Shown here: piece after piece, positions 1-53,088 of the stretch
How the letters are laid out: every line of letters begins with the position of its first letter
Position numbering within the stretch: position 1 is the first letter of the stretch
Assembly: GCA_028282685.1 (NCBI GenBank)
Contig: JANQHK010000052.1
Location: 1-53,088, forward strand
Length of the DNA: 53,088 nucleotides
Direction of reading: 5' to 3'
Origin: Phycisphaeraceae bacterium
Lineage (GTDB): Bacteria; Planctomycetota; Phycisphaerae; Phycisphaerales; Zrk34
Translations under genes and position numbers: made by a program
Notes under the pieces: generated by a model
What the model was told of the DNA's origin: nothing
The model's database searches: none
What the model saw: the letters and a program-made list of their open reading frames with translations, nothing else

Positions 1-336
1 AACCTTCTGACGTTCCACCGCATGACCAACACCCCTGCCTTCGGCGAGAAGGAACGGATCATCGTTCATCTGTTGCATTCGGAACTGGGCACGAGCCACG
101 TCGACCGGGAGACCGCCGGTGCGACGAACGATTCGGCCGCGCCCAAGACCGACAAGCTGCGCTTCCGGGAAAAACAGGTGCTTGGACATCTGCTGGAGGG
201 GCTCAGCGAAAAACAGATCGCCAACGCCTTGTCCCTCAGCCCGTATACCGTTCATGAGTATGTCAAGAATCTGTACCGGCACTTTGACGTGTCCAGCCGC
301 GCGGAACTGATGGCCAATTTCATCAAGCAGCCGTGA
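1..336 (+). CDS. LuxR-type HTH transcriptional regulator, C-terminal part (5' end outside window)
   Basis: The reading frame is open from base 1, so this is the 3' part of a longer gene; the internal ATG at 22 is probably not the start. The last 65 or so residues form a LuxR/GerE-type helix-turn-helix: a conserved RxxQVLxxLLxGLS segment followed by KQIANALSLSPYTVHEYVKNLY, the recognition-helix region, then a short helix ending in ANFIKQP. The preceding part (EKERIIVHLLHSEL) would be the end of a sensor or linker region. Likely a DNA-binding transcriptional regulator. The signal it senses cannot be told from this fragment. Confidence 0.8.
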   Translation, partial: NLLTFHRMTNTPAFGEKERIIVHLLHSELGTSHVDRETAGATNDSAAPKTDKLRFREKQVLGHLLEGLSEKQIANALSLSPYTVHEYVKNLYRHFDVSSRAELMANFIKQP

Positions 337-357
337 TGGCCGGGGGCCGGGGGGAGC

Positions 358-375
358 GGGGGTCGGCCGACCCCC
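358..375. terminator. perfect 18-bp palindrome between luxR fragment and tRNA-Ile
   Basis: GGGGGTCGGCCGACCCCC is a perfect inverted repeat (9-bp arms, no spacer as DNA). It lies between the stop of the luxR-type gene and the 3' end of the convergent tRNA-Ile. It could act as an RNA hairpin ending both transcripts, although neither strand has a following U-tract. Confidence 0.45.
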
Positions 376-399
376 TGTCGCCGAAGTGGATTGACCCAA

Positions 400-473
400 T
401 GGGCCCGGGAGGATTTGAACCTCCGACCTCGCCCTTATCAGGGGCGCGCTCTGACCAACTGAGCTACGAGCCC
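400..473 (-). tRNA. tRNA-Ile (anticodon GAU)
   Basis: Read on the minus strand the sequence folds as a cloverleaf. The 7-bp acceptor stem is GGGCTCG/CGGGCCC, followed by U8-A9, the D-arm GCTCAGTTGGTCAGAGC, an anticodon loop CTGATAA with anticodon GAT, and the T-arm GGAGGTTCAAATCCTCC. The discriminator base is A and CCA is not encoded. A single tRNA-Ile(GAU) outside an rRNA operon is notable, because this isoacceptor is usually in the 16S-23S spacer. Confidence 0.95.
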
Positions 474-508
474 GGCAGTAAAGTTTTTCCATCTCACTGG
501 AATCGGCC

Positions 509-536
509 AGTATACGCAATCTCATCGGCCAGACAA
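509..536 (-). promoter_or_regulatory. sigma70-type promoter for tRNA-Ile
   Basis: On the minus strand TTGTCT, a 16-bp spacer and TATACT lie about 36 bp upstream of the tRNA-Ile 5' end. Spacing and hexamers fit a housekeeping sigma factor promoter and resemble the tRNA-Lys promoter at 25005-25032. Confidence 0.75.
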
Positions 537-556
537 GGTCTGAAAATGACGATTGT

Positions 557-585
557 TTGACTTGCCTGTCCAGTATCGCTATTCT
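557..585 (+). promoter_or_regulatory. sigma70-type promoter for gap
   Basis: TTGACT, 17-bp spacer, TATTCT. This predicts transcription from about 592 and a leader of roughly 75 nt before the gap ATG at 667. Confidence 0.7.
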
Positions 586-666
586 GCCGGGCTCGGTAGA
601 TTCCCCCGCAAGTCGGACGGGTCCGTATCGACCTCCCGGCACCAACCACAACCCCCGGAGAGCCCC

Positions 667-1689
667 ATGGCGATCAAAGTAGGTATCAACGGTTTCGGAC
701 GCATCGGCAAACTCGTCTTCACCGCAATGATGGAACAGGGCGGATTTGAAGTCGTCGGAATCAACGATCTGTCCGACGCCGCCTCCCTGGCCCACCTGCT
801 GAAGTACGACACGGCTCACGGCCGGTTCCCCGGTGAAGTGTCCGCCGACGGCAACAACATCGTGGTCAATGGCACGAAGATTCCGGTCAGTGCCGAGCGC
901 AACCCCTCCAATCTGCCCTGGGGCCAACTTGGCGCGGACTACGTGATCGAATCGACGGGCGTGTTCCGTGCGAAAAAGACCGCCGACAAGGCCGGTTACG
1001 ACAGCCACATCGACGCCGGCGCCAAGCGCGTCGTGCTGACGGTGCCCAGCAAGGATGAGATCGACGCGACGGTCGTGTTGGGCGTGAACGACGCGGACCT
1101 GACCGCCGACGCCAAGTGCGTCTCCAACGCCTCCTGCACCACCAACTGCCTGGCGCCCGTGGCGAAAGTGCTCAACGACAGCTTCGGCCTCGTGCAGGGT
1201 CTGATGACCACCGTCCACGCCTACACCAACGACCAGAACGTGGCCGACCAGATCCACGGCGATCTGCGCCGCGCCCGTGCCGCCGCCCAGAACATCATCC
1301 CCACCACCACCGGCGCCGCCAAGGCCGTCGGCAAGGTGATCCCCGCGTTGAACGGCAAGCTGAACGGCGGAGCGCTGCGCGTGCCCGTCATCACCGGCTC
1401 GCTGGTCGATCTGACCGTCGAGTTGGGCAAAGAAACGACCGCCGAGGAAATCAACGCGGCCGTCAAAGCCGCCGCCGCCGGCCCGATGAAGGGCATCCTC
1501 GAATACACCGAAGACCCCATCGTCTCGGCCGACATCATCCACAACCCGCACAGCTCGATCTTCGACGCCCTGAGCACGCAGGTGATCGGCGGCAAATTCG
1601 TCAAGATCATGAGCTGGTACGACAATGAGTGGGGCTACTCCAACCGCGTCGTCGATGTCGTCCGCAAGATGGCCGAGCAGGACGGCTGA
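667..1689 (+). CDS. gap: type I glyceraldehyde-3-phosphate dehydrogenase
   Basis: 340 residues, full length for the family. It oxidises and phosphorylates glyceraldehyde-3-phosphate to 1,3-bisphosphoglycerate with NAD(P)+ in glycolysis/gluconeogenesis. The N-terminal Rossmann motif is INGFGRIGK; the catalytic signature SNASCTTNC is around residue 155, with the catalytic Cys in SCTTNC. A conserved His occurs in [10 protein letters not shown], and the C-terminus has [15 protein letters not shown]. The ATG at 667 was chosen over in-frame upstream codons because homology begins at MAIKVGING and a GGAG ribosome-binding site lies at 657-660. It is monocistronic, with its own promoter and a strong terminator downstream. 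Confidence 0.98.
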
Positions 1690-1692
1690 GTG

Positions 1693-1724
1693 GGTTAACC
1701 GGTTAATTGGTTCACTGGTTGATT
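1693..1724 (+). repeat. four tandem degenerate octamers (GGTTNANN)
   Basis: Just after the gap stop codon the sequence reads GGTTAACC, GGTTAATT, GGTTCACT, GGTTGATT: four consecutive 8-mers sharing GGTT. This is a short decayed tandem repeat of unknown function. Confidence 0.7.
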
Positions 1725-1779
1725 CGATGACAAGCCGGACCCGAGCCATGCGAAGGTCCAAAAGAGCGAAAAAAACCCA

Positions 1780-1810
1780 AAGTCCGCCCCTATCCCAGGG
1801 TGGACTTTTT
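1780..1810. terminator. bidirectional rho-independent terminator between gap and galU
   Basis: A 10-bp stem (AAGTCCGCCC with GGGTGGACTT, one G-T pair) encloses an 8-nt loop. T-runs follow on the plus strand (1806-1810) and on the minus strand (the A-run near 1770-1775). It sits between two convergent genes and can serve both. Confidence 0.85.
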
Positions 1811-1851
1811 CCATGCGTCGATTATTGCGGTGAACCTCTCTTATCGGCGCT

Positions 1852-2733
1852 CTAAACGTGCAATAACACTTCGATATGCTTGCGTATCTCGTCGGCGATG
1901 TCCTCGCGTTTGAGCGCGAAGTCGATGAAGCAGCGGACGTATTCCAGTCGATTTCCGATGTCGAAGCGTCTGGCCTGCCAGGCCAGGGCGTACATTTTCT
2001 GCTCCCCGGCCAGCAGGTTCATCGCATCGGTGAGTTGGATTTCCCCCCCCACGCCGCGCCCGGTGTGCTTGAGGCAGTCAAATATCTGGTGGTTGAAGAC
2101 GTATCGCCCGGCGATGGCCAGGTTGGTCGGGGCCCGGTCCACCGGCGGTTTTTCGACCAGTTGCTTCAGGTCGAGCAGGTCGTCGTTGCCGTTGAGAGGC
2201 GAGCCGTCCACGATGCCGTATCGGCTGACCCATTGCTCAGGCACGCGATGCACCGCCACGACACTGCCCTGCAATTTCTCATACACATTGAGCAACTGCC
2301 TCAGCCCCGGCTGCTCGCCATCGTGCGGCTGGATGATCGTGTCGCCCAGCAGGACGGCAAAGGGCTCTTCGCCCACATGGTCGTGCGCCAGTGCGATCGC
2401 ATCGCCCAGACCGCGCTGCTCCTTCTGACGCACGTAGTGGATATTGGCCAGGTCGGCGATAGACCGGACGCGATCGATCAGGTCTTCCTTGCCGTTGGCC
2501 TTGAGGAAGGCCTCGAGCTCCGGGTTGTAATCGAAGTGATTTTCAATGGCGCGTTTACCGCGGCCGGTGACGACCAGAATGTCGGTTATGCCGCAGGCGA
2601 CCGCCTCTTCGATGACATACTGCAAGACCGGCTTATCGATTATGGGCAGCATTTCCTTGGGCATCGATTTGGTGGCTGGGAGAAATCGCGTACCCATGCC
2701 TGCGGCGGGGATCACCGCTTTGTTGACGGTCAT
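1852..2733 (-). CDS. galU: UTP-glucose-1-phosphate uridylyltransferase family protein
   Basis: 293 residues, the normal length of bacterial GalU. It transfers UMP from UTP to a sugar 1-phosphate, making a UDP-sugar and pyrophosphate. The nucleotide-binding motif AAGMGTRFLPATKSMPKEMLP is at residues 10-30; LVVTGRGKRAIENHFD and VEKP follow. The ATG at 2733 overlaps the stop of the upstream glucuronokinase-like gene by 4 bp (ATGA), so the two are translationally coupled. Because of that neighbour the physiological substrate may be glucuronate-1-phosphate as well as, or instead of, glucose-1-phosphate; that is inference. It is the last gene of a five-gene overlapping operon. Confidence 0.93.
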   Translation of the reverse strand: MTVNKAVIPAAGMGTRFLPATKSMPKEMLPIIDKPVLQYVIEEAVACGITDILVVTGRGKRAIENHFDYNPELEAFLKANGKEDLIDRVRSIADLANIHYVRQKEQRGLGDAIALAHDHVGEEPFAVLLGDTIIQPHDGEQPGLRQLLNVYEKLQGSVVAVHRVPEQWVSRYGIVDGSPLNGNDDLLDLKQLVEKPPVDRAPTNLAIAGRYVFNHQIFDCLKHTGRGVGGEIQLTDAMNLLAGEQKMYALAWQARRFDIGNRLEYVRCFIDFALKREDIADEIRKHIEVLLHV

Positions 2734-3737
2734 GAACAATCTCCGATTTGCGGCTCGATGAGCTCGGCCCCAAACGCTTCGTAATCCTGCCTCATACGGC
2801 GCAGGCGGGCGGGGTCGCCATCGTAGACGCCAATCACGGCCCCGCCGGAGCCGGCGAACTTCACCGCGCAACCGTACCGGCGGGCAATATCGATCAACAT
2901 CTGGTTGCCCGGGCTGATCTGAACCAGCGAGGCGCGCAGATTGAAGTTGTCGTTCATCAGCGGGGCGATTTCCTCACCTCGCCCGGACTGGATCAATTCG
3001 CGACAGCGTTCGGCTAAATCGGCGAACTGCCCCATCGCCTCAACCACCTGCTTCTCTTCACGATTCCATCGATCGCGCAGCGAGTTGTGCGTCACCTCCG
3101 TACCTTCGGAGAGATGGCTGTGATACGCGACGAACAACGGCGGCAGATTCGACGGATCGAGCGATTCGTAGATGCCGTGGCCCTTGGTTTCCAGGTGCTC
3201 GCGATCAAAGTCCATGAAGACGGCGCCTTCGTATATCTGGATCACGCGGTCCTGCAACCCGGCGCTGATGCCCAGTTCATCCAGCTCCACGCTGAGGATC
3301 ACGCCGGGCAACTCGGGCTTGGGGATATCGATCTGGAAGAATTTCATCAGCGCGCGCATGACGGCGGTGATGATCCCGCTGGAACCGGCCAAGCCCACCC
3401 GGATCGGAATGTCCGTGCGGTATTCGATGGTGAACTGCCACGGCGGAAGCATCTGGCCGTGCTCGCGGCAGTAATCGTGGAAGCGTTTGATGGTGGCCTT
3501 GATCAGGCGCACCCCGCCGTAGTAGCCGTTGACGTAAACGTCGTCGACCAGATCGTCCAACCGTTCAAACACCAGCCGATCGGAATGCTGCGGCCGAATC
3601 TCCAGGCGCGGCGATTCGTAACAGATCACCTCCGCTTTGTAGTTCTGAACGATCACAGAAATCGTCTTTCCGAAGTAGCCGTCGGAGGGATTGCCGATCA
3701 GGCCGGCCCGAGCATAAGCGTGGGTGTGAATGATCAC
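2730..3737 (-). CDS. GHMP-family sugar kinase resembling plant glucuronokinase
   Basis: 335 residues. The GHMP fold is shown by the N-terminal ARAGLIGNPSDGYFGKTIS (residues 9-27), the phosphate-binding PIRVGLAGSSG (111-121) and the C-terminal KFAGSGGAVIGVY. From memory, the protein aligns along most of its length with Arabidopsis glucuronokinase: GNPSDxYFGxTIS, GYYGGVRL, ELGIxAGLQDRV, GHGIY and KFxGSGGAV are shared. Expected reaction: ATP plus D-glucuronate to glucuronate-1-phosphate. The start is GTG at 3737, overlapping the preceding YkgJ-type stop as GTGA. Coupling with GalU suggests UDP-glucuronate salvage. An alternative is another GHMP sugar kinase, such as a heptose or L-fucose kinase type. 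Confidence 0.85.
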   Translation of the reverse strand: MIIHTHAYARAGLIGNPSDGYFGKTISVIVQNYKAEVICYESPRLEIRPQHSDRLVFERLDDLVDDVYVNGYYGGVRLIKATIKRFHDYCREHGQMLPPWQFTIEYRTDIPIRVGLAGSSGIITAVMRALMKFFQIDIPKPELPGVILSVELDELGISAGLQDRVIQIYEGAVFMDFDREHLETKGHGIYESLDPSNLPPLFVAYHSHLSEGTEVTHNSLRDRWNREEKQVVEAMGQFADLAERCRELIQSGRGEEIAPLMNDNFNLRASLVQISPGNQMLIDIARRYGCAVKFAGSGGAVIGVYDGDPARLRRMRQDYEAFGAELIEPQIGDCS

Positions 3738-4273
3738 GAAGGAGCTCTCGAGTTAATTGTGTGTACCGACAGGGTGTTCTCTACCGATCGCACCGCGTCC
3801 AATATCTCGCGGTACTCAATGTAAAGATACGGCAGGTCGAGCCGTTCATGCAACGCGCGGAGTCGCTTGAGCATGGTTTCGTACTGATGCACATGCCAGA
3901 TCTGGGCCGTGGGATCGCAGAAATAGACCCGGCACCCCAGCGGACGCAGGGCATGGACCGAGCAGAGCCGATCCACCTGGAACGGGCATCCGTCCATCCC
4001 CGGCAGATCGGCCAGGGCCAGCCGGCGGCGTGCCGGGCCATCCAACTGACGCACCATCCAGGCAATTTCCAGACCGGTCACGTATAGCAGATGATCGTAG
4101 GTGTTGAATCGGCAACAGCTTCCGCTCATTTCGCAAACCGGCTTACGCTCGGTGATTTCCCTCTGGAGCTCGTCGTAAATGGCGCGGAGCGCGCGGTCGG
4201 TTTCGGCATCGCCGGCCGCATCAAACCACCGCCGCCATTGGTCGGCCGGGATGTCAGGAGGGGGTGCGGTCAC
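3734..4273 (-). CDS. YkgJ-type cysteine-cluster protein (second of tandem pair)
   Basis: 179 residues from a GTG at 4273, which overlaps the upstream gene by 20 bp. No ATG between that point and the Cys cluster keeps the conserved N-terminus. The cysteines lie in VCEMSGSCCRF, GCPF, LCSVHALRPLGCRVYFC: the C-x(n)-CC...C-P...C...C pattern of the YkgJ/UPF0153 family, thought to bind zinc or an iron-sulfur cluster. No enzymatic role is established. It is flanked by another family member and by the glucuronokinase-like gene, with overlapping stops and starts, so it belongs to the same transcript. Confidence 0.8.
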   Translation of the reverse strand: MTAPPPDIPADQWRRWFDAAGDAETDRALRAIYDELQREITERKPVCEMSGSCCRFNTYDHLLYVTGLEIAWMVRQLDGPARRRLALADLPGMDGCPFQVDRLCSVHALRPLGCRVYFCDPTAQIWHVHQYETMLKRLRALHERLDLPYLYIEYREILDAVRSVENTLSVHTINSRAPS

Positions 4274-4736
4274 GTTGGATCCGGATGTGCTTGAGGGGAA
4301 TGAAATCGCCTCCGCCCTCCAGGCCAGTGCGAATGCCGGGGCAGGTTTTCGCCGCGTCGAACCAGTCGTCGGCGGTTTCCAGGTTCTCCGGCCAGAAGGG
4401 CCAGGTCCGACACTGGGCCGGACGCACGGGGTATATCGTGCACAGCGCCTTGCCCTCATCGTCGCGCTGGAGGAAGACGCAATCGTATTGTCCATTGACC
4501 TGGCGCTCGTTCAGCGACCACCGGCCGTCGATCTTGCGCGCGTGTCGGCGGAGAAACGTCGTCGCAGGCAAGCCGACATGCTCGGCCATGGCGGTCAGTT
4601 CGTCCATGTCGAACCAGACGAAGCCGGTCGGCCCCGTGCAGCAGTTGCCGCATTGGGTGCATCGAAACCGCAGGCCCTGGGCATACCATGGGGCGGAACG
4701 GACGGATTGATCGGAGCGCGGCATCTCAGGCGGCAT
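4254..4736 (-). CDS. YkgJ-type cysteine-cluster protein (first of tandem pair)
   Basis: 160 residues. The N-terminal CTQCGNCCTG (CxxCxxCC) and later Cys in DCVFL, LCTIYPVRPAQCRTWPFWP and KTCPG form the UPF0153/YkgJ putative metal-binding cluster. This is the more canonical copy; the second copy next door has diverged, which suggests an old duplication or two partner subunits. The ATG at 4736 overlaps the HDAC-like gene's end by 11 bp; an ATG at 4724 is an alternative start. Function unknown; proposed roles for the family include Fe-S or zinc handling. Confidence 0.85.
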   Translation of the reverse strand: MPPEMPRSDQSVRSAPWYAQGLRFRCTQCGNCCTGPTGFVWFDMDELTAMAEHVGLPATTFLRRHARKIDGRWSLNERQVNGQYDCVFLQRDDEGKALCTIYPVRPAQCRTWPFWPENLETADDWFDAAKTCPGIRTGLEGGGDFIPLKHIRIQRDRTPS

Positions 4737-5694
4737 CCTGCGGACTGCAAGCGGTGATCAACGTATCCACATGCGCCACCACGCACCGCCACAAGGCATC
4801 CAGATCGTATCCCCCTTCCAACACGCTGACCAGGCGGCCCTGGCAAAGCTCCGCGGCCGACTGACACAGCGCCTGCGTCATCCAGATGTACGAATCGGCC
4901 GAGAGATTGATGTGCGCCAGCGGATCTTCCCGGACCGCATCGAACCCGGCACTGACCAGCAGGAACTGCGGCCGGAACTCGGCCAGTTTCGGCAGCACCT
5001 GCTCGTCGAAGGCGCGGCGGTATTCCTCATCGCCGCAGCCGGGCAGCATCGGCACGTTCAGCGTGTAACCCGTGCCCTTGCCGTGACCGATCTCGTCGGC
5101 GTAGCCGGTGCCAGGGAAAAGATGGCGCGGGTCTTCGTGTAACGAGATCACCAGCACATCATCGCGCTGGTCGAAGGTGTGTTGCGTGCCGTTGGCGTGA
5201 TGCACGTCAAAATCCACAATCGCCACGCGCTCCAGATTGTGCTGACGCATGACATACTCGGCCCCGAGCGCGATGTTATTCAACAGGCAGAAGCCCATCG
5301 CCCGGTCGTGCTCGGCGTGGTGACCCGGCGGACGCACCGAGGCGAACACGCGCTCGACGCTTCCAGCCATCACCGCGTCGATTCCATCGAACACCCCCCC
5401 CACCGCCCGGCGGGCCACATCGTAACTGCCCTGGCAGATCGGGCATTCCGGCGAATCGATCGTCGGTCGGCTCGACAGGCAATGCTCGAACAGCCGCTGG
5501 ACGTACCGCCCGCTGTGGACCCACTCGAGCTGGTCCTCGTCGGCGAGGCGCGGATTGATCAACTCCAGCCGGCCGGCCAGTCCTTCGCCCTCAATACCCT
5601 CCCGGATCGCGGTCAGCCGATCGGGGCGTTCGGGATGGATGTAACCGGTGTCGTGGTCGAGATAAACGTCGCTGTAAACCCAGGCGCAAGCCAT
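4726..5694 (-). CDS. histone deacetylase-like zinc amidohydrolase
   Basis: 322 residues with the class II HDAC/acetylpolyamine amidohydrolase fold. RPPGHHAEHDRAMGFC (121-136) holds the charge-relay His pair H125/H126. DFDVHHANGT (161-170) gives zinc ligands D163 and H165, and SAGFDA gives D252. LEGGYD carries the transition-state Tyr296. It would deacylate an N-acetylated amine or lysine in the cytoplasm; the substrate is unknown. The frame is open far upstream, but similarity starts at MACAWVYSD, so ATG 5694 is chosen; a TATCAT hexamer 6 nt upstream suggests a leaderless message. It is the first gene of the overlapping operon that continues into the YkgJ pair, glucuronokinase and galU. Confidence 0.92.
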   Translation of the reverse strand: MACAWVYSDVYLDHDTGYIHPERPDRLTAIREGIEGEGLAGRLELINPRLADEDQLEWVHSGRYVQRLFEHCLSSRPTIDSPECPICQGSYDVARRAVGGVFDGIDAVMAGSVERVFASVRPPGHHAEHDRAMGFCLLNNIALGAEYVMRQHNLERVAIVDFDVHHANGTQHTFDQRDDVLVISLHEDPRHLFPGTGYADEIGHGKGTGYTLNVPMLPGCGDEEYRRAFDEQVLPKLAEFRPQFLLVSAGFDAVREDPLAHINLSADSYIWMTQALCQSAAELCQGRLVSVLEGGYDLDALWRCVVAHVDTLITACSPQDAA

Positions 5695-5700
5695 GGGAAC

Positions 5701-5729
5701 ATGATAACCGACCTGCTTAAAAATGTCGC
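5701..5729 (-). promoter_or_regulatory. candidate promoter of the HDAC-ykgJ-glucuronokinase-galU operon
   Basis: On the minus strand GCGACA (5729-5724), 17-bp spacer, TATCAT (5706-5701). The -10 ends 6 nt before the ATG at 5694, so the transcript would begin at or next to the start codon. Confidence 0.5.
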
Positions 5730-5751
5730 AGGACGTTACTTTCCCAAGTGT

Positions 5752-5757
5752 TATGAT
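5752..5757 (+). promoter_or_regulatory. -10-like hexamer TATGAT just upstream of the 5764 gene
   Basis: TATGAT ends 6 nt before ATG 5764. No convincing -35 is visible. It fits the leaderless pattern seen at several other genes here. Confidence 0.4.
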
Positions 5758-5763
5758 GAATCC

Positions 5764-6405
5764 ATGCGCTGGGACGGGCATGAGATCGTGGAGGCGGTGG
5801 CCGGTCATCTGGAGCGGTTGGCGCGGGCGGACGATCTGGAGCAGGCGGTCTACAGCATCGATCGTCTGGAGGAATTGGAGTTGCATCCGCTGATCCATGC
5901 CGGGCTGCGCGAAGCGGGATTCGGCACGCACCCGGAGCAGCGCTATCCCTCGGAGCGGACGGGCCGACGCAAAAGCGAAGGCAAGCGGTGCGATGCGGTG
6001 CTGACGCCGGACGATTTGCCGCTGGCCGAGCCGGGCGCCGAGGCGACGCTGTTCGCCGATGAAAACGCGGTGGCGCTGGAGGCGGCGTTCTGGCTGGAGA
6101 TCAAGACCGTCGCCCAATACACCACCGAAGGCCCGTTCGCGCGGTACGGTTCGGAACTGCTGGCCACGGTCTCGCAGGACATCCGCAAGCTGGCGCAGGA
6201 TCGGGCGATCTTTCACGCGGGTCTGCTGCTGGTGCTGTTCACCGAATCGCAGGAAATCGCCGAGCACGATCTGCAAGCGTGGTACGACCGCGTGCTCCAG
6301 CGCGGCTACCCCGTCGCTCCGGCCATCCGGCACGGTTTTGCACTGACCGACCGCATGGGCAACGGCTGGTGTGCGGTGGCGCTATTTCCCGTCAGGCGGT
6401 TGTGA
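5764..6405 (+). CDS. uncharacterised protein with PD-(D/E)XK-like motif
   Basis: 213 residues, not a family I recognise. The N-terminal 45 residues are helical and acidic. The middle contains KRCDAVLTP followed about 35 residues later by ALEAAFWLEIKTV, giving a D...ExK arrangement typical of PD-(D/E)XK nuclease-fold proteins. A helix with DIRKLAQD and a hydrophobic strand (HAGLLLVLF) follow, as in that fold. No signal peptide or membrane segment is seen. It is transcribed divergently from the HDAC operon, only 69 bp apart. It could be a nuclease-fold protein with a repair or defence role, or a non-catalytic relative. Confidence 0.7.
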   Translation: MRWDGHEIVEAVAGHLERLARADDLEQAVYSIDRLEELELHPLIHAGLREAGFGTHPEQRYPSERTGRRKSEGKRCDAVLTPDDLPLAEPGAEATLFADENAVALEAAFWLEIKTVAQYTTEGPFARYGSELLATVSQDIRKLAQDRAIFHAGLLLVLFTESQEIAEHDLQAWYDRVLQRGYPVAPAIRHGFALTDRMGNGWCAVALFPVRRL

Positions 6406-6420
6406 GTAAGCCGAAAGGAC

Positions 6421-7446
6421 TCACACGCGATCGTGTTTCTCGACCGTGCGGAGGATGTGCAGGGCGCGCTTGCCCTTGTGTTGGCCGAGCTGGGCGAGGA
6501 ACTTCTTGCGGCCTTCGACGGCCAGCACCGCCGGCTCGTGCGCCGGCTTGTCGGTGACGATCAGGTCGCCCCGGGCCATGTGCTGCAGGTCATCGACGGT
6601 GATGGTCGTTTCGGCCAGCACCGCGCTGGTCAGCACCGAGGCGCGGTCGAGTTTATCGGCCAGGTGATGACGCAGGTCCTGGCTGTGGCGTGAACGGCGG
6701 TAGGCCTGCCAAGACTGGCTGACCAGTTTCTCCATGACCGGCTCGATGACGTTGAACGGAATGCACAGCGACATCGTTCCCGCCCGGCCTCCCATCTTCA
6801 ACTCGAAGCCGATCACCACTACCACCTCGTTGGGCGGGACGATCTGCGCAAACTGGGGATTCGATTCGGTGTCGGTGCAATCGAATTCGACCGGGGCCAC
6901 CTGCTGCCAGGATTCGGTCAGGGCGGTCATGGCGCGGTCGGTGATCTTGCTGACCAACCGCTGTTCGATCATCGTCAGCGGACGCTGGGGGATGAACAGG
7001 TCGGCGTTGGACCCGCCGAGCAGCCGATCGACGATCGGGTAAATGATCAGCGGGCTGATTTCCAGGCACATCTGTCCTTCCAACGGCGGGCAGGAGAGCA
7101 GGTTGAAGCAGGTGGGATTGGGCAGGCCCTGGACGAACTCGGCGTAGGTCAGTTGCTCGATGTGGGCGACTTTGATCTCGACGATCGTCCGCAGGAAACC
7201 GCTGAGCGAGGCGGCGAAATTTCGGCTGAACGATTCGTGCAGCGTCTCCATCGCCCGCATCTGATCTTTGCTGACGCGCTCGGGACGCTTGAAATCGTAA
7301 GGACGCACCTCGATCGGCTCGTCCTGGCGACGATCGTGGTGCGTGAACACATGCTCGCTCGATTCAATGTCCGAGGCGGGCATGGAATGATCGCCCACCG
7401 CATTGAGCAGAGCATCGACTTCATTCTGATCGAGCAGATCGGGCAT
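6421..7446 (-). CDS. fliM: flagellar motor switch protein FliM
   Basis: 341 residues, full length. The N-terminal MPDLLDQNEVDALLNAV matches the CheY-P-binding LSQxEIDALL peptide. The central CheC-like domain includes ERVSKDQMRAMETLHESFSRNFA and GGSNADLFIPQRPLTMIEQRL; the C-terminal SpoA (FliN-like) domain includes LAETTITVDDLQHMARGDLI. FliM is part of the cytoplasmic C-ring that sets rotation direction and assembles with FliG and FliN. No other flagellar genes are in the window, so it is detached from a flagellar cluster. Confidence 0.96.
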   Translation of the reverse strand: MPDLLDQNEVDALLNAVGDHSMPASDIESSEHVFTHHDRRQDEPIEVRPYDFKRPERVSKDQMRAMETLHESFSRNFAASLSGFLRTIVEIKVAHIEQLTYAEFVQGLPNPTCFNLLSCPPLEGQMCLEISPLIIYPIVDRLLGGSNADLFIPQRPLTMIEQRLVSKITDRAMTALTESWQQVAPVEFDCTDTESNPQFAQIVPPNEVVVVIGFELKMGGRAGTMSLCIPFNVIEPVMEKLVSQSWQAYRRSRHSQDLRHHLADKLDRASVLTSAVLAETTITVDDLQHMARGDLIVTDKPAHEPAVLAVEGRKKFLAQLGQHKGKRALHILRTVEKHDRV

Positions 7447-7634
7447 AACGTATTTCTCTTATCGGACGGCTGGCCCCACCGCCTTCAACCGTCGTGCGGA
7501 CCGGACGCATGGCCTGCTTTTTAATCTTCGGTCGGATGAAGCCGCATCAATGCTTCGGCGGTGTGAATCGGTAAAATTTGCAGGAATCGGACGACGGGGA
7601 AGCGGAATGGCTGGGGCAGGCACAAGGGAGTAAT

Positions 7635-9542
7635 ATGACTAACTCCAGACCTTTACGCGGGATACTTACCATGAAACCATTGGTCTTAATCCTTGCGGTA
7701 TTCCTGCTCCTGGCCGATACCGCCGCGGGCCAGATCAACCTGCCGGGGCTGGATCTGCCGGGGATCAGCGATCCACAGGAGGCCGCGGAGAAATCGGTCG
7801 GGTCGGTGAAGCTGGCCGAGGTGGCCTGGAATCGCACGGCGGCACGGCCCGGCGAGCCGATCGCCCTGGCGGTGGTGCTGGAGGTTCCCCAGCCGCTGCA
7901 CATCAATACCGATGCCCCGCCGGATGCGTTCCTGATCCCCACGCAGATCACGGCCTCCACCGAAACGCAGGGCATCGCGTTCAGTGCACCGCAATTTCCC
8001 AAAGCGAAAACGATCACGGTGAATTACGGCGACGGACCGCAACAGCTACCGGTCCACTCCGGCCGACCCATCTTTTACCTGACGGCGACGCCGGACAGAA
8101 ACGTCAAGCCGGGCCGGTATCCGGTGACCGTCAAGGTCAGTTGGCAGGCCTGCGATGACCAGGTGTGCTATCCGCCCGATGAAGCCGAACAAACCGTCAC
8201 GTTGACGGTGTCCGACGACGACGTGCGCGTCGAACCGGATAAACCCGAATTGTTCGTTGGTTACGATGCAAACGCAACGGCTTTGATGCAAGCCGAATCG
8301 CTGAACCTGGATTTCTTCGGACTGGATTTTGATATCGACCCGACCAACCTGGTCGTGTTGTTGCTTCTCGCCGCAGTCGGAGGATTTCTGCTGAATCTGA
8401 CGCCCTGCGTGCTGCCAATGATTCCACTGAAGATCATGGCGATCAGCGCCACCTCGACCCACCGCGGCAAATCGTTACTGTACGGATTTATCATGTCGGC
8501 GGGTGTGGTTGGATTCTGGCTGGGGCTGGGTTTAACGATCTCTCTGGTCAGCGGTTTCCAGGCGACCAGTGAACTGTTCAGTCAGCCGTGGTTCACCTTT
8601 ACCGTCGGAGCGATCATCGCGGTGATGGCGTTGGGGATGTTCGGGCTGTTTGCCACAAACCTGCCGCAATGGGTCTACAAGATCAATCCCCGGCACGACA
8701 CGGTGCACGGATCGTTCGGCTTCGGAGTGATGACGGCGGTGCTTTCCACGCCCTGCACGGCGCCGTTCATGGGCGCGGCGGCAAGCTGGGCCGTCACCCA
8801 ATCACCGGTGATTACGCTCAGCACGTTTCTGGCGATCGGCGCGGGCATGGCCCTGCCGTATGCGATTCTCTCGGCGTTTCCCGCACTGGTCGATCGCATG
8901 CCGCGCTCGGGCCCGGCCAGCGAGGTGGTCAAGCAGGTGATGGGCTTGCTGATGCTGGCTGCGGGAAGTTACTTCCTGGGTAATGCCATCGCGGCCTGGG
9001 CCAACACACCGCCCGATCCGATCAGCCGTAATTACTGGTGGGTTGTGGCGCTGTTTGCGGCGTCAGCCGGTATGTGGCTCATCATCCAGGCATGGCGCGT
9101 GGCGAAACGGCCGACCCCGAAAATCGTCTTCACCGCAATCGGCATCGTCTTCATCGCCACCGCGCTGTTGGGCGGCCTGCGCCTGACCGCCCCCAGCCCG
9201 ATCGACTGGATCTACTACACGCCGCAACGCCTGACCGATGCGCAGCAAAGCGGCAAAATGGTTGTGCTTGAGTTCACCGCCGAGTGGTGCATCAACTGCC
9301 ACACACTCGAACAGACCGTTCTTCACGATCCGCAGATCGTGGATCGGATGAACCGGCCCGAGGTGGCTGCGATCAAGGTCGACATCACCAAGGACCCGCT
9401 GGCCAAGCAGAAGCTCAAGGAGGTCCGCCGGGTGACGATCCCCTACCTGATCGTGTACGATCGCAACGGCAAGGCCGTGTTCGACAGCGATGCCTACACG
9501 GTGAGGCAGCTGGCCAACGCACTGGACCAAGCCGAGAAATAA
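7635..9542 (+). CDS. dsbD: thiol:disulfide interchange protein DsbD
   Basis: 635 residues with a signal peptide (hydrophobic stretch about residues 15-32). The N-terminal DsbD-alpha domain has redox Cys173 and Cys178 in CDDQVCYPPDE. The membrane domain has eight or so helices with the paired cysteines C258 (NLTPCVLPM) and C374 (STPCTAPFM). The C-terminal periplasmic thioredoxin domain has CINC (C552/C555) in EFTAEWCINCH. It carries electrons from cytoplasmic thioredoxin to periplasmic thiol proteins. The ATG at 7635 is preceded by AAGGGAG at 7624-7630; ATG 7671 is an alternative that also leaves a good signal peptide. ridA-like follows after 3 nt. Confidence 0.95.
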   Translation: MTNSRPLRGILTMKPLVLILAVFLLLADTAAGQINLPGLDLPGISDPQEAAEKSVGSVKLAEVAWNRTAARPGEPIALAVVLEVPQPLHINTDAPPDAFLIPTQITASTETQGIAFSAPQFPKAKTITVNYGDGPQQLPVHSGRPIFYLTATPDRNVKPGRYPVTVKVSWQACDDQVCYPPDEAEQTVTLTVSDDDVRVEPDKPELFVGYDANATALMQAESLNLDFFGLDFDIDPTNLVVLLLLAAVGGFLLNLTPCVLPMIPLKIMAISATSTHRGKSLLYGFIMSAGVVGFWLGLGLTISLVSGFQATSELFSQPWFTFTVGAIIAVMALGMFGLFATNLPQWVYKINPRHDTVHGSFGFGVMTAVLSTPCTAPFMGAAASWAVTQSPVITLSTFLAIGAGMALPYAILSAFPALVDRMPRSGPASEVVKQVMGLLMLAAGSYFLGNAIAAWANTPPDPISRNYWWVVALFAASAGMWLIIQAWRVAKRPTPKIVFTAIGIVFIATALLGGLRLTAPSPIDWIYYTPQRLTDAQQSGKMVVLEFTAEWCINCHTLEQTVLHDPQIVDRMNRPEVAAIKVDITKDPLAKQKLKEVRRVTIPYLIVYDRNGKAVFDSDAYTVRQLANALDQAEK

Positions 9543-9545
9543 CAC

Positions 9546-10001
9546 ATGACCGTAGAAGAAAAACTCGAAGCGATGGGATTGACGCTGCCCACCCCGCCGC
9601 AACCGATCGCCGCATATCTTCCGTGCCTGCGGATGGGCAAGTTGATCCTGCTCAGCGGCCAACTGCCGTTGCGCGATGGACGGCTGGTCGCCACCGGGCC
9701 GGTGACATCGACCGAAGCCGGTCAGGAAGCGGCGCGGCAATGCCTGCTCAACGCCCTGGCCATTATCAAACAGGATCTGGGAGGCGACTGGTCGCAACTG
9801 GCCCGGATCGTCCGCCTGGTGGTCTACGTCCACGGCTCGGACGGCTACGCCGATCAGGCGCAGGTGGCCAACGGGGCCAGTGAACTGCTGGTGGAATTGT
9901 TCGGGGAAGCCGGCCGCCATGTCCGCTCGGCGGTGGGAGTGAACGGCCTGCCAATGAATGCCTCGGTGGAACTGGAACTGTTCGCCGAAGTCACCGGCTG
10001 A
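9546..10001 (+). CDS. RidA/YjgF-family protein
   Basis: 151 residues, with the trimeric RidA (YjgF/UK114) fold. Conserved features are LPCLRMGKLILLSGQLP, the central helix ARQCLLNALAIIKQDLG, RLVVYVH and the terminal RSAVGVNGLPMNASVELELFAEV. The Arg that binds the carboxylate in deaminating RidAs corresponds to the R of RSAVGV. Its length and motifs fit the 150-residue subgroup rather than canonical 128-residue RidA, so imine deamination is possible but not certain. It starts 3 nt after the dsbD stop and is probably co-transcribed with it. Confidence 0.88.
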   Translation: MTVEEKLEAMGLTLPTPPQPIAAYLPCLRMGKLILLSGQLPLRDGRLVATGPVTSTEAGQEAARQCLLNALAIIKQDLGGDWSQLARIVRLVVYVHGSDGYADQAQVANGASELLVELFGEAGRHVRSAVGVNGLPMNASVELELFAEVTG

Positions 10002-10032
10002 GACCGCGCCGGTTCTGTATGCCCACCGTCGG

Positions 10033-10527
10033 TTACGGCTGTGGGTTGGGCTCTCCCGCATCTTTCTTGTATTTGGCAAGAAAGCCCACCATGTCGCGCG
10101 CCGCCAACAACGGACCCGATCGTTCGATTTCCAGTCCGTCCGACTCCAGAACGATCATGGTGGGAATCGAATCGACATCGAACTGATCGGCCAGCTTGGC
10201 CTGTGGCGATGCGGGTTGGTTCTGGGGCATGTCCACCAGCACCGGAATGAAGTACTCTTCGACAAGGCCTTCGACCCGATCCTCCGGCCAAACCAACTTC
10301 TTCATGGTATTGCACGGCGGGCACCAGTCGCCGGAGAAGTAGAGCAGAACGAGCTTATTCTGCTGTCCAGCCATTTCCAGACCGCGCGAGTAATCTTCGA
10401 CCCAGACAATGGTGGTTTCGCCCGAGGGGCCGATGATCTTGAACATGCGCAAGGCGCTGATCCCGACCAGTGCGATAACAATCAGGAGCAGAAACAACCA
10501 CGATCCGGATGACTTGCTTTTCGACAT
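10033..10527 (-). CDS. membrane-anchored thioredoxin-like protein (CPPC)
   Basis: 164 residues. A short basic N-terminus and one membrane segment (about residues 10-26) anchor a thioredoxin-fold domain outside the cytoplasm. The active site is GDWCPPCNTMKK; the cis-Pro region is IPTMIV. The CPPC motif and anchor suggest a reductase or isomerase partner of DsbD, whose gene is next but one. It converges on the RidA-like gene and lies 22 bp downstream of the kinase gene on the same strand, so a kinase-thioredoxin transcript is likely. Confidence 0.85.
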   Translation of the reverse strand: MSKSKSSGSWLFLLLIVIALVGISALRMFKIIGPSGETTIVWVEDYSRGLEMAGQQNKLVLLYFSGDWCPPCNTMKKLVWPEDRVEGLVEEYFIPVLVDMPQNQPASPQAKLADQFDVDSIPTMIVLESDGLEIERSGPLLAARDMVGFLAKYKKDAGEPNPQP

Positions 10528-10548
10528 GTGCCAGATTCCTCGGTGCGA

Positions 10549-11784
10549 TTACAACACAATCCACAAAACGATCAACAGCAGGTTGAGCAGGATCGAACCC
10601 AGCGCCACCCAGAACCACGGCTGCTCGGCCAGCGGGGGCAGCGCCCCGGTCGCCGGTTCCTCGGCCACGGCCTGGCCGCTTTCCAGACCGGCCAGGGAAG
10701 CCATCTCGACCTTGCTGCGTGCCTGGAGCGGCGCTTCGCCACGCGCCAACGACCGCAGGTCTTCCAGCAAATCGGATGTCGAGGCGTAGCGCTCCTCGGG
10801 CAGCTTGGCCATCATGACTTCGATCACTTCACCAACGCCGGCCGACAGTTTCGCGTTGATGTGATCGGGAGGCGTGAGATTGTCCTTGAGGTGTTTGTGC
10901 ATGACGGCCGAGGGATTCGGTCCGTCAAACGGAACGCGCCCGGTGACCATGTGGTAGAACGTCGCCCCCAGCCCGTAGATGTCGGCACGGAAATCGATGT
11001 CCAGCTTGCCCCGGATCTGTTCGGGGCTGATGTAATACGGCGTGCCGTAGGCCTTGCCCGCTTCGGCCTGGGCCGCGGCCATGTCGGTCACCTGGCGCGC
11101 TAAGCCCATATCGGCCAGCTTGGCGATCCCCTGCCGGGTGATCATGATGTTCTTGGGTTTGACATCGCGGTGCATCAGGCCCTGGTCATGAACATGCTCC
11201 AGCGCCTCGGCGATCTGCAGAATGATCTCCAGCGCCTGCTGCTCGTCGTAGGGCTTGCGTTCTTCCAGGCAGTCGTGCACGGTGTGGCCTTCGACGTATT
11301 CCATCACGAAATAATGAAACTCGCCGGCCTGGCCCACATCGTACGCCTGGACGATGTTGGCGTGATTCAGCTTCGCCGCCGCGCGGCCTTCATCGTAAAA
11401 CCGCCGCACGAACTCTTCGTCGCCCATGTATTTTTTCGGCAGCACCTTGATCGCCACCACGCGATCCAGCGACAGTTGCTTGGCCTTGACCACCGTGGCC
11501 ATCGCTCCCGCTCCCAGCTTCTCCAGGATCTGGAAACCGGGGATTTGCTGAACGCCCTGCTGACTGCGCACCACCTGCATGGCGCGCTGCAGTTGGCGAT
11601 CGGTGACGTACCGGTTGTCCAGGAGAATGTCCGACAGCGGACGCGGTTCATCGCCCTGCGCCAGGTGCGATTGCAATTCGCGGCAGTCTTTCAACTCCTG
11701 CTCGGTCGCCAGACCCATCTCCACGATGGTCCGCCCGAGGATCGTATCGTCCCGCTCGGCGTGCGTGGTCGGCTTGTCATTCAT
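10549..11784 (-). CDS. Ser/Thr protein kinase with MshEN-like N-terminus and C-terminal membrane anchor
   Basis: 411 residues. Residues 12-75 (ILGRTIVEMGLATEQELKDC, then a second similar half with LSDILLDNRYVTDRQLQRA) resemble a GspE_N/MshEN-type domain. The Hanks-type kinase domain spans about 83-350: Gly loop LGAGAMATVVKA, Lys113 in VAIK, HRDVKPKN with Asp207, and DMG instead of DFG at 225. The activation loop ends in GTPYYISPEQ. One C-terminal membrane helix (about 390-411) leaves the kinase cytoplasmic with no external sensor. ATG 11784 is preferred to the upstream TTG at 11796. Confidence 0.93.
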   Translation of the reverse strand: MNDKPTTHAERDDTILGRTIVEMGLATEQELKDCRELQSHLAQGDEPRPLSDILLDNRYVTDRQLQRAMQVVRSQQGVQQIPGFQILEKLGAGAMATVVKAKQLSLDRVVAIKVLPKKYMGDEEFVRRFYDEGRAAAKLNHANIVQAYDVGQAGEFHYFVMEYVEGHTVHDCLEERKPYDEQQALEIILQIAEALEHVHDQGLMHRDVKPKNIMITRQGIAKLADMGLARQVTDMAAAQAEAGKAYGTPYYISPEQIRGKLDIDFRADIYGLGATFYHMVTGRVPFDGPNPSAVMHKHLKDNLTPPDHINAKLSAGVGEVIEVMMAKLPEERYASTSDLLEDLRSLARGEAPLQARSKVEMASLAGLESGQAVAEEPATGALPPLAEQPWFWVALGSILLNLLLIVLWIVL

Positions 11785-11875
11785 GATCGGTCCCAAAAGA
11801 CATCATCGGGAACATCGGCCGCAATCGGCCCGGCGCTTACCTTGAAGTGTTCAACGGCCCGCATCGGGATGTAAG

Positions 11876-11904
11876 ATCATATCGGCCGACGGCTTGACAG
11901 GCAA
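11876..11904 (-). promoter_or_regulatory. promoter for the Ser/Thr kinase gene
   Basis: On the minus strand TTGCCT (11904-11899), 17-bp spacer, TATGAT (11881-11876). Its -35 overlaps the -35 of the divergent ABC operon promoter at position 11899. Confidence 0.65.
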
Positions 11905-11924
11905 AAGCCCGATGCGCATATACT
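11894..11924 (+). promoter_or_regulatory. promoter for the ABC export operon
   Basis: A perfect TTGACA at 11894-11899 and TATACT at 11919-11924, with a 19-bp spacer, longer than the optimum of 17. The -35 boxes of this and the divergent kinase promoter share a base, so the two cannot easily be occupied together. Confidence 0.6.
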
Positions 11925-11957
11925 ATGCGTTTCACCCCGCGTACATGGAACGATCGT

Positions 11958-12914
11958 ATGATCCGAGTCGAACGACTGACCAAATGGTACGGGCCCGTCC
12001 TCGCGCTGGATCGGATCGATCTGAACGTCGAGCGGGGACGCATCGTTGGTTTTCTCGGACCCAACGGCGCCGGGAAAACCACCGCCATTCGTATCCTGAC
12101 CGGTTTTCTTCCGGCCGGCAGCGGGCGGGCTTCCATCAACGGGCACGATGTGTTCAGCGATTCGATGGCCGTGCGATCCAGCATCGGCTACCTGCCCGAA
12201 TCCACCCCGCTCTACCCGGAAATGCGCGTCGACGAGCAACTGCATTACTTCGGCAAGCTGCACGGTCTGAGTCGGACCCAACGGCGCAAGCGCATCACCG
12301 AACTGAACGACGCCTGCGGCCTGACGAACATCATCCGCCGTCCGATCGGGCAACTGTCCAAGGGCAACCGTCAGCGCGTGGGTCTGGCGCAGGCCCTGGT
12401 GCACGATCCGCCGGTGCTGATTCTGGACGAGCCGACTGTGGGCATGGACCCGGCGCAAATCGCCTCCGTGCGCCAGTTCATCAGCGACTTGGGGCAGAAA
12501 AAGACGGTCCTGTTATCGACACACATCCTGCCCGAGGCCGAGCGCACCTGCAATCAGGTGGTGATCATCACGGGAGGGAAGATCGTCGCCGATGGAACGC
12601 CGGAGCAACTCAAGGCCTCGGTGCGGTCCCGGGCGCGCGTGCGCGTGGAGGTGAAGGCCAATCCCCTCGCCGTGAAGCAGGCCTTGGAACCGGTGGAAGG
12701 CGTCGCGGGAGTGACCACCACGGCCGACCACGGCTGGTGCACCGCGCTGATCGACATGACCCAGAAAAACGACGAGAATGACGCGCTGCGCGAACGTCTG
12801 GCCAAGACGGTGACGGAGCACGGTTGGCCGCTGCGGAGTCTCGGTTTCGAGGGCGGCTCCCTGGAAGAGTTTTTCATCGAGATCACCAGCCGGCAGGCCT
12901 CCGCCGTGGCCTGA
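11958..12914 (+). CDS. ABC transporter ATP-binding protein (GldA-like)
   Basis: 318 residues. Walker A GPNGAGKTT is at 34-42, the signature segment is LSKGNRQRVGLAQAL, Walker B is LILDEPTVGMD, and the switch His is in STHILPEAE. The C-terminal 90 or so residues form the accessory domain seen in GldA/NatA-type exporters. It powers the permease encoded next and belongs to a four-gene operon (ATPase, permease, GldG-like, DUF4340). Start at ATG 11958, where homology begins. Confidence 0.95.
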   Translation: MIRVERLTKWYGPVLALDRIDLNVERGRIVGFLGPNGAGKTTAIRILTGFLPAGSGRASINGHDVFSDSMAVRSSIGYLPESTPLYPEMRVDEQLHYFGKLHGLSRTQRRKRITELNDACGLTNIIRRPIGQLSKGNRQRVGLAQALVHDPPVLILDEPTVGMDPAQIASVRQFISDLGQKKTVLLSTHILPEAERTCNQVVIITGGKIVADGTPEQLKASVRSRARVRVEVKANPLAVKQALEPVEGVAGVTTTADHGWCTALIDMTQKNDENDALRERLAKTVTEHGWPLRSLGFEGGSLEEFFIEITSRQASAVA

Positions 12915-12931
12915 TACCCGAATAACCCACC

Positions 12932-13645
12932 ATGAAAAACACCCTGCACATTGCCCAACGTGACCTGAGCGGTTTTTTCCTCTCGCCCATCGCCTATGTG
13001 GTCATGTTCTTTTACCTGCTGCTGGCGGGTATCCTTTTTACCCGGATCCAGTTTGATCCTCTCAGACCCGCCGAGTTGCGCGTCTTTTTCAATTACAACC
13101 TCTGGCTGATGATCATCATCACGCCGGCGCTGAGCATGCGGCTGATGAGCGAGGAGTTGCGATCGGGAACTGTCGAGCCGCTGATGACGGCGCCGGTGAC
13201 CGACACGGCGGTGATCGTCGGCAAGTGGCTGGGCGCGATGGGTTTTTTCGCGGTCATGCTCCTGCCCACCGTCACCTACGTCTTCGTCATCATGATCTGG
13301 GCGAATCCCGACCCGGGGCCGATCGCCAGCGGTTACGTCGGCACGCTGCTGGCCGGCGGGGTCTACCTGGCGATAGGCCTGTTGGCCTCGGTGCTGACGC
13401 GCAACCAGGTGATTGCGTTCATCGCCAGCGTGTTCATCATCCTGTTGTTCACGGTCGTCCCCTTTTTCGTCTCCCGTGAACTGCCCGCGCTGGCCGGGGC
13501 CATGGCCTACATCAATATCTTCCGGCATTGCGAGGATTTCGCCAAAGGCCTGATCGACGCCAGCGACCTGCTCTATTTCCTGACCGGCATCGCGATGTTT
13601 CTCGCCTTTGCCGTCAAAGCCCTGGAGAGCCGCAAGTGGCGCTAA
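12932..13645 (+). CDS. ABC transporter permease (GldF-like)
   Basis: 237 residues with six predicted membrane helices and the ABC-2-type features seen in GldF: an N-terminal TM, then LRVFFNYNLWLMIIITPALSMRLMSEELRSGT between TM2 and TM3, followed by EPLMTAPVTDTAVIVGKWLG. It lies 17 nt after the ATPase gene. It likely forms the membrane channel with the GldG-like and DUF4340 proteins. The exported substrate is unknown; related operons are linked to gliding or polysaccharide export. Confidence 0.93.
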   Translation: MKNTLHIAQRDLSGFFLSPIAYVVMFFYLLLAGILFTRIQFDPLRPAELRVFFNYNLWLMIIITPALSMRLMSEELRSGTVEPLMTAPVTDTAVIVGKWLGAMGFFAVMLLPTVTYVFVIMIWANPDPGPIASGYVGTLLAGGVYLAIGLLASVLTRNQVIAFIASVFIILLFTVVPFFVSRELPALAGAMAYINIFRHCEDFAKGLIDASDLLYFLTGIAMFLAFAVKALESRKWR

Positions 13646-13657
13646 CGGTGCATTGCC

Positions 13658-15739
13658 ATGACTGATCCATCCAAAACACCTCCCGACCAGTTTCAACGCC
13701 GACTGATGTTCGCAACCGTCACCGCGGTCCACGTGGTGGCGGTCATCGCCATCGCGATCTTCCTGAACTGGATCATGCTCAACCAGATCGACCGCACCAA
13801 CGCGCTGCGCTTCGATCTGACCGCCTCCGGCCTCTACTCCCTCAGCGACCAGACCCAGCGCATCCTGAAAAATCTCGACGAACCGGTTCAGATGACGGCG
13901 TTGTTCGGAACGGGGATGAGCGAGCAGGCCGCCGCGCGCCTGACGCGCATCGAGGACATGCTCGACGAATACGTTCAGCGCAGCGGCGGACAACTGGAAC
14001 TGAATGCATTCGATCCCGCCAAACAGCTCGACAAGTACGAAGAATTCGCCCAACAAGTCAAACAGCGCCACGCCGACCAGATCCAGCCCACCGAGTCGGC
14101 CCTGAAACTGGCGCGGGATGAAATGGAAAAGACCAAGGCCTTCTGCAACGAGCTGGAAAGGCAAATCAAGAGGCAGTTACCGCGCTTCGCCACGGCGCCG
14201 CCGCGCATCACCGGTTTCATGGAGCAATTGGCTGCCTACCTGGCGGCCGTGCCGACCAACCTCCAATTCGATGCGCGGGAACAGCAGATCAAACGCGGCC
14301 TGCAGATGCCGCTGCCCGATTACGCCGGGCTGCGCGCCCTGGCCGCCGGTCCGTTTGGTCAACTGAGGGACGACCTGCTCTCCCCTGCCGCCAAACGGTT
14401 GAAGGACGATGCCGACGCGCCCCAGACCCCCGCGGCGTTGAAGGACGTGTTGCTCAATCTGCGTGATGCGTTCCGGAAACGATCCGAAGCGATCGACAAG
14501 CTGATCGAAACTTTCGACGCCCTGCAACGCACCGATTACGATCAGGCCCACGAACGCATCATGGGAGAGAACGTGGTGGTGCTCATGAGCGCTCGCCGCC
14601 TGTCGGTGCTTCCGGTGACCGATCTGTACATGGCGCCGCGGAGCAACATGGAGAATGCCGAGCCGCAATACGTCGGCGAGGAGAAAATCACTGGCGCGCT
14701 GTTGGCGCTGACCATGACCCGGCGCCCGATGGTGTTGTTCGTCAATCCCGGACCGCGCCCGGCGATCGGACCCGGCGGGGATTATTCCCACGTCGCCGAC
14801 ATCCTGGAAAACATGAACCTCGACGTGCGCGAGTGGAGCCCCGGCGGACGGCAAAGCCAGTTCGGTCCCCTGCCTCCCCAGCCGCGCCCCGAGCCCGAAC
14901 CGGGCCAGAAAGTCGTGATGATCGGTCTGCCCGCGCTCACCATACCCGGACGCATGCCGTTCAATCCCAACGAGCCCAGGGTCGTCGAAGTGGTGCAGAA
15001 GCATCTCGACGAAGGCGGCTCGGCCATGCTGATCCTCGGCCCCTCGGACATGATGCGCATCGGACAACCCGACGCACGCGCCAAGCTGCTGGAACCATTC
15101 GGGATCACGGCGCGCACTGAGGCGATCGTCATGGAGCCCGTCGCCGTGGGCGATCGCACCCAGGCCAGTCCGTACCTGCAACTGTCGCGCTGGCCTGAGG
15201 ATCACCCCATCTCCGCGGCGATCGGCGGCCTGCCGGGCCTGATGATCGAGGCCGTCGCGATGGAGAAGTCGGACAGCGCGCCGTCGGACGTCACGCTGAC
15301 CCCGCTGGCGGTGACCCCGCCGGACCACTGGCTCGAGACCGATCTCGACAGTCGCGATCCGATGGAACAAGATGCCGACGAAAAGACCGGGCCGTTCACT
15401 TTGGTCATGGCCGCCGAGCGCGGCGATCAGCGGGTGGTCGCCATCGGAAACAAAATCTTCGCCCACAACCAGGTCACCCAATTCGCCACCCTGACCGCAC
15501 AGGGCGGCGCATTGCAATTCGTGCAGTTCCCGGCCAATGCGGAAATGTTCGCCAACAGCGCGTACTGGCTGAGCGGCCTGGACGAGTTGATCGCCACCAG
15601 CGCCCGGTCGCAGGACGTGAGGCGATACGAGCAAATCGATGCCTCGGGGGAGATCGCCGTGAACGTGGTGGTTTTAGCCGGTCTTCCGGCCGCCTGCATG
15701 CTCGCGGGGATACTGGTCTGGTTCGTGCGGCGCAAGTAA
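13658..15739 (+). CDS. GldG-like ABC-associated membrane protein with internal helical insertion
   Basis: 693 residues. A TM segment (about 20-43) is followed by the GldG hallmark DLTASGLYSLSDQT (53-66). The ABC_transp_aux-like extracytoplasmic domain includes VLFVNPGPRP and a C-terminal TM before a basic RRK tail. Between about residues 125 and 300 lies a charged helical stretch (coiled-coil-like, with EKTKAFCNELERQIKRQ) not expected in a minimal GldG. It follows the permease by 12 nt. Probably a periplasm-facing subunit of the exporter. Confidence 0.85.
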   Translation: MTDPSKTPPDQFQRRLMFATVTAVHVVAVIAIAIFLNWIMLNQIDRTNALRFDLTASGLYSLSDQTQRILKNLDEPVQMTALFGTGMSEQAAARLTRIEDMLDEYVQRSGGQLELNAFDPAKQLDKYEEFAQQVKQRHADQIQPTESALKLARDEMEKTKAFCNELERQIKRQLPRFATAPPRITGFMEQLAAYLAAVPTNLQFDAREQQIKRGLQMPLPDYAGLRALAAGPFGQLRDDLLSPAAKRLKDDADAPQTPAALKDVLLNLRDAFRKRSEAIDKLIETFDALQRTDYDQAHERIMGENVVVLMSARRLSVLPVTDLYMAPRSNMENAEPQYVGEEKITGALLALTMTRRPMVLFVNPGPRPAIGPGGDYSHVADILENMNLDVREWSPGGRQSQFGPLPPQPRPEPEPGQKVVMIGLPALTIPGRMPFNPNEPRVVEVVQKHLDEGGSAMLILGPSDMMRIGQPDARAKLLEPFGITARTEAIVMEPVAVGDRTQASPYLQLSRWPEDHPISAAIGGLPGLMIEAVAMEKSDSAPSDVTLTPLAVTPPDHWLETDLDSRDPMEQDADEKTGPFTLVMAAERGDQRVVAIGNKIFAHNQVTQFATLTAQGGALQFVQFPANAEMFANSAYWLSGLDELIATSARSQDVRRYEQIDASGEIAVNVVVLAGLPAACMLAGILVWFVRRK

Positions 15740-15753
15740 CGGAATACACAACT

Positions 15754-17883
15754 ATGAATACGCGTTCCACCTTGATCCTGCTGGTCGTCGCCCTGCTGCT
15801 GGGCGGTTACTTCCTGGTTTTCGAGACCGACTACTTCGGCCTGCAACATCAGTCAAATCCTTCCGATAAGCCGGCCATCCCCGTCGATGGCGTGGCGCTG
15901 TTCGATTCCGCTCTCATGTCGGATCAGGTGACCCAACTGACCATCGCGCTGCCGGATGAGCCGCCGGTGGTGATCGAGCGCGACGGCGACCGCTGGCGGC
16001 AGACCGCGCCGGTGCGGTTTGCAATGGAGAATTGGGCGGTGGAGGAAGTGGCCCGGCGCATTGCCAACCTGCGTTACACCAACCGCATCGATCCGGCCGA
16101 AAGCACGCTGACCGCGGCCTCGGCGGGATTGGACCCGGCGCAGGCGACGGTGACCATCCGCGGCAAAACGGATGACAAACCCTTCGAGCATGTGCTCAAG
16201 CTCGGGCGCATCGTCGCGGCGGGACGGGCTTACCTGATGCTCAAGGGGGAACCACACCTGCTGGTGACAAGCGATGCTCTGCACGAAAAGCTGCTCGACA
16301 AACCGGTGACCGAATTGCGCGCCAAGTCGTTGACTGTCCCCACCGCCAATCGTTTGCAGTCCGTCACTCTGGTACGTGGAGAACAGACGATCGCCCTTGA
16401 GCAGACGGATGCAAAATGGGCTGTCGTCAAGCCGTACATGGCATCCGCTGATCGCAACGCGGTGGAACACCTGATCGACATGCCACGGCTGGCATCGATC
16501 GATGCGTTCATCGCCGACCAACCCGACGACCTGTCTCGTTATGGCCTGGACACGCCCTCGCGCCGTCTCACACTGACCGCGCGACCCGCTGACGAAAGCA
16601 GCGAGGCCGTCACCCAACACCTGACCATCGGCTCCGCGGCCGATCTGTCCGACGAACGGTTCTTCGCCATGCTGGATGACGTTCCGGTGGTTTTCACATT
16701 GCGTAAAACCGATGTGGCGAAGCTGGATGTCGAGCCGCTCGACCTGCGCAGCCGAAAACTCATCGACATCAATCGCGATGCCATTCAATCGATCGCGCTC
16801 AGATCGTCCGGCACCGACGTTACGCTGTTGCGCGAAGGCGGAACCTGGGCCTTTGACGACCCCAAGCCCGATTACCCCCCGGATGAACAGATGGTTGCCG
16901 GGCTGCTCGATTGCCTGTTGAACACGGAATCGACCGACGCCGAAATCCTGCCCGCGGACGCTCCGGATAAGGCCCCGCGCTCTGTCGTCATCACGCTCAA
17001 CGGTTCCGAACAGACCACATTGATGATTGAGCGGGGGGACAACACCAGTCGCGTTGTGGTCGCCGGGCAAACACTGGCTCAGATCGTGGACACCGCCGGG
17101 ATCGAGCCGCTCTTCGGCGACGCCGCCTACTTCCGCAACCGCACCGTCTGGGACCTCAAACCCGAGCAAGTGAAATCCATCGCGATCCAGCGCACCGGCG
17201 AGTATCCCGCCGAGTTCCGATTTGAACGTACGAATGAGCAATGGCAACTCGATGGATACGATCAACAGAAGTTCAATCAACTGCTCGGCCTGCTCGCGCC
17301 GTTACGAGCCGAGAAGTGGCAGCCGGTCGCACTGGCGCAGTCCGATTTCCCGCTGACCGTAACGCTCACCGACGAGGGGAATCAAACGCACCGCCTGAGC
17401 ATCGCATCGGTTCCGATGCGCATCGGCCTGGCCACCGGGGCCGATTCCCAGTTCGTACTGCCCAAGCCGCTGGTCGATCTGCTGACGGGCGAACTGCGCC
17501 AGACAACGGTGATCGACCTGGAGATCGACGCGATCGCTTCGGTGACGGGCGGCGATTGGACCATCGAGCGCGATGAGAATGCGATGTACACCTTTGCCGG
17601 GGAGCGGGAGTTGGACGAGGCGAAATGCGGCGCGCTGTTCGACACCCTGGCCGGCCTGCAATGCGAACACTGGCTCCAAGCCAAGCCGCGTGACACCGAA
17701 CCGACCCACGTATTGAAAATCAAGCAGCGCAAGGCCGGGGAACACCTGCTGGAACTGTGGATTCCCACGGACTGGTCGAAACAGAAAGCGTTCGGCGTCT
17801 ACGACGGCGGCAAGCCGTTCGTCGTGCATCGCGATGCCGCTGAGAAGCTGGGCGCCCGCCCGGTCCGCGAGCCGGAGAAGTAA
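15754..17883 (+). CDS. DUF4340-domain membrane-anchored protein
   Basis: 709 residues with one N-terminal TM (about 5-23) and a long extracytoplasmic region of repeated beta-rich modules. Recurrent patterns are VTQLTIALP...VVIERDGDRW, VKSIAIQRTGEYPAEFRFER and ASVTGGDWTIERDENAMY, each an xxIxLxRx strand pair followed by a W-containing turn. These are typical DUF4340 repeats. It is always found beside GldG-like genes in such operons and probably forms the outer-facing part of the exporter. A weak hairpin (CCCGC/GCGGG at 17895-17911) follows the stop. Confidence 0.85.
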   Translation: MNTRSTLILLVVALLLGGYFLVFETDYFGLQHQSNPSDKPAIPVDGVALFDSALMSDQVTQLTIALPDEPPVVIERDGDRWRQTAPVRFAMENWAVEEVARRIANLRYTNRIDPAESTLTAASAGLDPAQATVTIRGKTDDKPFEHVLKLGRIVAAGRAYLMLKGEPHLLVTSDALHEKLLDKPVTELRAKSLTVPTANRLQSVTLVRGEQTIALEQTDAKWAVVKPYMASADRNAVEHLIDMPRLASIDAFIADQPDDLSRYGLDTPSRRLTLTARPADESSEAVTQHLTIGSAADLSDERFFAMLDDVPVVFTLRKTDVAKLDVEPLDLRSRKLIDINRDAIQSIALRSSGTDVTLLREGGTWAFDDPKPDYPPDEQMVAGLLDCLLNTESTDAEILPADAPDKAPRSVVITLNGSEQTTLMIERGDNTSRVVVAGQTLAQIVDTAGIEPLFGDAAYFRNRTVWDLKPEQVKSIAIQRTGEYPAEFRFERTNEQWQLDGYDQQKFNQLLGLLAPLRAEKWQPVALAQSDFPLTVTLTDEGNQTHRLSIASVPMRIGLATGADSQFVLPKPLVDLLTGELRQTTVIDLEIDAIASVTGGDWTIERDENAMYTFAGERELDEAKCGALFDTLAGLQCEHWLQAKPRDTEPTHVLKIKQRKAGEHLLELWIPTDWSKQKAFGVYDGGKPFVVHRDAAEKLGARPVREPEK

Positions 17884-17947
17884 TTGCGATAAGCCCCGCG
17901 TAAACGGCGGGTCTTGTTCCGCATCATACTTCCGGCTTCTGAATTGC

Positions 17948-19369
17948 CTACCCCTCAAACATCTTCATCTGGTAGCGTTCCAGCCCGAGCTTGCTGATGG
18001 GCTTGTCGACATCGAGCGGGTATTGGCCGGTCCAGCAGGCGGTGCAGTAGTTATCGTTCGGCAGATCGAGGCAATCGAGCACGCCCTGCATGGACAGGTA
18101 GTGCAGTGTATCGACGCCGATGAACTGGCGGATTTCCTCGACGCTGCGGTTGTTGGCGATCAGCTTGCTGGTGTCGGGGAAGTCGATGCCGTAGTAACAA
18201 CCGTGACGGATCGGCGGACAACTGATGCGCAGGTGGATTTCCTTCGGCCCGGCGCGGCGGAGCTGGGCCATCTTTCCGCGCGTGGTGGTGCCGCGCACGA
18301 TTGAATCGTCCACCACGACAATGCGCTTGTTGCGAACGATCTCGTCGACGACGTTGAGCTTGAGTTGGACGGCGGTGTCGCGCTGGTGCTGCGTGGGCTG
18401 GATGAACGTGCGGCCGACGTAGCGGTTGGGGACGATCCCCTCGCGCAGCGGGATGCCGCTGGCCCGGGCGTAGCCCATCGCCGCCGAGCGCCCCGAGTCC
18501 GGCATCGGCATGACGTAATCGGCTTCCACCGGCGCTTCGCGCGCCAGTTGCTCGCCGAATTTCTCGCGCACCAGTTGCACGGTGTCGCCGAACATCCGGC
18601 TCGACGGGTTGGCGAAATAGACGTGCTCAAAAACGCAGTGCGCCGGCGAGGGACGTTCGGAAAACGACCGGCTGTGCATCCCCTCATCGTCGAGCGTGAC
18701 GATCTCGCCCGGCTCCACCTCGCGGAGCGTCCGCGCGCCCAGCGCATCCAGCGCCACCGTCTCCGAAGCCACGCAGTAATGGCCCTCGGGGGTCTGTCCG
18801 ATCGTCAGCGGGCGGAATCCCCACGGGTCGCGCACCGCCTCGATGCGATCGGCAAACAGCAGCACCAGACTGTAGGCTCCCTGAAGGTGTTGCAGCGCGT
18901 GGTAGAGCGGATCGGATTTGTTTTGGTGGTGCGGCGTGGCCAACAGGTGGAAGATCACCTCGGTATCGGTGGAGGTATGGAAGATGTGGCCCTGCTCTTC
19001 AAAACCCTTGCGGAGCAGCTCGGCGTTGATGAGGTTGCCGTTGTGGGCGATGGCGGCCTGGCCTCCGCTGAACTGCTGGAGCAGCGGCTGCGCGTTGTTG
19101 CAATGGCTGGAGCCGGTGGTCGAATAGCGGTTGTGCCCGATGGCGGCATTGCCGCCCAATTCGGCGAGCCGGCGCGGCGTGAACACTTCGCTGACCAAGC
19201 CCATGCCCGTGTGCGCGTGCAGGACGCCCTCTTCGCTTACGGCGATCCCCGCCGATTCCTGCCCACGATGCTGCATCGCATAGAGCGCGAAGTAAGTGCG
19301 GTGGGCGCTGTCGGCCGGTCCCCAGATACCGAACACGCCGCATTTTTCCTTCTTTTCAATCGGATCCAT
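17948..19369 (-). CDS. purF: amidophosphoribosyltransferase
   Basis: 473 residues. It makes 5-phosphoribosylamine from PRPP and glutamine, the first step of purine synthesis. A 9-residue propeptide (MDPIEKKEK) precedes catalytic Cys10 in CGVFGIWG, as in the Bacillus-type self-processed enzyme. The glutaminase domain has GHNRYSTTG and HNGNL; the PRTase domain has the PRPP loop VVVDDSIVRGTT. Cysteines in HCVFEHVYF, SCPPIRHGC and YCTAC match the [4Fe-4S] ligands of the Bacillus-type class. ATG 19369 is chosen over TTG 19372. No PurR-type operator was recognised. Confidence 0.97.
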   Translation of the reverse strand: MDPIEKKEKCGVFGIWGPADSAHRTYFALYAMQHRGQESAGIAVSEEGVLHAHTGMGLVSEVFTPRRLAELGGNAAIGHNRYSTTGSSHCNNAQPLLQQFSGGQAAIAHNGNLINAELLRKGFEEQGHIFHTSTDTEVIFHLLATPHHQNKSDPLYHALQHLQGAYSLVLLFADRIEAVRDPWGFRPLTIGQTPEGHYCVASETVALDALGARTLREVEPGEIVTLDDEGMHSRSFSERPSPAHCVFEHVYFANPSSRMFGDTVQLVREKFGEQLAREAPVEADYVMPMPDSGRSAAMGYARASGIPLREGIVPNRYVGRTFIQPTQHQRDTAVQLKLNVVDEIVRNKRIVVVDDSIVRGTTTRGKMAQLRRAGPKEIHLRISCPPIRHGCYYGIDFPDTSKLIANNRSVEEIRQFIGVDTLHYLSMQGVLDCLDLPNDNYCTACWTGQYPLDVDKPISKLGLERYQMKMFEG

Positions 19370-19411
19370 CAACGGCTCGATCCAGCGCGGTGTTGAGGGT
19401 CAAAGTCAAAC

Positions 19412-19438
19412 AGTATCGCTGCCCGCTTGCCAGGTCAA
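19412..19438 (-). promoter_or_regulatory. candidate promoter for purF
   Basis: On the minus strand TTGACC (19438-19433), 15-bp spacer, GATACT (19417-19412), about 43 bp before the start codon. The spacer is short. Confidence 0.45.
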
Positions 19439-19499
19439 GAACCGATTCGTAACCTGTTAACGGATCGCTCGTTCGCCCCACCATTTCTCAAGGGGCCGC

Positions 19500-20516
19500 A
19501 TGCTCGACCAGCCGATCGAACAACACGACACGCCGCTCATCGACCGCCCCCGGCCGAAACCCGAGGCATCCACCGAGCCGCCGAAACGCCACAGAGGTAT
19601 TGTTGTCGTCGGTTCGATCAACATGGACCTGGTCATCCGCGCGACCCAACTGCCACGCCCCGGACAAACGGTCCACGGCAGCGATTTCCATACCCTTCCC
19701 GGCGGCAAGGGAGCCAATCAAGCCATTGCCGCCGCACGCCTCGAAGCGGAGGTCCGATTGATCGGATGCGTCGGTGAAGATGCCTACGGCCGACAACTGC
19801 TCGACCATCTCCGCAACGAACAGGTGGATATCAAGCACGTGCGCATCACGCCGGATCGACCCAGCGGTGTGGCGATTATCCAGGTCGATTCCGCCGGTGA
19901 AAACGCCATCACCCATATCGCCGCGGCCAACAGTCAGCTTTGTCCCGATGATTTGAATGTCCTGGAGCCCGCCATCGCTTCCGCTTCCGCCCTGCTCTGC
20001 CAACTCGAGGTGCCGATGAGCACGGTTTGTGCCGCTCTGCGCATCGCCCGGCGGCACCGGGTGATGACCGTCCTCGATCCCGCTCCCGCGCCCAAGCACG
20101 ACATTCCGGACGAGTTATACGAGGTCGATGTACTCAGCCCCAACCAGACCGAAACCGAGCAGATGACCGGGGAACGGGTCGAAAGCGTCGCCGAGGCGAA
20201 ACTGGTGGGAGCGGAACTGGTGCGTCGCGGAGCCCGGTGCGCGGCCCTGAAACTGGGCGGAGAAGGGGCGGTGATCGTCACCGAATCCGGCCTGGTGCAG
20301 CATATACCGCCGTTCCGGACCACCGTGACCGATACCACCGCCGCGGGGGATGCCTTTACCGCCGCGTTGACGGTCGGCCTGACCGAGGGAATGTCATATG
20401 CTGATGCCGCTCGGATGGGTTGCGCCGCCGGGGCTCTGGCTGTGCGGACCATCGGAGCCGGCCAGTCGATGCCCACCCGGGCCCAGGTGATGCGTCTGAT
20501 GCGCTCTCAATGCTGA
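19500..20516 (+). CDS. rbsK: ribokinase
   Basis: 338 residues, PfkB family. It phosphorylates D-ribose at O5. The N-terminal signature is GSINMDLVIRATQLPRPGQT, with PGGKGANQAIAAARL around residues 65-80. The C-terminal PfkB motif is DTTAAGDAFTAAL, with the catalytic Asp in AAGD. The first 32 residues (Pro- and Glu-rich, ending KRHRG) extend beyond the usual RbsK start. The ATG at 19500 has AAGGGG at 19490-19495. No ribose transporter is adjacent, so nucleoside-derived ribose is a plausible substrate. Confidence 0.92.
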   Translation: MLDQPIEQHDTPLIDRPRPKPEASTEPPKRHRGIVVVGSINMDLVIRATQLPRPGQTVHGSDFHTLPGGKGANQAIAAARLEAEVRLIGCVGEDAYGRQLLDHLRNEQVDIKHVRITPDRPSGVAIIQVDSAGENAITHIAAANSQLCPDDLNVLEPAIASASALLCQLEVPMSTVCAALRIARRHRVMTVLDPAPAPKHDIPDELYEVDVLSPNQTETEQMTGERVESVAEAKLVGAELVRRGARCAALKLGGEGAVIVTESGLVQHIPPFRTTVTDTTAAGDAFTAALTVGLTEGMSYADAARMGCAAGALAVRTIGAGQSMPTRAQVMRLMRSQC

Positions 20517-20819
20517 AAATTACGCAATTTGCGGAATAATTTTGCACTTCCGGACCATGGCCGACGCGGCACGTAAATTGCTTGCACCACTGCTCTAAGC
20601 CATGTTTTTCGCCGGATCGAATTGACTTGTCCATCTGCTGTGGTATTGTTTAGAAGTTTGAAGGTAATTATAGAATACGAATCGAGGGTCAACGGTCAGG
20701 GACCAACCACACCAACCGAGTCCGGGCCGGGACACCGACCTTCCTGATCACCCTGTTCTGGGTCTGTTGGGTTTCGCGATGAAGTACGACACACGCAACA
20801 TTACCGCCTCGCGGTAACT
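20517..20819 (+). other. intergenic region upstream of dnaG
   Basis: About 300 bp without a supported gene. It is more AT-rich than its flanks in the first 160 bp. The only element I can support is the candidate promoter at 20622-20649. No riboswitch or repeat was recognised. Confidence 0.6.
20622..20649 (+). promoter_or_regulatory. candidate promoter for dnaG-rpoD
   Basis: TTGACT, 16-bp spacer, TATTGT. This predicts a leader of roughly 160 nt before dnaG. A second AT-rich stretch (TAATTATAGAAT, about 20665-20677) could hold another -10. Confidence 0.5.
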
Positions 20820-22694
20820 GTGGAACTGTACGTGGTGAATCGGGACGACGCGAAAATCCGAGTTCAGCAAGCCACCGATATTGTCGCGCTGATCGGCGAT
20901 CAGGTCGCCCTCAAGCCGCGCGGCAAAGAGTATGTCGGTTTGTGCCCGTTCCACGACGATACCAATCCGTCGATGTACGTGGTTCCGTCCAAGCAGATTT
21001 ACCACTGCTTTTCCTGCGGGGCCGGTGGGGATTGCTTCAGCTTTGTGATGGACTATCACAAGATGAACTTTGCCGATGCGCTGCGTCATCTGGCCGACCG
21101 CGCCGGCATCGAACTGCCCGCCCCGGCGGCCGGTGATTCGGGGTCGCAAACGCGGTCGCAGCGTGAACAGATTCTGGCCGCCAACGTGCAGGCCCTGCGT
21201 TTCTTCCGAAACCTGCTGGCCCATGAATCCCACGGAAAAATCGCCCGCGACTATCTGGCCGACCGCGGCATTGACCACGCCATGATCGAACAGTTCCAGA
21301 TCGGCTACGCTTCCGATCGCTGGGACGGCCTAGCGAAAACCGCGGTGCATCACGGCTGGGCGATCCAGCAACTCGAGCAGGCCGGTCTGCTGGCGCGGCG
21401 GCGCAACGGCGAGGGATACTACGATCGTTTCCGCCATCGCCTGATCTTCCCGATCCTCGATGCGATGAGCCGACCGATCGCCTTCGGCGGTCGCGTGTTG
21501 CCCGGCGGCGCCCTCGATGACAACGCCGATGCGAAGTACCTCAACAGCCCCGAGAACGCGCTGTTCAACAAGTCGGCCACGCTGTACGGCATGCACCGAG
21601 CCAAGCAACCGATTATCCGAAGCCACACCGCCGTGATCGTGGAAGGTTACACCGACGTGATCGCCGCCCACCAGGCGGGCTTTGAGAACGTGGTGGCCAC
21701 GCTGGGCACCGCGCTGACGCGCGATCATGCGCGGGTGTTGCGACACCTGTGCGAACAGGTGGTGCTGATCTTCGATGCCGACGAGGCCGGACAGAAAGCG
21801 GCCGACCGCGCGCTGGAAGTCTTCTTCCGTGAGCCGCTCGATGTGAAGATCGCGATCCTGCCCGAGGGCCGCGATCCCGCCGATCTGTTCAGCTCCGCAC
21901 AGGGCGGCGAGCAATGGCAGCAGACCATCGACCGGGCCGAAGACGCGATCCGATTCACTTTCGAGCGATTGCGATCTCGCTTCCACGCCACCGACACGAT
22001 GGCCGGCCGACAGAAACTGGCCGAGCAGTTCATCCAGCGTCTGGCCGGGCTGGGACTGGGACAGGCCGAACCGGCGCGGCGCGCGATGGTGCTGCACCAC
22101 CTGTCCGACCTGTTGCGACTTGACGTGGCAACGATCGACACGATGCTCCGCCGGGCTCCCGGGCCGCGCAGAGAGTCGGCCGAGCCGGCCGCCGAAGCGG
22201 CGCCGCGTCTGGATGCCCGTGCCCTGGCCGAGCGCATGATCGTCGGCTGCCTGGTCAGCCGACCTTCGTTGTTCCACGCCACCATGCCCGACGGCCGGGA
22301 CCTGTCCGAAGCCGTGCTGCCCGCGGATCTGGCGCACGAGCCGACCCGCCGCCTGTACGAGCAATGGCATGCGTCGCTGTCGCAAACCGATGCCGAACCC
22401 AGTCCCGACCTGCGCAGCGTGCTGAATGAGGAAGCGTTGGTGCGGATGGCGTTGGACCTGCGTATGGAAGTGGACGAACTGACCGACGCCGAGGACGAGC
22501 GCGTCGCGCAGCAGCTGACCGCCGCTTACCGGAGCTGGCGGAAACTGGTCGACCAGCAGCAATACCAGTGGCAGAAGATGCAGCAGCAACCGAGCCAGCC
22601 CATCGACGGCGACGAGGCCCGCCGACTCGCCCAAGCCATCGAGATCACCCGCACCCACCCCGACGCCGGTCGTATTCCGCGCATCACCAAGTAG
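20820..22694 (+). CDS. dnaG: DNA primase
   Basis: 624 residues. It synthesises RNA primers at the replication fork. The CHC2 zinc finger is C42PFH45...C63FSC66. The TOPRIM catalytic core has EGYTDVIAAH with E275 and FDADEAG with D319 and D321. The C-terminal part would bind DnaB helicase. The start is GTG 20820; GTG codons at 20832 and 20835 are plausible alternatives, because conserved sequence begins near KIRVQQATDIV. It lies 73 nt upstream of rpoD, the classical primase-sigma pair, but rpsU is not in front. Confidence 0.96.
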   Translation: MELYVVNRDDAKIRVQQATDIVALIGDQVALKPRGKEYVGLCPFHDDTNPSMYVVPSKQIYHCFSCGAGGDCFSFVMDYHKMNFADALRHLADRAGIELPAPAAGDSGSQTRSQREQILAANVQALRFFRNLLAHESHGKIARDYLADRGIDHAMIEQFQIGYASDRWDGLAKTAVHHGWAIQQLEQAGLLARRRNGEGYYDRFRHRLIFPILDAMSRPIAFGGRVLPGGALDDNADAKYLNSPENALFNKSATLYGMHRAKQPIIRSHTAVIVEGYTDVIAAHQAGFENVVATLGTALTRDHARVLRHLCEQVVLIFDADEAGQKAADRALEVFFREPLDVKIAILPEGRDPADLFSSAQGGEQWQQTIDRAEDAIRFTFERLRSRFHATDTMAGRQKLAEQFIQRLAGLGLGQAEPARRAMVLHHLSDLLRLDVATIDTMLRRAPGPRRESAEPAAEAAPRLDARALAERMIVGCLVSRPSLFHATMPDGRDLSEAVLPADLAHEPTRRLYEQWHASLSQTDAEPSPDLRSVLNEEALVRMALDLRMEVDELTDAEDERVAQQLTAAYRSWRKLVDQQQYQWQKMQQQPSQPIDGDEARRLAQAIEITRTHPDAGRIPRITK

Positions 22695-22767
22695 AACAGG
22701 AACCGCATGACGCATCCAGGCGTCATGGATTACATAACAACGTTTGACCGGAGCAATGAGAGACCCC

Positions 22768-24555
22768 ATGCCTACCACCGCGACCCCATTGACCGCAGAA
22801 GCCCTTGTCGAGGTGACCGCCCCCAGCTACCCCCAGGTCGAGAAATTGATCGAACGGGGCCAGAAGCGCGGGCACATCACCTACGATGAGTTGAACAACA
22901 CCCTGCCCGACGAGATGGTCGACCCGGACAAGATGGACGATCTGCTCAACCGCCTGCGCGATTTGCAGGTGAAGCTGGTGGAATCGTCCCGCCCGGCCAC
23001 CCCCGCCGGCAAGGTCAAGTTCGCCGAAGACGTCAAACCCCCCGTCACCGCCGAAGACCTCGACGGCGAGAGCCCCGAGGAAGTGCGCGCCGCCCTGCAG
23101 CAGGCGCTCAACGAGGCCCAGTCGCGCCGCATCGACGATCCCGTCCGCATGTATCTGACGCAGATGGGCGAGATTTCCCTGCTCACGCGCGAGGAGGAAA
23201 TCCGACTCGCCAAGAAAATCGAAACCACCCGCATGATCTTCCGGCGCAAGGTGCTCGAAAACGATTACTCCGTAAATCAGGCCGTGGACATACTCAGTCT
23301 CGTGGCCAACAGCGAGTTGCCCTTCGACCGCACCATGAAGATTTCCACCGCCGAGGACAACGCCAAGGAAAAGATTTCCTCACGCATCCCGGTGAACCTG
23401 GTCACGATCAAGAAACTGTTGTCGCTGAACGAAGAGGACTGGGACGTCCTGGAAAACGAACGTCCGACCAAGGCCCAGCGCCGCGAGCTCAAGGCCGTCC
23501 TCTGGACGCGCCGCCGCAAGCTCGCCACGCTCATCGAAGAACTGTCGATGCGCACCAGCAAGATTCAGCCCCTGCTGCACAAGCTGCGGTCGCTTTCGCG
23601 CAAGATGAACCAGCTCGTCCGCGACCTGGACAAAGCCGCGAAATACCCCGATCGCTTCGATCCCGATGACGTGCAGGTGATGCAGGAGGAACTGGCCGGC
23701 CTGCGCGGCATGGTGCTGGCCGATCCGGACGAACTGGCCGAGCACGTCGAGCAGATCAACATCGTCTTCGAGGAATACGAACAGGCCAAGCGCGACCTGT
23801 CGGGCGGCAACCTGCGACTGGTCGTCTCGATTGCCAAGAAATACCGCAACCGCGGCCTGAGCTTTCTGGACATCATCCAGGAAGGCAACACCGGCCTGAT
23901 GCGCGCCGTCGATAAATACGAGTACAAGCGCGGGTACAAGTTCTCCACGTACGCCACGTGGTGGATTCGTCAGGCCATCACCCGCGCCATCGCCGATCAT
24001 GCCCGCACCATCCGCATCCCGGTCCACATGATCGAGACGATGAGCAAGCTGCGCAACATCTCCAAGAACCTGCTTCAGGAGCTGGGCCGCGAGCCCACCG
24101 TCGAGGAGGTGGCCAAGATCGCCAAGATGTCCGTGGCCGAGTGCCGGCGCGTGTTGAAGATTTCCCGGCACCCGATCTCGCTGGATCGACCCGTCGGCGA
24201 ATCCGAGGACAGCTACTTCGGCGACTTCATCGAGGACGACCGCGCCGATTCACCCACCGATTCGGCCGCACAGGAAATGCTGCGCGATCGCATCGAGGCC
24301 GTGCTCAAAACGCTGACCTACCGCGAGCGCGAAATCATCAAACTGCGCTACGGACTGGGCGATGGATACACCTACACGCTCGAAGAGGTCGGACGCATCT
24401 TCAAGGTCACCCGCGAGCGCGTCCGCCAGGTCGAGGCCAAGGCCCTGCGCAAGCTCCAGCACCCGGTCCGGTCGCGCAAGCTGGTCGGCTTCCTCGAAAA
24501 CGGCATGGAGCCGGAGGAGGCGGAAGACGAGAAACATGAGCAGGATAAGCCGTAG
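22768..24555 (+). CDS. rpoD: RNA polymerase primary sigma factor
   Basis: 595 residues. Region 1.2 starts at [21 protein letters not shown] long non-conserved segment follows, then region 2 ([38 protein letters not shown]), region 3 (HMIETMSKL) and region 4 ([36 protein letters not shown]). The QAIT/WWIRQ residues predict a standard TATAAT-like -10, consistent with promoters seen in this window. A short region 1.1-like N-terminus is present. ATG 22768 has GAGAG 5 nt upstream; ATG 22756 and TTG 22744 are in frame but badly placed relative to GGAG. Confidence 0.97.
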
Positions 24556-24582
24556 TAATCTCTCCGGCGCCAATCGTTGCAT

Positions 24583-24621
24583 GTGAAAAAAGCCGCGGCA
24601 CACCACCGCGGCTTTTTTCAC
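24583..24621. terminator. rho-independent terminator after rpoD
   Basis: A perfect 16-bp stem (GTGAAAAAAGCCGCGG with its complement) encloses a 7-nt CACACCA loop, ending in a T6 run. It terminates dnaG-rpoD and could act in both directions. Confidence 0.95.
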
Positions 24622-24871
24622 GCGCGCCCAAACGCGGCATCTTCTAGAGCATTCTCAATCCAACCATACGGGGCATTGACGAGCCGCGCCCGTAAGAAAG
24701 CGGTCGGCACAACGCCCGAACTCGGCGGAATGTGTGCGGCCTGACACACTTGCAGGAGAGCGAAAGGGCGCACGGGTACCCATGGCCCGATGACCGCTCC
24801 TTGACCGTCGCGGCTCGTTTGATGCACGAACACGCTACGATTGGATCGGGAATGCTCCACAGCGGCCCATG
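24622..24871. other. intergenic region with no recognised element
   Basis: Between the rpoD terminator and the tRNA-Lys terminator. Short open frames exist but have no recognisable protein features, ribosome-binding site or family resemblance. Confidence 0.6.
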
Positions 24872-24898
24872 AAAAAAGCCCCCGGCGCTGCGGGGACT
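24872..24898 (-). terminator. rho-independent terminator of tRNA-Lys
   Basis: On the minus strand AGTCCCCG/CGGGGGCT forms an 8-bp stem with a 6-nt loop, followed by T6, starting 5 nt after the tRNA 3' end. Confidence 0.85.
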
Positions 24899-24902
24899 GA
24901 AA

Positions 24903-24975
24903 TAGCCGGACTGGGACTCGAACCCAGGACCCATGGCTTAAAAGGCCACTGCTCTACCAACTGAGCTATCCGGCT
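24903..24975 (-). tRNA. tRNA-Lys (anticodon UUU)
   Basis: The minus-strand cloverleaf has acceptor stem AGCCGGA/TCCGGCT, U8-A9, D-arm GCTCAGTTGGTAGAGC and anticodon loop CTTTTAA with anticodon TTT. The T-arm is CTGGGTTCGAGTCCCAG and the discriminator is A; CCA is not encoded. It has its own promoter and terminator. Confidence 0.95.
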
Positions 24976-25004
24976 GCACCGCCGGGAGGCGGGAAAGACA
25001 GAAC

Positions 25005-25032
25005 AGTATATCGGTCGTCCGAATCGGTGCAA
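25005..25032 (-). promoter_or_regulatory. promoter for tRNA-Lys
   Basis: On the minus strand TTGCAC, 16-bp spacer, TATACT, 30 bp before the tRNA 5' end. Same spacer length and -10 as the tRNA-Ile promoter. Confidence 0.75.
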
Positions 25033-25080
25033 ATGAATCTCGCGAAAACACCTCGGCGATAAACCGCTTTGGCGTGGCAG

Positions 25081-25109
25081 AAAAACAACCGGACCGAAAA
25101 GGCCCGGCT
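25081..25109 (-). terminator. rho-independent terminator after xylA
   Basis: On the minus strand AGCCGGGCC pairs with GGTCCGGTT (9 bp, including G-T pairs) around a TTTTC loop, followed by GTTTTT. It lies 38 bp past the xylA stop. Confidence 0.8.
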
Positions 25110-25146
25110 GCATGTATGCAAATCGGCTGAATCCTGTTCAATTCAA

Positions 25147-26331
25147 TTACTGCACGCCCATGATGATTTCCATGGTGAGCTGGTCGAGCTTCTCGTAGGG
25201 CAGCTTGGCCTTGGCAAGCTGGACGCGGTCGAGATCGGCCGCCAGCAGGGCCTTGGCGTTCTTTTTGGTGAACTTCTTCGTCAGCTTTGAAACCGCCGGG
25301 GCCGCGGCGTTGACCTGCTTGACGATCGACTGGATGGCGCGGTCGTTGTTCCAGCGTTCGGCCTTTTCCTTGAGGATCATGTAGGACCGCATGGAGCCGG
25401 CGGCGAAGGACTTGACGTCCGTGTAATCCGAGGTGCGGTAGGCATGCGAATCGAAGTGGCGCGGGCCGTTGTACTTGTTGTCTTCCAGCAGCTTCACCAG
25501 GAAGAAGGCGTGCTTGAGATTCGCCGAGGCGAAACGGAAGTCCTGGTCGTATCGGCCGAACTCCTGGTCGTTGAGGTCGATGTGGAAGAGCTTGCCGGCT
25601 TCGAGGGCGGCGGCGACCTGGTGAACGAAGTTCAATCCCGCCATGTGCTCGTGCGCCACTTCCGGGTTGACGCCGACCATTTCCGGGTGGTCCAGCGTGT
25701 TGATGAAGGCCAGGTAGGAACCGGTGACGGCATTGTAAATGTGGGCGCGCGGTTCGTTGGGCTTGGCTTCCATGGCGAACTTGTAGCCGTAGCCCTGGCT
25801 GATCGAATATTCGCAGAGGAAGTTCATGGCTTCGCGGCTGCGCTTGATCGCTTCGACCGGATCCTTGGCCGCATCGGTTTCGCAACCTTCGCGACCACCC
25901 CAGAAGACGTAAATCCTGGCGCCGAACTCGGCCCCGAGATCCATCGCCCGCATGGTCTTCTGGATCGCATAGGCGCGGATGGCGGCGTTGTTGCTCGTGA
26001 ACGCACCGTCCTTGAAGACCGGATCGGAGAAGAGGTTGGTCGTGGCCATGGGGACTTTCAGGCCGTTGTCACGCAGGGCCTTGCGGAAGTCTTTCTTGAT
26101 GGCGGCGGCTTCTTCGGCCGTGGCGTCGATGGGGATCAGGTCGTTATCGTGAAAGTTTACGCCGTACGCGCCGACGGAGCCGACGATATCGGCGATTTTC
26201 CATGGCGGGATGCGCTCGCGCGTCGGGCCGCCGAACGGATCGGCGCCGGGATTGCCGACGGTCCACAGACCGAAGGTGAACTTCATTTTGGGATCGGGCT
26301 CGTAGCCGGAACGAGACTTGCGCTTGGCCAT
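25147..26331 (-). CDS. xylA: xylose isomerase (class I, actinobacterial type)
   Basis: 394 residues, the length of class I enzymes. It interconverts D-xylose and D-xylulose (and D-glucose and D-fructose) with two divalent metals. The catalytic His is in GVNFHDNDLIP. Metal ligands are the Glu in MEAKPNEPR, a Glu in VNPEVAHEHM, DLNDQEFGRYDQD and the Asp in RHFDSHAYRTSD. ATG 26331 has a GGAG ribosome-binding site. No xylulokinase or pentose transporter is nearby, so it is isolated from a utilisation operon. Confidence 0.96.
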   Translation of the reverse strand: MAKRKSRSGYEPDPKMKFTFGLWTVGNPGADPFGGPTRERIPPWKIADIVGSVGAYGVNFHDNDLIPIDATAEEAAAIKKDFRKALRDNGLKVPMATTNLFSDPVFKDGAFTSNNAAIRAYAIQKTMRAMDLGAEFGARIYVFWGGREGCETDAAKDPVEAIKRSREAMNFLCEYSISQGYGYKFAMEAKPNEPRAHIYNAVTGSYLAFINTLDHPEMVGVNPEVAHEHMAGLNFVHQVAAALEAGKLFHIDLNDQEFGRYDQDFRFASANLKHAFFLVKLLEDNKYNGPRHFDSHAYRTSDYTDVKSFAAGSMRSYMILKEKAERWNNDRAIQSIVKQVNAAAPAVSKLTKKFTKKNAKALLAADLDRVQLAKAKLPYEKLDQLTMEIIMGVQ

Positions 26332-26397
26332 GTCTACTCCTTGTGGTCTGACCGGACGGGCCGGTGGAATGAACAACGCAATCTATCGGGTCTTTGA

Positions 26398-27069
26398 TTA
26401 TCCGCCGCCGAGGCGATCTTGCAAGCAGCGGGCGAAGCGATCGCGAACGGTGTCCATCGTCGGGCAGACCGCCCCGAGCAGGTGGGCGATGCTGGTGACC
26501 GGACGGCCGTGCAATCCGCAGGGCACGATCAAGTCGAAGTGCTCCAGATCGGGATCGACATTCAGCGCGATCCCGTGCAGGGAGACCCAACGCTGCACGC
26601 GGACACCGATCGCGGCAATTTTGGCCAGTCGGCCGGTTGCACTTTCCACCCAGACCCCCGGAGCGGAGCAGTCGAGCCGCCCTTCGATGCCGAATTCGGC
26701 CAGCGTGTCGATCAGGGATCGTTCCAGCAGGCGGACGTAGCTGCGCAGGTTCAGCTTGTAATCGTTGAGCCGGAGGATCGGGTAGGCGACCATCTGCCCC
26801 GGTCCGTGGTAGGTGATGTCCCCGCCGCGATTCGTCGGACAGACCGCCACGCCGAGTTCGGCCAACCGTTGCCCGGAAGCAATGAGATGATCGGCCGCGC
26901 CCTTTCGCCGGGTGATCGTGATCACCGATTCGTGCTCCACCAACAACAGCGTGGAGGGGCTCCGACCGCCAAGCACGGCGGCGTGCACGCGGCGCTGCTC
27001 GTCCCATGCCTGCTCGTAAGCCATGCGACCGAGATCGACGACGTGGATGGAGGTGGCTTGATCGCTCAT
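26398..27069 (-). CDS. lipB: octanoyl-[ACP]:protein N-octanoyltransferase
   Basis: 223 residues. It transfers octanoate from acyl carrier protein to lipoyl domains, the first step in lipoate synthesis. The family motif is RGGDITYHGPGQMVAYPI. The Cys-Lys dyad would be the Cys of DLIVPCGL and the Lys of GRLAKIAAIGVRV. WVSLHGIALNVDPDL is also conserved. ATG 27069 is chosen because homology starts there; the frame is open further upstream. It is divergent from lpxA with 47 bp between. lipA is not in the window. Confidence 0.95.
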   Translation of the reverse strand: MSDQATSIHVVDLGRMAYEQAWDEQRRVHAAVLGGRSPSTLLLVEHESVITITRRKGAADHLIASGQRLAELGVAVCPTNRGGDITYHGPGQMVAYPILRLNDYKLNLRSYVRLLERSLIDTLAEFGIEGRLDCSAPGVWVESATGRLAKIAAIGVRVQRWVSLHGIALNVDPDLEHFDLIVPCGLHGRPVTSIAHLLGAVCPTMDTVRDRFARCLQDRLGGG

Positions 27070-27080
27070 GAGAAAACACG

Positions 27081-27110
27081 TTGGCGGGTTCGCCGCAGTC
27101 CGTCTATCAT
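27081..27110 (+). promoter_or_regulatory. candidate promoter for lpxA (leaderless)
   Basis: TTGGCG (27081-27086), 18-bp spacer, TATCAT (27105-27110). The -10 ends 6 nt before ATG 27117, so transcription would start at or beside the start codon. Confidence 0.5.
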
Positions 27111-27116
27111 AGCCGC

Positions 27117-27920
27117 ATGGCAGAGATTCATCCCACGGCCATCGTCGACGCCCAGGCGGAGTTGGCCAACGATGTGGTGGTTGGGCCATGGTGCCTGATC
27201 GAAGGGCCGGTGAAGTTGGGGCCGGGCTGCCGCCTGCTGCACCGCGTCACGCTCAAAGGCCCGTTGCGCATCGGTGAGAGCAACCTGTTTTATCCCAACG
27301 TCTGCCTGGGCTTCTCCGGGCAGGATTTGAAATACGATCACGACAAACCGGGCGCGGGAATCGCCATCGGTTCGGGCAACATCTTTCGGGAAGGCGTGAC
27401 CGTTCACCGCGCCACGCTGGACAGGCCCACCCGCGTGGGCGATCGCAACTACTTCATGGTCGACAGCCACCTCGGCCACGATGTGCAAGTGGGCAGCGAC
27501 TGCATGCTCGTCAACGGAGTGATGGTGGGAGGACACTGCGAAATCGCAGACCGGGTGATCCTCGGCGGCAATGCCACCGTCCACCAGCACGTGCGAATCG
27601 GGCGGCTGACGATGATCAGCGGGCTGTCCGGCCTGACGCAGGATGTCCCGCCGTTCATGACGTCCTATCGCACGCGGACCATCGAGTCGCTGAACATCAT
27701 CGGCCTTCGGCGCGCCGGCTTACGCGATCACATCGCTCCGTTGAAGAAGGCCTTCGGCATTCTCTTTCATACGAAGCTGGCCATGCCGAACGCCGTGGAA
27801 CGGATTCGCACCGAATGCGGCGACGATCCGTTGTGCATGGAGTTGGCCGATTTCGTCACCGCCAGCAAGCGCGGCATCACGCGCTATCATGCCTGGCGCG
27901 GCGACGGAACCAACGAATAA
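27117..27920 (+). CDS. lpxA: acyl-[ACP]-UDP-N-acetylglucosamine O-acyltransferase
   Basis: 267 residues. It adds a 3-hydroxyacyl chain to UDP-GlcNAc, the first committed step of lipid A synthesis. The left-handed beta-helix is shown by hexapeptide repeats (IHPTAIVDAQAELANDVVVGP, IGSGNIFREGVTVHRAT). The catalytic His is the second His of SHLGHDVQVG. The C-terminal helical part contains TIESLNIIGLRRAGL. It implies an LPS-type outer membrane. The other lpx genes are not in the window. Confidence 0.94.
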   Translation: MAEIHPTAIVDAQAELANDVVVGPWCLIEGPVKLGPGCRLLHRVTLKGPLRIGESNLFYPNVCLGFSGQDLKYDHDKPGAGIAIGSGNIFREGVTVHRATLDRPTRVGDRNYFMVDSHLGHDVQVGSDCMLVNGVMVGGHCEIADRVILGGNATVHQHVRIGRLTMISGLSGLTQDVPPFMTSYRTRTIESLNIIGLRRAGLRDHIAPLKKAFGILFHTKLAMPNAVERIRTECGDDPLCMELADFVTASKRGITRYHAWRGDGTNE

Positions 27921-27943
27921 CCGACCTGATGTTGGAGACATGG

Positions 27944-28825
27944 ATGTCGATGCAACTGTGTGTTTTGGGCAGCGGTTCGTCGGGGAACGGTTCGCTGCTG
28001 CGGCTGAACGGCGGATCGCTGCTGATCGATGCGGGGTTCGGCCCGCGCACGCTAACCGGACGCATGGGCGAGATGGGTGCGGCATGGGAGGAAATCGGCG
28101 CGATCCTGATCACCCACGCCGACCGCGATCACCTCAGTCCCAACCTCTTCCGCACCCTGATCAAACGGCGCATTCGCCTGTTCGCCCACCGGCGCCATCA
28201 GCGCGATGTGTACCAGGTGTTTCGCAACGGCGCCGTCGGTTCCGACGCGCGTCTGCTGCACGAAGCCGGGCTGTTGGAATGGTTCGACGATCGGCCGTTT
28301 CGTCTTCCGCTGAATGGCCGCGGGGACGATCCGCTGATTCGTCCGATCCATCTGACACACGACGCCAGCGGCGCCACGGGCTTTCGCATCGAGACCGACC
28401 GCCACGCGCTGGGCTTCGCCACCGACCTGGGGCGCGTTCCACCGGCATTGATCGACCACCTGGCCGATGCGCACATCGTCGCACTGGAATCCAATTACGA
28501 CCCGGCGATGCAAATCGCATCGCAACGCCCGGCGATGCTCAAGCGGCGGATCATGAACGGCCGCGGGCACCTGTCCAACATCGAGGCACGCAACGCGCTA
28601 CGCGAAGTGTTTCAGCGTTCGGCCGCTCCTCCAAGCCACGTGGTGCTGTTGCACCTGTCGCGTCAGTGCAACGATCCGCGGATGGTGCTCGATGCGTTCG
28701 GTTGCGAGCCGGCCATCCGCCAGCGCCTGACACTCACCAGCCAGTCTCAACCGACCCCCTGGCTGGGTCCGGATGGTGCTGCCCCCGATCAGCGATCCGG
28801 CGAGCAATTGCGCATGTTTGCGTAA
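27944..28825 (+). CDS. metallo-beta-lactamase-fold hydrolase (WalJ/YycJ-like)
   Basis: 293 residues. The N-terminal CVLGSGSSGNGSLLR and the metal motif THADRDH (H58, D60, D62, H63) resemble the YycJ/WalJ subfamily of MBL exonuclease-like proteins. Further conserved pieces are RPIHLTHDASGATGFRI, ALGFATDLG and ALESNYDP. The ATG at 27944 has GGAG 6 nt upstream; ATG 27929 and ATG 27950 are alternatives. WalJ proteins are proposed 5'-3' exonucleases linked to replication or repair. It follows lpxA by 23 nt. Confidence 0.88.
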   Translation: MSMQLCVLGSGSSGNGSLLRLNGGSLLIDAGFGPRTLTGRMGEMGAAWEEIGAILITHADRDHLSPNLFRTLIKRRIRLFAHRRHQRDVYQVFRNGAVGSDARLLHEAGLLEWFDDRPFRLPLNGRGDDPLIRPIHLTHDASGATGFRIETDRHALGFATDLGRVPPALIDHLADAHIVALESNYDPAMQIASQRPAMLKRRIMNGRGHLSNIEARNALREVFQRSAAPPSHVVLLHLSRQCNDPRMVLDAFGCEPAIRQRLTLTSQSQPTPWLGPDGAAPDQRSGEQLRMFA

Positions 28826-28852
28826 ACCAACACGCACCATCGCCGGGGCCGC

Positions 28853-28858
28853 TATGAT
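28853..28858 (+). promoter_or_regulatory. -10-like TATGAT before the 28868 gene
   Basis: TATGAT ends 9 nt before ATG 28868, but abuts ATG 28859, which would then lie upstream of the transcript start. This favours 28868 as the true start. No clear -35. Confidence 0.4.
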
Positions 28859-28867
28859 ATGGCCACG

Positions 28868-30898
28868 ATGTCGCAGTCACTGACGCAACTGATTCGCCGG
28901 ATCGTCGGCGCCCAAGGCGAAGCGGGCCTGGCCGAACTCGATGTGGCCGGGCAGTTCGATCCGCAAGCCGCGGGTGACGCTATGGCGCGTTCACTCAACG
29001 CGGCTTTTCTCCTTGCGCTAGGGAATCTGGACGAACGGGCGGAGACATGGCTGGCTGAAAAGTGCAGCGACTCCAACCACGGGGCAGTCGCGCGGTTCTA
29101 TCACGATGCGGTCCGTCTGATCCGCGCGGAAATCGAACAGCGCAGCGATGAAGATTCCCATTTTCGTAACGACCTTCAACGTGCCGCATCCGACGGCTCG
29201 ATATGGGCGGCAACGTTTCCCGAAGGTTTGTGGTGCTTGGAAAATCCAGCCGAACGGGCGGCTGAGTTGCGGCAGCGTCGCGGGGTGAGTATTTCGCAAT
29301 TGAATCCCGAACCGCTGATCGCCCCGGGCCGGCAAATCCTGTTCACGTCGAACGTGCTTCTGACCGTGCCCCCCGACTCGCAGGATATCAACGCCCTGCC
29401 GCTCAGCAACGATCTGAAGAACGCCGTGCGCAAGGCGGCCGAGGAACCGCAGCTTTACTGGTACGATCACCCGATCCCCATCGGTATTGATGCGGAACAG
29501 AACGAAGTGATCTACGGGCTGCGCGGCTTGAATGAATCCATTGCTTTTGAGAAGCAGCGCGGCAACGCCGATCCCGATGATCGGATCACGGTGCTGCTTT
29601 CGGTATCGGTAACCCATCGCGGCTTGCAGCACCTGGCGGTGGATTACCTGAGGCAGACGCTGGCGGAAGTCGAGCCGTTTGAACATCTGCGCGTGTACGT
29701 GATCACCGAAGAGGCCGCGGATCAACTGGTCGATCGCGTGCTGGCTCCGGCTGCGGAACGGCTGGGGCTGAACGATGTCGGCGAACTGCTGCACCGCGTG
29801 ATCGGAGTCGATGGGGCATACGGTCGGCATTACAGCTTCCTCAAGGCGATCGCGGCGCTGTGGGCCGTGACGATCGATCCGAAGATCAAAGCCACATTCA
29901 AAATCGATCTCGACCAGGTGTTCCCGCAGAAGGAACTGGTCGAACAGGCGGGCGGTTCGGCGTTTGAACTTTTTTCCACGCCGCTTTGGGGCGCGCAAGG
30001 CATCGACCGCGATGGCGAGCCAATCGAGCTGGGCATGATCGCCGGGGCGTTGGTGAACGAATCGGATATCGGTCGCGGCCTGTTCACGCCGGACGTCACG
30101 CCGCCCCGGACGATTCCCCCCGGTGAAGCGTCGGTGTTCTACACGCGGATCACCATGGCGTTGTCAACCGAGGCGGAGATGATGTGCCGCTACGACGCAT
30201 CCGACCTTGACGGCCGAACCTCGGCATTGCAGCGCATTCATGTGACCGGCGGAACCAACGGCATCCTCATCGCATCGCTGCGCCGCCATCGACCGTTCAC
30301 GCCGACGTTCATCGGCCGGGCGGAGGACCAGGCGTACCTGCTGTCGGTGTTGTACCGGGGCGAAGGGCCGAAACTGCGCTACGCGCACCGTCCGGGCCTG
30401 ATCATGCGTCACGACAAACACGCCTTCGCCGGCGACGCCATCCATGCGGCGCGCGAGGGACGTTTCGTCGGCGACCTGCTGCGCACGCTCTACTTCTCGT
30501 ATTATGCCCACGTCCTGCCGTGGGGAGCGGATCGCACCAAACGGACGATCGATCCGTTCACGGGCGGATTCGTCTCGCGCATTCCGATCACGCTGGTCAT
30601 GTTGCGACTTTCCCTGGCCTGCGCCGAGCGCTTCGCCACGGACGATACAGACCAACACCGGGAAGCGGCGTGCATGAGCAAGCTGGCAGCCGATCGGCTG
30701 GGCGAGGTATTCGAGCGCACCGAGCAACAGGGCAATCCCATCGCAACGCCGTGGGCCGAAGAACGCCGGGCATGGGATGCGTATTACGATATTCTTGACG
30801 GATGGGAGCGGTGCATCGCACAAGACGAAGACTGGGCGCAGTCATTGGCCCAGGCCACCGGGCAACTCATGCACCCCTGCCGGATCGATTCCGATTGA
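28868..30898 (+). CDS. large uncharacterised protein with GT-A glycosyltransferase-like features
   Basis: 676 residues from ATG 28868 (ATG 28859 adds three residues). The N-terminal 170 residues are helical. The centre has a Rossmann-like start (ITVLLSVSVTHRGLQHLAVDYL, then RVYVITEE) and a candidate GT-A DxD in TFKIDLDQVFP at about residue 347. GRAEDQAYLLS (about 483-493) resembles the acidic ED motif of GT2 enzymes. The C-terminus is helical. No TM or signal peptide. It may be a cytoplasmic glycosyltransferase, perhaps acting on a compatible solute or glycolipid precursor, but the assignment is by motif only. Confidence 0.75.
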   Translation: MSQSLTQLIRRIVGAQGEAGLAELDVAGQFDPQAAGDAMARSLNAAFLLALGNLDERAETWLAEKCSDSNHGAVARFYHDAVRLIRAEIEQRSDEDSHFRNDLQRAASDGSIWAATFPEGLWCLENPAERAAELRQRRGVSISQLNPEPLIAPGRQILFTSNVLLTVPPDSQDINALPLSNDLKNAVRKAAEEPQLYWYDHPIPIGIDAEQNEVIYGLRGLNESIAFEKQRGNADPDDRITVLLSVSVTHRGLQHLAVDYLRQTLAEVEPFEHLRVYVITEEAADQLVDRVLAPAAERLGLNDVGELLHRVIGVDGAYGRHYSFLKAIAALWAVTIDPKIKATFKIDLDQVFPQKELVEQAGGSAFELFSTPLWGAQGIDRDGEPIELGMIAGALVNESDIGRGLFTPDVTPPRTIPPGEASVFYTRITMALSTEAEMMCRYDASDLDGRTSALQRIHVTGGTNGILIASLRRHRPFTPTFIGRAEDQAYLLSVLYRGEGPKLRYAHRPGLIMRHDKHAFAGDAIHAAREGRFVGDLLRTLYFSYYAHVLPWGADRTKRTIDPFTGGFVSRIPITLVMLRLSLACAERFATDDTDQHREAACMSKLAADRLGEVFERTEQQGNPIATPWAEERRAWDAYYDILDGWERCIAQDEDWAQSLAQATGQLMHPCRIDSD

Positions 30899-30904
30899 AT
30901 GTGT

Positions 30905-31168
30905 TTACGGGACAGGCGCTTCGGACGGGCTGGATCGGTTCGCTTGCTCCGTCGCATCCGCCTGCCGCTCCGGTTGCATATCCACGTTCCAATGACGATT
31001 GCGATTCTGCTCGGCCCACCGACCCGATCCGGCCGTATCCGTTGCCGACAGAACGTGAGGCGCGGTGAAGATCGGCTCGATGAGTCGGGTGCGTTCCATG
31101 GGATACATGCAGCCGCTCAAGGTCAGCGGCAAAGCCATCGCAAGGACTGCAATCTTATGGGTCGCCAT
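30905..31168 (-). CDS. small lipoprotein
   Basis: 87 residues. It has a short signal peptide (MATHKIAVLAMALPLTLSGC) with a canonical lipobox LSGC; the mature part is 68 residues, hydrophilic, Arg/Glu/Gln-rich and Pro-ended. The ATG at 31168 gives the right signal length. It is encoded on the strand opposite the 676-residue gene and converges on it. I do not recognise the family, and it has no cysteine beyond the lipidated one. The lipobox and its position after the signal are what support it as real. Confidence 0.55.
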   Translation of the reverse strand: MATHKIAVLAMALPLTLSGCMYPMERTRLIEPIFTAPHVLSATDTAGSGRWAEQNRNRHWNVDMQPERQADATEQANRSSPSEAPVP

Positions 31169-31355
31169 CGTCACGCCCGCGAACAACCCAAGGCGCATCC
31201 GGTTCCCGAGGGTTCATCCGCCGATCCAAGTGGCCAATATAAACGGACGGGACACAATGCATGCGCAAATATTTTTTTCTCTGTTTTCCCCAACCGTTAC
31301 AACCGGACGAATATTGCAGCGGCGCGATGCGCCCGGCCGATAATCGGCTACAAGC

Positions 31356-31883
31356 ATGAAACACCTTCCCGAGCAACTCGGCGACTGGATCGAGCGACAG
31401 GATTTAGGCGGCTGGGCGATGTTGCTGGGCGGGCTGGTCGTGATCGCGCTGGTCTACCTCACGCCGGCCTACCTGATCAACCGATCGTTGGAAACGCAGC
31501 GGGATGTTCTGGCCGAGCAGTGCGAGCAGATCACCCAATGCAGCGAGCGCTACGATCAGTTCGTTCAGGCCTGGCAGGCCAACGATGCCCTGCTGGTGCA
31601 GCGCTGGGCATGGCACCAGTTGCACCTCAAGCCCGTGGGCGCCACACCGCTGGACGACCGCCTGCCCTCCGAACCGGGCGCGGCGCTGACGCCGATCGAA
31701 CTGGTCGGCGCCGATTCGCAGCTATCGATCGATTCCCCGGCCACCGTGGCGGAACTGCCGGACACGCGATTGATCCGCCTGACGACCGGTCGCCAGCGTT
31801 ACGGGCTGCTGGGTCTGGGCGGCGGCTTGTGCGTGGCGGGCTTGCTGATGTCCCTGCGCCCCGGGCGTAACACATCTGAGTAA
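31356..31883 (+). CDS. two-TM membrane protein of unknown function
   Basis: 175 residues. TM1 is about residues 20-42 (WAMLLGGLVVIALVYL), TM2 about 149-167 near the C-terminus. The intervening 105 residues face outside the cytoplasm or within it depending on topology, with a Glu/Gln-rich helix (ETQRDVLAEQCEQITQ) and Pro/Asp-rich loop. GC content and codon use are typical of the chromosome. Not a family I can name. It abuts the AT-rich restriction-modification island, so its 3' end marks the insertion boundary. Confidence 0.75.
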   Translation: MKHLPEQLGDWIERQDLGGWAMLLGGLVVIALVYLTPAYLINRSLETQRDVLAEQCEQITQCSERYDQFVQAWQANDALLVQRWAWHQLHLKPVGATPLDDRLPSEPGAALTPIELVGADSQLSIDSPATVAELPDTRLIRLTTGRQRYGLLGLGGGLCVAGLLMSLRPGRNTSE

Positions 31884-31910
31884 TTGCCAATTAAAGACAT
31901 GCGAAATGAC

Positions 31911-31938
31911 TTTTCAGACGTAATAAATTGCGTATACT
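31911..31938 (+). promoter_or_regulatory. candidate promoter for the restriction-modification operon
   Basis: TTTTCA (31911-31916), 16-bp spacer, TATACT (31933-31938), in the AT-rich leader of the methyltransferase gene. Sequence before the methylase holds no control-protein gene. Confidence 0.5.
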
Positions 31939-31983
31939 ATATTTATTGTTCGCAGGCAAGTTAGGCAATGGAGTGCATTAGCT

Positions 31984-33150
31984 ATGACAGTTATTCCCCC
32001 ATCATTAGCGCAATCAACGCTATGGGACAACACATCTTCTAACCATTGCCCAGACGAAAATCCGAAATACTTACAAGAACAGCTAATCACATATATTGGC
32101 AATAAGCGATCTCTATTGCCATTGGTTCACGACGCTCTTGTTCATGTCACAAAAAGACTAAATCGTCACTCATTAACGATATTTGATGGCTTTGCCGGCT
32201 CTGGGATAGTATCACGCTACTTTAAGCAATATTCAACTTATTTAATTTCTAATGACTTTGAAAAGTACGCAGAGGTCATTGGGCAATGTTACCTAACGAA
32301 TATTTCAGAAATTGACATGTCAGCCCTGAGGGATTCGCACGAATACCTTCAAGCAAATGTCCACAATAACAATTTACCAGAAGGAATAATACGCCGCCTT
32401 TACTCTCCTGAAGATGACAAGAACATAAAATCGGGCGAACGCGTATTCTATACTAACTATAACGCAACTACTCTCGATAACTACCGCAGACTTATAGACA
32501 ACATACCGTATGATCACAGAATATTTTTCCTAGCACCCCTGATGTCCCAAGCATCTGTCCACGCAAACACATCCGGTGTGTTTAAGGGTTTTTACAAAAA
32601 CTCTAAAACCGGCATCGGTCAGTTTGGCGGCAATGGACGCAACGCCTTAACCCGTATTATGCAAGACATCAATCTTCCCTTCCCCGTGTTTAGTAATTAT
32701 GAATGCCAATGGGAGGCGCATTGCAGTGACACAAACACTCTTACACGAAACCTTCGAGACCTAGATATTGCATATTACGACCCCCCATATAATCAACATC
32801 CATACGGGTCAAACTATTTCATGTTAAACCTATTACTGGAATACCAAGAACCAACTGACGTTAGTAGGGTTTCAGGTATTCCATCTAATTGGCAACGATC
32901 AAGTTACAACAAGCGGAAATACGCCCTGGAAGCCATACAGGATTTATTTGAGCACACAGACGCAAGATTTATTTTACTTTCCTACAACGATGAAGGTTTT
33001 ATTTCGCGAACTGAAATAGAAGATATCATGCGTCATTTTGGTTCTGTAAGCGTTTACGAAACCCCCTATAATACGTTTCGCGGCTCCCGCAACCTAAAGG
33101 ACAGAAAGATAAGTGTTACTGAACACTTATTCCTAGTCGAAAAAAAATAA
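31984..33150 (+). CDS. D12-class (alpha) DNA N6-adenine methyltransferase
   Basis: 388 residues. Motif order marks the D12/alpha class: motif X ITYIGNKRS (35-43), motif I IFDGFAGSG (66-74) for AdoMet binding, a target-recognition segment, then motif IV DPPYNQHPYGSNYF (266-279) for catalysis. It would methylate adenine, most likely in the target of the adjacent endonuclease, protecting host DNA. It is markedly AT-richer than flanking genes (about 40% G+C by eye in the stretch I counted, versus above 60% around it), with tat/aat-rich codons, so it was probably acquired. A GGAG site is 10 nt before the ATG. The endonuclease follows after 17 nt. Confidence 0.93.
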   Translation: MTVIPPSLAQSTLWDNTSSNHCPDENPKYLQEQLITYIGNKRSLLPLVHDALVHVTKRLNRHSLTIFDGFAGSGIVSRYFKQYSTYLISNDFEKYAEVIGQCYLTNISEIDMSALRDSHEYLQANVHNNNLPEGIIRRLYSPEDDKNIKSGERVFYTNYNATTLDNYRRLIDNIPYDHRIFFLAPLMSQASVHANTSGVFKGFYKNSKTGIGQFGGNGRNALTRIMQDINLPFPVFSNYECQWEAHCSDTNTLTRNLRDLDIAYYDPPYNQHPYGSNYFMLNLLLEYQEPTDVSRVSGIPSNWQRSSYNKRKYALEAIQDLFEHTDARFILLSYNDEGFISRTEIEDIMRHFGSVSVYETPYNTFRGSRNLKDRKISVTEHLFLVEKK

Positions 33151-33167
33151 TCCACGGGGCACATCCA

Positions 33168-33881
33168 ATGGCACGAAAACATCAACTGCGTAAGCAAAGA
33201 GCAGGCACAGTAATCAACTTAACCTCTTCTAAGCAAGAAACTCGGCTTGGAAAGGCACTTCACAAAGTCGAAGAAATAATATTAAATGAATTTGACATTA
33301 CATTAAAACATGACAAAACGTGGAAATTAACGGATATAATTAGACGACTTAGGGAAGCCTTTCCAAAGGTTGAATTTCACTGTCATCACAACACATCAAG
33401 TATCAGACCTGACGGCGGCATACTGTCGATCTGTCGCAATAATGACCACGAGTTATACCCAATCTTAATAACTGAAGTAAAAAATCAAGGAACAAACGAC
33501 TTGCGTCTCGAAGAAGGAAAGCCGAAGCAAGCCAAGGGCAATGCGATTGAGCGCCTTGGAAAAAATGTCATTGGTATACGGACGGCAATGCGCTCTGAAG
33601 GTATCGTACCTTTTGTTTGTTTCGGGGACGGATGTGACTTTGCACCTGATTCATCAATACTTGATCGCGTTTCAACCATTGCCATGTTCGGAAACCTGAA
33701 TGCTACGCATTTGAAAGACGTAGGACCACATAATTATTTCGACAGAGGAAGCTTTTATTTCAGACATCAGCCCTGGACCGAAGAAGAGATGATTGAAGTT
33801 ATGTCTGAAATTGCTCGACGCAGCATATACTACTATTTCTCAAAGTACGGAAAAGACGCCTTCATCAAAGTCGCTGATTAA
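33168..33881 (+). CDS. EcoRI-family type II restriction endonuclease
   Basis: 237 residues. It has the EcoRI catalytic set: IRPDGGIL with Asp82, ITEVKNQG with Glu103 and Lys105 (EcoRI D91, E111, K113), and GNAIERLGKN (124-133), matching EcoRI GNAIERSHKN, which holds the base-contacting Asn, Ala and Arg. The same contacts predict cleavage at GAATTC. At least four GAATTC sites are in this window (6883, 26692, 36527, 41012), so the host must be protected. It is shorter than EcoRI (277). AT-rich like its partner. No C-protein is seen. Confidence 0.93.
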   Translation: MARKHQLRKQRAGTVINLTSSKQETRLGKALHKVEEIILNEFDITLKHDKTWKLTDIIRRLREAFPKVEFHCHHNTSSIRPDGGILSICRNNDHELYPILITEVKNQGTNDLRLEEGKPKQAKGNAIERLGKNVIGIRTAMRSEGIVPFVCFGDGCDFAPDSSILDRVSTIAMFGNLNATHLKDVGPHNYFDRGSFYFRHQPWTEEEMIEVMSEIARRSIYYYFSKYGKDAFIKVAD

Positions 33882-33929
33882 CCGCTATTGAATTGATCTC
33901 ACTGTATAGCGACGCTGGCCGGGTCGTGA

Positions 33930-33935
33930 TACACT
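33930..33935 (+). promoter_or_regulatory. -10-like TACACT before dprA
   Basis: TACACT ends 7 nt before ATG 33943, with no ribosome-binding site between, as in the leaderless pattern seen at other genes. No clear -35. Confidence 0.35.
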
Positions 33936-33942
33936 GATCCGC

Positions 33943-35088
33943 ATGGGGACCGAACTTCTCGATGCACGTCTGAAGCTGGGCATGGTCAGCGGGCTGGGTC
34001 CGTTGCTGACGCGCCGTCTGGTTGAGCACTTCGGCGATGCCGTGGCCGCCACCGGCGCCACCGCCGCACAACTGCAACGCATCGACGGCATCGGCGCCGC
34101 CACCGCCCGATCGATCCGCGAGCAACTCGACCAATGCGATATCGATCGTGAAAAACAACTCATCACCGAACACGAAGTCCGCGTGATCGGCATCGACGAT
34201 GAAGATTACCCGGCCTTGCTGCGACACATTCCCGATCCCCCCACGCTGCTCTACGTACGGGGCCAACTGGATCGCACCGATGCGGTGGCCCTGGCGGTGG
34301 TGGGCTCGCGTCGGTGCACGGCGTACGGGCGCGAGCAAGCCGACCGGATTGCCGCGGCATGCGCGCAGGCGGGACTGACGATTGTTTCGGGCGGAGCGCG
34401 CGGGATCGATTCCGCCGCACACCGGGCCGCCCTGCGGCTGGAGGGGCGGACGCTGGTCGTCCTGGGTTGCGGATTGGCCCGGGTCTATCCGCCGGAGAAT
34501 GCCGAACTGTTCAGCGAGATTGCCGACGGGCATGGGGCGATCGTCAGCGAACTGCCGATGACCGCTCCACCGATCGCGGAAAACTTTCCCCGTCGCAACC
34601 GCATCATCTCGGGCCTGTCGCTGGGCGTGCTGGTTGTGGAAGCGGCACTGCGCTCCGGCGCCCTGATTACCGCGCGCCTGGCCGCCGAGGAACACCACCG
34701 CGAAGTGATGGCCCTGCCGGGCCGGGTCGATTCCGCGGCGAGTGTCGGCTGCCACCGCATCATCCGCGAGGGCTGGGCGAACCTGGTCACCAACGCCGCC
34801 GACATCCTCGATTGCCTCGGTGAAACCGGCGCTGCCCTCCGCGGAGCGATGGAAGAGCGGGCCGAGACCGAGCAGCAAGCTGACGAGCAACTCTCGCTGG
34901 AAAACGCCGGCCTGAGTCGAGAACAGACCGATCTGCTGGCCAAGCTCGGCGGAGATGAGTTGGATTTCGATCGACTGGCCGAGCGCACCGGCCTGCCGGT
35001 GGCTATGATCCAATCGCACCTGACGATGTTGCAACTGCGCGGTCTGGTCGAGCGCGTTCCCGGAAATCGCGTGCGACGCAAACGCTGA
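33943..35088 (+). CDS. dprA: DNA-processing protein DprA
   Basis: 381 residues. A helix-hairpin-helix-like N-terminus (LQRIDGIGAATARSI) is followed by the Rossmann domain with VVGSRRCTAYG, SGGARGIDSAAHRAAL and LPMTAPPIAENFPRRNRIISGLS. The C-terminal winged-helix domain (LAERTGLPVAMIQSHLTMLQLRGLVER) is present, as in DprA proteins of the longer type. It binds single-stranded DNA and loads RecA during transformation. It begins right after the restriction island and has normal chromosome composition. Confidence 0.95.
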   Translation: MGTELLDARLKLGMVSGLGPLLTRRLVEHFGDAVAATGATAAQLQRIDGIGAATARSIREQLDQCDIDREKQLITEHEVRVIGIDDEDYPALLRHIPDPPTLLYVRGQLDRTDAVALAVVGSRRCTAYGREQADRIAAACAQAGLTIVSGGARGIDSAAHRAALRLEGRTLVVLGCGLARVYPPENAELFSEIADGHGAIVSELPMTAPPIAENFPRRNRIISGLSLGVLVVEAALRSGALITARLAAEEHHREVMALPGRVDSAASVGCHRIIREGWANLVTNAADILDCLGETGAALRGAMEERAETEQQADEQLSLENAGLSREQTDLLAKLGGDELDFDRLAERTGLPVAMIQSHLTMLQLRGLVERVPGNRVRRKR

Positions 35089-35099
35089 AGTGTTTTACT

Positions 35100-35149
35100 C
35101 CTCTCCCCCAAGCGGGCTTCGGCCGTGAGCTCAGTCGAACGGGGAGAGG
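35100..35149. repeat. long-loop inverted repeat after dprA
   Basis: CCTCTCCCC at 35100-35108 and GGGGAGAGG at 35141-35149 are perfectly complementary around a 32-nt GC-rich loop. Non-coding. Its function is not evident; it resembles short dispersed palindromic elements. Confidence 0.55.
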
Positions 35150-35208
35150 TTGGGTGAGGGGGATGATTTCTGAACATAGGGAGTTGGTTGTATCTTACCC
35201 GCCCCTAA

Positions 35209-35236
35209 CCCCTCCCTGAGAGGGAGGGGGATTTTT
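35209..35236 (+). terminator. terminator-like hairpin between dprA and HAD gene
   Basis: CCCCTCCCT, GAG loop, AGGGAGGGG, then GATTTTT. A 9-bp stem and T5 suit termination of dprA. Confidence 0.7.
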
Positions 35237-35271
35237 CGGATATCCCTTCTAGCGATATGCCCTTTGTTCCC

Positions 35272-35277
35272 TACAAT
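35272..35277 (+). promoter_or_regulatory. -10-like TACAAT before the HAD gene
   Basis: TACAAT ends 6 nt before ATG 35284, again without a ribosome-binding site. Confidence 0.4.
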
Positions 35278-35283
35278 ACCCGC

Positions 35284-35970
35284 ATGAAACTCGTACTGTT
35301 TGACGTGGACGGAACGTTGCTGCGGACCGGCGGCCGGGGTGTCTCCTGCATGGAGTTGGCCGGGCAGGCCCTGTTCGGACCCGATTTCACCACCCCGATT
35401 CTCAATCCCGCCGGCTCCATGGACCCGGACCTCTACGCCCAGCTCGTCGCACACCACGGCATCGAAGACGGCGACGCCTGCCACGGCGATTTCCAACAGC
35501 ACTACCTGCACCACCTGACCGAGAAACTTTCCCGCCCCGGCGCCGCGTGGGCGCTGCCGGGCGTGATCGCATTGCTTGACCAATTGCGCGCCGAGCCGAA
35601 CGTGGACCTTGGCCTGGTCACGGGCAATTACACCCGGGCCGTGCCGATCAAGTTGCAGGCCGCGGGGATCGATCCCGGCTGGTTCGAGGACAACGCCTTC
35701 GGCGACCAGGCCGCCGACCGCGCCGGCATGATTCGCCTGGCGCGGCAGCGCCATACCCGGCGGACCGGCAAGGAACTGGATGGCAACGACGTGCTGATGG
35801 TGGGCGATACGCCCAACGATGTGAACGCCGCGCGGCAGGCGGAGTGCCTCTGCCTGGCCGTGGCGACCGGGCGGTTCAGTGTGGACGACTTACGCGCTGC
35901 CGGTGCGCAGCACGCGGTGGAAGATTTGTCCGACCCCGCGTCCTTGTTATCGATACTACATCTGAACTGA
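35284..35970 (+). CDS. HAD-superfamily hydrolase (phosphoglycolate phosphatase-like)
   Basis: 228 residues, subfamily IA. Motif I FDVDGTLLRTGG gives Asp7 and Asp9; motif II is LVTGNY; motif III includes K in the cap-proximal region; motif IV is VLMVGDTPNDVNAARQA. The small helical cap lies between. It would remove phosphate from a small metabolite; the substrate (phosphoglycolate or a sugar phosphate) cannot be fixed from sequence. ATG 35284 starts at the conserved MKLVLFDVDG; the frame is open 27 bp further upstream. Confidence 0.88.
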   Translation: MKLVLFDVDGTLLRTGGRGVSCMELAGQALFGPDFTTPILNPAGSMDPDLYAQLVAHHGIEDGDACHGDFQQHYLHHLTEKLSRPGAAWALPGVIALLDQLRAEPNVDLGLVTGNYTRAVPIKLQAAGIDPGWFEDNAFGDQAADRAGMIRLARQRHTRRTGKELDGNDVLMVGDTPNDVNAARQAECLCLAVATGRFSVDDLRAAGAQHAVEDLSDPASLLSILHLN

Positions 35971-35983
35971 ATCGCAGATGGCG

Positions 35984-36072
35984 GGGCGCCATTGGTCGAA
36001 AGCGGAGCGATAGGCCAATGCTTCGACAATGATGAAATGCACTGGTCTGCCTGCGGCCGACCAGTGGCGCCC
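35984..36072. repeat. 89-bp element with terminal inverted repeats (MITE-like)
   Basis: The left end GGGCGCCATTGGTCG and the reverse complement of the right end GGGCGCCACTGGTCG differ at one base in 15. The right arm also carries an internal hairpin (CACTGGTC...GACCAGTG). A related copy lies at 52671-52705 after argC. Non-coding; it fills the gap between the convergent HAD and ACT genes. Confidence 0.7.
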
Positions 36073-36079
36073 TCACACT

Positions 36080-36505
36080 TCAGGCGATCTTGTTCATCAC
36101 TTTACGGGCCTTGGTGACATCGGATTCCGAATCGAGGGCGAGGTGGAGCACGGCGCGCTTGCCGACGGCGGCGCCGCTGAATCCGCGCAGGTTGATCTTC
36201 GCCTCGGCCAGGGCGCGCGTGATCGTGGCCGCATAACCGGGCGCGTCCTTGCAACCGACCGACAGGCCGTGGATCGATTCGGACTTGTGGAATCCGGCCT
36301 TCTTTGCCGCCGCCTGCTGCTTGGGCCCGCGAATCGGCGTGACGAACACCACACCTCGACCGGCCGGCTTGTCGACCCGGCGCGCGATGAGAAAATCCAG
36401 ATTGGCGCCCGCCGCCGCCAGTTGTTCAAGTTTCTCGGCCAGTGCCCCGGATTTGTCGCTCATCGGCGCCACCCAGACCTGCTCCCTGCGAATGTCCAGC
36501 TTCAT
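36080..36505 (-). CDS. ACT-domain protein
   Basis: 141 residues carrying tandem ACT-like folds: REQVWVAPMSDKSGALAEKLEQLAAAGANLDFLIARRV and, after a linker, APGYAATITRALAEAKINLRGFSGAAV. ACT domains bind amino acids and control metabolic enzymes, but here there is no catalytic domain. ATG 36505 has AAGGAGA just upstream. It is a stand-alone sensor or a partner of an amino-acid enzyme located elsewhere. Convergent with the HAD gene across the MITE-like element. Confidence 0.85.
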   Translation of the reverse strand: MKLDIRREQVWVAPMSDKSGALAEKLEQLAAAGANLDFLIARRVDKPAGRGVVFVTPIRGPKQQAAAKKAGFHKSESIHGLSVGCKDAPGYAATITRALAEAKINLRGFSGAAVGKRAVLHLALDSESDVTKARKVMNKIA

Positions 36506-36614
36506 GTGCGTTCTCCTTGGAATTGAGAATTCGGACACATCCGACAGACAAGTCACTTGGAATGGATCGGACTTCATTATATCCACGTCCCCCCGCGATT
36601 CTGATACGATTCTT

Positions 36615-37730
36615 TCAGCAGGCATCCGCCCAGCGGCGGGCGATATCCCGCCAGGTCACCCAGGACAGCAATCCACGGTTGTGGAAGAACACGGCTTGTG
36701 CGGCGGCGCGCACCAACCGGCTGCCGATCACCCTGTCATAGACACCGTTGGGCATGTCCATATCGTATGCCACGCGGAACAGTTTCTTCAGTCGATAACG
36801 AGGCAGACGCGGGACCAGAGCCCGCACCGGCGCCGGCCCGTCATCCATCAGGTAATCGCAAATCGCCACGCCGGCATAGCGCCCGAAGTGGACGGCGGTG
36901 TGAATCCCCCCCGCGGTCAGCGGCGAAACCAGCCCCGCCGCATCGCCGATCAGCAGACAGCGCCGGTCTCCGATGCGGCGCAGCGGACCGTTGACGGGGA
37001 TGTACCCGCCGCGTCGCTCCACCTGGCGCGCCCGGTCGAAATCAAACATGCCCGAGACGCGCTGGAGAAATGCATTGAATTGCAAGCGCGTTCCGTGCCG
37101 AGCCGCCAGGCCCACCTGCGTGTACGGAACGCCCGGCACGACCCATGCGATGTACCCGGGGGCGAGAGCGGGATCGATAAACACGTGGAGCAGATCGCGA
37201 TCCACGCCGCGCACGTTCTCGAACTCCGCCTCCATGCCGACCAGCAGCCGATGATTGGACTGCAACCCGCACAGACGCGCCACGGTCGAGCGCGCTCCAT
37301 CGGCGCCGACGAGAAACGGGGCGGCCAGATCGGCGTCATTCAGTCGCCATTGCCCATCGGTCCAGCGGGCGTTGCGCAGCGGGTTGCCGAATCGGACATC
37401 CACATCGATCATCTTCGCCCGCAACGTCCACCACTGCATCAATGCACAAAGGTTCGTCGCCAGAAAGTAGTAGCCCGGACGATGCAGATCGATGAATCGT
37501 CCGGACGGACTGTAGAGCCGCACGCCATGGACCTTGTGCGTCAGCCGGGGCGGGACATCCCACTCGTCGGCCAGTTCCTTGACGATGATGCCGGTGGTGT
37601 GCATTTGCACTCCGGCCTGCGGTTTGCGATCCAGAACGGTGGTTTTCAAACCGCGATGTGCCGCCGCGCGCGCGCAGGCCAGTCCGGCGAATCCGGCGCC
37701 CACCACCACAAGATCACAGCGATCGCTCAT
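36615..37730 (-). CDS. FAD-dependent oxidoreductase, geranylgeranyl reductase-like
   Basis: 371 residues. The FAD-binding GxGxxG is VVVGAGFAGLACA (8-20). The second FAD motif is CLLIGDAAGLVSPLTAGGIHTAVHFGR, with the GD of the p-hydroxybenzoate hydroxylase fold. FLVGADGARSTVARL is the DG motif. This combination is shared by geranylgeranyl reductases and flavin halogenase relatives. It may saturate isoprenoid chains of membrane lipids or quinones. It lies 76 bp downstream of the acyl-CoA ligase on the same strand, so a lipid-related role is plausible. Confidence 0.85.
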   Translation of the reverse strand: MSDRCDLVVVGAGFAGLACARAAAHRGLKTTVLDRKPQAGVQMHTTGIIVKELADEWDVPPRLTHKVHGVRLYSPSGRFIDLHRPGYYFLATNLCALMQWWTLRAKMIDVDVRFGNPLRNARWTDGQWRLNDADLAAPFLVGADGARSTVARLCGLQSNHRLLVGMEAEFENVRGVDRDLLHVFIDPALAPGYIAWVVPGVPYTQVGLAARHGTRLQFNAFLQRVSGMFDFDRARQVERRGGYIPVNGPLRRIGDRRCLLIGDAAGLVSPLTAGGIHTAVHFGRYAGVAICDYLMDDGPAPVRALVPRLPRYRLKKLFRVAYDMDMPNGVYDRVIGSRLVRAAAQAVFFHNRGLLSWVTWRDIARRWADAC

Positions 37731-37806
37731 GTGTTTGTTACGCTCTTTGCAACGACCGGTTCAGAGTCAGTGCGATGAAAATTAATTGGCGCCTTATCGG
37801 CCCGCA

Positions 37807-39276
37807 CTATTGATCCAGCCACCGGCTCAACTCGCGTCGGAGAATCTTGCCCATCGGATTGCGCGGCAGGGCATCCACCGGGCGAACCTGCTTGGGTACC
37901 TTAAAACCGGCCAGCGACTGCCGGCAGTACTGGCGCACGGCGGCCTCGTCGAACTCCGCCCCCTCTTCCAGTTCGACGAACGCCACCGCCACCTCGCCGC
38001 GCGACAGATCGGGCTTGCCGATCACGGCGGAGACACCGATCGCGGGATGACGATCGAGCACTTCCTCGATTTCGCGCGGGAAGACGTTTTCCCCACCGAT
38101 AATCAGCATCTCCTTCTTGCGGCCGGTGATATAGAGGTAGCCATCTTCATCGAGCTTGCCCCAATCGCCGGTGAGGAACCAGCCGCGCTCGTCGAAGGCG
38201 GCCGCGGTCTGATCGGGCTGCTTGAGGTAGCCGTTCATGACGTTCGGCCCGTCGAGCAGGATTTCGCCTTCTTCGCCAAGGGGCAGGTCGTTGCCGTGGT
38301 CGTCGACGATGCGCGCGCCGACGCCGGGGATGAGCTTGCCCACCGCGCCGTCCTTGCCTTCCGGCGGCAGGTTCCACGAGACAACCGGCGACGTTTCGGT
38401 CAGACCGTACCCTTCCAGAATGCGCACTCCGAAACGTTCGCGGAAACGGTCGAGCGTCTCGCGCGGCAGGGCTTCGCCCCCCGAAACCGGCAGCTTGACC
38501 GACGCGAAGTCCTCCGGTCCGGCGCTCTTGACCGACAGCAACGCGTTGTACATCGACGGGATGGCGATGAAAATGTCCGGCCGATGCTTGCGGATCAGGT
38601 CCACGATCTTATTCGGAACGAACCGCGCGGAGAACACCGTCTTGCAACCGACGATCAGCGGGATCAGCGTCAGCGTGGTCAGTCCGAAGCTGTGGAACTG
38701 CGGCAGCACGCCGAGGAAGCAGTCGGCTTTGGTGAGATTCACATGCTCGACGCAGGCGCGGACGTTGGAGATCAGGTTGCGGTGGGTGAGCATCACGCCC
38801 TTGGGCCGCCCGCTGGTGCCGGAGGTGTAGAGGATGATGGCGGGATCGCCGGTCGCGGCGATGTGCGGCAAGCGCAGCGGCGGGATAGTGCGGTAGTTCA
38901 ACGCGTCGAGCTTGATGAACTTCACGCCGCTCGGCGGTTCGTCCATCTGATCGAGCATGGGCCCGGCGGTGATCAACGTATCGATTTCACTATGCTCGAT
39001 GATGTACCGTTGCTCGGAGGACGAGAGCAGGAAATTGACCGGCACGGGAACCCGGCCGAGCATCCAGCAGGCCATGGCCGCCATGGGAAAGGCGCCGCTG
39101 GTCGGCAGGAGGATTCCGACGCGCGGGCGGTGGGTGGTCTGTTCGATGCGATCGGCCAGGATAAACGCCCCACCGACCAGATCGACATAGCGCCAGGTGC
39201 GCTGGTCATCCACCACCGCCGGGGACAGCGGCCGAGCCAGAGCCCGGCGAAGAATCGGCCAGAGAATCGTTCTCAT
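37807..39276 (-). CDS. AMP-forming acyl-CoA synthetase/ligase
   Basis: 489 residues. It activates a carboxylate with ATP to an acyl-adenylate and passes it to CoA or a carrier. P-loop motif LYTSGTSGRPKGVMLTHRN and the YGLTETSP adenylate motif, GDWGKLDEDGYLYITGRKKEML, and the C-terminal Lys in NPMGKILRREL are all present. The length suits medium- or long-chain acyl-CoA ligases. ATG 39276 has a GGAG site. Substrate chain not determinable; the adjacent FAD reductase hints at lipid metabolism. Confidence 0.93.
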   Translation of the reverse strand: MRTILWPILRRALARPLSPAVVDDQRTWRYVDLVGGAFILADRIEQTTHRPRVGILLPTSGAFPMAAMACWMLGRVPVPVNFLLSSSEQRYIIEHSEIDTLITAGPMLDQMDEPPSGVKFIKLDALNYRTIPPLRLPHIAATGDPAIILYTSGTSGRPKGVMLTHRNLISNVRACVEHVNLTKADCFLGVLPQFHSFGLTTLTLIPLIVGCKTVFSARFVPNKIVDLIRKHRPDIFIAIPSMYNALLSVKSAGPEDFASVKLPVSGGEALPRETLDRFRERFGVRILEGYGLTETSPVVSWNLPPEGKDGAVGKLIPGVGARIVDDHGNDLPLGEEGEILLDGPNVMNGYLKQPDQTAAAFDERGWFLTGDWGKLDEDGYLYITGRKKEMLIIGGENVFPREIEEVLDRHPAIGVSAVIGKPDLSRGEVAVAFVELEEGAEFDEAAVRQYCRQSLAGFKVPKQVRPVDALPRNPMGKILRRELSRWLDQ

Positions 39277-39389
39277 GGATGCTCCGGAAAGGGCGGCCGG
39301 TCTTTCCACGCGATCGCCCACAGGTCATCGTCAATGGTTAGAATAGCGCCTGGACGATAAACCGACAAGACCACCGGACGAGTCCGCAT

Positions 39390-40169
39390 ATGAAATCACA
39401 TGCCCCGTCGCTCATCGCCGTCCTGCTCATGCTCACGTCGATCCCGATCGGTTGCCGACCCGCATCCGGACCGACCCTCGAGAAAGCCGAGAAGGCCTAC
39501 CGCGATGGGCATTACCTCCAGGCCCACAACGACGCCAAGGAACTGCGTGTGCTGCTGCGCGGCGCACAACGCGAACGCGCCAGTTACCTAGCGGGCATCA
39601 GCGCCTATCGCATGGGCGATGACGGCCAGGCCATCGCCCTGCTCAGTCCGCTGGTTCAGAACGCCGACCGGACCATCGCCGGACGCTCGGCTTCGACGCT
39701 CGGGTTGATCTATTACGACCGCGGCGAAGACCGGCGCGCCCTGGAGGCCTTCCGCACGGCCACGGCGAAGCTGACCGGCGACGAGATGGCGTGGTGCCAT
39801 TTCTACATCGCCGTCATTCAACAGAAGATGGGCTGGTGGTCCAACGCACGCAGCAATCTCACCACCGCCTATTCCCAGGCGAGTGACAACGGACTGCTGC
39901 GCATGATCCGCCAGCGACAGGGATACCACGCCTTCACCGTGCAGGCCGGGGCCTATCGCAACAAGGGCATCGCCGATCAGCGCGCGCGCCTGTTGACGGG
40001 CAAAGCGCAATCGATCGGCCTGGGCTCGCCTCGTGTGATCCCCAGCACCGATGCTTCAGGCGGTCGGCTTTACCTGGTGCAGGTCGGCCGGTTCAACGAT
40101 TACAGCCAGGCCCATTCGGCGCGCCACAAGCTGGGAGCCGAAGAGTTGATCGTTTCACCCATACCGTAA
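39390..40169 (+). CDS. lipoprotein with TPR-like helices and C-terminal SPOR domain
   Basis: 259 residues. The N-terminal signal ends with GCRP, Cys22 being a candidate lipidated residue, although the lipobox (PIGC) is imperfect. Helical repeats (KAYRDGHYLQAHNDAKEL, AGISAYRMGDDGQAIALL, LGLIYYDRGEDRRALEAF) look like TPRs. The last 70 residues form a SPOR domain (YHAFTVQAGAYRNKGIADQRARLL...YLVQVGRFNDYSQAHSARHKL), which binds denuded peptidoglycan at division sites. Likely an envelope protein of the septum. It is divergent from the acyl-CoA ligase gene. Confidence 0.85.
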   Translation: MKSHAPSLIAVLLMLTSIPIGCRPASGPTLEKAEKAYRDGHYLQAHNDAKELRVLLRGAQRERASYLAGISAYRMGDDGQAIALLSPLVQNADRTIAGRSASTLGLIYYDRGEDRRALEAFRTATAKLTGDEMAWCHFYIAVIQQKMGWWSNARSNLTTAYSQASDNGLLRMIRQRQGYHAFTVQAGAYRNKGIADQRARLLTGKAQSIGLGSPRVIPSTDASGGRLYLVQVGRFNDYSQAHSARHKLGAEELIVSPIP

Positions 40170-40231
40170 GCAAACTGAAATCCGTGGGCGGGATGGCGCG
40201 TTGGTGATGGATACAGAAGGAGACCGCAACC

Positions 40232-41647
<1,416 letters not shown>

Positions 41648-41678
41648 ATAAAAGGCCTGGTCCGAGTGACCTGGGCTT

Positions 41679-41730
41679 TGGTTATTGGAATTTCATTTGC
41701 CATTGGTCATTCGCCCCTGGTCATTCACCG
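41679..41730 (+). repeat. degenerate tandem heptamer-like repeat between fumC and trpB
   Basis: TGGTTATTGGAATTTCATTTG is followed by CATTGGTCATTCGC and CCCTGGTCATTCAC, two close 14-mers. The 7-nt period centred on GGTCATT is clear but degenerate. Non-coding, similar in kind to the GGTT octamers after gap. Confidence 0.6.
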
Positions 41731-41772
41731 TCCACCAATGGGAAGATGTTTATTCATGCTCAAAATACCGGC

Positions 41773-41778
41773 TATACT
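41773..41778 (+). promoter_or_regulatory. -10-like TATACT before trpB
   Basis: A near-consensus TATACT ends 8 nt before ATG 41787, with no ribosome-binding site. No convincing -35. Leaderless trpB transcript likely. Confidence 0.5.
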
Positions 41779-41786
41779 GCACCACC

Positions 41787-42989
41787 ATGAGTGATACGAC
41801 CACGACGTCCGTTCCCGACACCCACGGCCGATTCGGCGATTTCGGCGGGATATACGTGCCCGAAACGCTGATGGACGCTCTGCAACAGCTTACGATCGAG
41901 TACGACAAGGCCAGAACCGACGACGATTTCAACAACGAGTTGCAGACGCTGTTCAAGCATTACGTCGGCCGCCCCACCCCGCTTCAGTTGGCCTACAGGT
42001 TGACCCAACATGTCGGCGGGGCGCAAATCTGGCTCAAACGGGAAGACCTGGCCCACACCGGCGCGCACAAAATCAACAACACGCTCGGCCAGGCGCTGCT
42101 GACCCGGCGCATGGGCAAGCAGCGCGTGATCGCCGAGACCGGCGCGGGCCAGCACGGCGTGGCCACCGCCACCGCCGCCGCCCTGCTCGGTTTGCAATGC
42201 GATGTGTACATGGGGGCCGAGGACATCCGTCGCCAGCAACCGAACGTGGTGCGCATGAAACTGCTCGGAGCGAATTGCATTGCCGTCACCAGCGGCGCCA
42301 AGACACTCAAGGATGCGACCAACGAAGCGATGCGCGACTGGATGGGCAGCGTGGAACGGACGCATTACATTCTCGGCTCCGTCGTCGGACCGCATCCGTT
42401 TCCGATGATCGTGCGCGATTTCCAGTCGGTGATCGGCCGGGAAACGCGACAGCAATGTCACCAGCGCATGGGGCGCTTGCCCGATCGGCTGGTCGCCTGC
42501 GTGGGTGGCGGTTCCAACGCAGCCGGTTTTTTCTACCCGATGATCGACGATACGACTGTGGCCATGACCGGCGTGGAGGCCGGAGGCCGATCGGATCAGC
42601 CGGGCGATCACGCCGCACCGCTGCAATTCGGCTCGCCCGGCGTATTGCACGGCTCGATGAGCTACGTCATGCAGGATGGCGACGGCCAGACCGCCGATGT
42701 GCATTCGATCTCCGCGGGATTGGATTATCCCGGCGTCGGGCCTGAACATGCCTACTGGAAGCAAACCGGCCGGGTCGACTACACCACCTGCACCGATGCC
42801 GAGGCACTGGAAGCGTTCGGACTGCTTTGCAAGCTGGAAGGCATCATCCCTGCGCTCGAAAGTTCCCACGCCGTCCACGCGGCCATCCGCCTGGCCGAAC
42901 AGATGTCGCCGGACCAGTCGATCGTGGTGAACCTTTCCGGCCGGGGCGACAAAGACCTCGACGAAGTGATCCGCCTGCTGGACCTGTGA
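41787..42989 (+). CDS. trpB: tryptophan synthase beta chain
   Basis: 400 residues. With TrpA it condenses indole and serine to tryptophan. The PLP-lysine is in [18 protein letters not shown]; the PLP phosphate loop is [14 protein letters not shown]; the beta-replacement region is [28 protein letters not shown] ends the catalytic domain. trpA does not follow; a DNA methylase gene does. The frame is open for 102 bp upstream, but homology starts at the ATG 41787. Confidence 0.97.
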
Positions 42990-43019
42990 GTTCAGCCGTG
43001 CCGCTTCTCCGATTGGTGG

Positions 43020-43025
43020 TATCAT
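43020..43025 (+). promoter_or_regulatory. -10-like TATCAT before the DNA methylase gene
   Basis: TATCAT ends 7 nt before ATG 43033, with no Shine-Dalgarno sequence between. No -35 recognised. Confidence 0.35.
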
Positions 43026-43032
43026 TCCCCGC

Positions 43033-43836
43033 ATGAACCGCCCCCACCGCAAGCCCATGTTGCGTTTGCAGCCGACCACGCTGTGGGATTATCCCTCGCA
43101 GCACTACGGCGATGACGTGCAGGGCGATCCCAACTACCGCGGCGCCACGCCCAGCTACATCATCTGGAACCTGTTGCAGCGCTACACCGAGCCGCGCGCG
43201 GCGGTGGTCGATCCCTGCTGCGGCAGCGGAACCACGCTCGACGTCTGCCGCGACACCGATCGCCGGGCCAGGGGCTTCGACATCAATCCTCAGCGCGAGG
43301 ATATTGAGTACGCCGATGCGCGCAAACTGCCGCTGCGCAACAACTCGGCCGACTTTGTCTTCATCGATCCGCCCTACTCAACGCACCTGGAATACTCCGA
43401 CGATCCGGCCTGCATCGGCCAACTTTCAGCCATCAGCGGCGAATACTATCGAGCGATGGAAAAGGTGATCGCGGAGATCAACCGCATCCTCAAACCCCGC
43501 CGATACATGGCGATGTACGTCAGCGATTCCTACGAGCACAACCGCGGCAAACAGCGGGCGTTTCACCCGATCGGCTTTGAGTTGTTCCAGCGCTTGCGCA
43601 AGCCGTTCGTTCCGGTGGATGTGATTTCCGTGGTGCGGCACAACAAGACGCTGGAACTGGGCAACTACCGCCGCAGCGCCGAGGAAGGCAACTATTACCT
43701 GCGCGGGTTCAACTACCTGTTCATCATGTACAAGGCGGCGTCAGCGCCGAAACCGCGCGGCGAGAAGAAACCACCACATGCCAACCGCCAGCCGCGCAAA
43801 GGCGGCCCGCGTAAAAAGCGGACTCACAGAAACTGA
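43033..43836 (+). CDS. orphan DNA methyltransferase (N4/N6 type)
   Basis: 267 residues. AdoMet motif I VDPCCGSGTTLDV (59-71) precedes catalytic motif IV FIDPPYSTHLEY by about 50 residues, a gamma-like order. The C-terminal 30 residues are Arg/Lys/Pro-rich (PRKGGPRKKRTHRN) and may bind DNA non-specifically. No restriction gene is next to it and its composition matches the chromosome, so it is probably a resident methylase with an epigenetic or repair-linked role. Specificity unknown. It ends base-to-base against the convergent phosphoesterase gene. Confidence 0.85.
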   Translation: MNRPHRKPMLRLQPTTLWDYPSQHYGDDVQGDPNYRGATPSYIIWNLLQRYTEPRAAVVDPCCGSGTTLDVCRDTDRRARGFDINPQREDIEYADARKLPLRNNSADFVFIDPPYSTHLEYSDDPACIGQLSAISGEYYRAMEKVIAEINRILKPRRYMAMYVSDSYEHNRGKQRAFHPIGFELFQRLRKPFVPVDVISVVRHNKTLELGNYRRSAEEGNYYLRGFNYLFIMYKAASAPKPRGEKKPPHANRQPRKGGPRKKRTHRN

Positions 43837-44706
43837 TCACGCGGCGTGCAATTCAAGGACGGCGATTTCCGCCGGGCAGCGCACGCGCAGCGGAAAGGTG
43901 GAACCCAGCCCCGAGGTAATGAACAGGCGCGATTGCTCGCGCCGGTAGTGGCCACAATGGTAACGCCAAGCCAGCGTCCCGAAGCCGATGGCTTTTTTCT
44001 CGCGGCGGGATTTACGCAACAGGAATTGCCCGCCGTGCGTGTGGCCGGAGAGCGTCAGGTGGATGCCGTGCCGGGCGGCGGCGTCGAAGGCGTGGGGATG
44101 ATGAGCCAGCAGCAGCTTCAGATCGTGCTGCCCGTTCAGCGCCGCACAGGCCTTGCCCACCATCGACGCCAAGGTTTTGTCACGATCGGAATAGTCGATG
44201 CCCGCCACGCCGATCCGGCAGCCGTTGTGGCGCACATCGATCGACCGATTGACCAGCATGTTCAACTGCGCATCGCGGAACGCCCGCACCACGCGCCGCG
44301 CATCGGCGCGGTGGTCGTGATTGCCCAGCACGAAATACACACCCAGGGGCGCACGCAACCGGGCCATCTGCTCCACCACACCATCGAGATATTCCGCCGA
44401 ATCGTCCAGCATGTCTCCGGTGACGGCAATGAGATCGGCTTCCACGGCGTTGGCGGCCTCCACCACCGCCGGCAGGTGCTTGAGCGTCAACAAAGGCCCG
44501 ACGTGCAGATCGCTCAGATGGCAGATGCGCAGGCGGTGCAGGTCACGCGGCAAATCGGGAATGGCGATCGGATGAGCCACCACGCCAAAGTGCTCGCCGG
44601 GACGATGGCGCACCAGCCCCTTGCGCACCAGCCAGCGGAAGGCACGGACGGCCGCTTCGTTGCGAAGCCGCCGCTTCGGGGCGGTTTGTTCGACGGGGTT
44701 ATGCAT
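43837..44706 (-). CDS. metallophosphoesterase (YaeI/UshA-type calcineurin fold)
   Basis: 289 residues. The dimetal motifs are ICHLSDLHVG (DxH), AVTGDMLDD (GD), FVLGNHDHRA (GNHD), LLAHHPHAFD (H) and LSGHTHGGQF (GHxH), all in the expected order. No signal peptide or TM is evident from the chosen start. Family members hydrolyse lipid-linked diphosphates or UDP-diacylglucosamine. ATG 44706 was chosen because the frame is open further upstream without family sequence. Confidence 0.9.
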   Translation of the reverse strand: MHNPVEQTAPKRRLRNEAAVRAFRWLVRKGLVRHRPGEHFGVVAHPIAIPDLPRDLHRLRICHLSDLHVGPLLTLKHLPAVVEAANAVEADLIAVTGDMLDDSAEYLDGVVEQMARLRAPLGVYFVLGNHDHRADARRVVRAFRDAQLNMLVNRSIDVRHNGCRIGVAGIDYSDRDKTLASMVGKACAALNGQHDLKLLLAHHPHAFDAAARHGIHLTLSGHTHGGQFLLRKSRREKKAIGFGTLAWRYHCGHYRREQSRLFITSGLGSTFPLRVRCPAEIAVLELHAA

Positions 44707-44793
44707 GGCATGGCGTGCCGAGGCAGTGGAACCGTATGCATTGTATCGGCAGCAAGGGGCCAATACCATGCGACATGGCCCGTTGGCTGCCGG

Positions 44794-44822
44794 TTGCCAA
44801 GCCGGGCCGAACCTGTTTTGAT
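44794..44822 (+). promoter_or_regulatory. candidate promoter for tatC-tadA
   Basis: TTGCCA (44794-44799), 17-bp spacer, TTTGAT (44817-44822), ending 7 nt before ATG 44830. The transcript would be leaderless or nearly so. Confidence 0.45.
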
Positions 44823-44829
44823 AGCGTCA

Positions 44830-45900
44830 ATGAAATTCCCCTGGCGACAAAAAGCGTTCGATCCGGACGATTACCGGATGAGTCTGGGCGAACACCTGGA
44901 AGAACTGCGCAAGCGGATCATTCTGGGCTTCATCGGGCCGCTCATCCTGGCCATCGGCGTGTTGACCATCGGCAAGACGCTGGTGATGTGGATGTGCCTG
45001 CCGCTGAACGTCACGCAGCTGGCCTACGGTCTGGATCCGACTCTGATTCCACTGACGCCCTTCGAGGCCTTCATAACCTACCTGAAGGTGAGCTTGATCG
45101 GCGGGTTGGTGCTCGGCCTGCCGTGGCTGCTTTACCAGATGTGGATGTTCATCTCCAAGGGGCTGTATGAAAAGGAGCAGCGGCTTGTGGTCATGCTCCT
45201 GCCGGGCAGCGCCGCGCTGGCGATCTTCGGCGTGTTGTTCATGTACTTCGTCATGCTGCCGGCCTGCCTGGCGTTCCTGATCGGCTTCTCGCTCGACTTC
45301 CCCCAGCCCGCGATCGAAAAGCCCGGCTACTTTCACTGGGCGGTCGGCCAGTTCGTCGACTCGCCGCAGGCCGATGACACCAACCCCGAAAACAGCACCA
45401 ACGAACCCGACCCGCCGCCGCAGACCCAACCGGCCGTGGTCGTGGTGCCGCGCCTCACTGAAGACCCGGTAGAACCGCTCGAAGGGCAGATCTGGGTGAA
45501 GATGCCCGAGCGCAAAATGCGGATGTGGCTGAACGGAGAGTTGAACACCGTCAAGCTCACGCCGAAAAGTCTGTTCCGCCAGGAAATGCGCCTCAACGAT
45601 TACATCAGTTTCGTGTTGCGCATGGCGCTGGCTTTCTCGGTCTGTTTCCAACTGCCTCTGGTGATGCTTTTGATCGCCATGGTGCGCATGTCCAACTACC
45701 AGAAGATGCGTTCGGTCTGGAAGTACGTGCTGCTGGGCTGTTTCGTTCTGGGGGCGTTTCTTACGCCGGCGGACCCGATATCGCAGTGCCTTCTGGCCGG
45801 GCCGATGTTCGGACTGTACTGGGTGGGACTGGGCCTGATGCGCATGATCGAGGTGCGTCGGGCGAATCGCGCGGCCGAGTCGCCGGAGGCCGGGGAATGA
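44830..45900 (+). CDS. tatC: Sec-independent protein translocase TatC with periplasmic insertion
   Basis: 356 residues, about 100 more than usual. The conserved N-terminus is SLGEHLEELRKR (18-29), recognised by Tat signal peptides. LGLPWLLYQMWMFISKGLYEKEQRLV holds the conserved acidic residue of the cytoplasmic loop. TPADPISQ (312-319) is conserved. The extra sequence spans about residues 158-253, between TM4 and TM5, rich in Pro, Asp, Gln and Glu (PPPQTQP), and would be extracytoplasmic. TatA/B are not adjacent. It overlaps tadA by ATGA. Confidence 0.93.
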   Translation: MKFPWRQKAFDPDDYRMSLGEHLEELRKRIILGFIGPLILAIGVLTIGKTLVMWMCLPLNVTQLAYGLDPTLIPLTPFEAFITYLKVSLIGGLVLGLPWLLYQMWMFISKGLYEKEQRLVVMLLPGSAALAIFGVLFMYFVMLPACLAFLIGFSLDFPQPAIEKPGYFHWAVGQFVDSPQADDTNPENSTNEPDPPPQTQPAVVVVPRLTEDPVEPLEGQIWVKMPERKMRMWLNGELNTVKLTPKSLFRQEMRLNDYISFVLRMALAFSVCFQLPLVMLLIAMVRMSNYQKMRSVWKYVLLGCFVLGAFLTPADPISQCLLAGPMFGLYWVGLGLMRMIEVRRANRAAESPEAGE

Positions 45901-46421
45901 GCTGGCAGGCGCACCGGCGCTGGCGCCAGGTCTGGACGCAGCGTCACCTCAGCCCCCACGCCCGGGACAAGCGCATGATGGAAATCGCGCTGCGTCAAGC
46001 CCAAATCGCCGAAGGGCTGGGCGAGGTTCCCGTGGGCGCGGTGGTGGTGTGTGGAGATCGCGTGCTCGGGATGGGACACAACCTGCGCGAGACCGGCCAC
46101 GATCCCACCGCTCACGCCGAGATGATCGCGATGCGCCAGGCGGCTTCCACGCGCGGCAACTGGCGCCTGAACGATTGCACGCTGTATGTCACGCTGGAAC
46201 CCTGCCCGATGTGCGCCGGGGCGATCGTCAACGCACGCATCCGCCGACTGGTGTACGGAGCGGACGATCCGAAGATGGGGTGCGTCGATTCGCTTTACGA
46301 ACTGTGCAGCGACCCGCGCTTCAACCACAGTGTCCTGGTCGATTCGGGACTGCTGGCCGACCGCTGCGCCCGGATATTGAAGCGTTTCTTCCGCCGGCTC
46401 CGGCGAGAGAAGAAGCGATAG
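45897..46421 (+). CDS. tadA: tRNA-specific adenosine deaminase
   Basis: 174 residues. It deaminates A34 to inosine in tRNA-Arg. Zinc and proton-shuttle motifs are TAHAEMIAM (His73, Glu75) and EPCPMCAGAI (Cys103, Cys106). Conserved GAVVV and YGADDPKMGC are present. The ATG at 45897 overlaps the tatC stop (ATGA), with GGAGG upstream inside tatC. The C-terminal basic tail (RRLRREKKR) may aid tRNA binding. Confidence 0.96.
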   Translation: MSWQAHRRWRQVWTQRHLSPHARDKRMMEIALRQAQIAEGLGEVPVGAVVVCGDRVLGMGHNLRETGHDPTAHAEMIAMRQAASTRGNWRLNDCTLYVTLEPCPMCAGAIVNARIRRLVYGADDPKMGCVDSLYELCSDPRFNHSVLVDSGLLADRCARILKRFFRRLRREKKR

Positions 46422-46438
46422 CCGTTCGATCCCCCGGG

Positions 46439-46554
46439 CTACTGTTCCCCGGTTACTTTTTCAAGTCCGAAGAGCTGCGTGTACGTCGTACCGCCTTCGC
46501 TGCGAATCTCCAGGCGCACGTAGCGATCTAAACCAGCGGTGACGATGTGCGTAT
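46439..46554 (-). pseudogene. short remnant of a discoidin-like (F5/8 type C) domain
   Basis: On the minus strand about 38 codons after the RND exporter's stop read as RYVRLEIRSEGGTTYTQLFG and end in EKVTGEQ with a stop at 46439-46441. RYVRLEI and the ending resemble the last strands of galactose-binding/discoidin domains. The frame runs into the exporter's 3' end in another frame and has no start codon of its own, so it looks like the tail of a deleted gene. Confidence 0.35.
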
Positions 46555-49326
46555 TTATGTTGCCGTATTGCCGCTGTTTCCCGGTTGGGCTTTGCACAAA
46601 CGTCCGCGAAGTTCGAGAATGGCGGGCATCACGGCCAGACAGACGCCCAGCGTCAGTGCCATGCCCAGCGTCAACACCAGGCCGAGTGAGAAAATACCGC
46701 GGTGCGCAGCGACCATCAAAGCCGCGAAGCCGATCATCGTGGTCAGGCCGGTCATCGTAATGCCCTTGCCGGTCCCACCGGCCAGTCCGGGCGGGTGTTC
46801 CTCGCGCGCCATGCGGTAACGGTGGACCATGTGCACGCCGGAATCGACGCCCATGCCGAACAGCAGCGGCAGGATGATCACGTTGGCCGGGTTTACCGGG
46901 ATACCCAGCACCCCCATCAAGCCCAGCAGCAGGACAAACGCCACCGCCACCGGCAACAGACAAAGCAGCGCGTCCACGATCGATTGGAAATCGAGCAACA
47001 CAATCAGGAACACGGCGATCAGCGCATAGATCGCTGCGTTGATGTAGGCATTGATGATGAGCTGGTTGGATTTGTAAATCTGGACCACGGTGCCGGTCGT
47101 CTGGGGATCGACGGTGAGCAATTCGTTGACGAAGGTTTCCAGCGACGCGGGGTCGTAGACGTTGGCGCGCGGGTAGATGCGCAAAAGCAACTTGTCGCGG
47201 TCTTGCCCCCCCACCGCATCGTCACGCAAGACGGCGGGCAGATCATCGAGACGCATCGGGCGCTGCTCCAGCGCCTCATTCAGACGTCGGCGGGTGTCTT
47301 TCTGCAAATCAACCAGGTCGGATTGAATCTCGGCCAGACGCCGCGCAGCCCGATCCCCGGGTAATGCCTGCAAGGCCCGGTCGGTGCGCAGAATCTGCTC
47401 GGCCAAACGTTGCAGCGCTTCGGCAATGGCCGGTGCGTCGGCGGCGCGATCGACGCCCTGCTGCGCCATCAAGCCCAGCACTTGCAGTTCGATACGGAGC
47501 GCCGCAGGCGTATCGACCTCGTGCTTCGGAGCATCGGTCAGCACATCGCCGAGTTGTGTTTTCACCTCGGCCATGCGCGCCAGCTTGTTCGGCTCATTAT
47601 CGGGGAAGAGCCAGCCGGCCCCCCCGACTCCCAGCACGCTGGGCTGATCGCGCAGCGCCTGCGTACGCCGGCGCGCCGTGTCGAAATCCAGATCGGAAAT
47701 CGGCAACGCACCGAACCAGATACCTCCGACCGATTCGCCGTCCTCATTCGCCGGGCGCTGGGAGTGGTAGGCCTGTTCGAGACGTTTGAACCAGTGCACC
47801 GATTCCACGCGCTCCGGCAGCAGCTTGGACAGGTCGTAATCGTAGCGCGGCGGCCAAGCCGTCCCGGCACCGGCCAGCAGAATCGCCACCACGATCAGGG
47901 GCAGCCACGGCCGATTGACCATCGGCTGCCACCAGTGGTGCTGGTAAATCGAAAGTCGGCGTTTGTGCAGGGGAATGATATGGCCCTTCCGCGGCCGCGT
48001 CAGACGCATCAGGACCGGCAACACGGTGAACATCGCCAAAAGACAGAGCAGAATGCCCACCCCGGCAATCAAGCCCATCTCCGCCATGCCGCGAAAATCG
48101 GTCAGTAGCGTGGTTCCGAAAGCCAGCGCGGTGGTCAGCGCGCCGGTGATCATGCCCGGCCCGGTGGTCTGGAAGACATCGACCATGGCCTGCTCGAAGC
48201 CGTCACGGTCCGACCCGTATTGATGGCGCACCAGCTCGAAGCGCGTGATCAGGTGAATGCCGAAGTCCACACCCAGGCCAAGCAGGATGACCGTGAACGT
48301 GACCGACAGCAGTTGCAGGTGGCCGATGGCCAGCGTGAGGAATCCGAACGTCCAACCGACGCCGACCAACAGCGCCGCCACCACGAGCATCGGGATCCGC
48401 CAGCAGTGAAAAGCGATCACCAGCAACACCGCAATCAGGATGAATGCGATGACCGAGGCGAGCAATGCGTCGCGCTCGACGGCGGCGGTTTCATCGGCTT
48501 CGATGACCGGCACACCCGTCATTCCCGCCTCGACGCCCCCAATGGCATGGCGCACTTCGTCCAGATGCGCCCGCACCGCCTCAACGGCCGGCGTGACCGG
48601 CTCCAGCAACGAGGCATCGGGCCGGGGGCGAATCCGCATCAAAAGCAGCTTGCCCTCGTCGGCTTCAAAATACCGCCAGCGCGGACGGTCCCGATCGGCC
48701 AGGGGATCGAATACGCCCGTGACCGAATCGCCGCGCAACGACGATTCCAATCGCCGCATGACGTGCGTGATGTCGTCCAGTTGATCGGCCAACTCCGCGG
48801 GAGCCGCCTTCGTTGTATCGGGGGCAGCGGAGCGAACCATTTCCATACGAATACGCTGAAACAGATCGCGCGTGGATTTGGCTTGCAGCAGCGGCCCGGC
48901 TCCGGCCATCTGGCGCAGACGTTGCTCGAAATCATTCGCAGGCAACAGGCGAACCGACGCGGCCGACACCGCGTTCTCATCAAATCCCCATTGCACCTGC
49001 TCAATGTGCTCGTCGTCGGCCAGGCGCTCGGCCAAGGCGGCGACGAACCGCTCGGCATCCCGCCGACCCGTCGGACCGTTGCCGCTTTGCACCACCACGA
49101 TCAACTCATCGAAACTGAAGTTCTCACGGTAGGCGATGTAGCGGCGGTTCCATTCCAGGTCCGGGCTGATCAGTTCGTTACGATCGGGAAGAAATCGCAA
49201 ATGCAGCGCGCTGACGGCAACCGAGGCCGCCCAGGTCAACAGGCAAACGAGCAGGACCGTGCGGGGATGACGGCAAACCCATGCGGCCCAGCAACCCAGA
49301 ATGTGATGGCGAAGCTTTTCGTGCAT
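46555..49326 (-). CDS. RND/MMPL-family exporter, HpnN-like
   Basis: 923 residues. Two halves each have one TM then a large periplasmic domain and five or so TMs, the MMPL arrangement. LLGLGVDFGIHLITRFE and LFGMGVDSGVHMVHRY are the paired proton-relay TM4/TM10 motifs with Asp. TGALTTALAFGTTLLTDFRG and TGLTTMIGFAALMVAAHRG repeat them. The length and the large loops resemble HpnN (hopanoid exporter). No hopanoid synthesis gene is adjacent, so the substrate (hopanoid, lipid or other hydrophobe) is open. Confidence 0.88.
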   Translation of the reverse strand: MHEKLRHHILGCWAAWVCRHPRTVLLVCLLTWAASVAVSALHLRFLPDRNELISPDLEWNRRYIAYRENFSFDELIVVVQSGNGPTGRRDAERFVAALAERLADDEHIEQVQWGFDENAVSAASVRLLPANDFEQRLRQMAGAGPLLQAKSTRDLFQRIRMEMVRSAAPDTTKAAPAELADQLDDITHVMRRLESSLRGDSVTGVFDPLADRDRPRWRYFEADEGKLLLMRIRPRPDASLLEPVTPAVEAVRAHLDEVRHAIGGVEAGMTGVPVIEADETAAVERDALLASVIAFILIAVLLVIAFHCWRIPMLVVAALLVGVGWTFGFLTLAIGHLQLLSVTFTVILLGLGVDFGIHLITRFELVRHQYGSDRDGFEQAMVDVFQTTGPGMITGALTTALAFGTTLLTDFRGMAEMGLIAGVGILLCLLAMFTVLPVLMRLTRPRKGHIIPLHKRRLSIYQHHWWQPMVNRPWLPLIVVAILLAGAGTAWPPRYDYDLSKLLPERVESVHWFKRLEQAYHSQRPANEDGESVGGIWFGALPISDLDFDTARRRTQALRDQPSVLGVGGAGWLFPDNEPNKLARMAEVKTQLGDVLTDAPKHEVDTPAALRIELQVLGLMAQQGVDRAADAPAIAEALQRLAEQILRTDRALQALPGDRAARRLAEIQSDLVDLQKDTRRRLNEALEQRPMRLDDLPAVLRDDAVGGQDRDKLLLRIYPRANVYDPASLETFVNELLTVDPQTTGTVVQIYKSNQLIINAYINAAIYALIAVFLIVLLDFQSIVDALLCLLPVAVAFVLLLGLMGVLGIPVNPANVIILPLLFGMGVDSGVHMVHRYRMAREEHPPGLAGGTGKGITMTGLTTMIGFAALMVAAHRGIFSLGLVLTLGMALTLGVCLAVMPAILELRGRLCKAQPGNSGNTAT

Positions 49327-49531
49327 GTTCGAATCGAAACAGAACCGTCGGCGGTCACGGAGCCGGGGGGGAGTTAAAGACTGGTATTGAATCCGACCGC
49401 CCCGCCGACGTCAACGCGGCGCACCCGATAACCGTCCGGACCGTCCGGGATAAGTTACACATTCAAGCCGAGTGTCCGCATATGTCGATGACCACCTTCG
49501 CCGCATCCGGTGAATTTGAAGGACGACGCAC

Positions 49532-49726
49532 ATGGGTAAACAGCAGATCATCGATGCCATCCGCATCCACAACAAGTCGGCCAGCGAGCAGTTTCTGGCC
49601 GATTTCAACGAACCGGACCTGATGAAATACCTGCATCACTTGCGTTACGAAAACCGACCGCGCGGACGGTACAGCGTCTGGGTGCGTCCCGGAGACACCG
49701 CAGCCATCGTGACCCGTCACCGTTAA
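49532..49726 (+). CDS. conserved small protein of unknown function (64 residues)
   Basis: 64 residues. MGKQQIIDAIRIHNKSASEQFL is helical; the remainder (YLHHLRYENRPRGRYSVWVRPGDTAAIV) suggests two strands. It is basic and cytoplasmic, with no TM. A GAAGGA ribosome-binding site sits 8-9 nt upstream of the ATG. I do not know the family. It is flanked by the RND exporter (divergent) and a response regulator (convergent) and is probably its own unit. Confidence 0.6.
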   Translation: MGKQQIIDAIRIHNKSASEQFLADFNEPDLMKYLHHLRYENRPRGRYSVWVRPGDTAAIVTRHR

Positions 49727-49767
49727 AGACTGTTACTTCACTGCTGGCTGGTGAAGAGTGAGCGTCG

Positions 49768-49791
49768 GCACGCCGGTTCAATCCGGCGTGC
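49768..49791. terminator. hairpin at the convergent end of the 64-residue gene and response regulator
   Basis: GCACGCCGG, TTCAAT loop, CCGGCGTGC: a perfect 9-bp stem. It overlaps the last codons of the response regulator, whose stop TGA lies in the loop. No strong U-tract follows on either strand, so it may work as an RNA-stabilising hairpin. Confidence 0.5.
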
Positions 49792-50326
49792 TGTCGTTTG
49801 CGCCGCTGCCGGAGGCGGGAGAAGCGGGGCCGACATCCTCGTTTTCGATTTCCTGAATGTAGGCAACGGTGCGATCCAGCTCCCGTCGCAGATGCCGCAC
49901 CCGCAAAAGCGATCGCACGCGCGTGAGCAGTTCCAATTTCTTCACCGGCTTGGACAGGAAATCATCGGTGCCCGATTCCACGCCGCGCTCGATGTCGCCC
50001 AGCTCGTTCAGCGCCGTGACCATGATGATCGGGATCGAGCGCGTCTTCGGGCTGGTCTTCAGCTTCTTGCAGACCTCGAATCCGCTCATGCGCGGCATCA
50101 TCACGTCCAGCAGGATCAGGTCCGGCATCTCCTGCTCCACCGCCTCGATGGCTTCGACCCCGTCATGGGCCGACAGCAGGCGGCAGGGCAACTCCTCGAG
50201 GTAGGCCTGGAGCAGTTCGAGATTCTGCTGGTTGTCGTCGACGACGAGGATCGTCGAGCCGGCCAGGTCTTCGGGGGCGTCGGAGGCGTTTTCGGGAACC
50301 GGCGTGTCGGCAGCGGGTGGAGCCAT
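49778..50326 (-). CDS. single-domain response regulator
   Basis: 182 residues. A 24-residue Pro/Ala-rich N-terminus leads to the receiver domain: STILVVDDNQQN (Asp30, Asp31), LILLDVMMPRM (phosphoacceptor Asp74), MVTAL (Thr104) and LSKPVKK (Lys126). The C-terminal 50 residues are helical (RVRSLLRVRHLRRELDRTVAYIQEIE) and acidic, with no DNA-binding or enzyme domain. It would relay signal by protein-protein contact, like DivK or CheY. No histidine kinase is adjacent. ATG 50326 starts the conserved region. Confidence 0.88.
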   Translation of the reverse strand: MAPPAADTPVPENASDAPEDLAGSTILVVDDNQQNLELLQAYLEELPCRLLSAHDGVEAIEAVEQEMPDLILLDVMMPRMSGFEVCKKLKTSPKTRSIPIIMVTALNELGDIERGVESGTDDFLSKPVKKLELLTRVRSLLRVRHLRRELDRTVAYIQEIENEDVGPASPASGSGANDSTPD

Positions 50327-50601
50327 GGAAAGGCCTCGTGGGGGGAATGTGCAAGACAACCGTGAGAATCGATGATACGCCGATTGGGTCGCGGTGACCA
50401 GTGCATCGCTGTTTCGGGATCGCGTGTTGATATAACGACAAGCCATGCCGACGCTTGGGGTGCAGACGAAGCAACCGGCACCGGGGCGAAACGCACTGAA
50501 ATCGACCGTTTCAGGACCGATACGCCGGGCAGGCATTACCCGCCCCCCGCCGTCAGCGAAGCCGCGGCTGAATCTGCAAAGTCGCACAAGATGAAACGTC
50601 C

Positions 50602-51480
50602 TCATGCACAACCATTGCAGATGGGCAGGATGAAGTCCCGGTCCGCCTGCTCGCCAATGGCCCAGGCGCGCGATTCATCGAAAGCGGCGCAATCGGGCGT
50701 GGGGCCAAGCGCATGGGTTTGCACGGTCATCACGTTTTCACGCACATCAATCAGACGGACATGGAACGGCGCTTCGGTGAAGGCCGCGGTGGTCAGATGC
50801 ATGCGTCCGTTGCGCGGCCGGGCCGTCGTGACGTGGCAGTGTCCCGAAAGCACCAGCATGCAGTGCGAATGCTTATCGAGTACCGCGTTGAGCTGATCGG
50901 GATAGTGCGGGGGGATGTAAATTTCCAGGTCGGGCTCGTTGGGAGGCACCGGCTCAATCTGCGTGTGCACGGCCAGAATCGCCGGGCGATCGGCATGGTG
51001 AGATAGCTGTTGATCCAGCCAGTCGAGTTGGGCGCTGCTGAGGCAGGGCTGATGGCGGTACGGCGGCGCCGGATCCCAGTACATTTCCGGCTCCCGGCCA
51101 TCCTGCCAGTGGTTGTTCAGCAGGTAAAGATCGCACTCATCGAAGCCGCTGCGTCGATCGGCCAGTGAAATCGCCGGGTATCGATCCACATGCTCCAGCC
51201 ATTGCCCATAGGCCTGGGGACGACAGATATCGTGATTGCCCAGGCAAATCAAGCAGGGCCGCTCCAGGGCCGCCAGATGATCCAGGGCCCGGGGCATCTG
51301 CTCGGCCAGGCCGTTTTCGATCAGGTCGCCGCCGTGGATCACCACGTCGATCCGCTGCTCGTCAACCCAACGACGCAACCGCTCCATCAGGACATCCACC
51401 CCACCCACCCAGGGGGTTTGCTGGTGAAATCCGTTTCCGGTGGCGTCGAGGTGGCTGTCGGTCAGGTATGCAATTCGCAT
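50602..51480 (-). CDS. metallophosphoesterase (cyclic nucleotide phosphodiesterase-like)
   Basis: 292 residues. MRIAYLTDSHLD (Asp8, His10), VIHGGDLIENG, LICLGNHD, AILAVHTQIE and LVLSGHCHVTT are the calcineurin-like dimetal motifs. The pattern resembles class III cyclic-nucleotide phosphodiesterases (CpdA/GpdQ). It is distinct from the 289-residue phosphoesterase at 43837. The ATG 51480 has a GGGAGA site upstream. It ends about 276 bp upstream of the response regulator on the same strand. Confidence 0.85.
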   Translation of the reverse strand: MRIAYLTDSHLDATGNGFHQQTPWVGGVDVLMERLRRWVDEQRIDVVIHGGDLIENGLAEQMPRALDHLAALERPCLICLGNHDICRPQAYGQWLEHVDRYPAISLADRRSGFDECDLYLLNNHWQDGREPEMYWDPAPPYRHQPCLSSAQLDWLDQQLSHHADRPAILAVHTQIEPVPPNEPDLEIYIPPHYPDQLNAVLDKHSHCMLVLSGHCHVTTARPRNGRMHLTTAAFTEAPFHVRLIDVRENVMTVQTHALGPTPDCAAFDESRAWAIGEQADRDFILPICNGCA

Positions 51481-51509
51481 GTGCTCGGTTCTCCCGGCCC
51501 ACCACCGTT

Positions 51510-52529
51510 TTACCACAAACCCATGGTTTCATCCAGAGAAAACATGATGTTCATGTTCTGGATCGCCTGCCCGGAGGCGCCCTTGACCATGTTGTCGATG
51601 GCGGCGATGACAACCACCCGGCCCTGGACCAGCCGCACCGCCACATCACAGAAATTCGTATCGCGGACCTGCTTGACGTTCGGCAGCGTCCGCCTGACCC
51701 GTACGAACGGCTCCTCGGCATACGCCTGGGCGTAGCCCTCGTAGAGGTCTTCTTCGGTCACCTGATCGTCGCTCGGCCGGCAATAGATCGTCTCCAGGAT
51801 GCCCTGGTCGATCGGCAGCAGATGCGGGACGAAAAGCACGCCGGTCGGCTGGCCTCGGACCCAGCCCAGGGCCTGGTCGATCTCGGGCTGGTGGCGATGG
51901 GCGCCCACGGCATACGGACCGTAGTTTTCGTTCTGTTCGGGAAAATGCAGGTGGGGCTTGACGGCCCTGCCTGCCCCGGTGATCCCGCTGGCCGCATGCA
52001 CGACCACCTCTTCGGGATGAATCAGCGAGCGCTGCATCAGCGGCGCCAGGCCGAGAATCGCCCCCGTCGGGTAGCAACCGGGGTTGGCCACGAGGTCGGC
52101 CTCGGCGATGCGACGCCGATCCACCAATTCGGGCAAACCATAGACTGCCCGAGTCAGATTCCGGGGGTCGGTGTGGGTCGTCTCGTAGACCTGCTCATAG
52201 AGGACCTTGTCGGCGAGCCGGTAATCGGCCGAGAGATCGACCACGCGCAGCCCCGCATCGAGCAGGGCCGGAACGTGATTCATGGCCGCGCGGTGCGGAA
52301 GACAGACGAAGACCAGGTCCGCTTCGCGCGCGATCGCCCTGGGATCGATCGGCCGACAATCCATGTCGCAACGACCGACCAGCACCGGAAACTCCTCGGC
52401 GATGTTGGGCAACTGCTCGCGGTGACTGGCCAGATAGGTCAGTTCCACCTCGGGATGGCCCTGCAACAGCCGGATCAGCCAAAGCCCGGTGTATCCGGTC
52501 GGTCCGATGATGGCCACACGTATGCTCAT
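51510..52529 (-). CDS. argC: N-acetyl-gamma-glutamyl-phosphate reductase
   Basis: 339 residues. It makes N-acetylglutamate semialdehyde from N-acetyl-gamma-glutamyl phosphate with NADPH, the third step in arginine synthesis. The Rossmann start is VAIIGPTGYTG; the catalytic Cys is in VANPGCYPTG; a catalytic His is in FVPHLLPIDQG. The frame is open upstream, but family sequence begins at MSIRVAIIG (ATG 52529). A TACAAT hexamer ends 7 nt upstream, so this message may be leaderless. Other arg genes are absent. Confidence 0.96.
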   Translation of the reverse strand: MSIRVAIIGPTGYTGLWLIRLLQGHPEVELTYLASHREQLPNIAEEFPVLVGRCDMDCRPIDPRAIAREADLVFVCLPHRAAMNHVPALLDAGLRVVDLSADYRLADKVLYEQVYETTHTDPRNLTRAVYGLPELVDRRRIAEADLVANPGCYPTGAILGLAPLMQRSLIHPEEVVVHAASGITGAGRAVKPHLHFPEQNENYGPYAVGAHRHQPEIDQALGWVRGQPTGVLFVPHLLPIDQGILETIYCRPSDDQVTEEDLYEGYAQAYAEEPFVRVRRTLPNVKQVRDTNFCDVAVRLVQGRVVVIAAIDNMVKGASGQAIQNMNIMFSLDETMGLW

Positions 52530-52536
52530 AAGTCGG

Positions 52537-52542
52537 ATTGTA
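52537..52542 (-). promoter_or_regulatory. -10-like TACAAT before argC
   Basis: On the minus strand TACAAT (52542-52537) ends 7 nt before ATG 52529. No ribosome-binding site lies between and no -35 is clear. Confidence 0.4.
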
Positions 52543-52572
52543 GATCGGATGGGATGACAGGGCCAGAACTTG

Positions 52573-52709
52573 GGGCGCCACGGGGGTGCCCCACTTTCGC
52601 GGCTTGCCGCAAAGTGGGCTGCGTCATAACCCCAACTCACCCACCTTGCCCTTCGGGCGAAGGTGGGGCAGGGCGCCACGGGTCAGCCGCAGGCAGACCA
52701 ATGGCACTC
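52573..52709. repeat. composite palindromic repeat after the RsbU-like gene
   Basis: Units begin with GGGCGCCACGGG and include two hairpins: CCCACTTT(C)GCGG/CCGCAAAGTGGG near 52590-52618, and CCCACCTTGCCC/GGGCGAAGGTGGG near 52640-52666. The stretch 52671-52705 matches the reverse complement of the right half of the element at 35984-36072 with few differences, so both belong to one dispersed family. Non-coding. Confidence 0.7.
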
Positions 52710-52722
52710 AATACATCCCCGT

Positions 52723-53088
52723 TCACGCTTCGCGCTTGACGAAGACAATCGTCATGTCGTCTTCCTGCGGGGCGCCGCGGGCATGCGCGGTCACGGCGCG
52801 GCGCAACGATTCAATCATCCCCGCACATGGCAGTTCATGGTTTTCGGCCATGAAGCGAGCCACGCCGTTTTCTCCGAATTGCTCGCCGTCGCCATCGGCG
52901 TATTCATAGATCCCGTCGCTGATCAGGCCGACCACGTCGCCGGGTTCGAGAATCATCGGCTGCGGTCTTTCCAGCGCCACGTCGCCCATGATGCCCATGG
53001 GAATGGTGGAAGCGCCCAGCCATTCGCACCGCCCCTCCGCGGCGTGGTAGTGCAGCAGCGGGCCCTGTCCGCCGGAGTGATAGTGAAG
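52723..53088 (-). CDS. RsbU/SpoIIE-type protein phosphatase, C-terminal part (5' end outside window)
   Basis: The reading frame stays open to the window edge; 121 residues are visible. YHSGGQGPLLHYH, GIMGD, DVVGLISDGIYEYAD and EDDMTIVFVKR match the C-terminal half of PP2C-like SpoIIE/RsbU phosphatases, including the metal-binding Asp of LISDG and EDDMT. Such enzymes dephosphorylate anti-anti-sigma factors or similar serine-phosphorylated regulators. Sensor domains, if any, would be upstream of 53088. Confidence 0.88.
   Translation of the reverse strand, partial: LHYHSGGQGPLLHYHAAEGRCEWLGASTIPMGIMGDVALERPQPMILEPGDVVGLISDGIYEYADGDGEQFGENGVARFMAENHELPCAGMIESLRRAVTAHARGAPQEDDMTIVFVKREA

Follow-up and report, generated by a model that had tools for sequence, protein, structure and literature searches.

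A predicted glucuronokinase and an overlapping galU-type gene as a candidate UDP-glucuronate salvage module in Planctomycetes, Verrucomicrobia and relatives

The window, by which we mean the whole stretch of 53,088 nucleotides analysed here, encodes a sugar kinase of the GHMP superfamily that, on sequence grounds, is very probably a glucuronokinase, and the gene for this kinase overlaps that of a GalU-type nucleotidyltransferase. Considered jointly, the two enzymes are likely to constitute a module for UDP-glucuronate salvage, as the original prediction proposed, and this uronate-salvage reading is supported by family scores, by conserved pairing of the genes and by uronate-related neighbours in related organisms. 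The kinase-galU pair is widespread in Planctomycetes, Verrucomicrobia and their relatives. To our knowledge, UDP-glucose dehydrogenase is usually regarded as the sole bacterial source of UDP-glucuronate. Salvage of UDP-glucuronate from free glucuronate has so far been demonstrated solely in plants and some animals, and no experimental bacterial glucuronokinase was found in the literature searched. The name “glucuronokinase” does appear among the predicted bacterial functions of an algal microbiome (PMC8571626), which suggests that annotation databases probably already apply it to some bacterial genes. The proposed chemistry is already known; what is new here is the partner enzyme, the operon and the wide, previously unremarked range.

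Arrangement of the gene pair

The pair and the open reading frame (ORF) that precedes it lie on the minus strand, in the following order of transcription:

3734..4246, minus strand: preceding ORF, which has a cysteine motif resembling CxxxxxCC and overlaps the start of the kinase (from the ORF list)
3734..3737, minus strand: GTGA, 4-bp overlap of the upstream ORF stop with the GTG start of the kinase (from the sequence)
2730..3737, minus strand: glucuronokinase-like sugar-1-kinase of the GHMP superfamily (335 aa, starting at GTG)
2730..2733, minus strand: ATGA, 4-bp overlap of the kinase stop (TGA, 2732-2730) with the galU start (ATG, 2733-2731) (from the sequence)
1852..2733, minus strand: galU-type nucleotidyltransferase, proposed UDP-glucuronate pyrophosphorylase, 293 aa, ATG start

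The 4-bp overlap between the two genes that had been reported for this DNA is thus seen in the sequence as ATGA, and the same -4 gap between kinase and galU occurs at eight other loci. Because of the ATGA and GTGA overlaps the kinase, galU and the preceding ORF are probably co-translated, and we infer translational coupling of the kinase with galU. No family was found for the preceding ORF in NCBIfam and Pfam profile searches. The region just upstream of the kinase on the same strand (window 3734-6333) encodes two small cysteine-motif proteins, one of them belonging to PF03692 (CxxCxxCC), as well as an ORF resembling histone-deacetylase-type enzymes; ORFs of similar length precede the kinase in the related genome G004.

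The kinase is probably a glucuronokinase

The motifs named as glucuronokinase-like in the original prediction are all found in the kinase and are nearly invariant across 36 bacterial relatives. Translation and alignment place the conserved motifs as follows:

3657..3695, minus strand: motif 1, GNPSDGYFGKTIS (residues 15-27)
3504..3527, minus strand: GYYGGVRL (residues 71-78)
3372..3395, minus strand: motif 2, GLAGSSGI (residues 115-122)
3243..3278, minus strand: ELGISAGLQDRV (residues 154-165)
3168..3182, minus strand: GHGIY (residues 186-190)
2835..2861, minus strand: motif 3, KFAGSGGAV (residues 293-301)

We take motif 2 to be the GHMP phosphate loop, and D163 is the probable catalytic aspartate by comparison with galactokinases. 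When 35 kinases drawn from two phyla are aligned, residues R10, G15-D19, G71, G74-G75, R77, D163-R164 and G296-G299 show no variation; together with the conserved gene order described below, these invariant residues exceed what would be observed by chance.

The protein contains the Pfam GHMP N (PF00288) and C (PF08544) domains, both above the gathering score, and its AlphaFold2 model has a mean pLDDT of 92. In a fold search this model matched galactokinases, the heptokinase WcbL and mevalonate kinases with Z of about 31 at 12-18% identity, and the fucokinase FKP also matches by fold (16-17% identity), while by sequence the closest proteins of solved structure are heptose and mevalonate kinases, which are only distantly related (E about 1e-8). 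These matches would suit a heptose, fucose, galactose or mevalonate-type kinase whose likeness to the plant enzyme consists of general GHMP motifs only. We consider this very improbable, since the kinase scores far below every curated cut-off for such families. None of the curated NCBIfam GHMP families reaches its cut-off with this protein: the D-glycero-D-manno-heptose kinase HddA (NF049969) gives 36.1 bits against a cut-off of 600, mevalonate kinase (TIGR00549) 48.6 against 163 and galactokinase (NF003006) 19.9 against 443, and neither a galacturonokinase nor a fucokinase is among the NCBIfam matches. The kinase accordingly falls outside NCBI's curated GHMP families. Its neighbourhood in relatives, moreover, is one of UDP-uronate metabolism rather than of heptose, GDP-fucose or isoprenoid synthesis, and identity to a provisional plant glucuronokinase sequence is 38-45% across the bacterial family, compared with the 12-18% seen by fold.

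The plant reference used for these comparisons is a provisional sequence of Arabidopsis GLCAK1 (AtGLCAK1, 362 aa), written out unaided and not an authentic database copy. Aligned with it over near full length, the window kinase is 38% identical and other bacterial relatives up to 45% identical, values close to the minimum identity among the bacterial kinases themselves (37%). A hidden Markov model (HMM) built from 73 bacterial relatives only gave the provisional AtGLCAK1 a score of 355 bits; of the other GHMP kinases taken from related genomes, the nearest reached 178 bits and four more 83 bits or less. The provisional AtGLCAK1 is identical at 54 of the 62 columns that are conserved at 95% among the bacterial kinases. 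There are 30 informative columns in which the window kinase differs from the other bacteria; the provisional AtGLCAK1 agrees with the other bacteria in 22 of them and with the window kinase in 8, which indicates that it does not simply reproduce the window kinase. In the tree it branches off immediately outside the whole set of bacterial relatives, and its branch is long. The likeness to Arabidopsis GLCAK1 held up on this provisional sequence, and we treat it as a strong lead rather than a test. Viral contigs scanned with the provisional AtGLCAK1 contained no relative. Nearest outside the subfamily is a GHMP kinase encoded in a genome of the same order (L006:1306-2196), which is about 30% identical over its full length.

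Distribution of the kinase and its pairing with GalU

The kinase is encoded by 42 of the 397 genomes from the window's own class and by 126 of the 388 from the phylum that includes Verrucomicrobia and Lentisphaerae. GalU was searched for independently of the kinase in the same genome sets, at a threshold of E 1e-60. In the class, 41 genomes have both genes, 1 the kinase only, 2 GalU only and 353 neither, and in the Verrucomicrobia/Lentisphaerae phylum the corresponding numbers are 102, 24, 4 and 258; these genomes share ancestry, and Fisher values calculated on such counts are not independent evidence. All three discordant genomes of the class are less than 90% complete, so that the good-quality genomes of the class agree without exception (284/284). 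The contrast also holds within single families, for example f1, where three genomes have both genes and four have neither. In a smaller set, GalU was found in all 17 kinase-bearing genomes or records and in none of 11 kinase-less relatives. Of the 143 genomes that have both genes, 116 carry galU directly downstream of the kinase and in the same orientation, within 150 bp in 104. The pairing thus holds up in a survey of 785 genomes of the kind that had been proposed.

A kinase-galU pair is also carried by a mobilizable plasmid of Rufibacter tibetensis (Bacteroidota; NZ_CP012644.1, L042:15001-16939), where the kinase is annotated merely as “GHMP kinase” with galU adjoining, and this plasmid-borne pair suggests transfer between phyla.

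Variations in this arrangement are observed in some representatives. The 24 Verrucomicrobia/Lentisphaerae genomes with the kinase only are those in which no GalU was detected at E 1e-60, and they speak against the proposed route. At three loci from these groups (L012:1452-5111, L142 and L143) the place of galU directly after the glucuronokinase-like gene is taken by a gene for a large Ser/Thr protein kinase (about 1200 aa). G370, which belongs to the two genomes of the class that have GalU and lack the kinase, encodes a divergent GalU homologue that has no GLG motif (L160:1066-1941). An apparent 743-aa kinase “fusion” at L131 was rejected as the product of a spurious upstream reading frame, judged from the sequence.

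The GalU-type partner

The partner scores 354.9 bits against the TIGR01099 galU family (cut-off 326.8), its best solved relatives are Bacillus YngB and other GalUs, and it is 41% identical to Escherichia coli GalU and about 50% identical to GalU from Bacillota. The canonical EKP and GRY motifs are retained, and two sites adjacent to the active site were found by alignment to differ from GalUs of other organisms:

2398..2412, minus strand: GalU residues 108-112, GLGDA (GLGHA in 12 of 13 GalUs of other organisms)
2338..2349, minus strand: GalU residues 129-132, LGDT (D at position 132 in 10 of 13 GalUs of other organisms)

Among 57 kinase-linked GalUs, GLGDA is present in 48 and Thr132 in 51, a signature that would fit a changed substrate. 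The stronger claim, that Asp111 and Thr132 prove changed specificity, was rejected: an archaeal GalU with the same residues is encoded in a cluster for UDP-glucose dehydrogenase and UDP-glucuronate decarboxylase that is without this kinase, and the signature therefore does not prove a changed substrate. Nor was the idea that kinase-linked GalUs form one clade supported, as the deep branches of the GalU tree are unresolved. Six UDP-glucose pyrophosphorylases that have been assayed strongly prefer glucose-1-phosphate and hardly use glucuronate-1-phosphate (PMC12203929). Because of the archaeal GalU, the unsupported clade and this published preference, formation of UDP-glucuronate from the kinase product by the GalU partner is the least secure step of the proposed route, and one that we nevertheless consider probable.

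It is possible instead, and on balance rather unlikely, that the kinase is a glucuronokinase and GalU keeps its UDP-glucose job, followed by UDP-glucose dehydrogenase. Both activities would then feed the same UDP-glucuronate pool, which would account for the two genes being neighbours, and glucuronate-1-phosphate would be used by another enzyme or by a small side activity. The true-GalU score, the canonical motifs and the archaeal cluster are all consistent with this explanation, as are the TuaD-like UDP-glucose 6-dehydrogenase encoded immediately upstream of the pair at one locus (L093) and the presence of UDP-glucose-dehydrogenase family members in almost all kinase-bearing genomes tested. 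Against it, GalU is almost confined to kinase-bearing genomes, as expected if the kinase supplies its substrate, and kinase-less relatives possess UDP-glucose dehydrogenase homologues without GalU.

One further argument, that UDP-glucose is made by a PF01704 enzyme and that GalU must hence do something else, was dropped when the protein in question was recognised as a homologue of the AGX1-type UDP-GlcNAc pyrophosphorylase. This eukaryotic-type enzyme is encoded elsewhere in the genome of the window (L103:1797-3299, contig C53), and PF01704 occurs in 25 of 28 genomes or records.

Relation to UDP-glucose dehydrogenase

The route had also been proposed to bypass UDP-glucose dehydrogenase, a claim that the genomes leave unproven: relatives with the pair carry this enzyme family, and its apparent absence from the genome of the window coincides with a contig break. 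The genome of the window has three UDP-glucose-dehydrogenase family members, none of which is TuaD-like, and we had considered that salvage might be its only route to UDP-glucuronate. This view was dropped, since contig C13 breaks off within the gene for a UDP-glucuronate 4-epimerase homologue (56% identity; L159:7715-8632), and in G004 a divergent UDP-glucose-dehydrogenase-family gene starts where C13 ends, so that an assembly gap accounts for the missing dehydrogenase equally well. As the family is found in almost all kinase-bearing genomes, salvage probably runs beside the normal route.

Uronate-related context

A gene for an NAD-dependent epimerase directly follows the pair at six loci (L086, L088, L092, L093, L094 and L096). 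One of these, L093, is the locus with the TuaD-like dehydrogenase gene upstream, which likewise points to uronates. The best PDB relatives of the linked epimerase include the UDP-glucuronate 4-epimerase of Bacillus cereus and MoeE5, and alignment shows that it conserves Ser127/Ser128 and Arg185, which hold the substrate carboxylate, whereas the Glu typical of decarboxylases is absent (PMC7984243, PMC12338863). At L084, a locus whose genome belongs to the same order as the window, galU is followed by a gene for a TRAP solute-binding protein in which two uronate-coordinating arginines and an asparagine are conserved. Its best PDB matches are the hexuronate binders 4N8Y (nearest), 4X8R, 4MHF and 4N91, of which 4N8Y holds galacturonate and 4X8R glucuronate (PMC11668362); 4MHF (glucuronate and galacturonate) and 4N91 (glucuronate) are likewise hexuronate-binding structures (PMC7660916).

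Some of this context would also suit a kinase with a different uronic acid as substrate, D-galacturonate being the likeliest; GalU would then form UDP-galacturonate and the epimerase would work toward UDP-glucuronate. The 4-epimerase beside the pair can act in either direction between the two UDP-uronates (PMC7984243), and the PDB structure closest to the linked TRAP binder contains galacturonate. We nevertheless find this substrate quite unlikely, since plant galacturonokinase is very unlike glucuronokinase in sequence and the zebrafish glucuronokinase does not use galacturonate (PMC3938481), and since the kinase resembles the provisional glucuronokinase sequence over its full length.

The context fits salvage of external glucuronate better than inositol oxidation. 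Myo-inositol oxygenase (PF05153) had no match in 28 genomes or records, and none in 14 control genomes either. No uronate isomerase UxaC was found in the genome of the window, which does encode the 4-epimerase homologue described above.

Proposed pathway

Gene structure, family, GHMP fold, pairing, near-perfect co-occurrence and the uronate-related neighbours in relatives are shown here by computation, whereas the two substrates, the direction in which the route runs and the origin of the glucuronate are inferred. Uronic-acid polysaccharides degraded outside the cell would probably provide free D-glucuronate for import, which the kinase would phosphorylate at C1 with ATP to give glucuronate-1-phosphate. 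The GalU-type partner would then convert glucuronate-1-phosphate and UTP to UDP-glucuronate and pyrophosphate. UDP-glucuronate would enter glycan synthesis; in several relatives a UDP-glucuronate 4-epimerase would first convert it to UDP-galacturonate.

More tentatively, and with slightly less than even confidence, we suggest a widespread pathway of the PVC superphylum in which a GalU turned dedicated UDP-glucuronate pyrophosphorylase travels with a glucuronokinase. Such a pathway would correspond in bacteria to that of plants and animals, which may have originated from it. If this is true, many phyla living on uronic-acid-rich polysaccharides would channel the uronic acid straight into glycans of their own. 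The naming of these GalUs, now filed as glucose-specific, would have to be corrected, and the pair would offer compact enzymes for UDP-glucuronate production.

Comparison with known systems

In plants, glucuronokinase (GLCAK, EC 2.7.1.43) acts with a UDP-sugar pyrophosphorylase in the myo-inositol oxygenation pathway. The bacterial pair shares with this route a GHMP kinase of the same apparent family and the logic of converting a sugar-1-phosphate to a UDP-sugar, but its partner is of the GalU type rather than a UDP-sugar pyrophosphorylase, and the bacterial genes overlap in an operon.

Zebrafish possesses a bifunctional enzyme in which glucuronokinase is likewise combined with a bacterial-type nucleotidyltransferase, in this case by fusion, and the pyrophosphorylase domain of which is barely active in vitro (PMC3938481). 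In the bacteria there are two overlapping genes with the kinase first, whereas the zebrafish enzyme is one protein with the nucleotidyltransferase first (PMC3938481). The bacterial partner is also a full GalU, whereas the bacterial relatives of the zebrafish domain have been reported solely as stand-alone pyrophosphorylases (PMC3938481).

Compared with GalU itself (UTP--glucose-1-phosphate uridylyltransferase, TIGR01099), the partner lies above the curated cut-off, but it has GLGDA...LGDT instead of the usual GLGHA...GDD and in these phyla occurs almost only beside the kinase. Finally, the pair resembles the Bacteroides FKP (fucokinase/GDP-fucose pyrophosphorylase) and HddA/HddC, in which a GHMP sugar kinase likewise works with a nucleotidyltransferase to salvage or activate a sugar, and differs from them in the GHMP subfamily, the nucleotide and the sugar.

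What the first reader, a model, noticed from the sequence alone, without database searches (positions are those of the whole stretch)
31984..33881. AT-rich island with an EcoRI-like nuclease and a D12-class methylase
The endonuclease retains the EcoRI catalytic and base-contact residues (IRPDGG, ITEVKNQG, GNAIER), so GAATTC is predicted. The partner is an alpha/D12 methyltransferase; to my knowledge RsrI's partner is of beta class and that of EcoRI is unlike it, so this family of nucleases may recruit unrelated methylases. Composition and codon use (much lower G+C) show recent transfer.
Basis: partly seen in the sequence, partly recalled or inferred. Interest (0 to 1): 0.7.

Follow-up and report, generated by a model that had tools for sequence, protein, structure and literature searches.

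The report
EcoRI-like restriction system with D12 methylase
A horizontally acquired DNA-cutting and DNA-protecting gene pair whose cutter is a cousin of the laboratory enzyme EcoRI but whose protector belongs to an unrelated methylase family; the exact DNA site it recognises cannot be read safely from the sequence.

Summary
Window 31984-33150 encodes a D12-class adenine methyltransferase and 33168-33881 an EcoRI-family nuclease, both about 41% G+C in a 62% G+C contig. In five relatives of the same family the upstream gene abuts dprA with nothing between, so the pair is an insertion. The pair is not a one-off: all 15 loci found, counting the window, keep the D12 partner. In a tree of 23 chosen nucleases these form one group (99/98), and nuclease and methylase distances agree (Mantel r 0.88). 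So this methylase was taken up once, long ago; across the nuclease family at least three unrelated partners occur (D12; PF13651 as in EcoRI; PF01555 as in RsrI). The GAATTC prediction is weaker than stated: catalytic and inner AATT residues are kept, but the residues before GNAIER differ (EcoRI MAA, here QAK), a loop is gone, and only one of EcoRI's Arg200/Arg203 remains. Site counts did not decide between GAATTC and CAATTG.

The parts
31984..33150 (+). D12-class (alpha-order) N6-adenine DNA methyltransferase, 388 aa; partner of the nuclease
   Evidence: PF02086 E 1.8e-15; PADLOC type II MTase model E 1.5e-113; 32-54% identical D12 MTases beside every related nuclease
32191..32205 (+). AdoMet-binding motif FAGSG (residues 70-74)
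   Evidence: alignment A5; motif name recalled
32779..32790 (+). catalytic motif DPPY (residues 266-269), C-terminal to the AdoMet motif as in alpha-class enzymes
   Evidence: invariant in 15 of 15 rows of A5; class definition recalled
33168..33881 (+). EcoRI-family restriction endonuclease, 237 aa, 17 nt after the MTase stop
   Evidence: PF02963 E 2e-14; phmmer to EcoRI chain 1ckq E 1.8e-11; model matches EcoRI Z 17.7, rmsd 3.5-3.6 over 209
33402..33419 (+). IRPDGG: catalytic Asp82, equivalent of EcoRI D91
   Evidence: alignments A2, A4; EcoRI catalytic residues D91, E111, K113 from PMC4081073 passage
33468..33491 (+). ITEVKNQG: catalytic Glu103 and Lys105, equivalents of EcoRI E111 and K113
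33534..33536 (+). Lys123, directly before GNAIER; Ala139 in all 6 EcoRI/RsrI-type plasmid nucleases, Lys in all 11 D12-partnered rows of the tree
33537..33554 (+). GNAIER: equivalents of EcoRI N141, A142, E144, R145 that read the inner AATT
   Evidence: contacts from PMC4081073 section 20 and PMC3806743 passages
33666..33668 (+). Arg167, the single arginine matching EcoRI R200 (hhalign) or R203 (MAFFT)
31884..33927 (.). inserted segment between the upstream gene and the native dprA promoter-like motif; edges approximate; a target repeat was not found
   Evidence: no insert in five same-family genomes, where 24-61 nt separate the upstream gene's stop from the dprA match; repeats
31356..31883 (+). 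upstream host gene of unknown function, 175 aa, no Pfam match
   Evidence: homologues directly upstream of dprA in L016, L017, L019, L020, L021; Pfam none
33928..33935 (+). GATACACT, -10-like motif of dprA, seen in similar form before dprA in relatives
   Evidence: sequences printed
33943..35088 (+). dprA, host gene downstream of the insertion
   Evidence: PF02481 E 6.7e-75; match in 13 of 13 genomes searched

Best explanation
A complete, laterally acquired Type II restriction-modification system of a distinct EcoRI subclade that pairs a short EcoRI-fold nuclease with a D12 adenine methyltransferase. Inferred mechanism: the methyltransferase marks an adenine of a short palindrome with an AATT core in the host DNA, and the nuclease, as a dimer with the EcoRI active site (D82, E103, K105), cuts unmarked incoming DNA at that site. 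The gene order (methylase first, same strand) would let protection precede cutting. GAATTC is the single most likely site (about one half, in my judgement), but another outer base pair, CAATTG included, is open. Shown: family membership, catalytic and inner-contact residues, co-inheritance of the two genes, insertion between two host genes. Inferred: activity, target, defence role.
For: Pfam, PADLOC, PDB and fold matches; catalytic and GNAxER residues conserved across the clade; the two genes adjacent in 15 of 15 loci, even where their orientation differs (L009, L012); distances of the 13 pairs with intact nucleases agree, Mantel r 0.879, p 0.0001; insertion seen against five relatives; carried on a 6-kb plasmid in Paracoccus marcusii, where the record's annotation already names the two genes; absent from the 60 other relatives and 391 other genomes of the phylum searched.
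Against: No activity or methylome data. Nothing sequence-based fixes the outer base pair. Site counts show no clear avoidance of GAATTC in this genome. In two relatives the nuclease is broken or truncated (L010, L011), so the nuclease can be lost or the MAG sequence is faulty there. L012's Asp in the PD motif is Glu. The structural model is weak just where Arg167 lies (block pLDDT 57 for residues 161-170, under 50 at 172-192).
Confidence: 0.75

Rival explanations
1. One reading: a plain EcoRI isoschizomer, GAATTC cut by the nuclease and methylated by the D12 enzyme. (A narrower form of the best explanation.)
For: Inner-contact residues and catalytic residues kept; Ala122 is kept at EcoRI A138, whose change to Thr is titled promiscuous in PDB 2oxv; hhalign pairs Arg167 with EcoRI R200, which PMC3806743 says contacts G1; scaled GAATTC O/E is below that of CAATTG in G000, G423, G429, G430 and G432.
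Against: M137 and A139, invariant in the 6 EcoRI-type rows, are Q and K here; the loop before them is missing; MAFFT pairs Arg167 with R203 instead, leaving R200 as Ile; G422, with O/E 0.83 for GAATTC against 0.47 for CAATTG, points the other way and G424, G425, G428 are about level.
Confidence: 0.5
2. A changed outer base pair: Lys123 sits where MunI has the arginine that reads its outer pair (recalled), so the site could be CAATTG or another NAATTN palindrome.
For: Lys directly before GNAxER in all 11 D12-clade rows and in the 4 cyanophage-group rows, Ala in all 6 EcoRI-type rows; MunI is among the solved folds matched, Z 7.1, rmsd 5.1 over 160; only one of R200/R203 present.
Against: The MunI match is far weaker than EcoRI (Z 17.7) and at a level the tool calls common; the MunI contact is from memory because the paper is not held; CAATTG is not clearly avoided in this host (O/E 0.92).
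Confidence: 0.25
3. A remnant or regulatory pair: the D12 enzyme acts as an orphan-like methylase and the nuclease is inactive or being lost.
For: Nuclease broken in L010 and cut short in L011 while the methylase stays open.
Against: Nuclease intact here and in 12 of the 14 other loci with catalytic residues conserved; distances track those of the methylase.
Confidence: 0.08

Closest known systems
R-M pair of Paracoccus marcusii plasmid pCP157_17 (NZ_CP065909.1)
   Same: EcoRI-family nuclease 60% identical and D12 methylase 45-46% identical, same order, adjacent
   Different: on a 6-kb plasmid; target not known to me; only the record's annotation was seen
EcoRI (E. coli plasmid, here pU90-3, L029)
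   Same: EcoRI fold, catalytic residues, GNAIER; about 26% identity
   Different: partner is PF13651, with no similarity to the window methylase; nuclease gene first; longer recognition loops; MAAGNAIER, R200 and R203
RsrI, via its relative on Acinetobacter plasmid pHZE33-1-6 (L033)
   Same: EcoRI-family nuclease with methylase gene first
   Different: partner is PF01555, a relative of the RsrI methylase (1eg2, E 3.2e-108), unrelated to D12 by BLASTP
LraI (Lactococcus raffinolactis)
   Same: EcoRI-like nuclease, experimentally GAATTC (passages of PMC5896346)
   Different: its methylase is called EcoRI-like by its authors; nuclease gene listed first
MunI
   Same: AATT core; EcoRI-like fold; basic residue before GNAxER (recalled)
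   Different: only Z 7.1 to the model, no sequence match in the PDB profile search

Membership tests
EcoRI nuclease family (PF02963) | profile score over the curated cut-off | tested here: met
   53.8 bits against 22
EcoRI nuclease family (PF02963) | PD...(E)xK catalytic residues and GNAxER | tested here: met
   D82, E103, K105, G124-N125-A126-E128-R129
EcoRI isoschizomers (GAATTC) | outer G:C contact segment as in EcoRI (M137, A138, A139, R200, R203) | tested here: inconclusive
   A138 kept, M137 and A139 changed, one of the two arginines kept, which one depends on the aligner
EcoRI isoschizomers (GAATTC) | cleavage at G/AATTC and protection by the partner | not testable with these tools
   needs an assay or a methylome
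EcoRI isoschizomers (GAATTC) | avoidance of GAATTC in hosts (supporting sign only) | tested here: inconclusive
   scaled O/E 0.72 in this genome, 0.53-1.11 in eight other clade hosts; palindrome medians of the same genomes 0.48-0.92
D12 / alpha-class adenine methyltransferase (PF02086) | profile score over the curated cut-off | tested here: met
   57.8 bits against 22
D12 / alpha-class adenine methyltransferase (PF02086) | AdoMet motif, then recognition region, then DPPY | tested here: met
   FAGSG at 70-74, DPPY at 266-269; order criterion recalled
Type II R-M system | separate nuclease and methylase genes kept together | tested here: met
   15 of 15 loci
Type II R-M system | same sequence specificity of both enzymes | not testable with these tools
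   no activity data
MunI-type specificity (CAATTG) | basic residue before GNAxER reads the outer pair | tested here: inconclusive
   Lys123 present; role in MunI recalled, paper not held; fold match weak

The most novel reading that the evidence does not exclude
The D12-partnered nucleases are an EcoRI-fold subclade that has changed the outer base pair of the AATT-core site (for example CAATTG), so that the change of methylase family and the change of specificity went together; the cyanophage nucleases with the same QAKGNAIER would share it.
Probability: 0.3. Interest if true: 0.6.

Novelty: new variant of a known kind. Interest (0 to 1): 0.35.

Why it matters
EcoRI is the textbook restriction enzyme. 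The set assembled here gives a clean case of one nuclease family with at least three unrelated methylase partners, the D12 one stable throughout its branch, and a subclade with natural changes exactly in the recognition segment. Testing one member's target would show whether EcoRI-fold specificity has shifted in nature; PMC4081073 section 20 says that mutation of base-contacting residues in EcoRI in general costs activity without changing specificity.

Tried and rejected
Chance or artefact: rejected, two intact ORFs with significant profile matches in a contig whose flanks are host-like.

Fresh recruitment of the methylase in this genome: rejected by the conserved pairing and the tree.

GAATTC avoidance as a test: the raw ratio GAATTC/CAATTG looked striking in G429 (125/1165) and G432 (140/1022), but after correction with pentamer and tetramer counts from samples the O/E was 0.53 and 0.54 in genomes whose palindrome median is 0.48, so I do not count it as avoidance. 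Whole-genome O/E values are scaled from samples of 75-407 kb and are rough.

Target from the methylase's relatives: more distant D12 relatives on plasmids sit beside riboflavin genes (Acinetobacter), another MTase (Psychrobacter), a second MTase and an AlwI-family nuclease (Companilactobacillus) and an IS21 element (Sulfurospirillum); none fixes a target. The methylase profile matched no PDB chain at 1e-5.

Insertion signatures: only short imperfect repeats, no convincing target duplication; promoter-like sites no more than in shuffles.

Sequence search of phages gave no match and one viral scan with the single sequence gave none; the alignment query then found 21 viral loci.

Print: five searches listed no paper on an EcoRI-family nuclease with a D12 partner, by title and start of abstract; REBASE could not be searched, so I claim no priority.

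Full report
What is there. Two ORFs on the + strand, 31984-33150 (388 aa) and 33168-33881 (237 aa), 17 nt apart. The first matches PF02086 (D12 adenine methyltransferase, E 1.8e-15), the second PF02963 (EcoRI, E 2e-14), both above Pfam's cut-offs. The PF02963 match ends at residue 162 of 237, so the C-terminal third is diverged. Both genes are about 41% G+C (GC3 0.40 and 0.39) between flanks near 62% (GC3 of four neighbouring genes 0.74-0.83). They are the only copies in the genome.

Insertion. Downstream lies dprA. In five same-family genomes (loci L016, L017, L019, L020, L021) a homologue of the upstream gene 31356-31883 is followed by dprA after 24-61 nt with no R-M genes between; in L018 and L022, also of the family, no homologue of the upstream gene was found. 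A -10-like GATACACT stands just before dprA at 33928-33935 and similar motifs precede dprA in several relatives, so the insertion seems to end between 33881 and 33928 and to leave dprA's own start region whole. PF02963 was found in none of 60 other relatives and none of 391 other genomes of the phylum (the two sets share genomes). Transfer is therefore well supported. 'Recent' rests on composition alone; in 12 of the 13 D12-paired loci measured, window included, both genes are lower in G+C than both flanks, L004 being the exception, though the window's contrast is the largest.

The clade. A scan of genome contigs gave 11 relatives (42-66% best-segment identity) from MAGs named Poriferisocius, Acidimicrobiaceae/Acidimicrobiia, Poribacteria, Kiritimatiellae, Chloroflexi, Proteobacteria and an unnamed bacterium. 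A 6-kb Paracoccus marcusii plasmid and two viral contigs, L034 and L035, add three. With the window, 15 of 15 loci carry a D12-type methylase next to the nuclease: Pfam was run on six (window, L005, L009, L010, L012, L027), the other nine were judged by BLASTP to the window methylase at 50% identity or more. In L009 and L012 the methylase is convergent on the other strand and only 32-36% identical. L010's nuclease is interrupted and L011's is cut short. Pairwise distances of the other 13 nuclease and methylase pairs correlate (Mantel r 0.879, p 0.0001). In a tree of 23 chosen EcoRI-family nucleases the 11 D12-partnered rows form one group (99/98, 99% of bootstrap trees), with warnings about long branches, L012 above all.

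Three partners. On plasmids, EcoRI-family nucleases of E. coli, Klebsiella, Leuconostoc and Rhodococcus sit beside methylases annotated as the EcoRI family; PF13651 was confirmed for the E. coli and Rhodococcus ones. The Acinetobacter one sits beside a PF01555 methylase that matches the solved RsrI methylase at E 3.2e-108. The window methylase has no BLASTP similarity to either (best E 0.34 and 0.48). No partner is annotated for the Staphylococcus rostri one. That EcoRI's and RsrI's methylases differ is known from before (recalled).

Specificity. Kept: D82, E103, K105 (EcoRI D91, E111, K113; PMC4081073 passage) and GNAIER, whose EcoRI equivalents read the inner A:T pairs (PMC4081073 section 20; PMC3806743 passages). 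Changed: in six EcoRI-type rows M137, A139, R200, D202 and R203 are invariant; here positions 137-139 read Q-A-K, about eight residues before them are missing, and only Arg167 remains for R200/R203. hhalign pairs it with R200, MAFFT with R203. PMC3806743 says R200 contacts G1 and R203 a phosphate, so this ambiguity bears directly on the outer base pair. The AlphaFold model (mean pLDDT 73) matches EcoRI at Z 17.2-17.7 and MunI at Z 7.1 but is weak around Arg167. I recall that MunI, CAATTG, reads its outer pair with an arginine directly before GNAxER; the paper is not held. Lys123 at that place in all 11 D12 rows makes a changed outer pair a fair rival.

Site counts. GAATTC occurs 388 times and CAATTG 535 times in this genome. 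Scaled with word counts from samples, O/E is 0.72 and 0.92, palindrome median 0.77. In eight other clade hosts sampled of eleven (G422-G425, G428-G430, G432) GAATTC O/E runs from 0.53 to 1.11 and CAATTG from 0.47 to 1.12. This does not decide. G001, a relative without PF02963, shows GAATTC as its lowest palindrome, so such a low count can arise from something else.

Verdict. A complete, laterally gained Type II R-M system by all sequence signs; a member of the EcoRI nuclease family and of the D12 methylase family; a distinct, widely spread subclade rather than a one-off; target with an AATT core likely, GAATTC about one half likely. No paper on the pairing was listed in five searches, while public annotation already names such a pair on the Paracoccus plasmid, so the kind is known and the variant is under-described at most. 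Papers: of PMC5896346, PMC3806743, PMC3039593, PMC11473606 and PMC6256690 I saw passages; of PMC4081073 passages and section 20; all others only as search listings.

Noticed in passing
L036-L053 (viral contigs); e.g. L036 207-881 and 878-1501, L037 2242-2913: Cyanophage-like contigs (a psbD-like ORF precedes the nuclease in L037; my reading of the sequence) carry an EcoRI-family nuclease with QAKGNAIER, followed by a short methyltransferase-like ORF (phrog_799, E 1.3e-46 in L036).
   Followed up: partly
L045 678-1931 (same in L046 4944-6197): One 417-aa ORF joins an EcoRI-like nuclease (PF02963, E 6.5e-20) to a methyltransferase-like part (phrog_799, E 4.6e-47): a single-chain EcoRI-type R-M candidate in a viral contig.
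   Followed up: partly
L038-L040, L048, L049 (viral contigs): A second phage group, PRQSMGNGIER where its segment was printed, with no methylase recognised next to the nuclease by BLASTP.
   Followed up: no
G001 (same family as the host): GAATTC is the lowest of 55 testable palindromic hexamers (36 in the genome, scaled O/E 0.24) although no PF02963 gene is found there.
   Followed up: no
L010 6001-6701; L011 6001-6651: Nuclease interrupted in L010 and truncated with a changed tail in L011 while the methylase stays open.
   Followed up: no
window 33943-35088: The R-M pair sits directly before dprA, a gene for handling incoming DNA; no relative of the window's flanking genes was found in the 14 other clade loci, so the position looks incidental.
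   Followed up: partly
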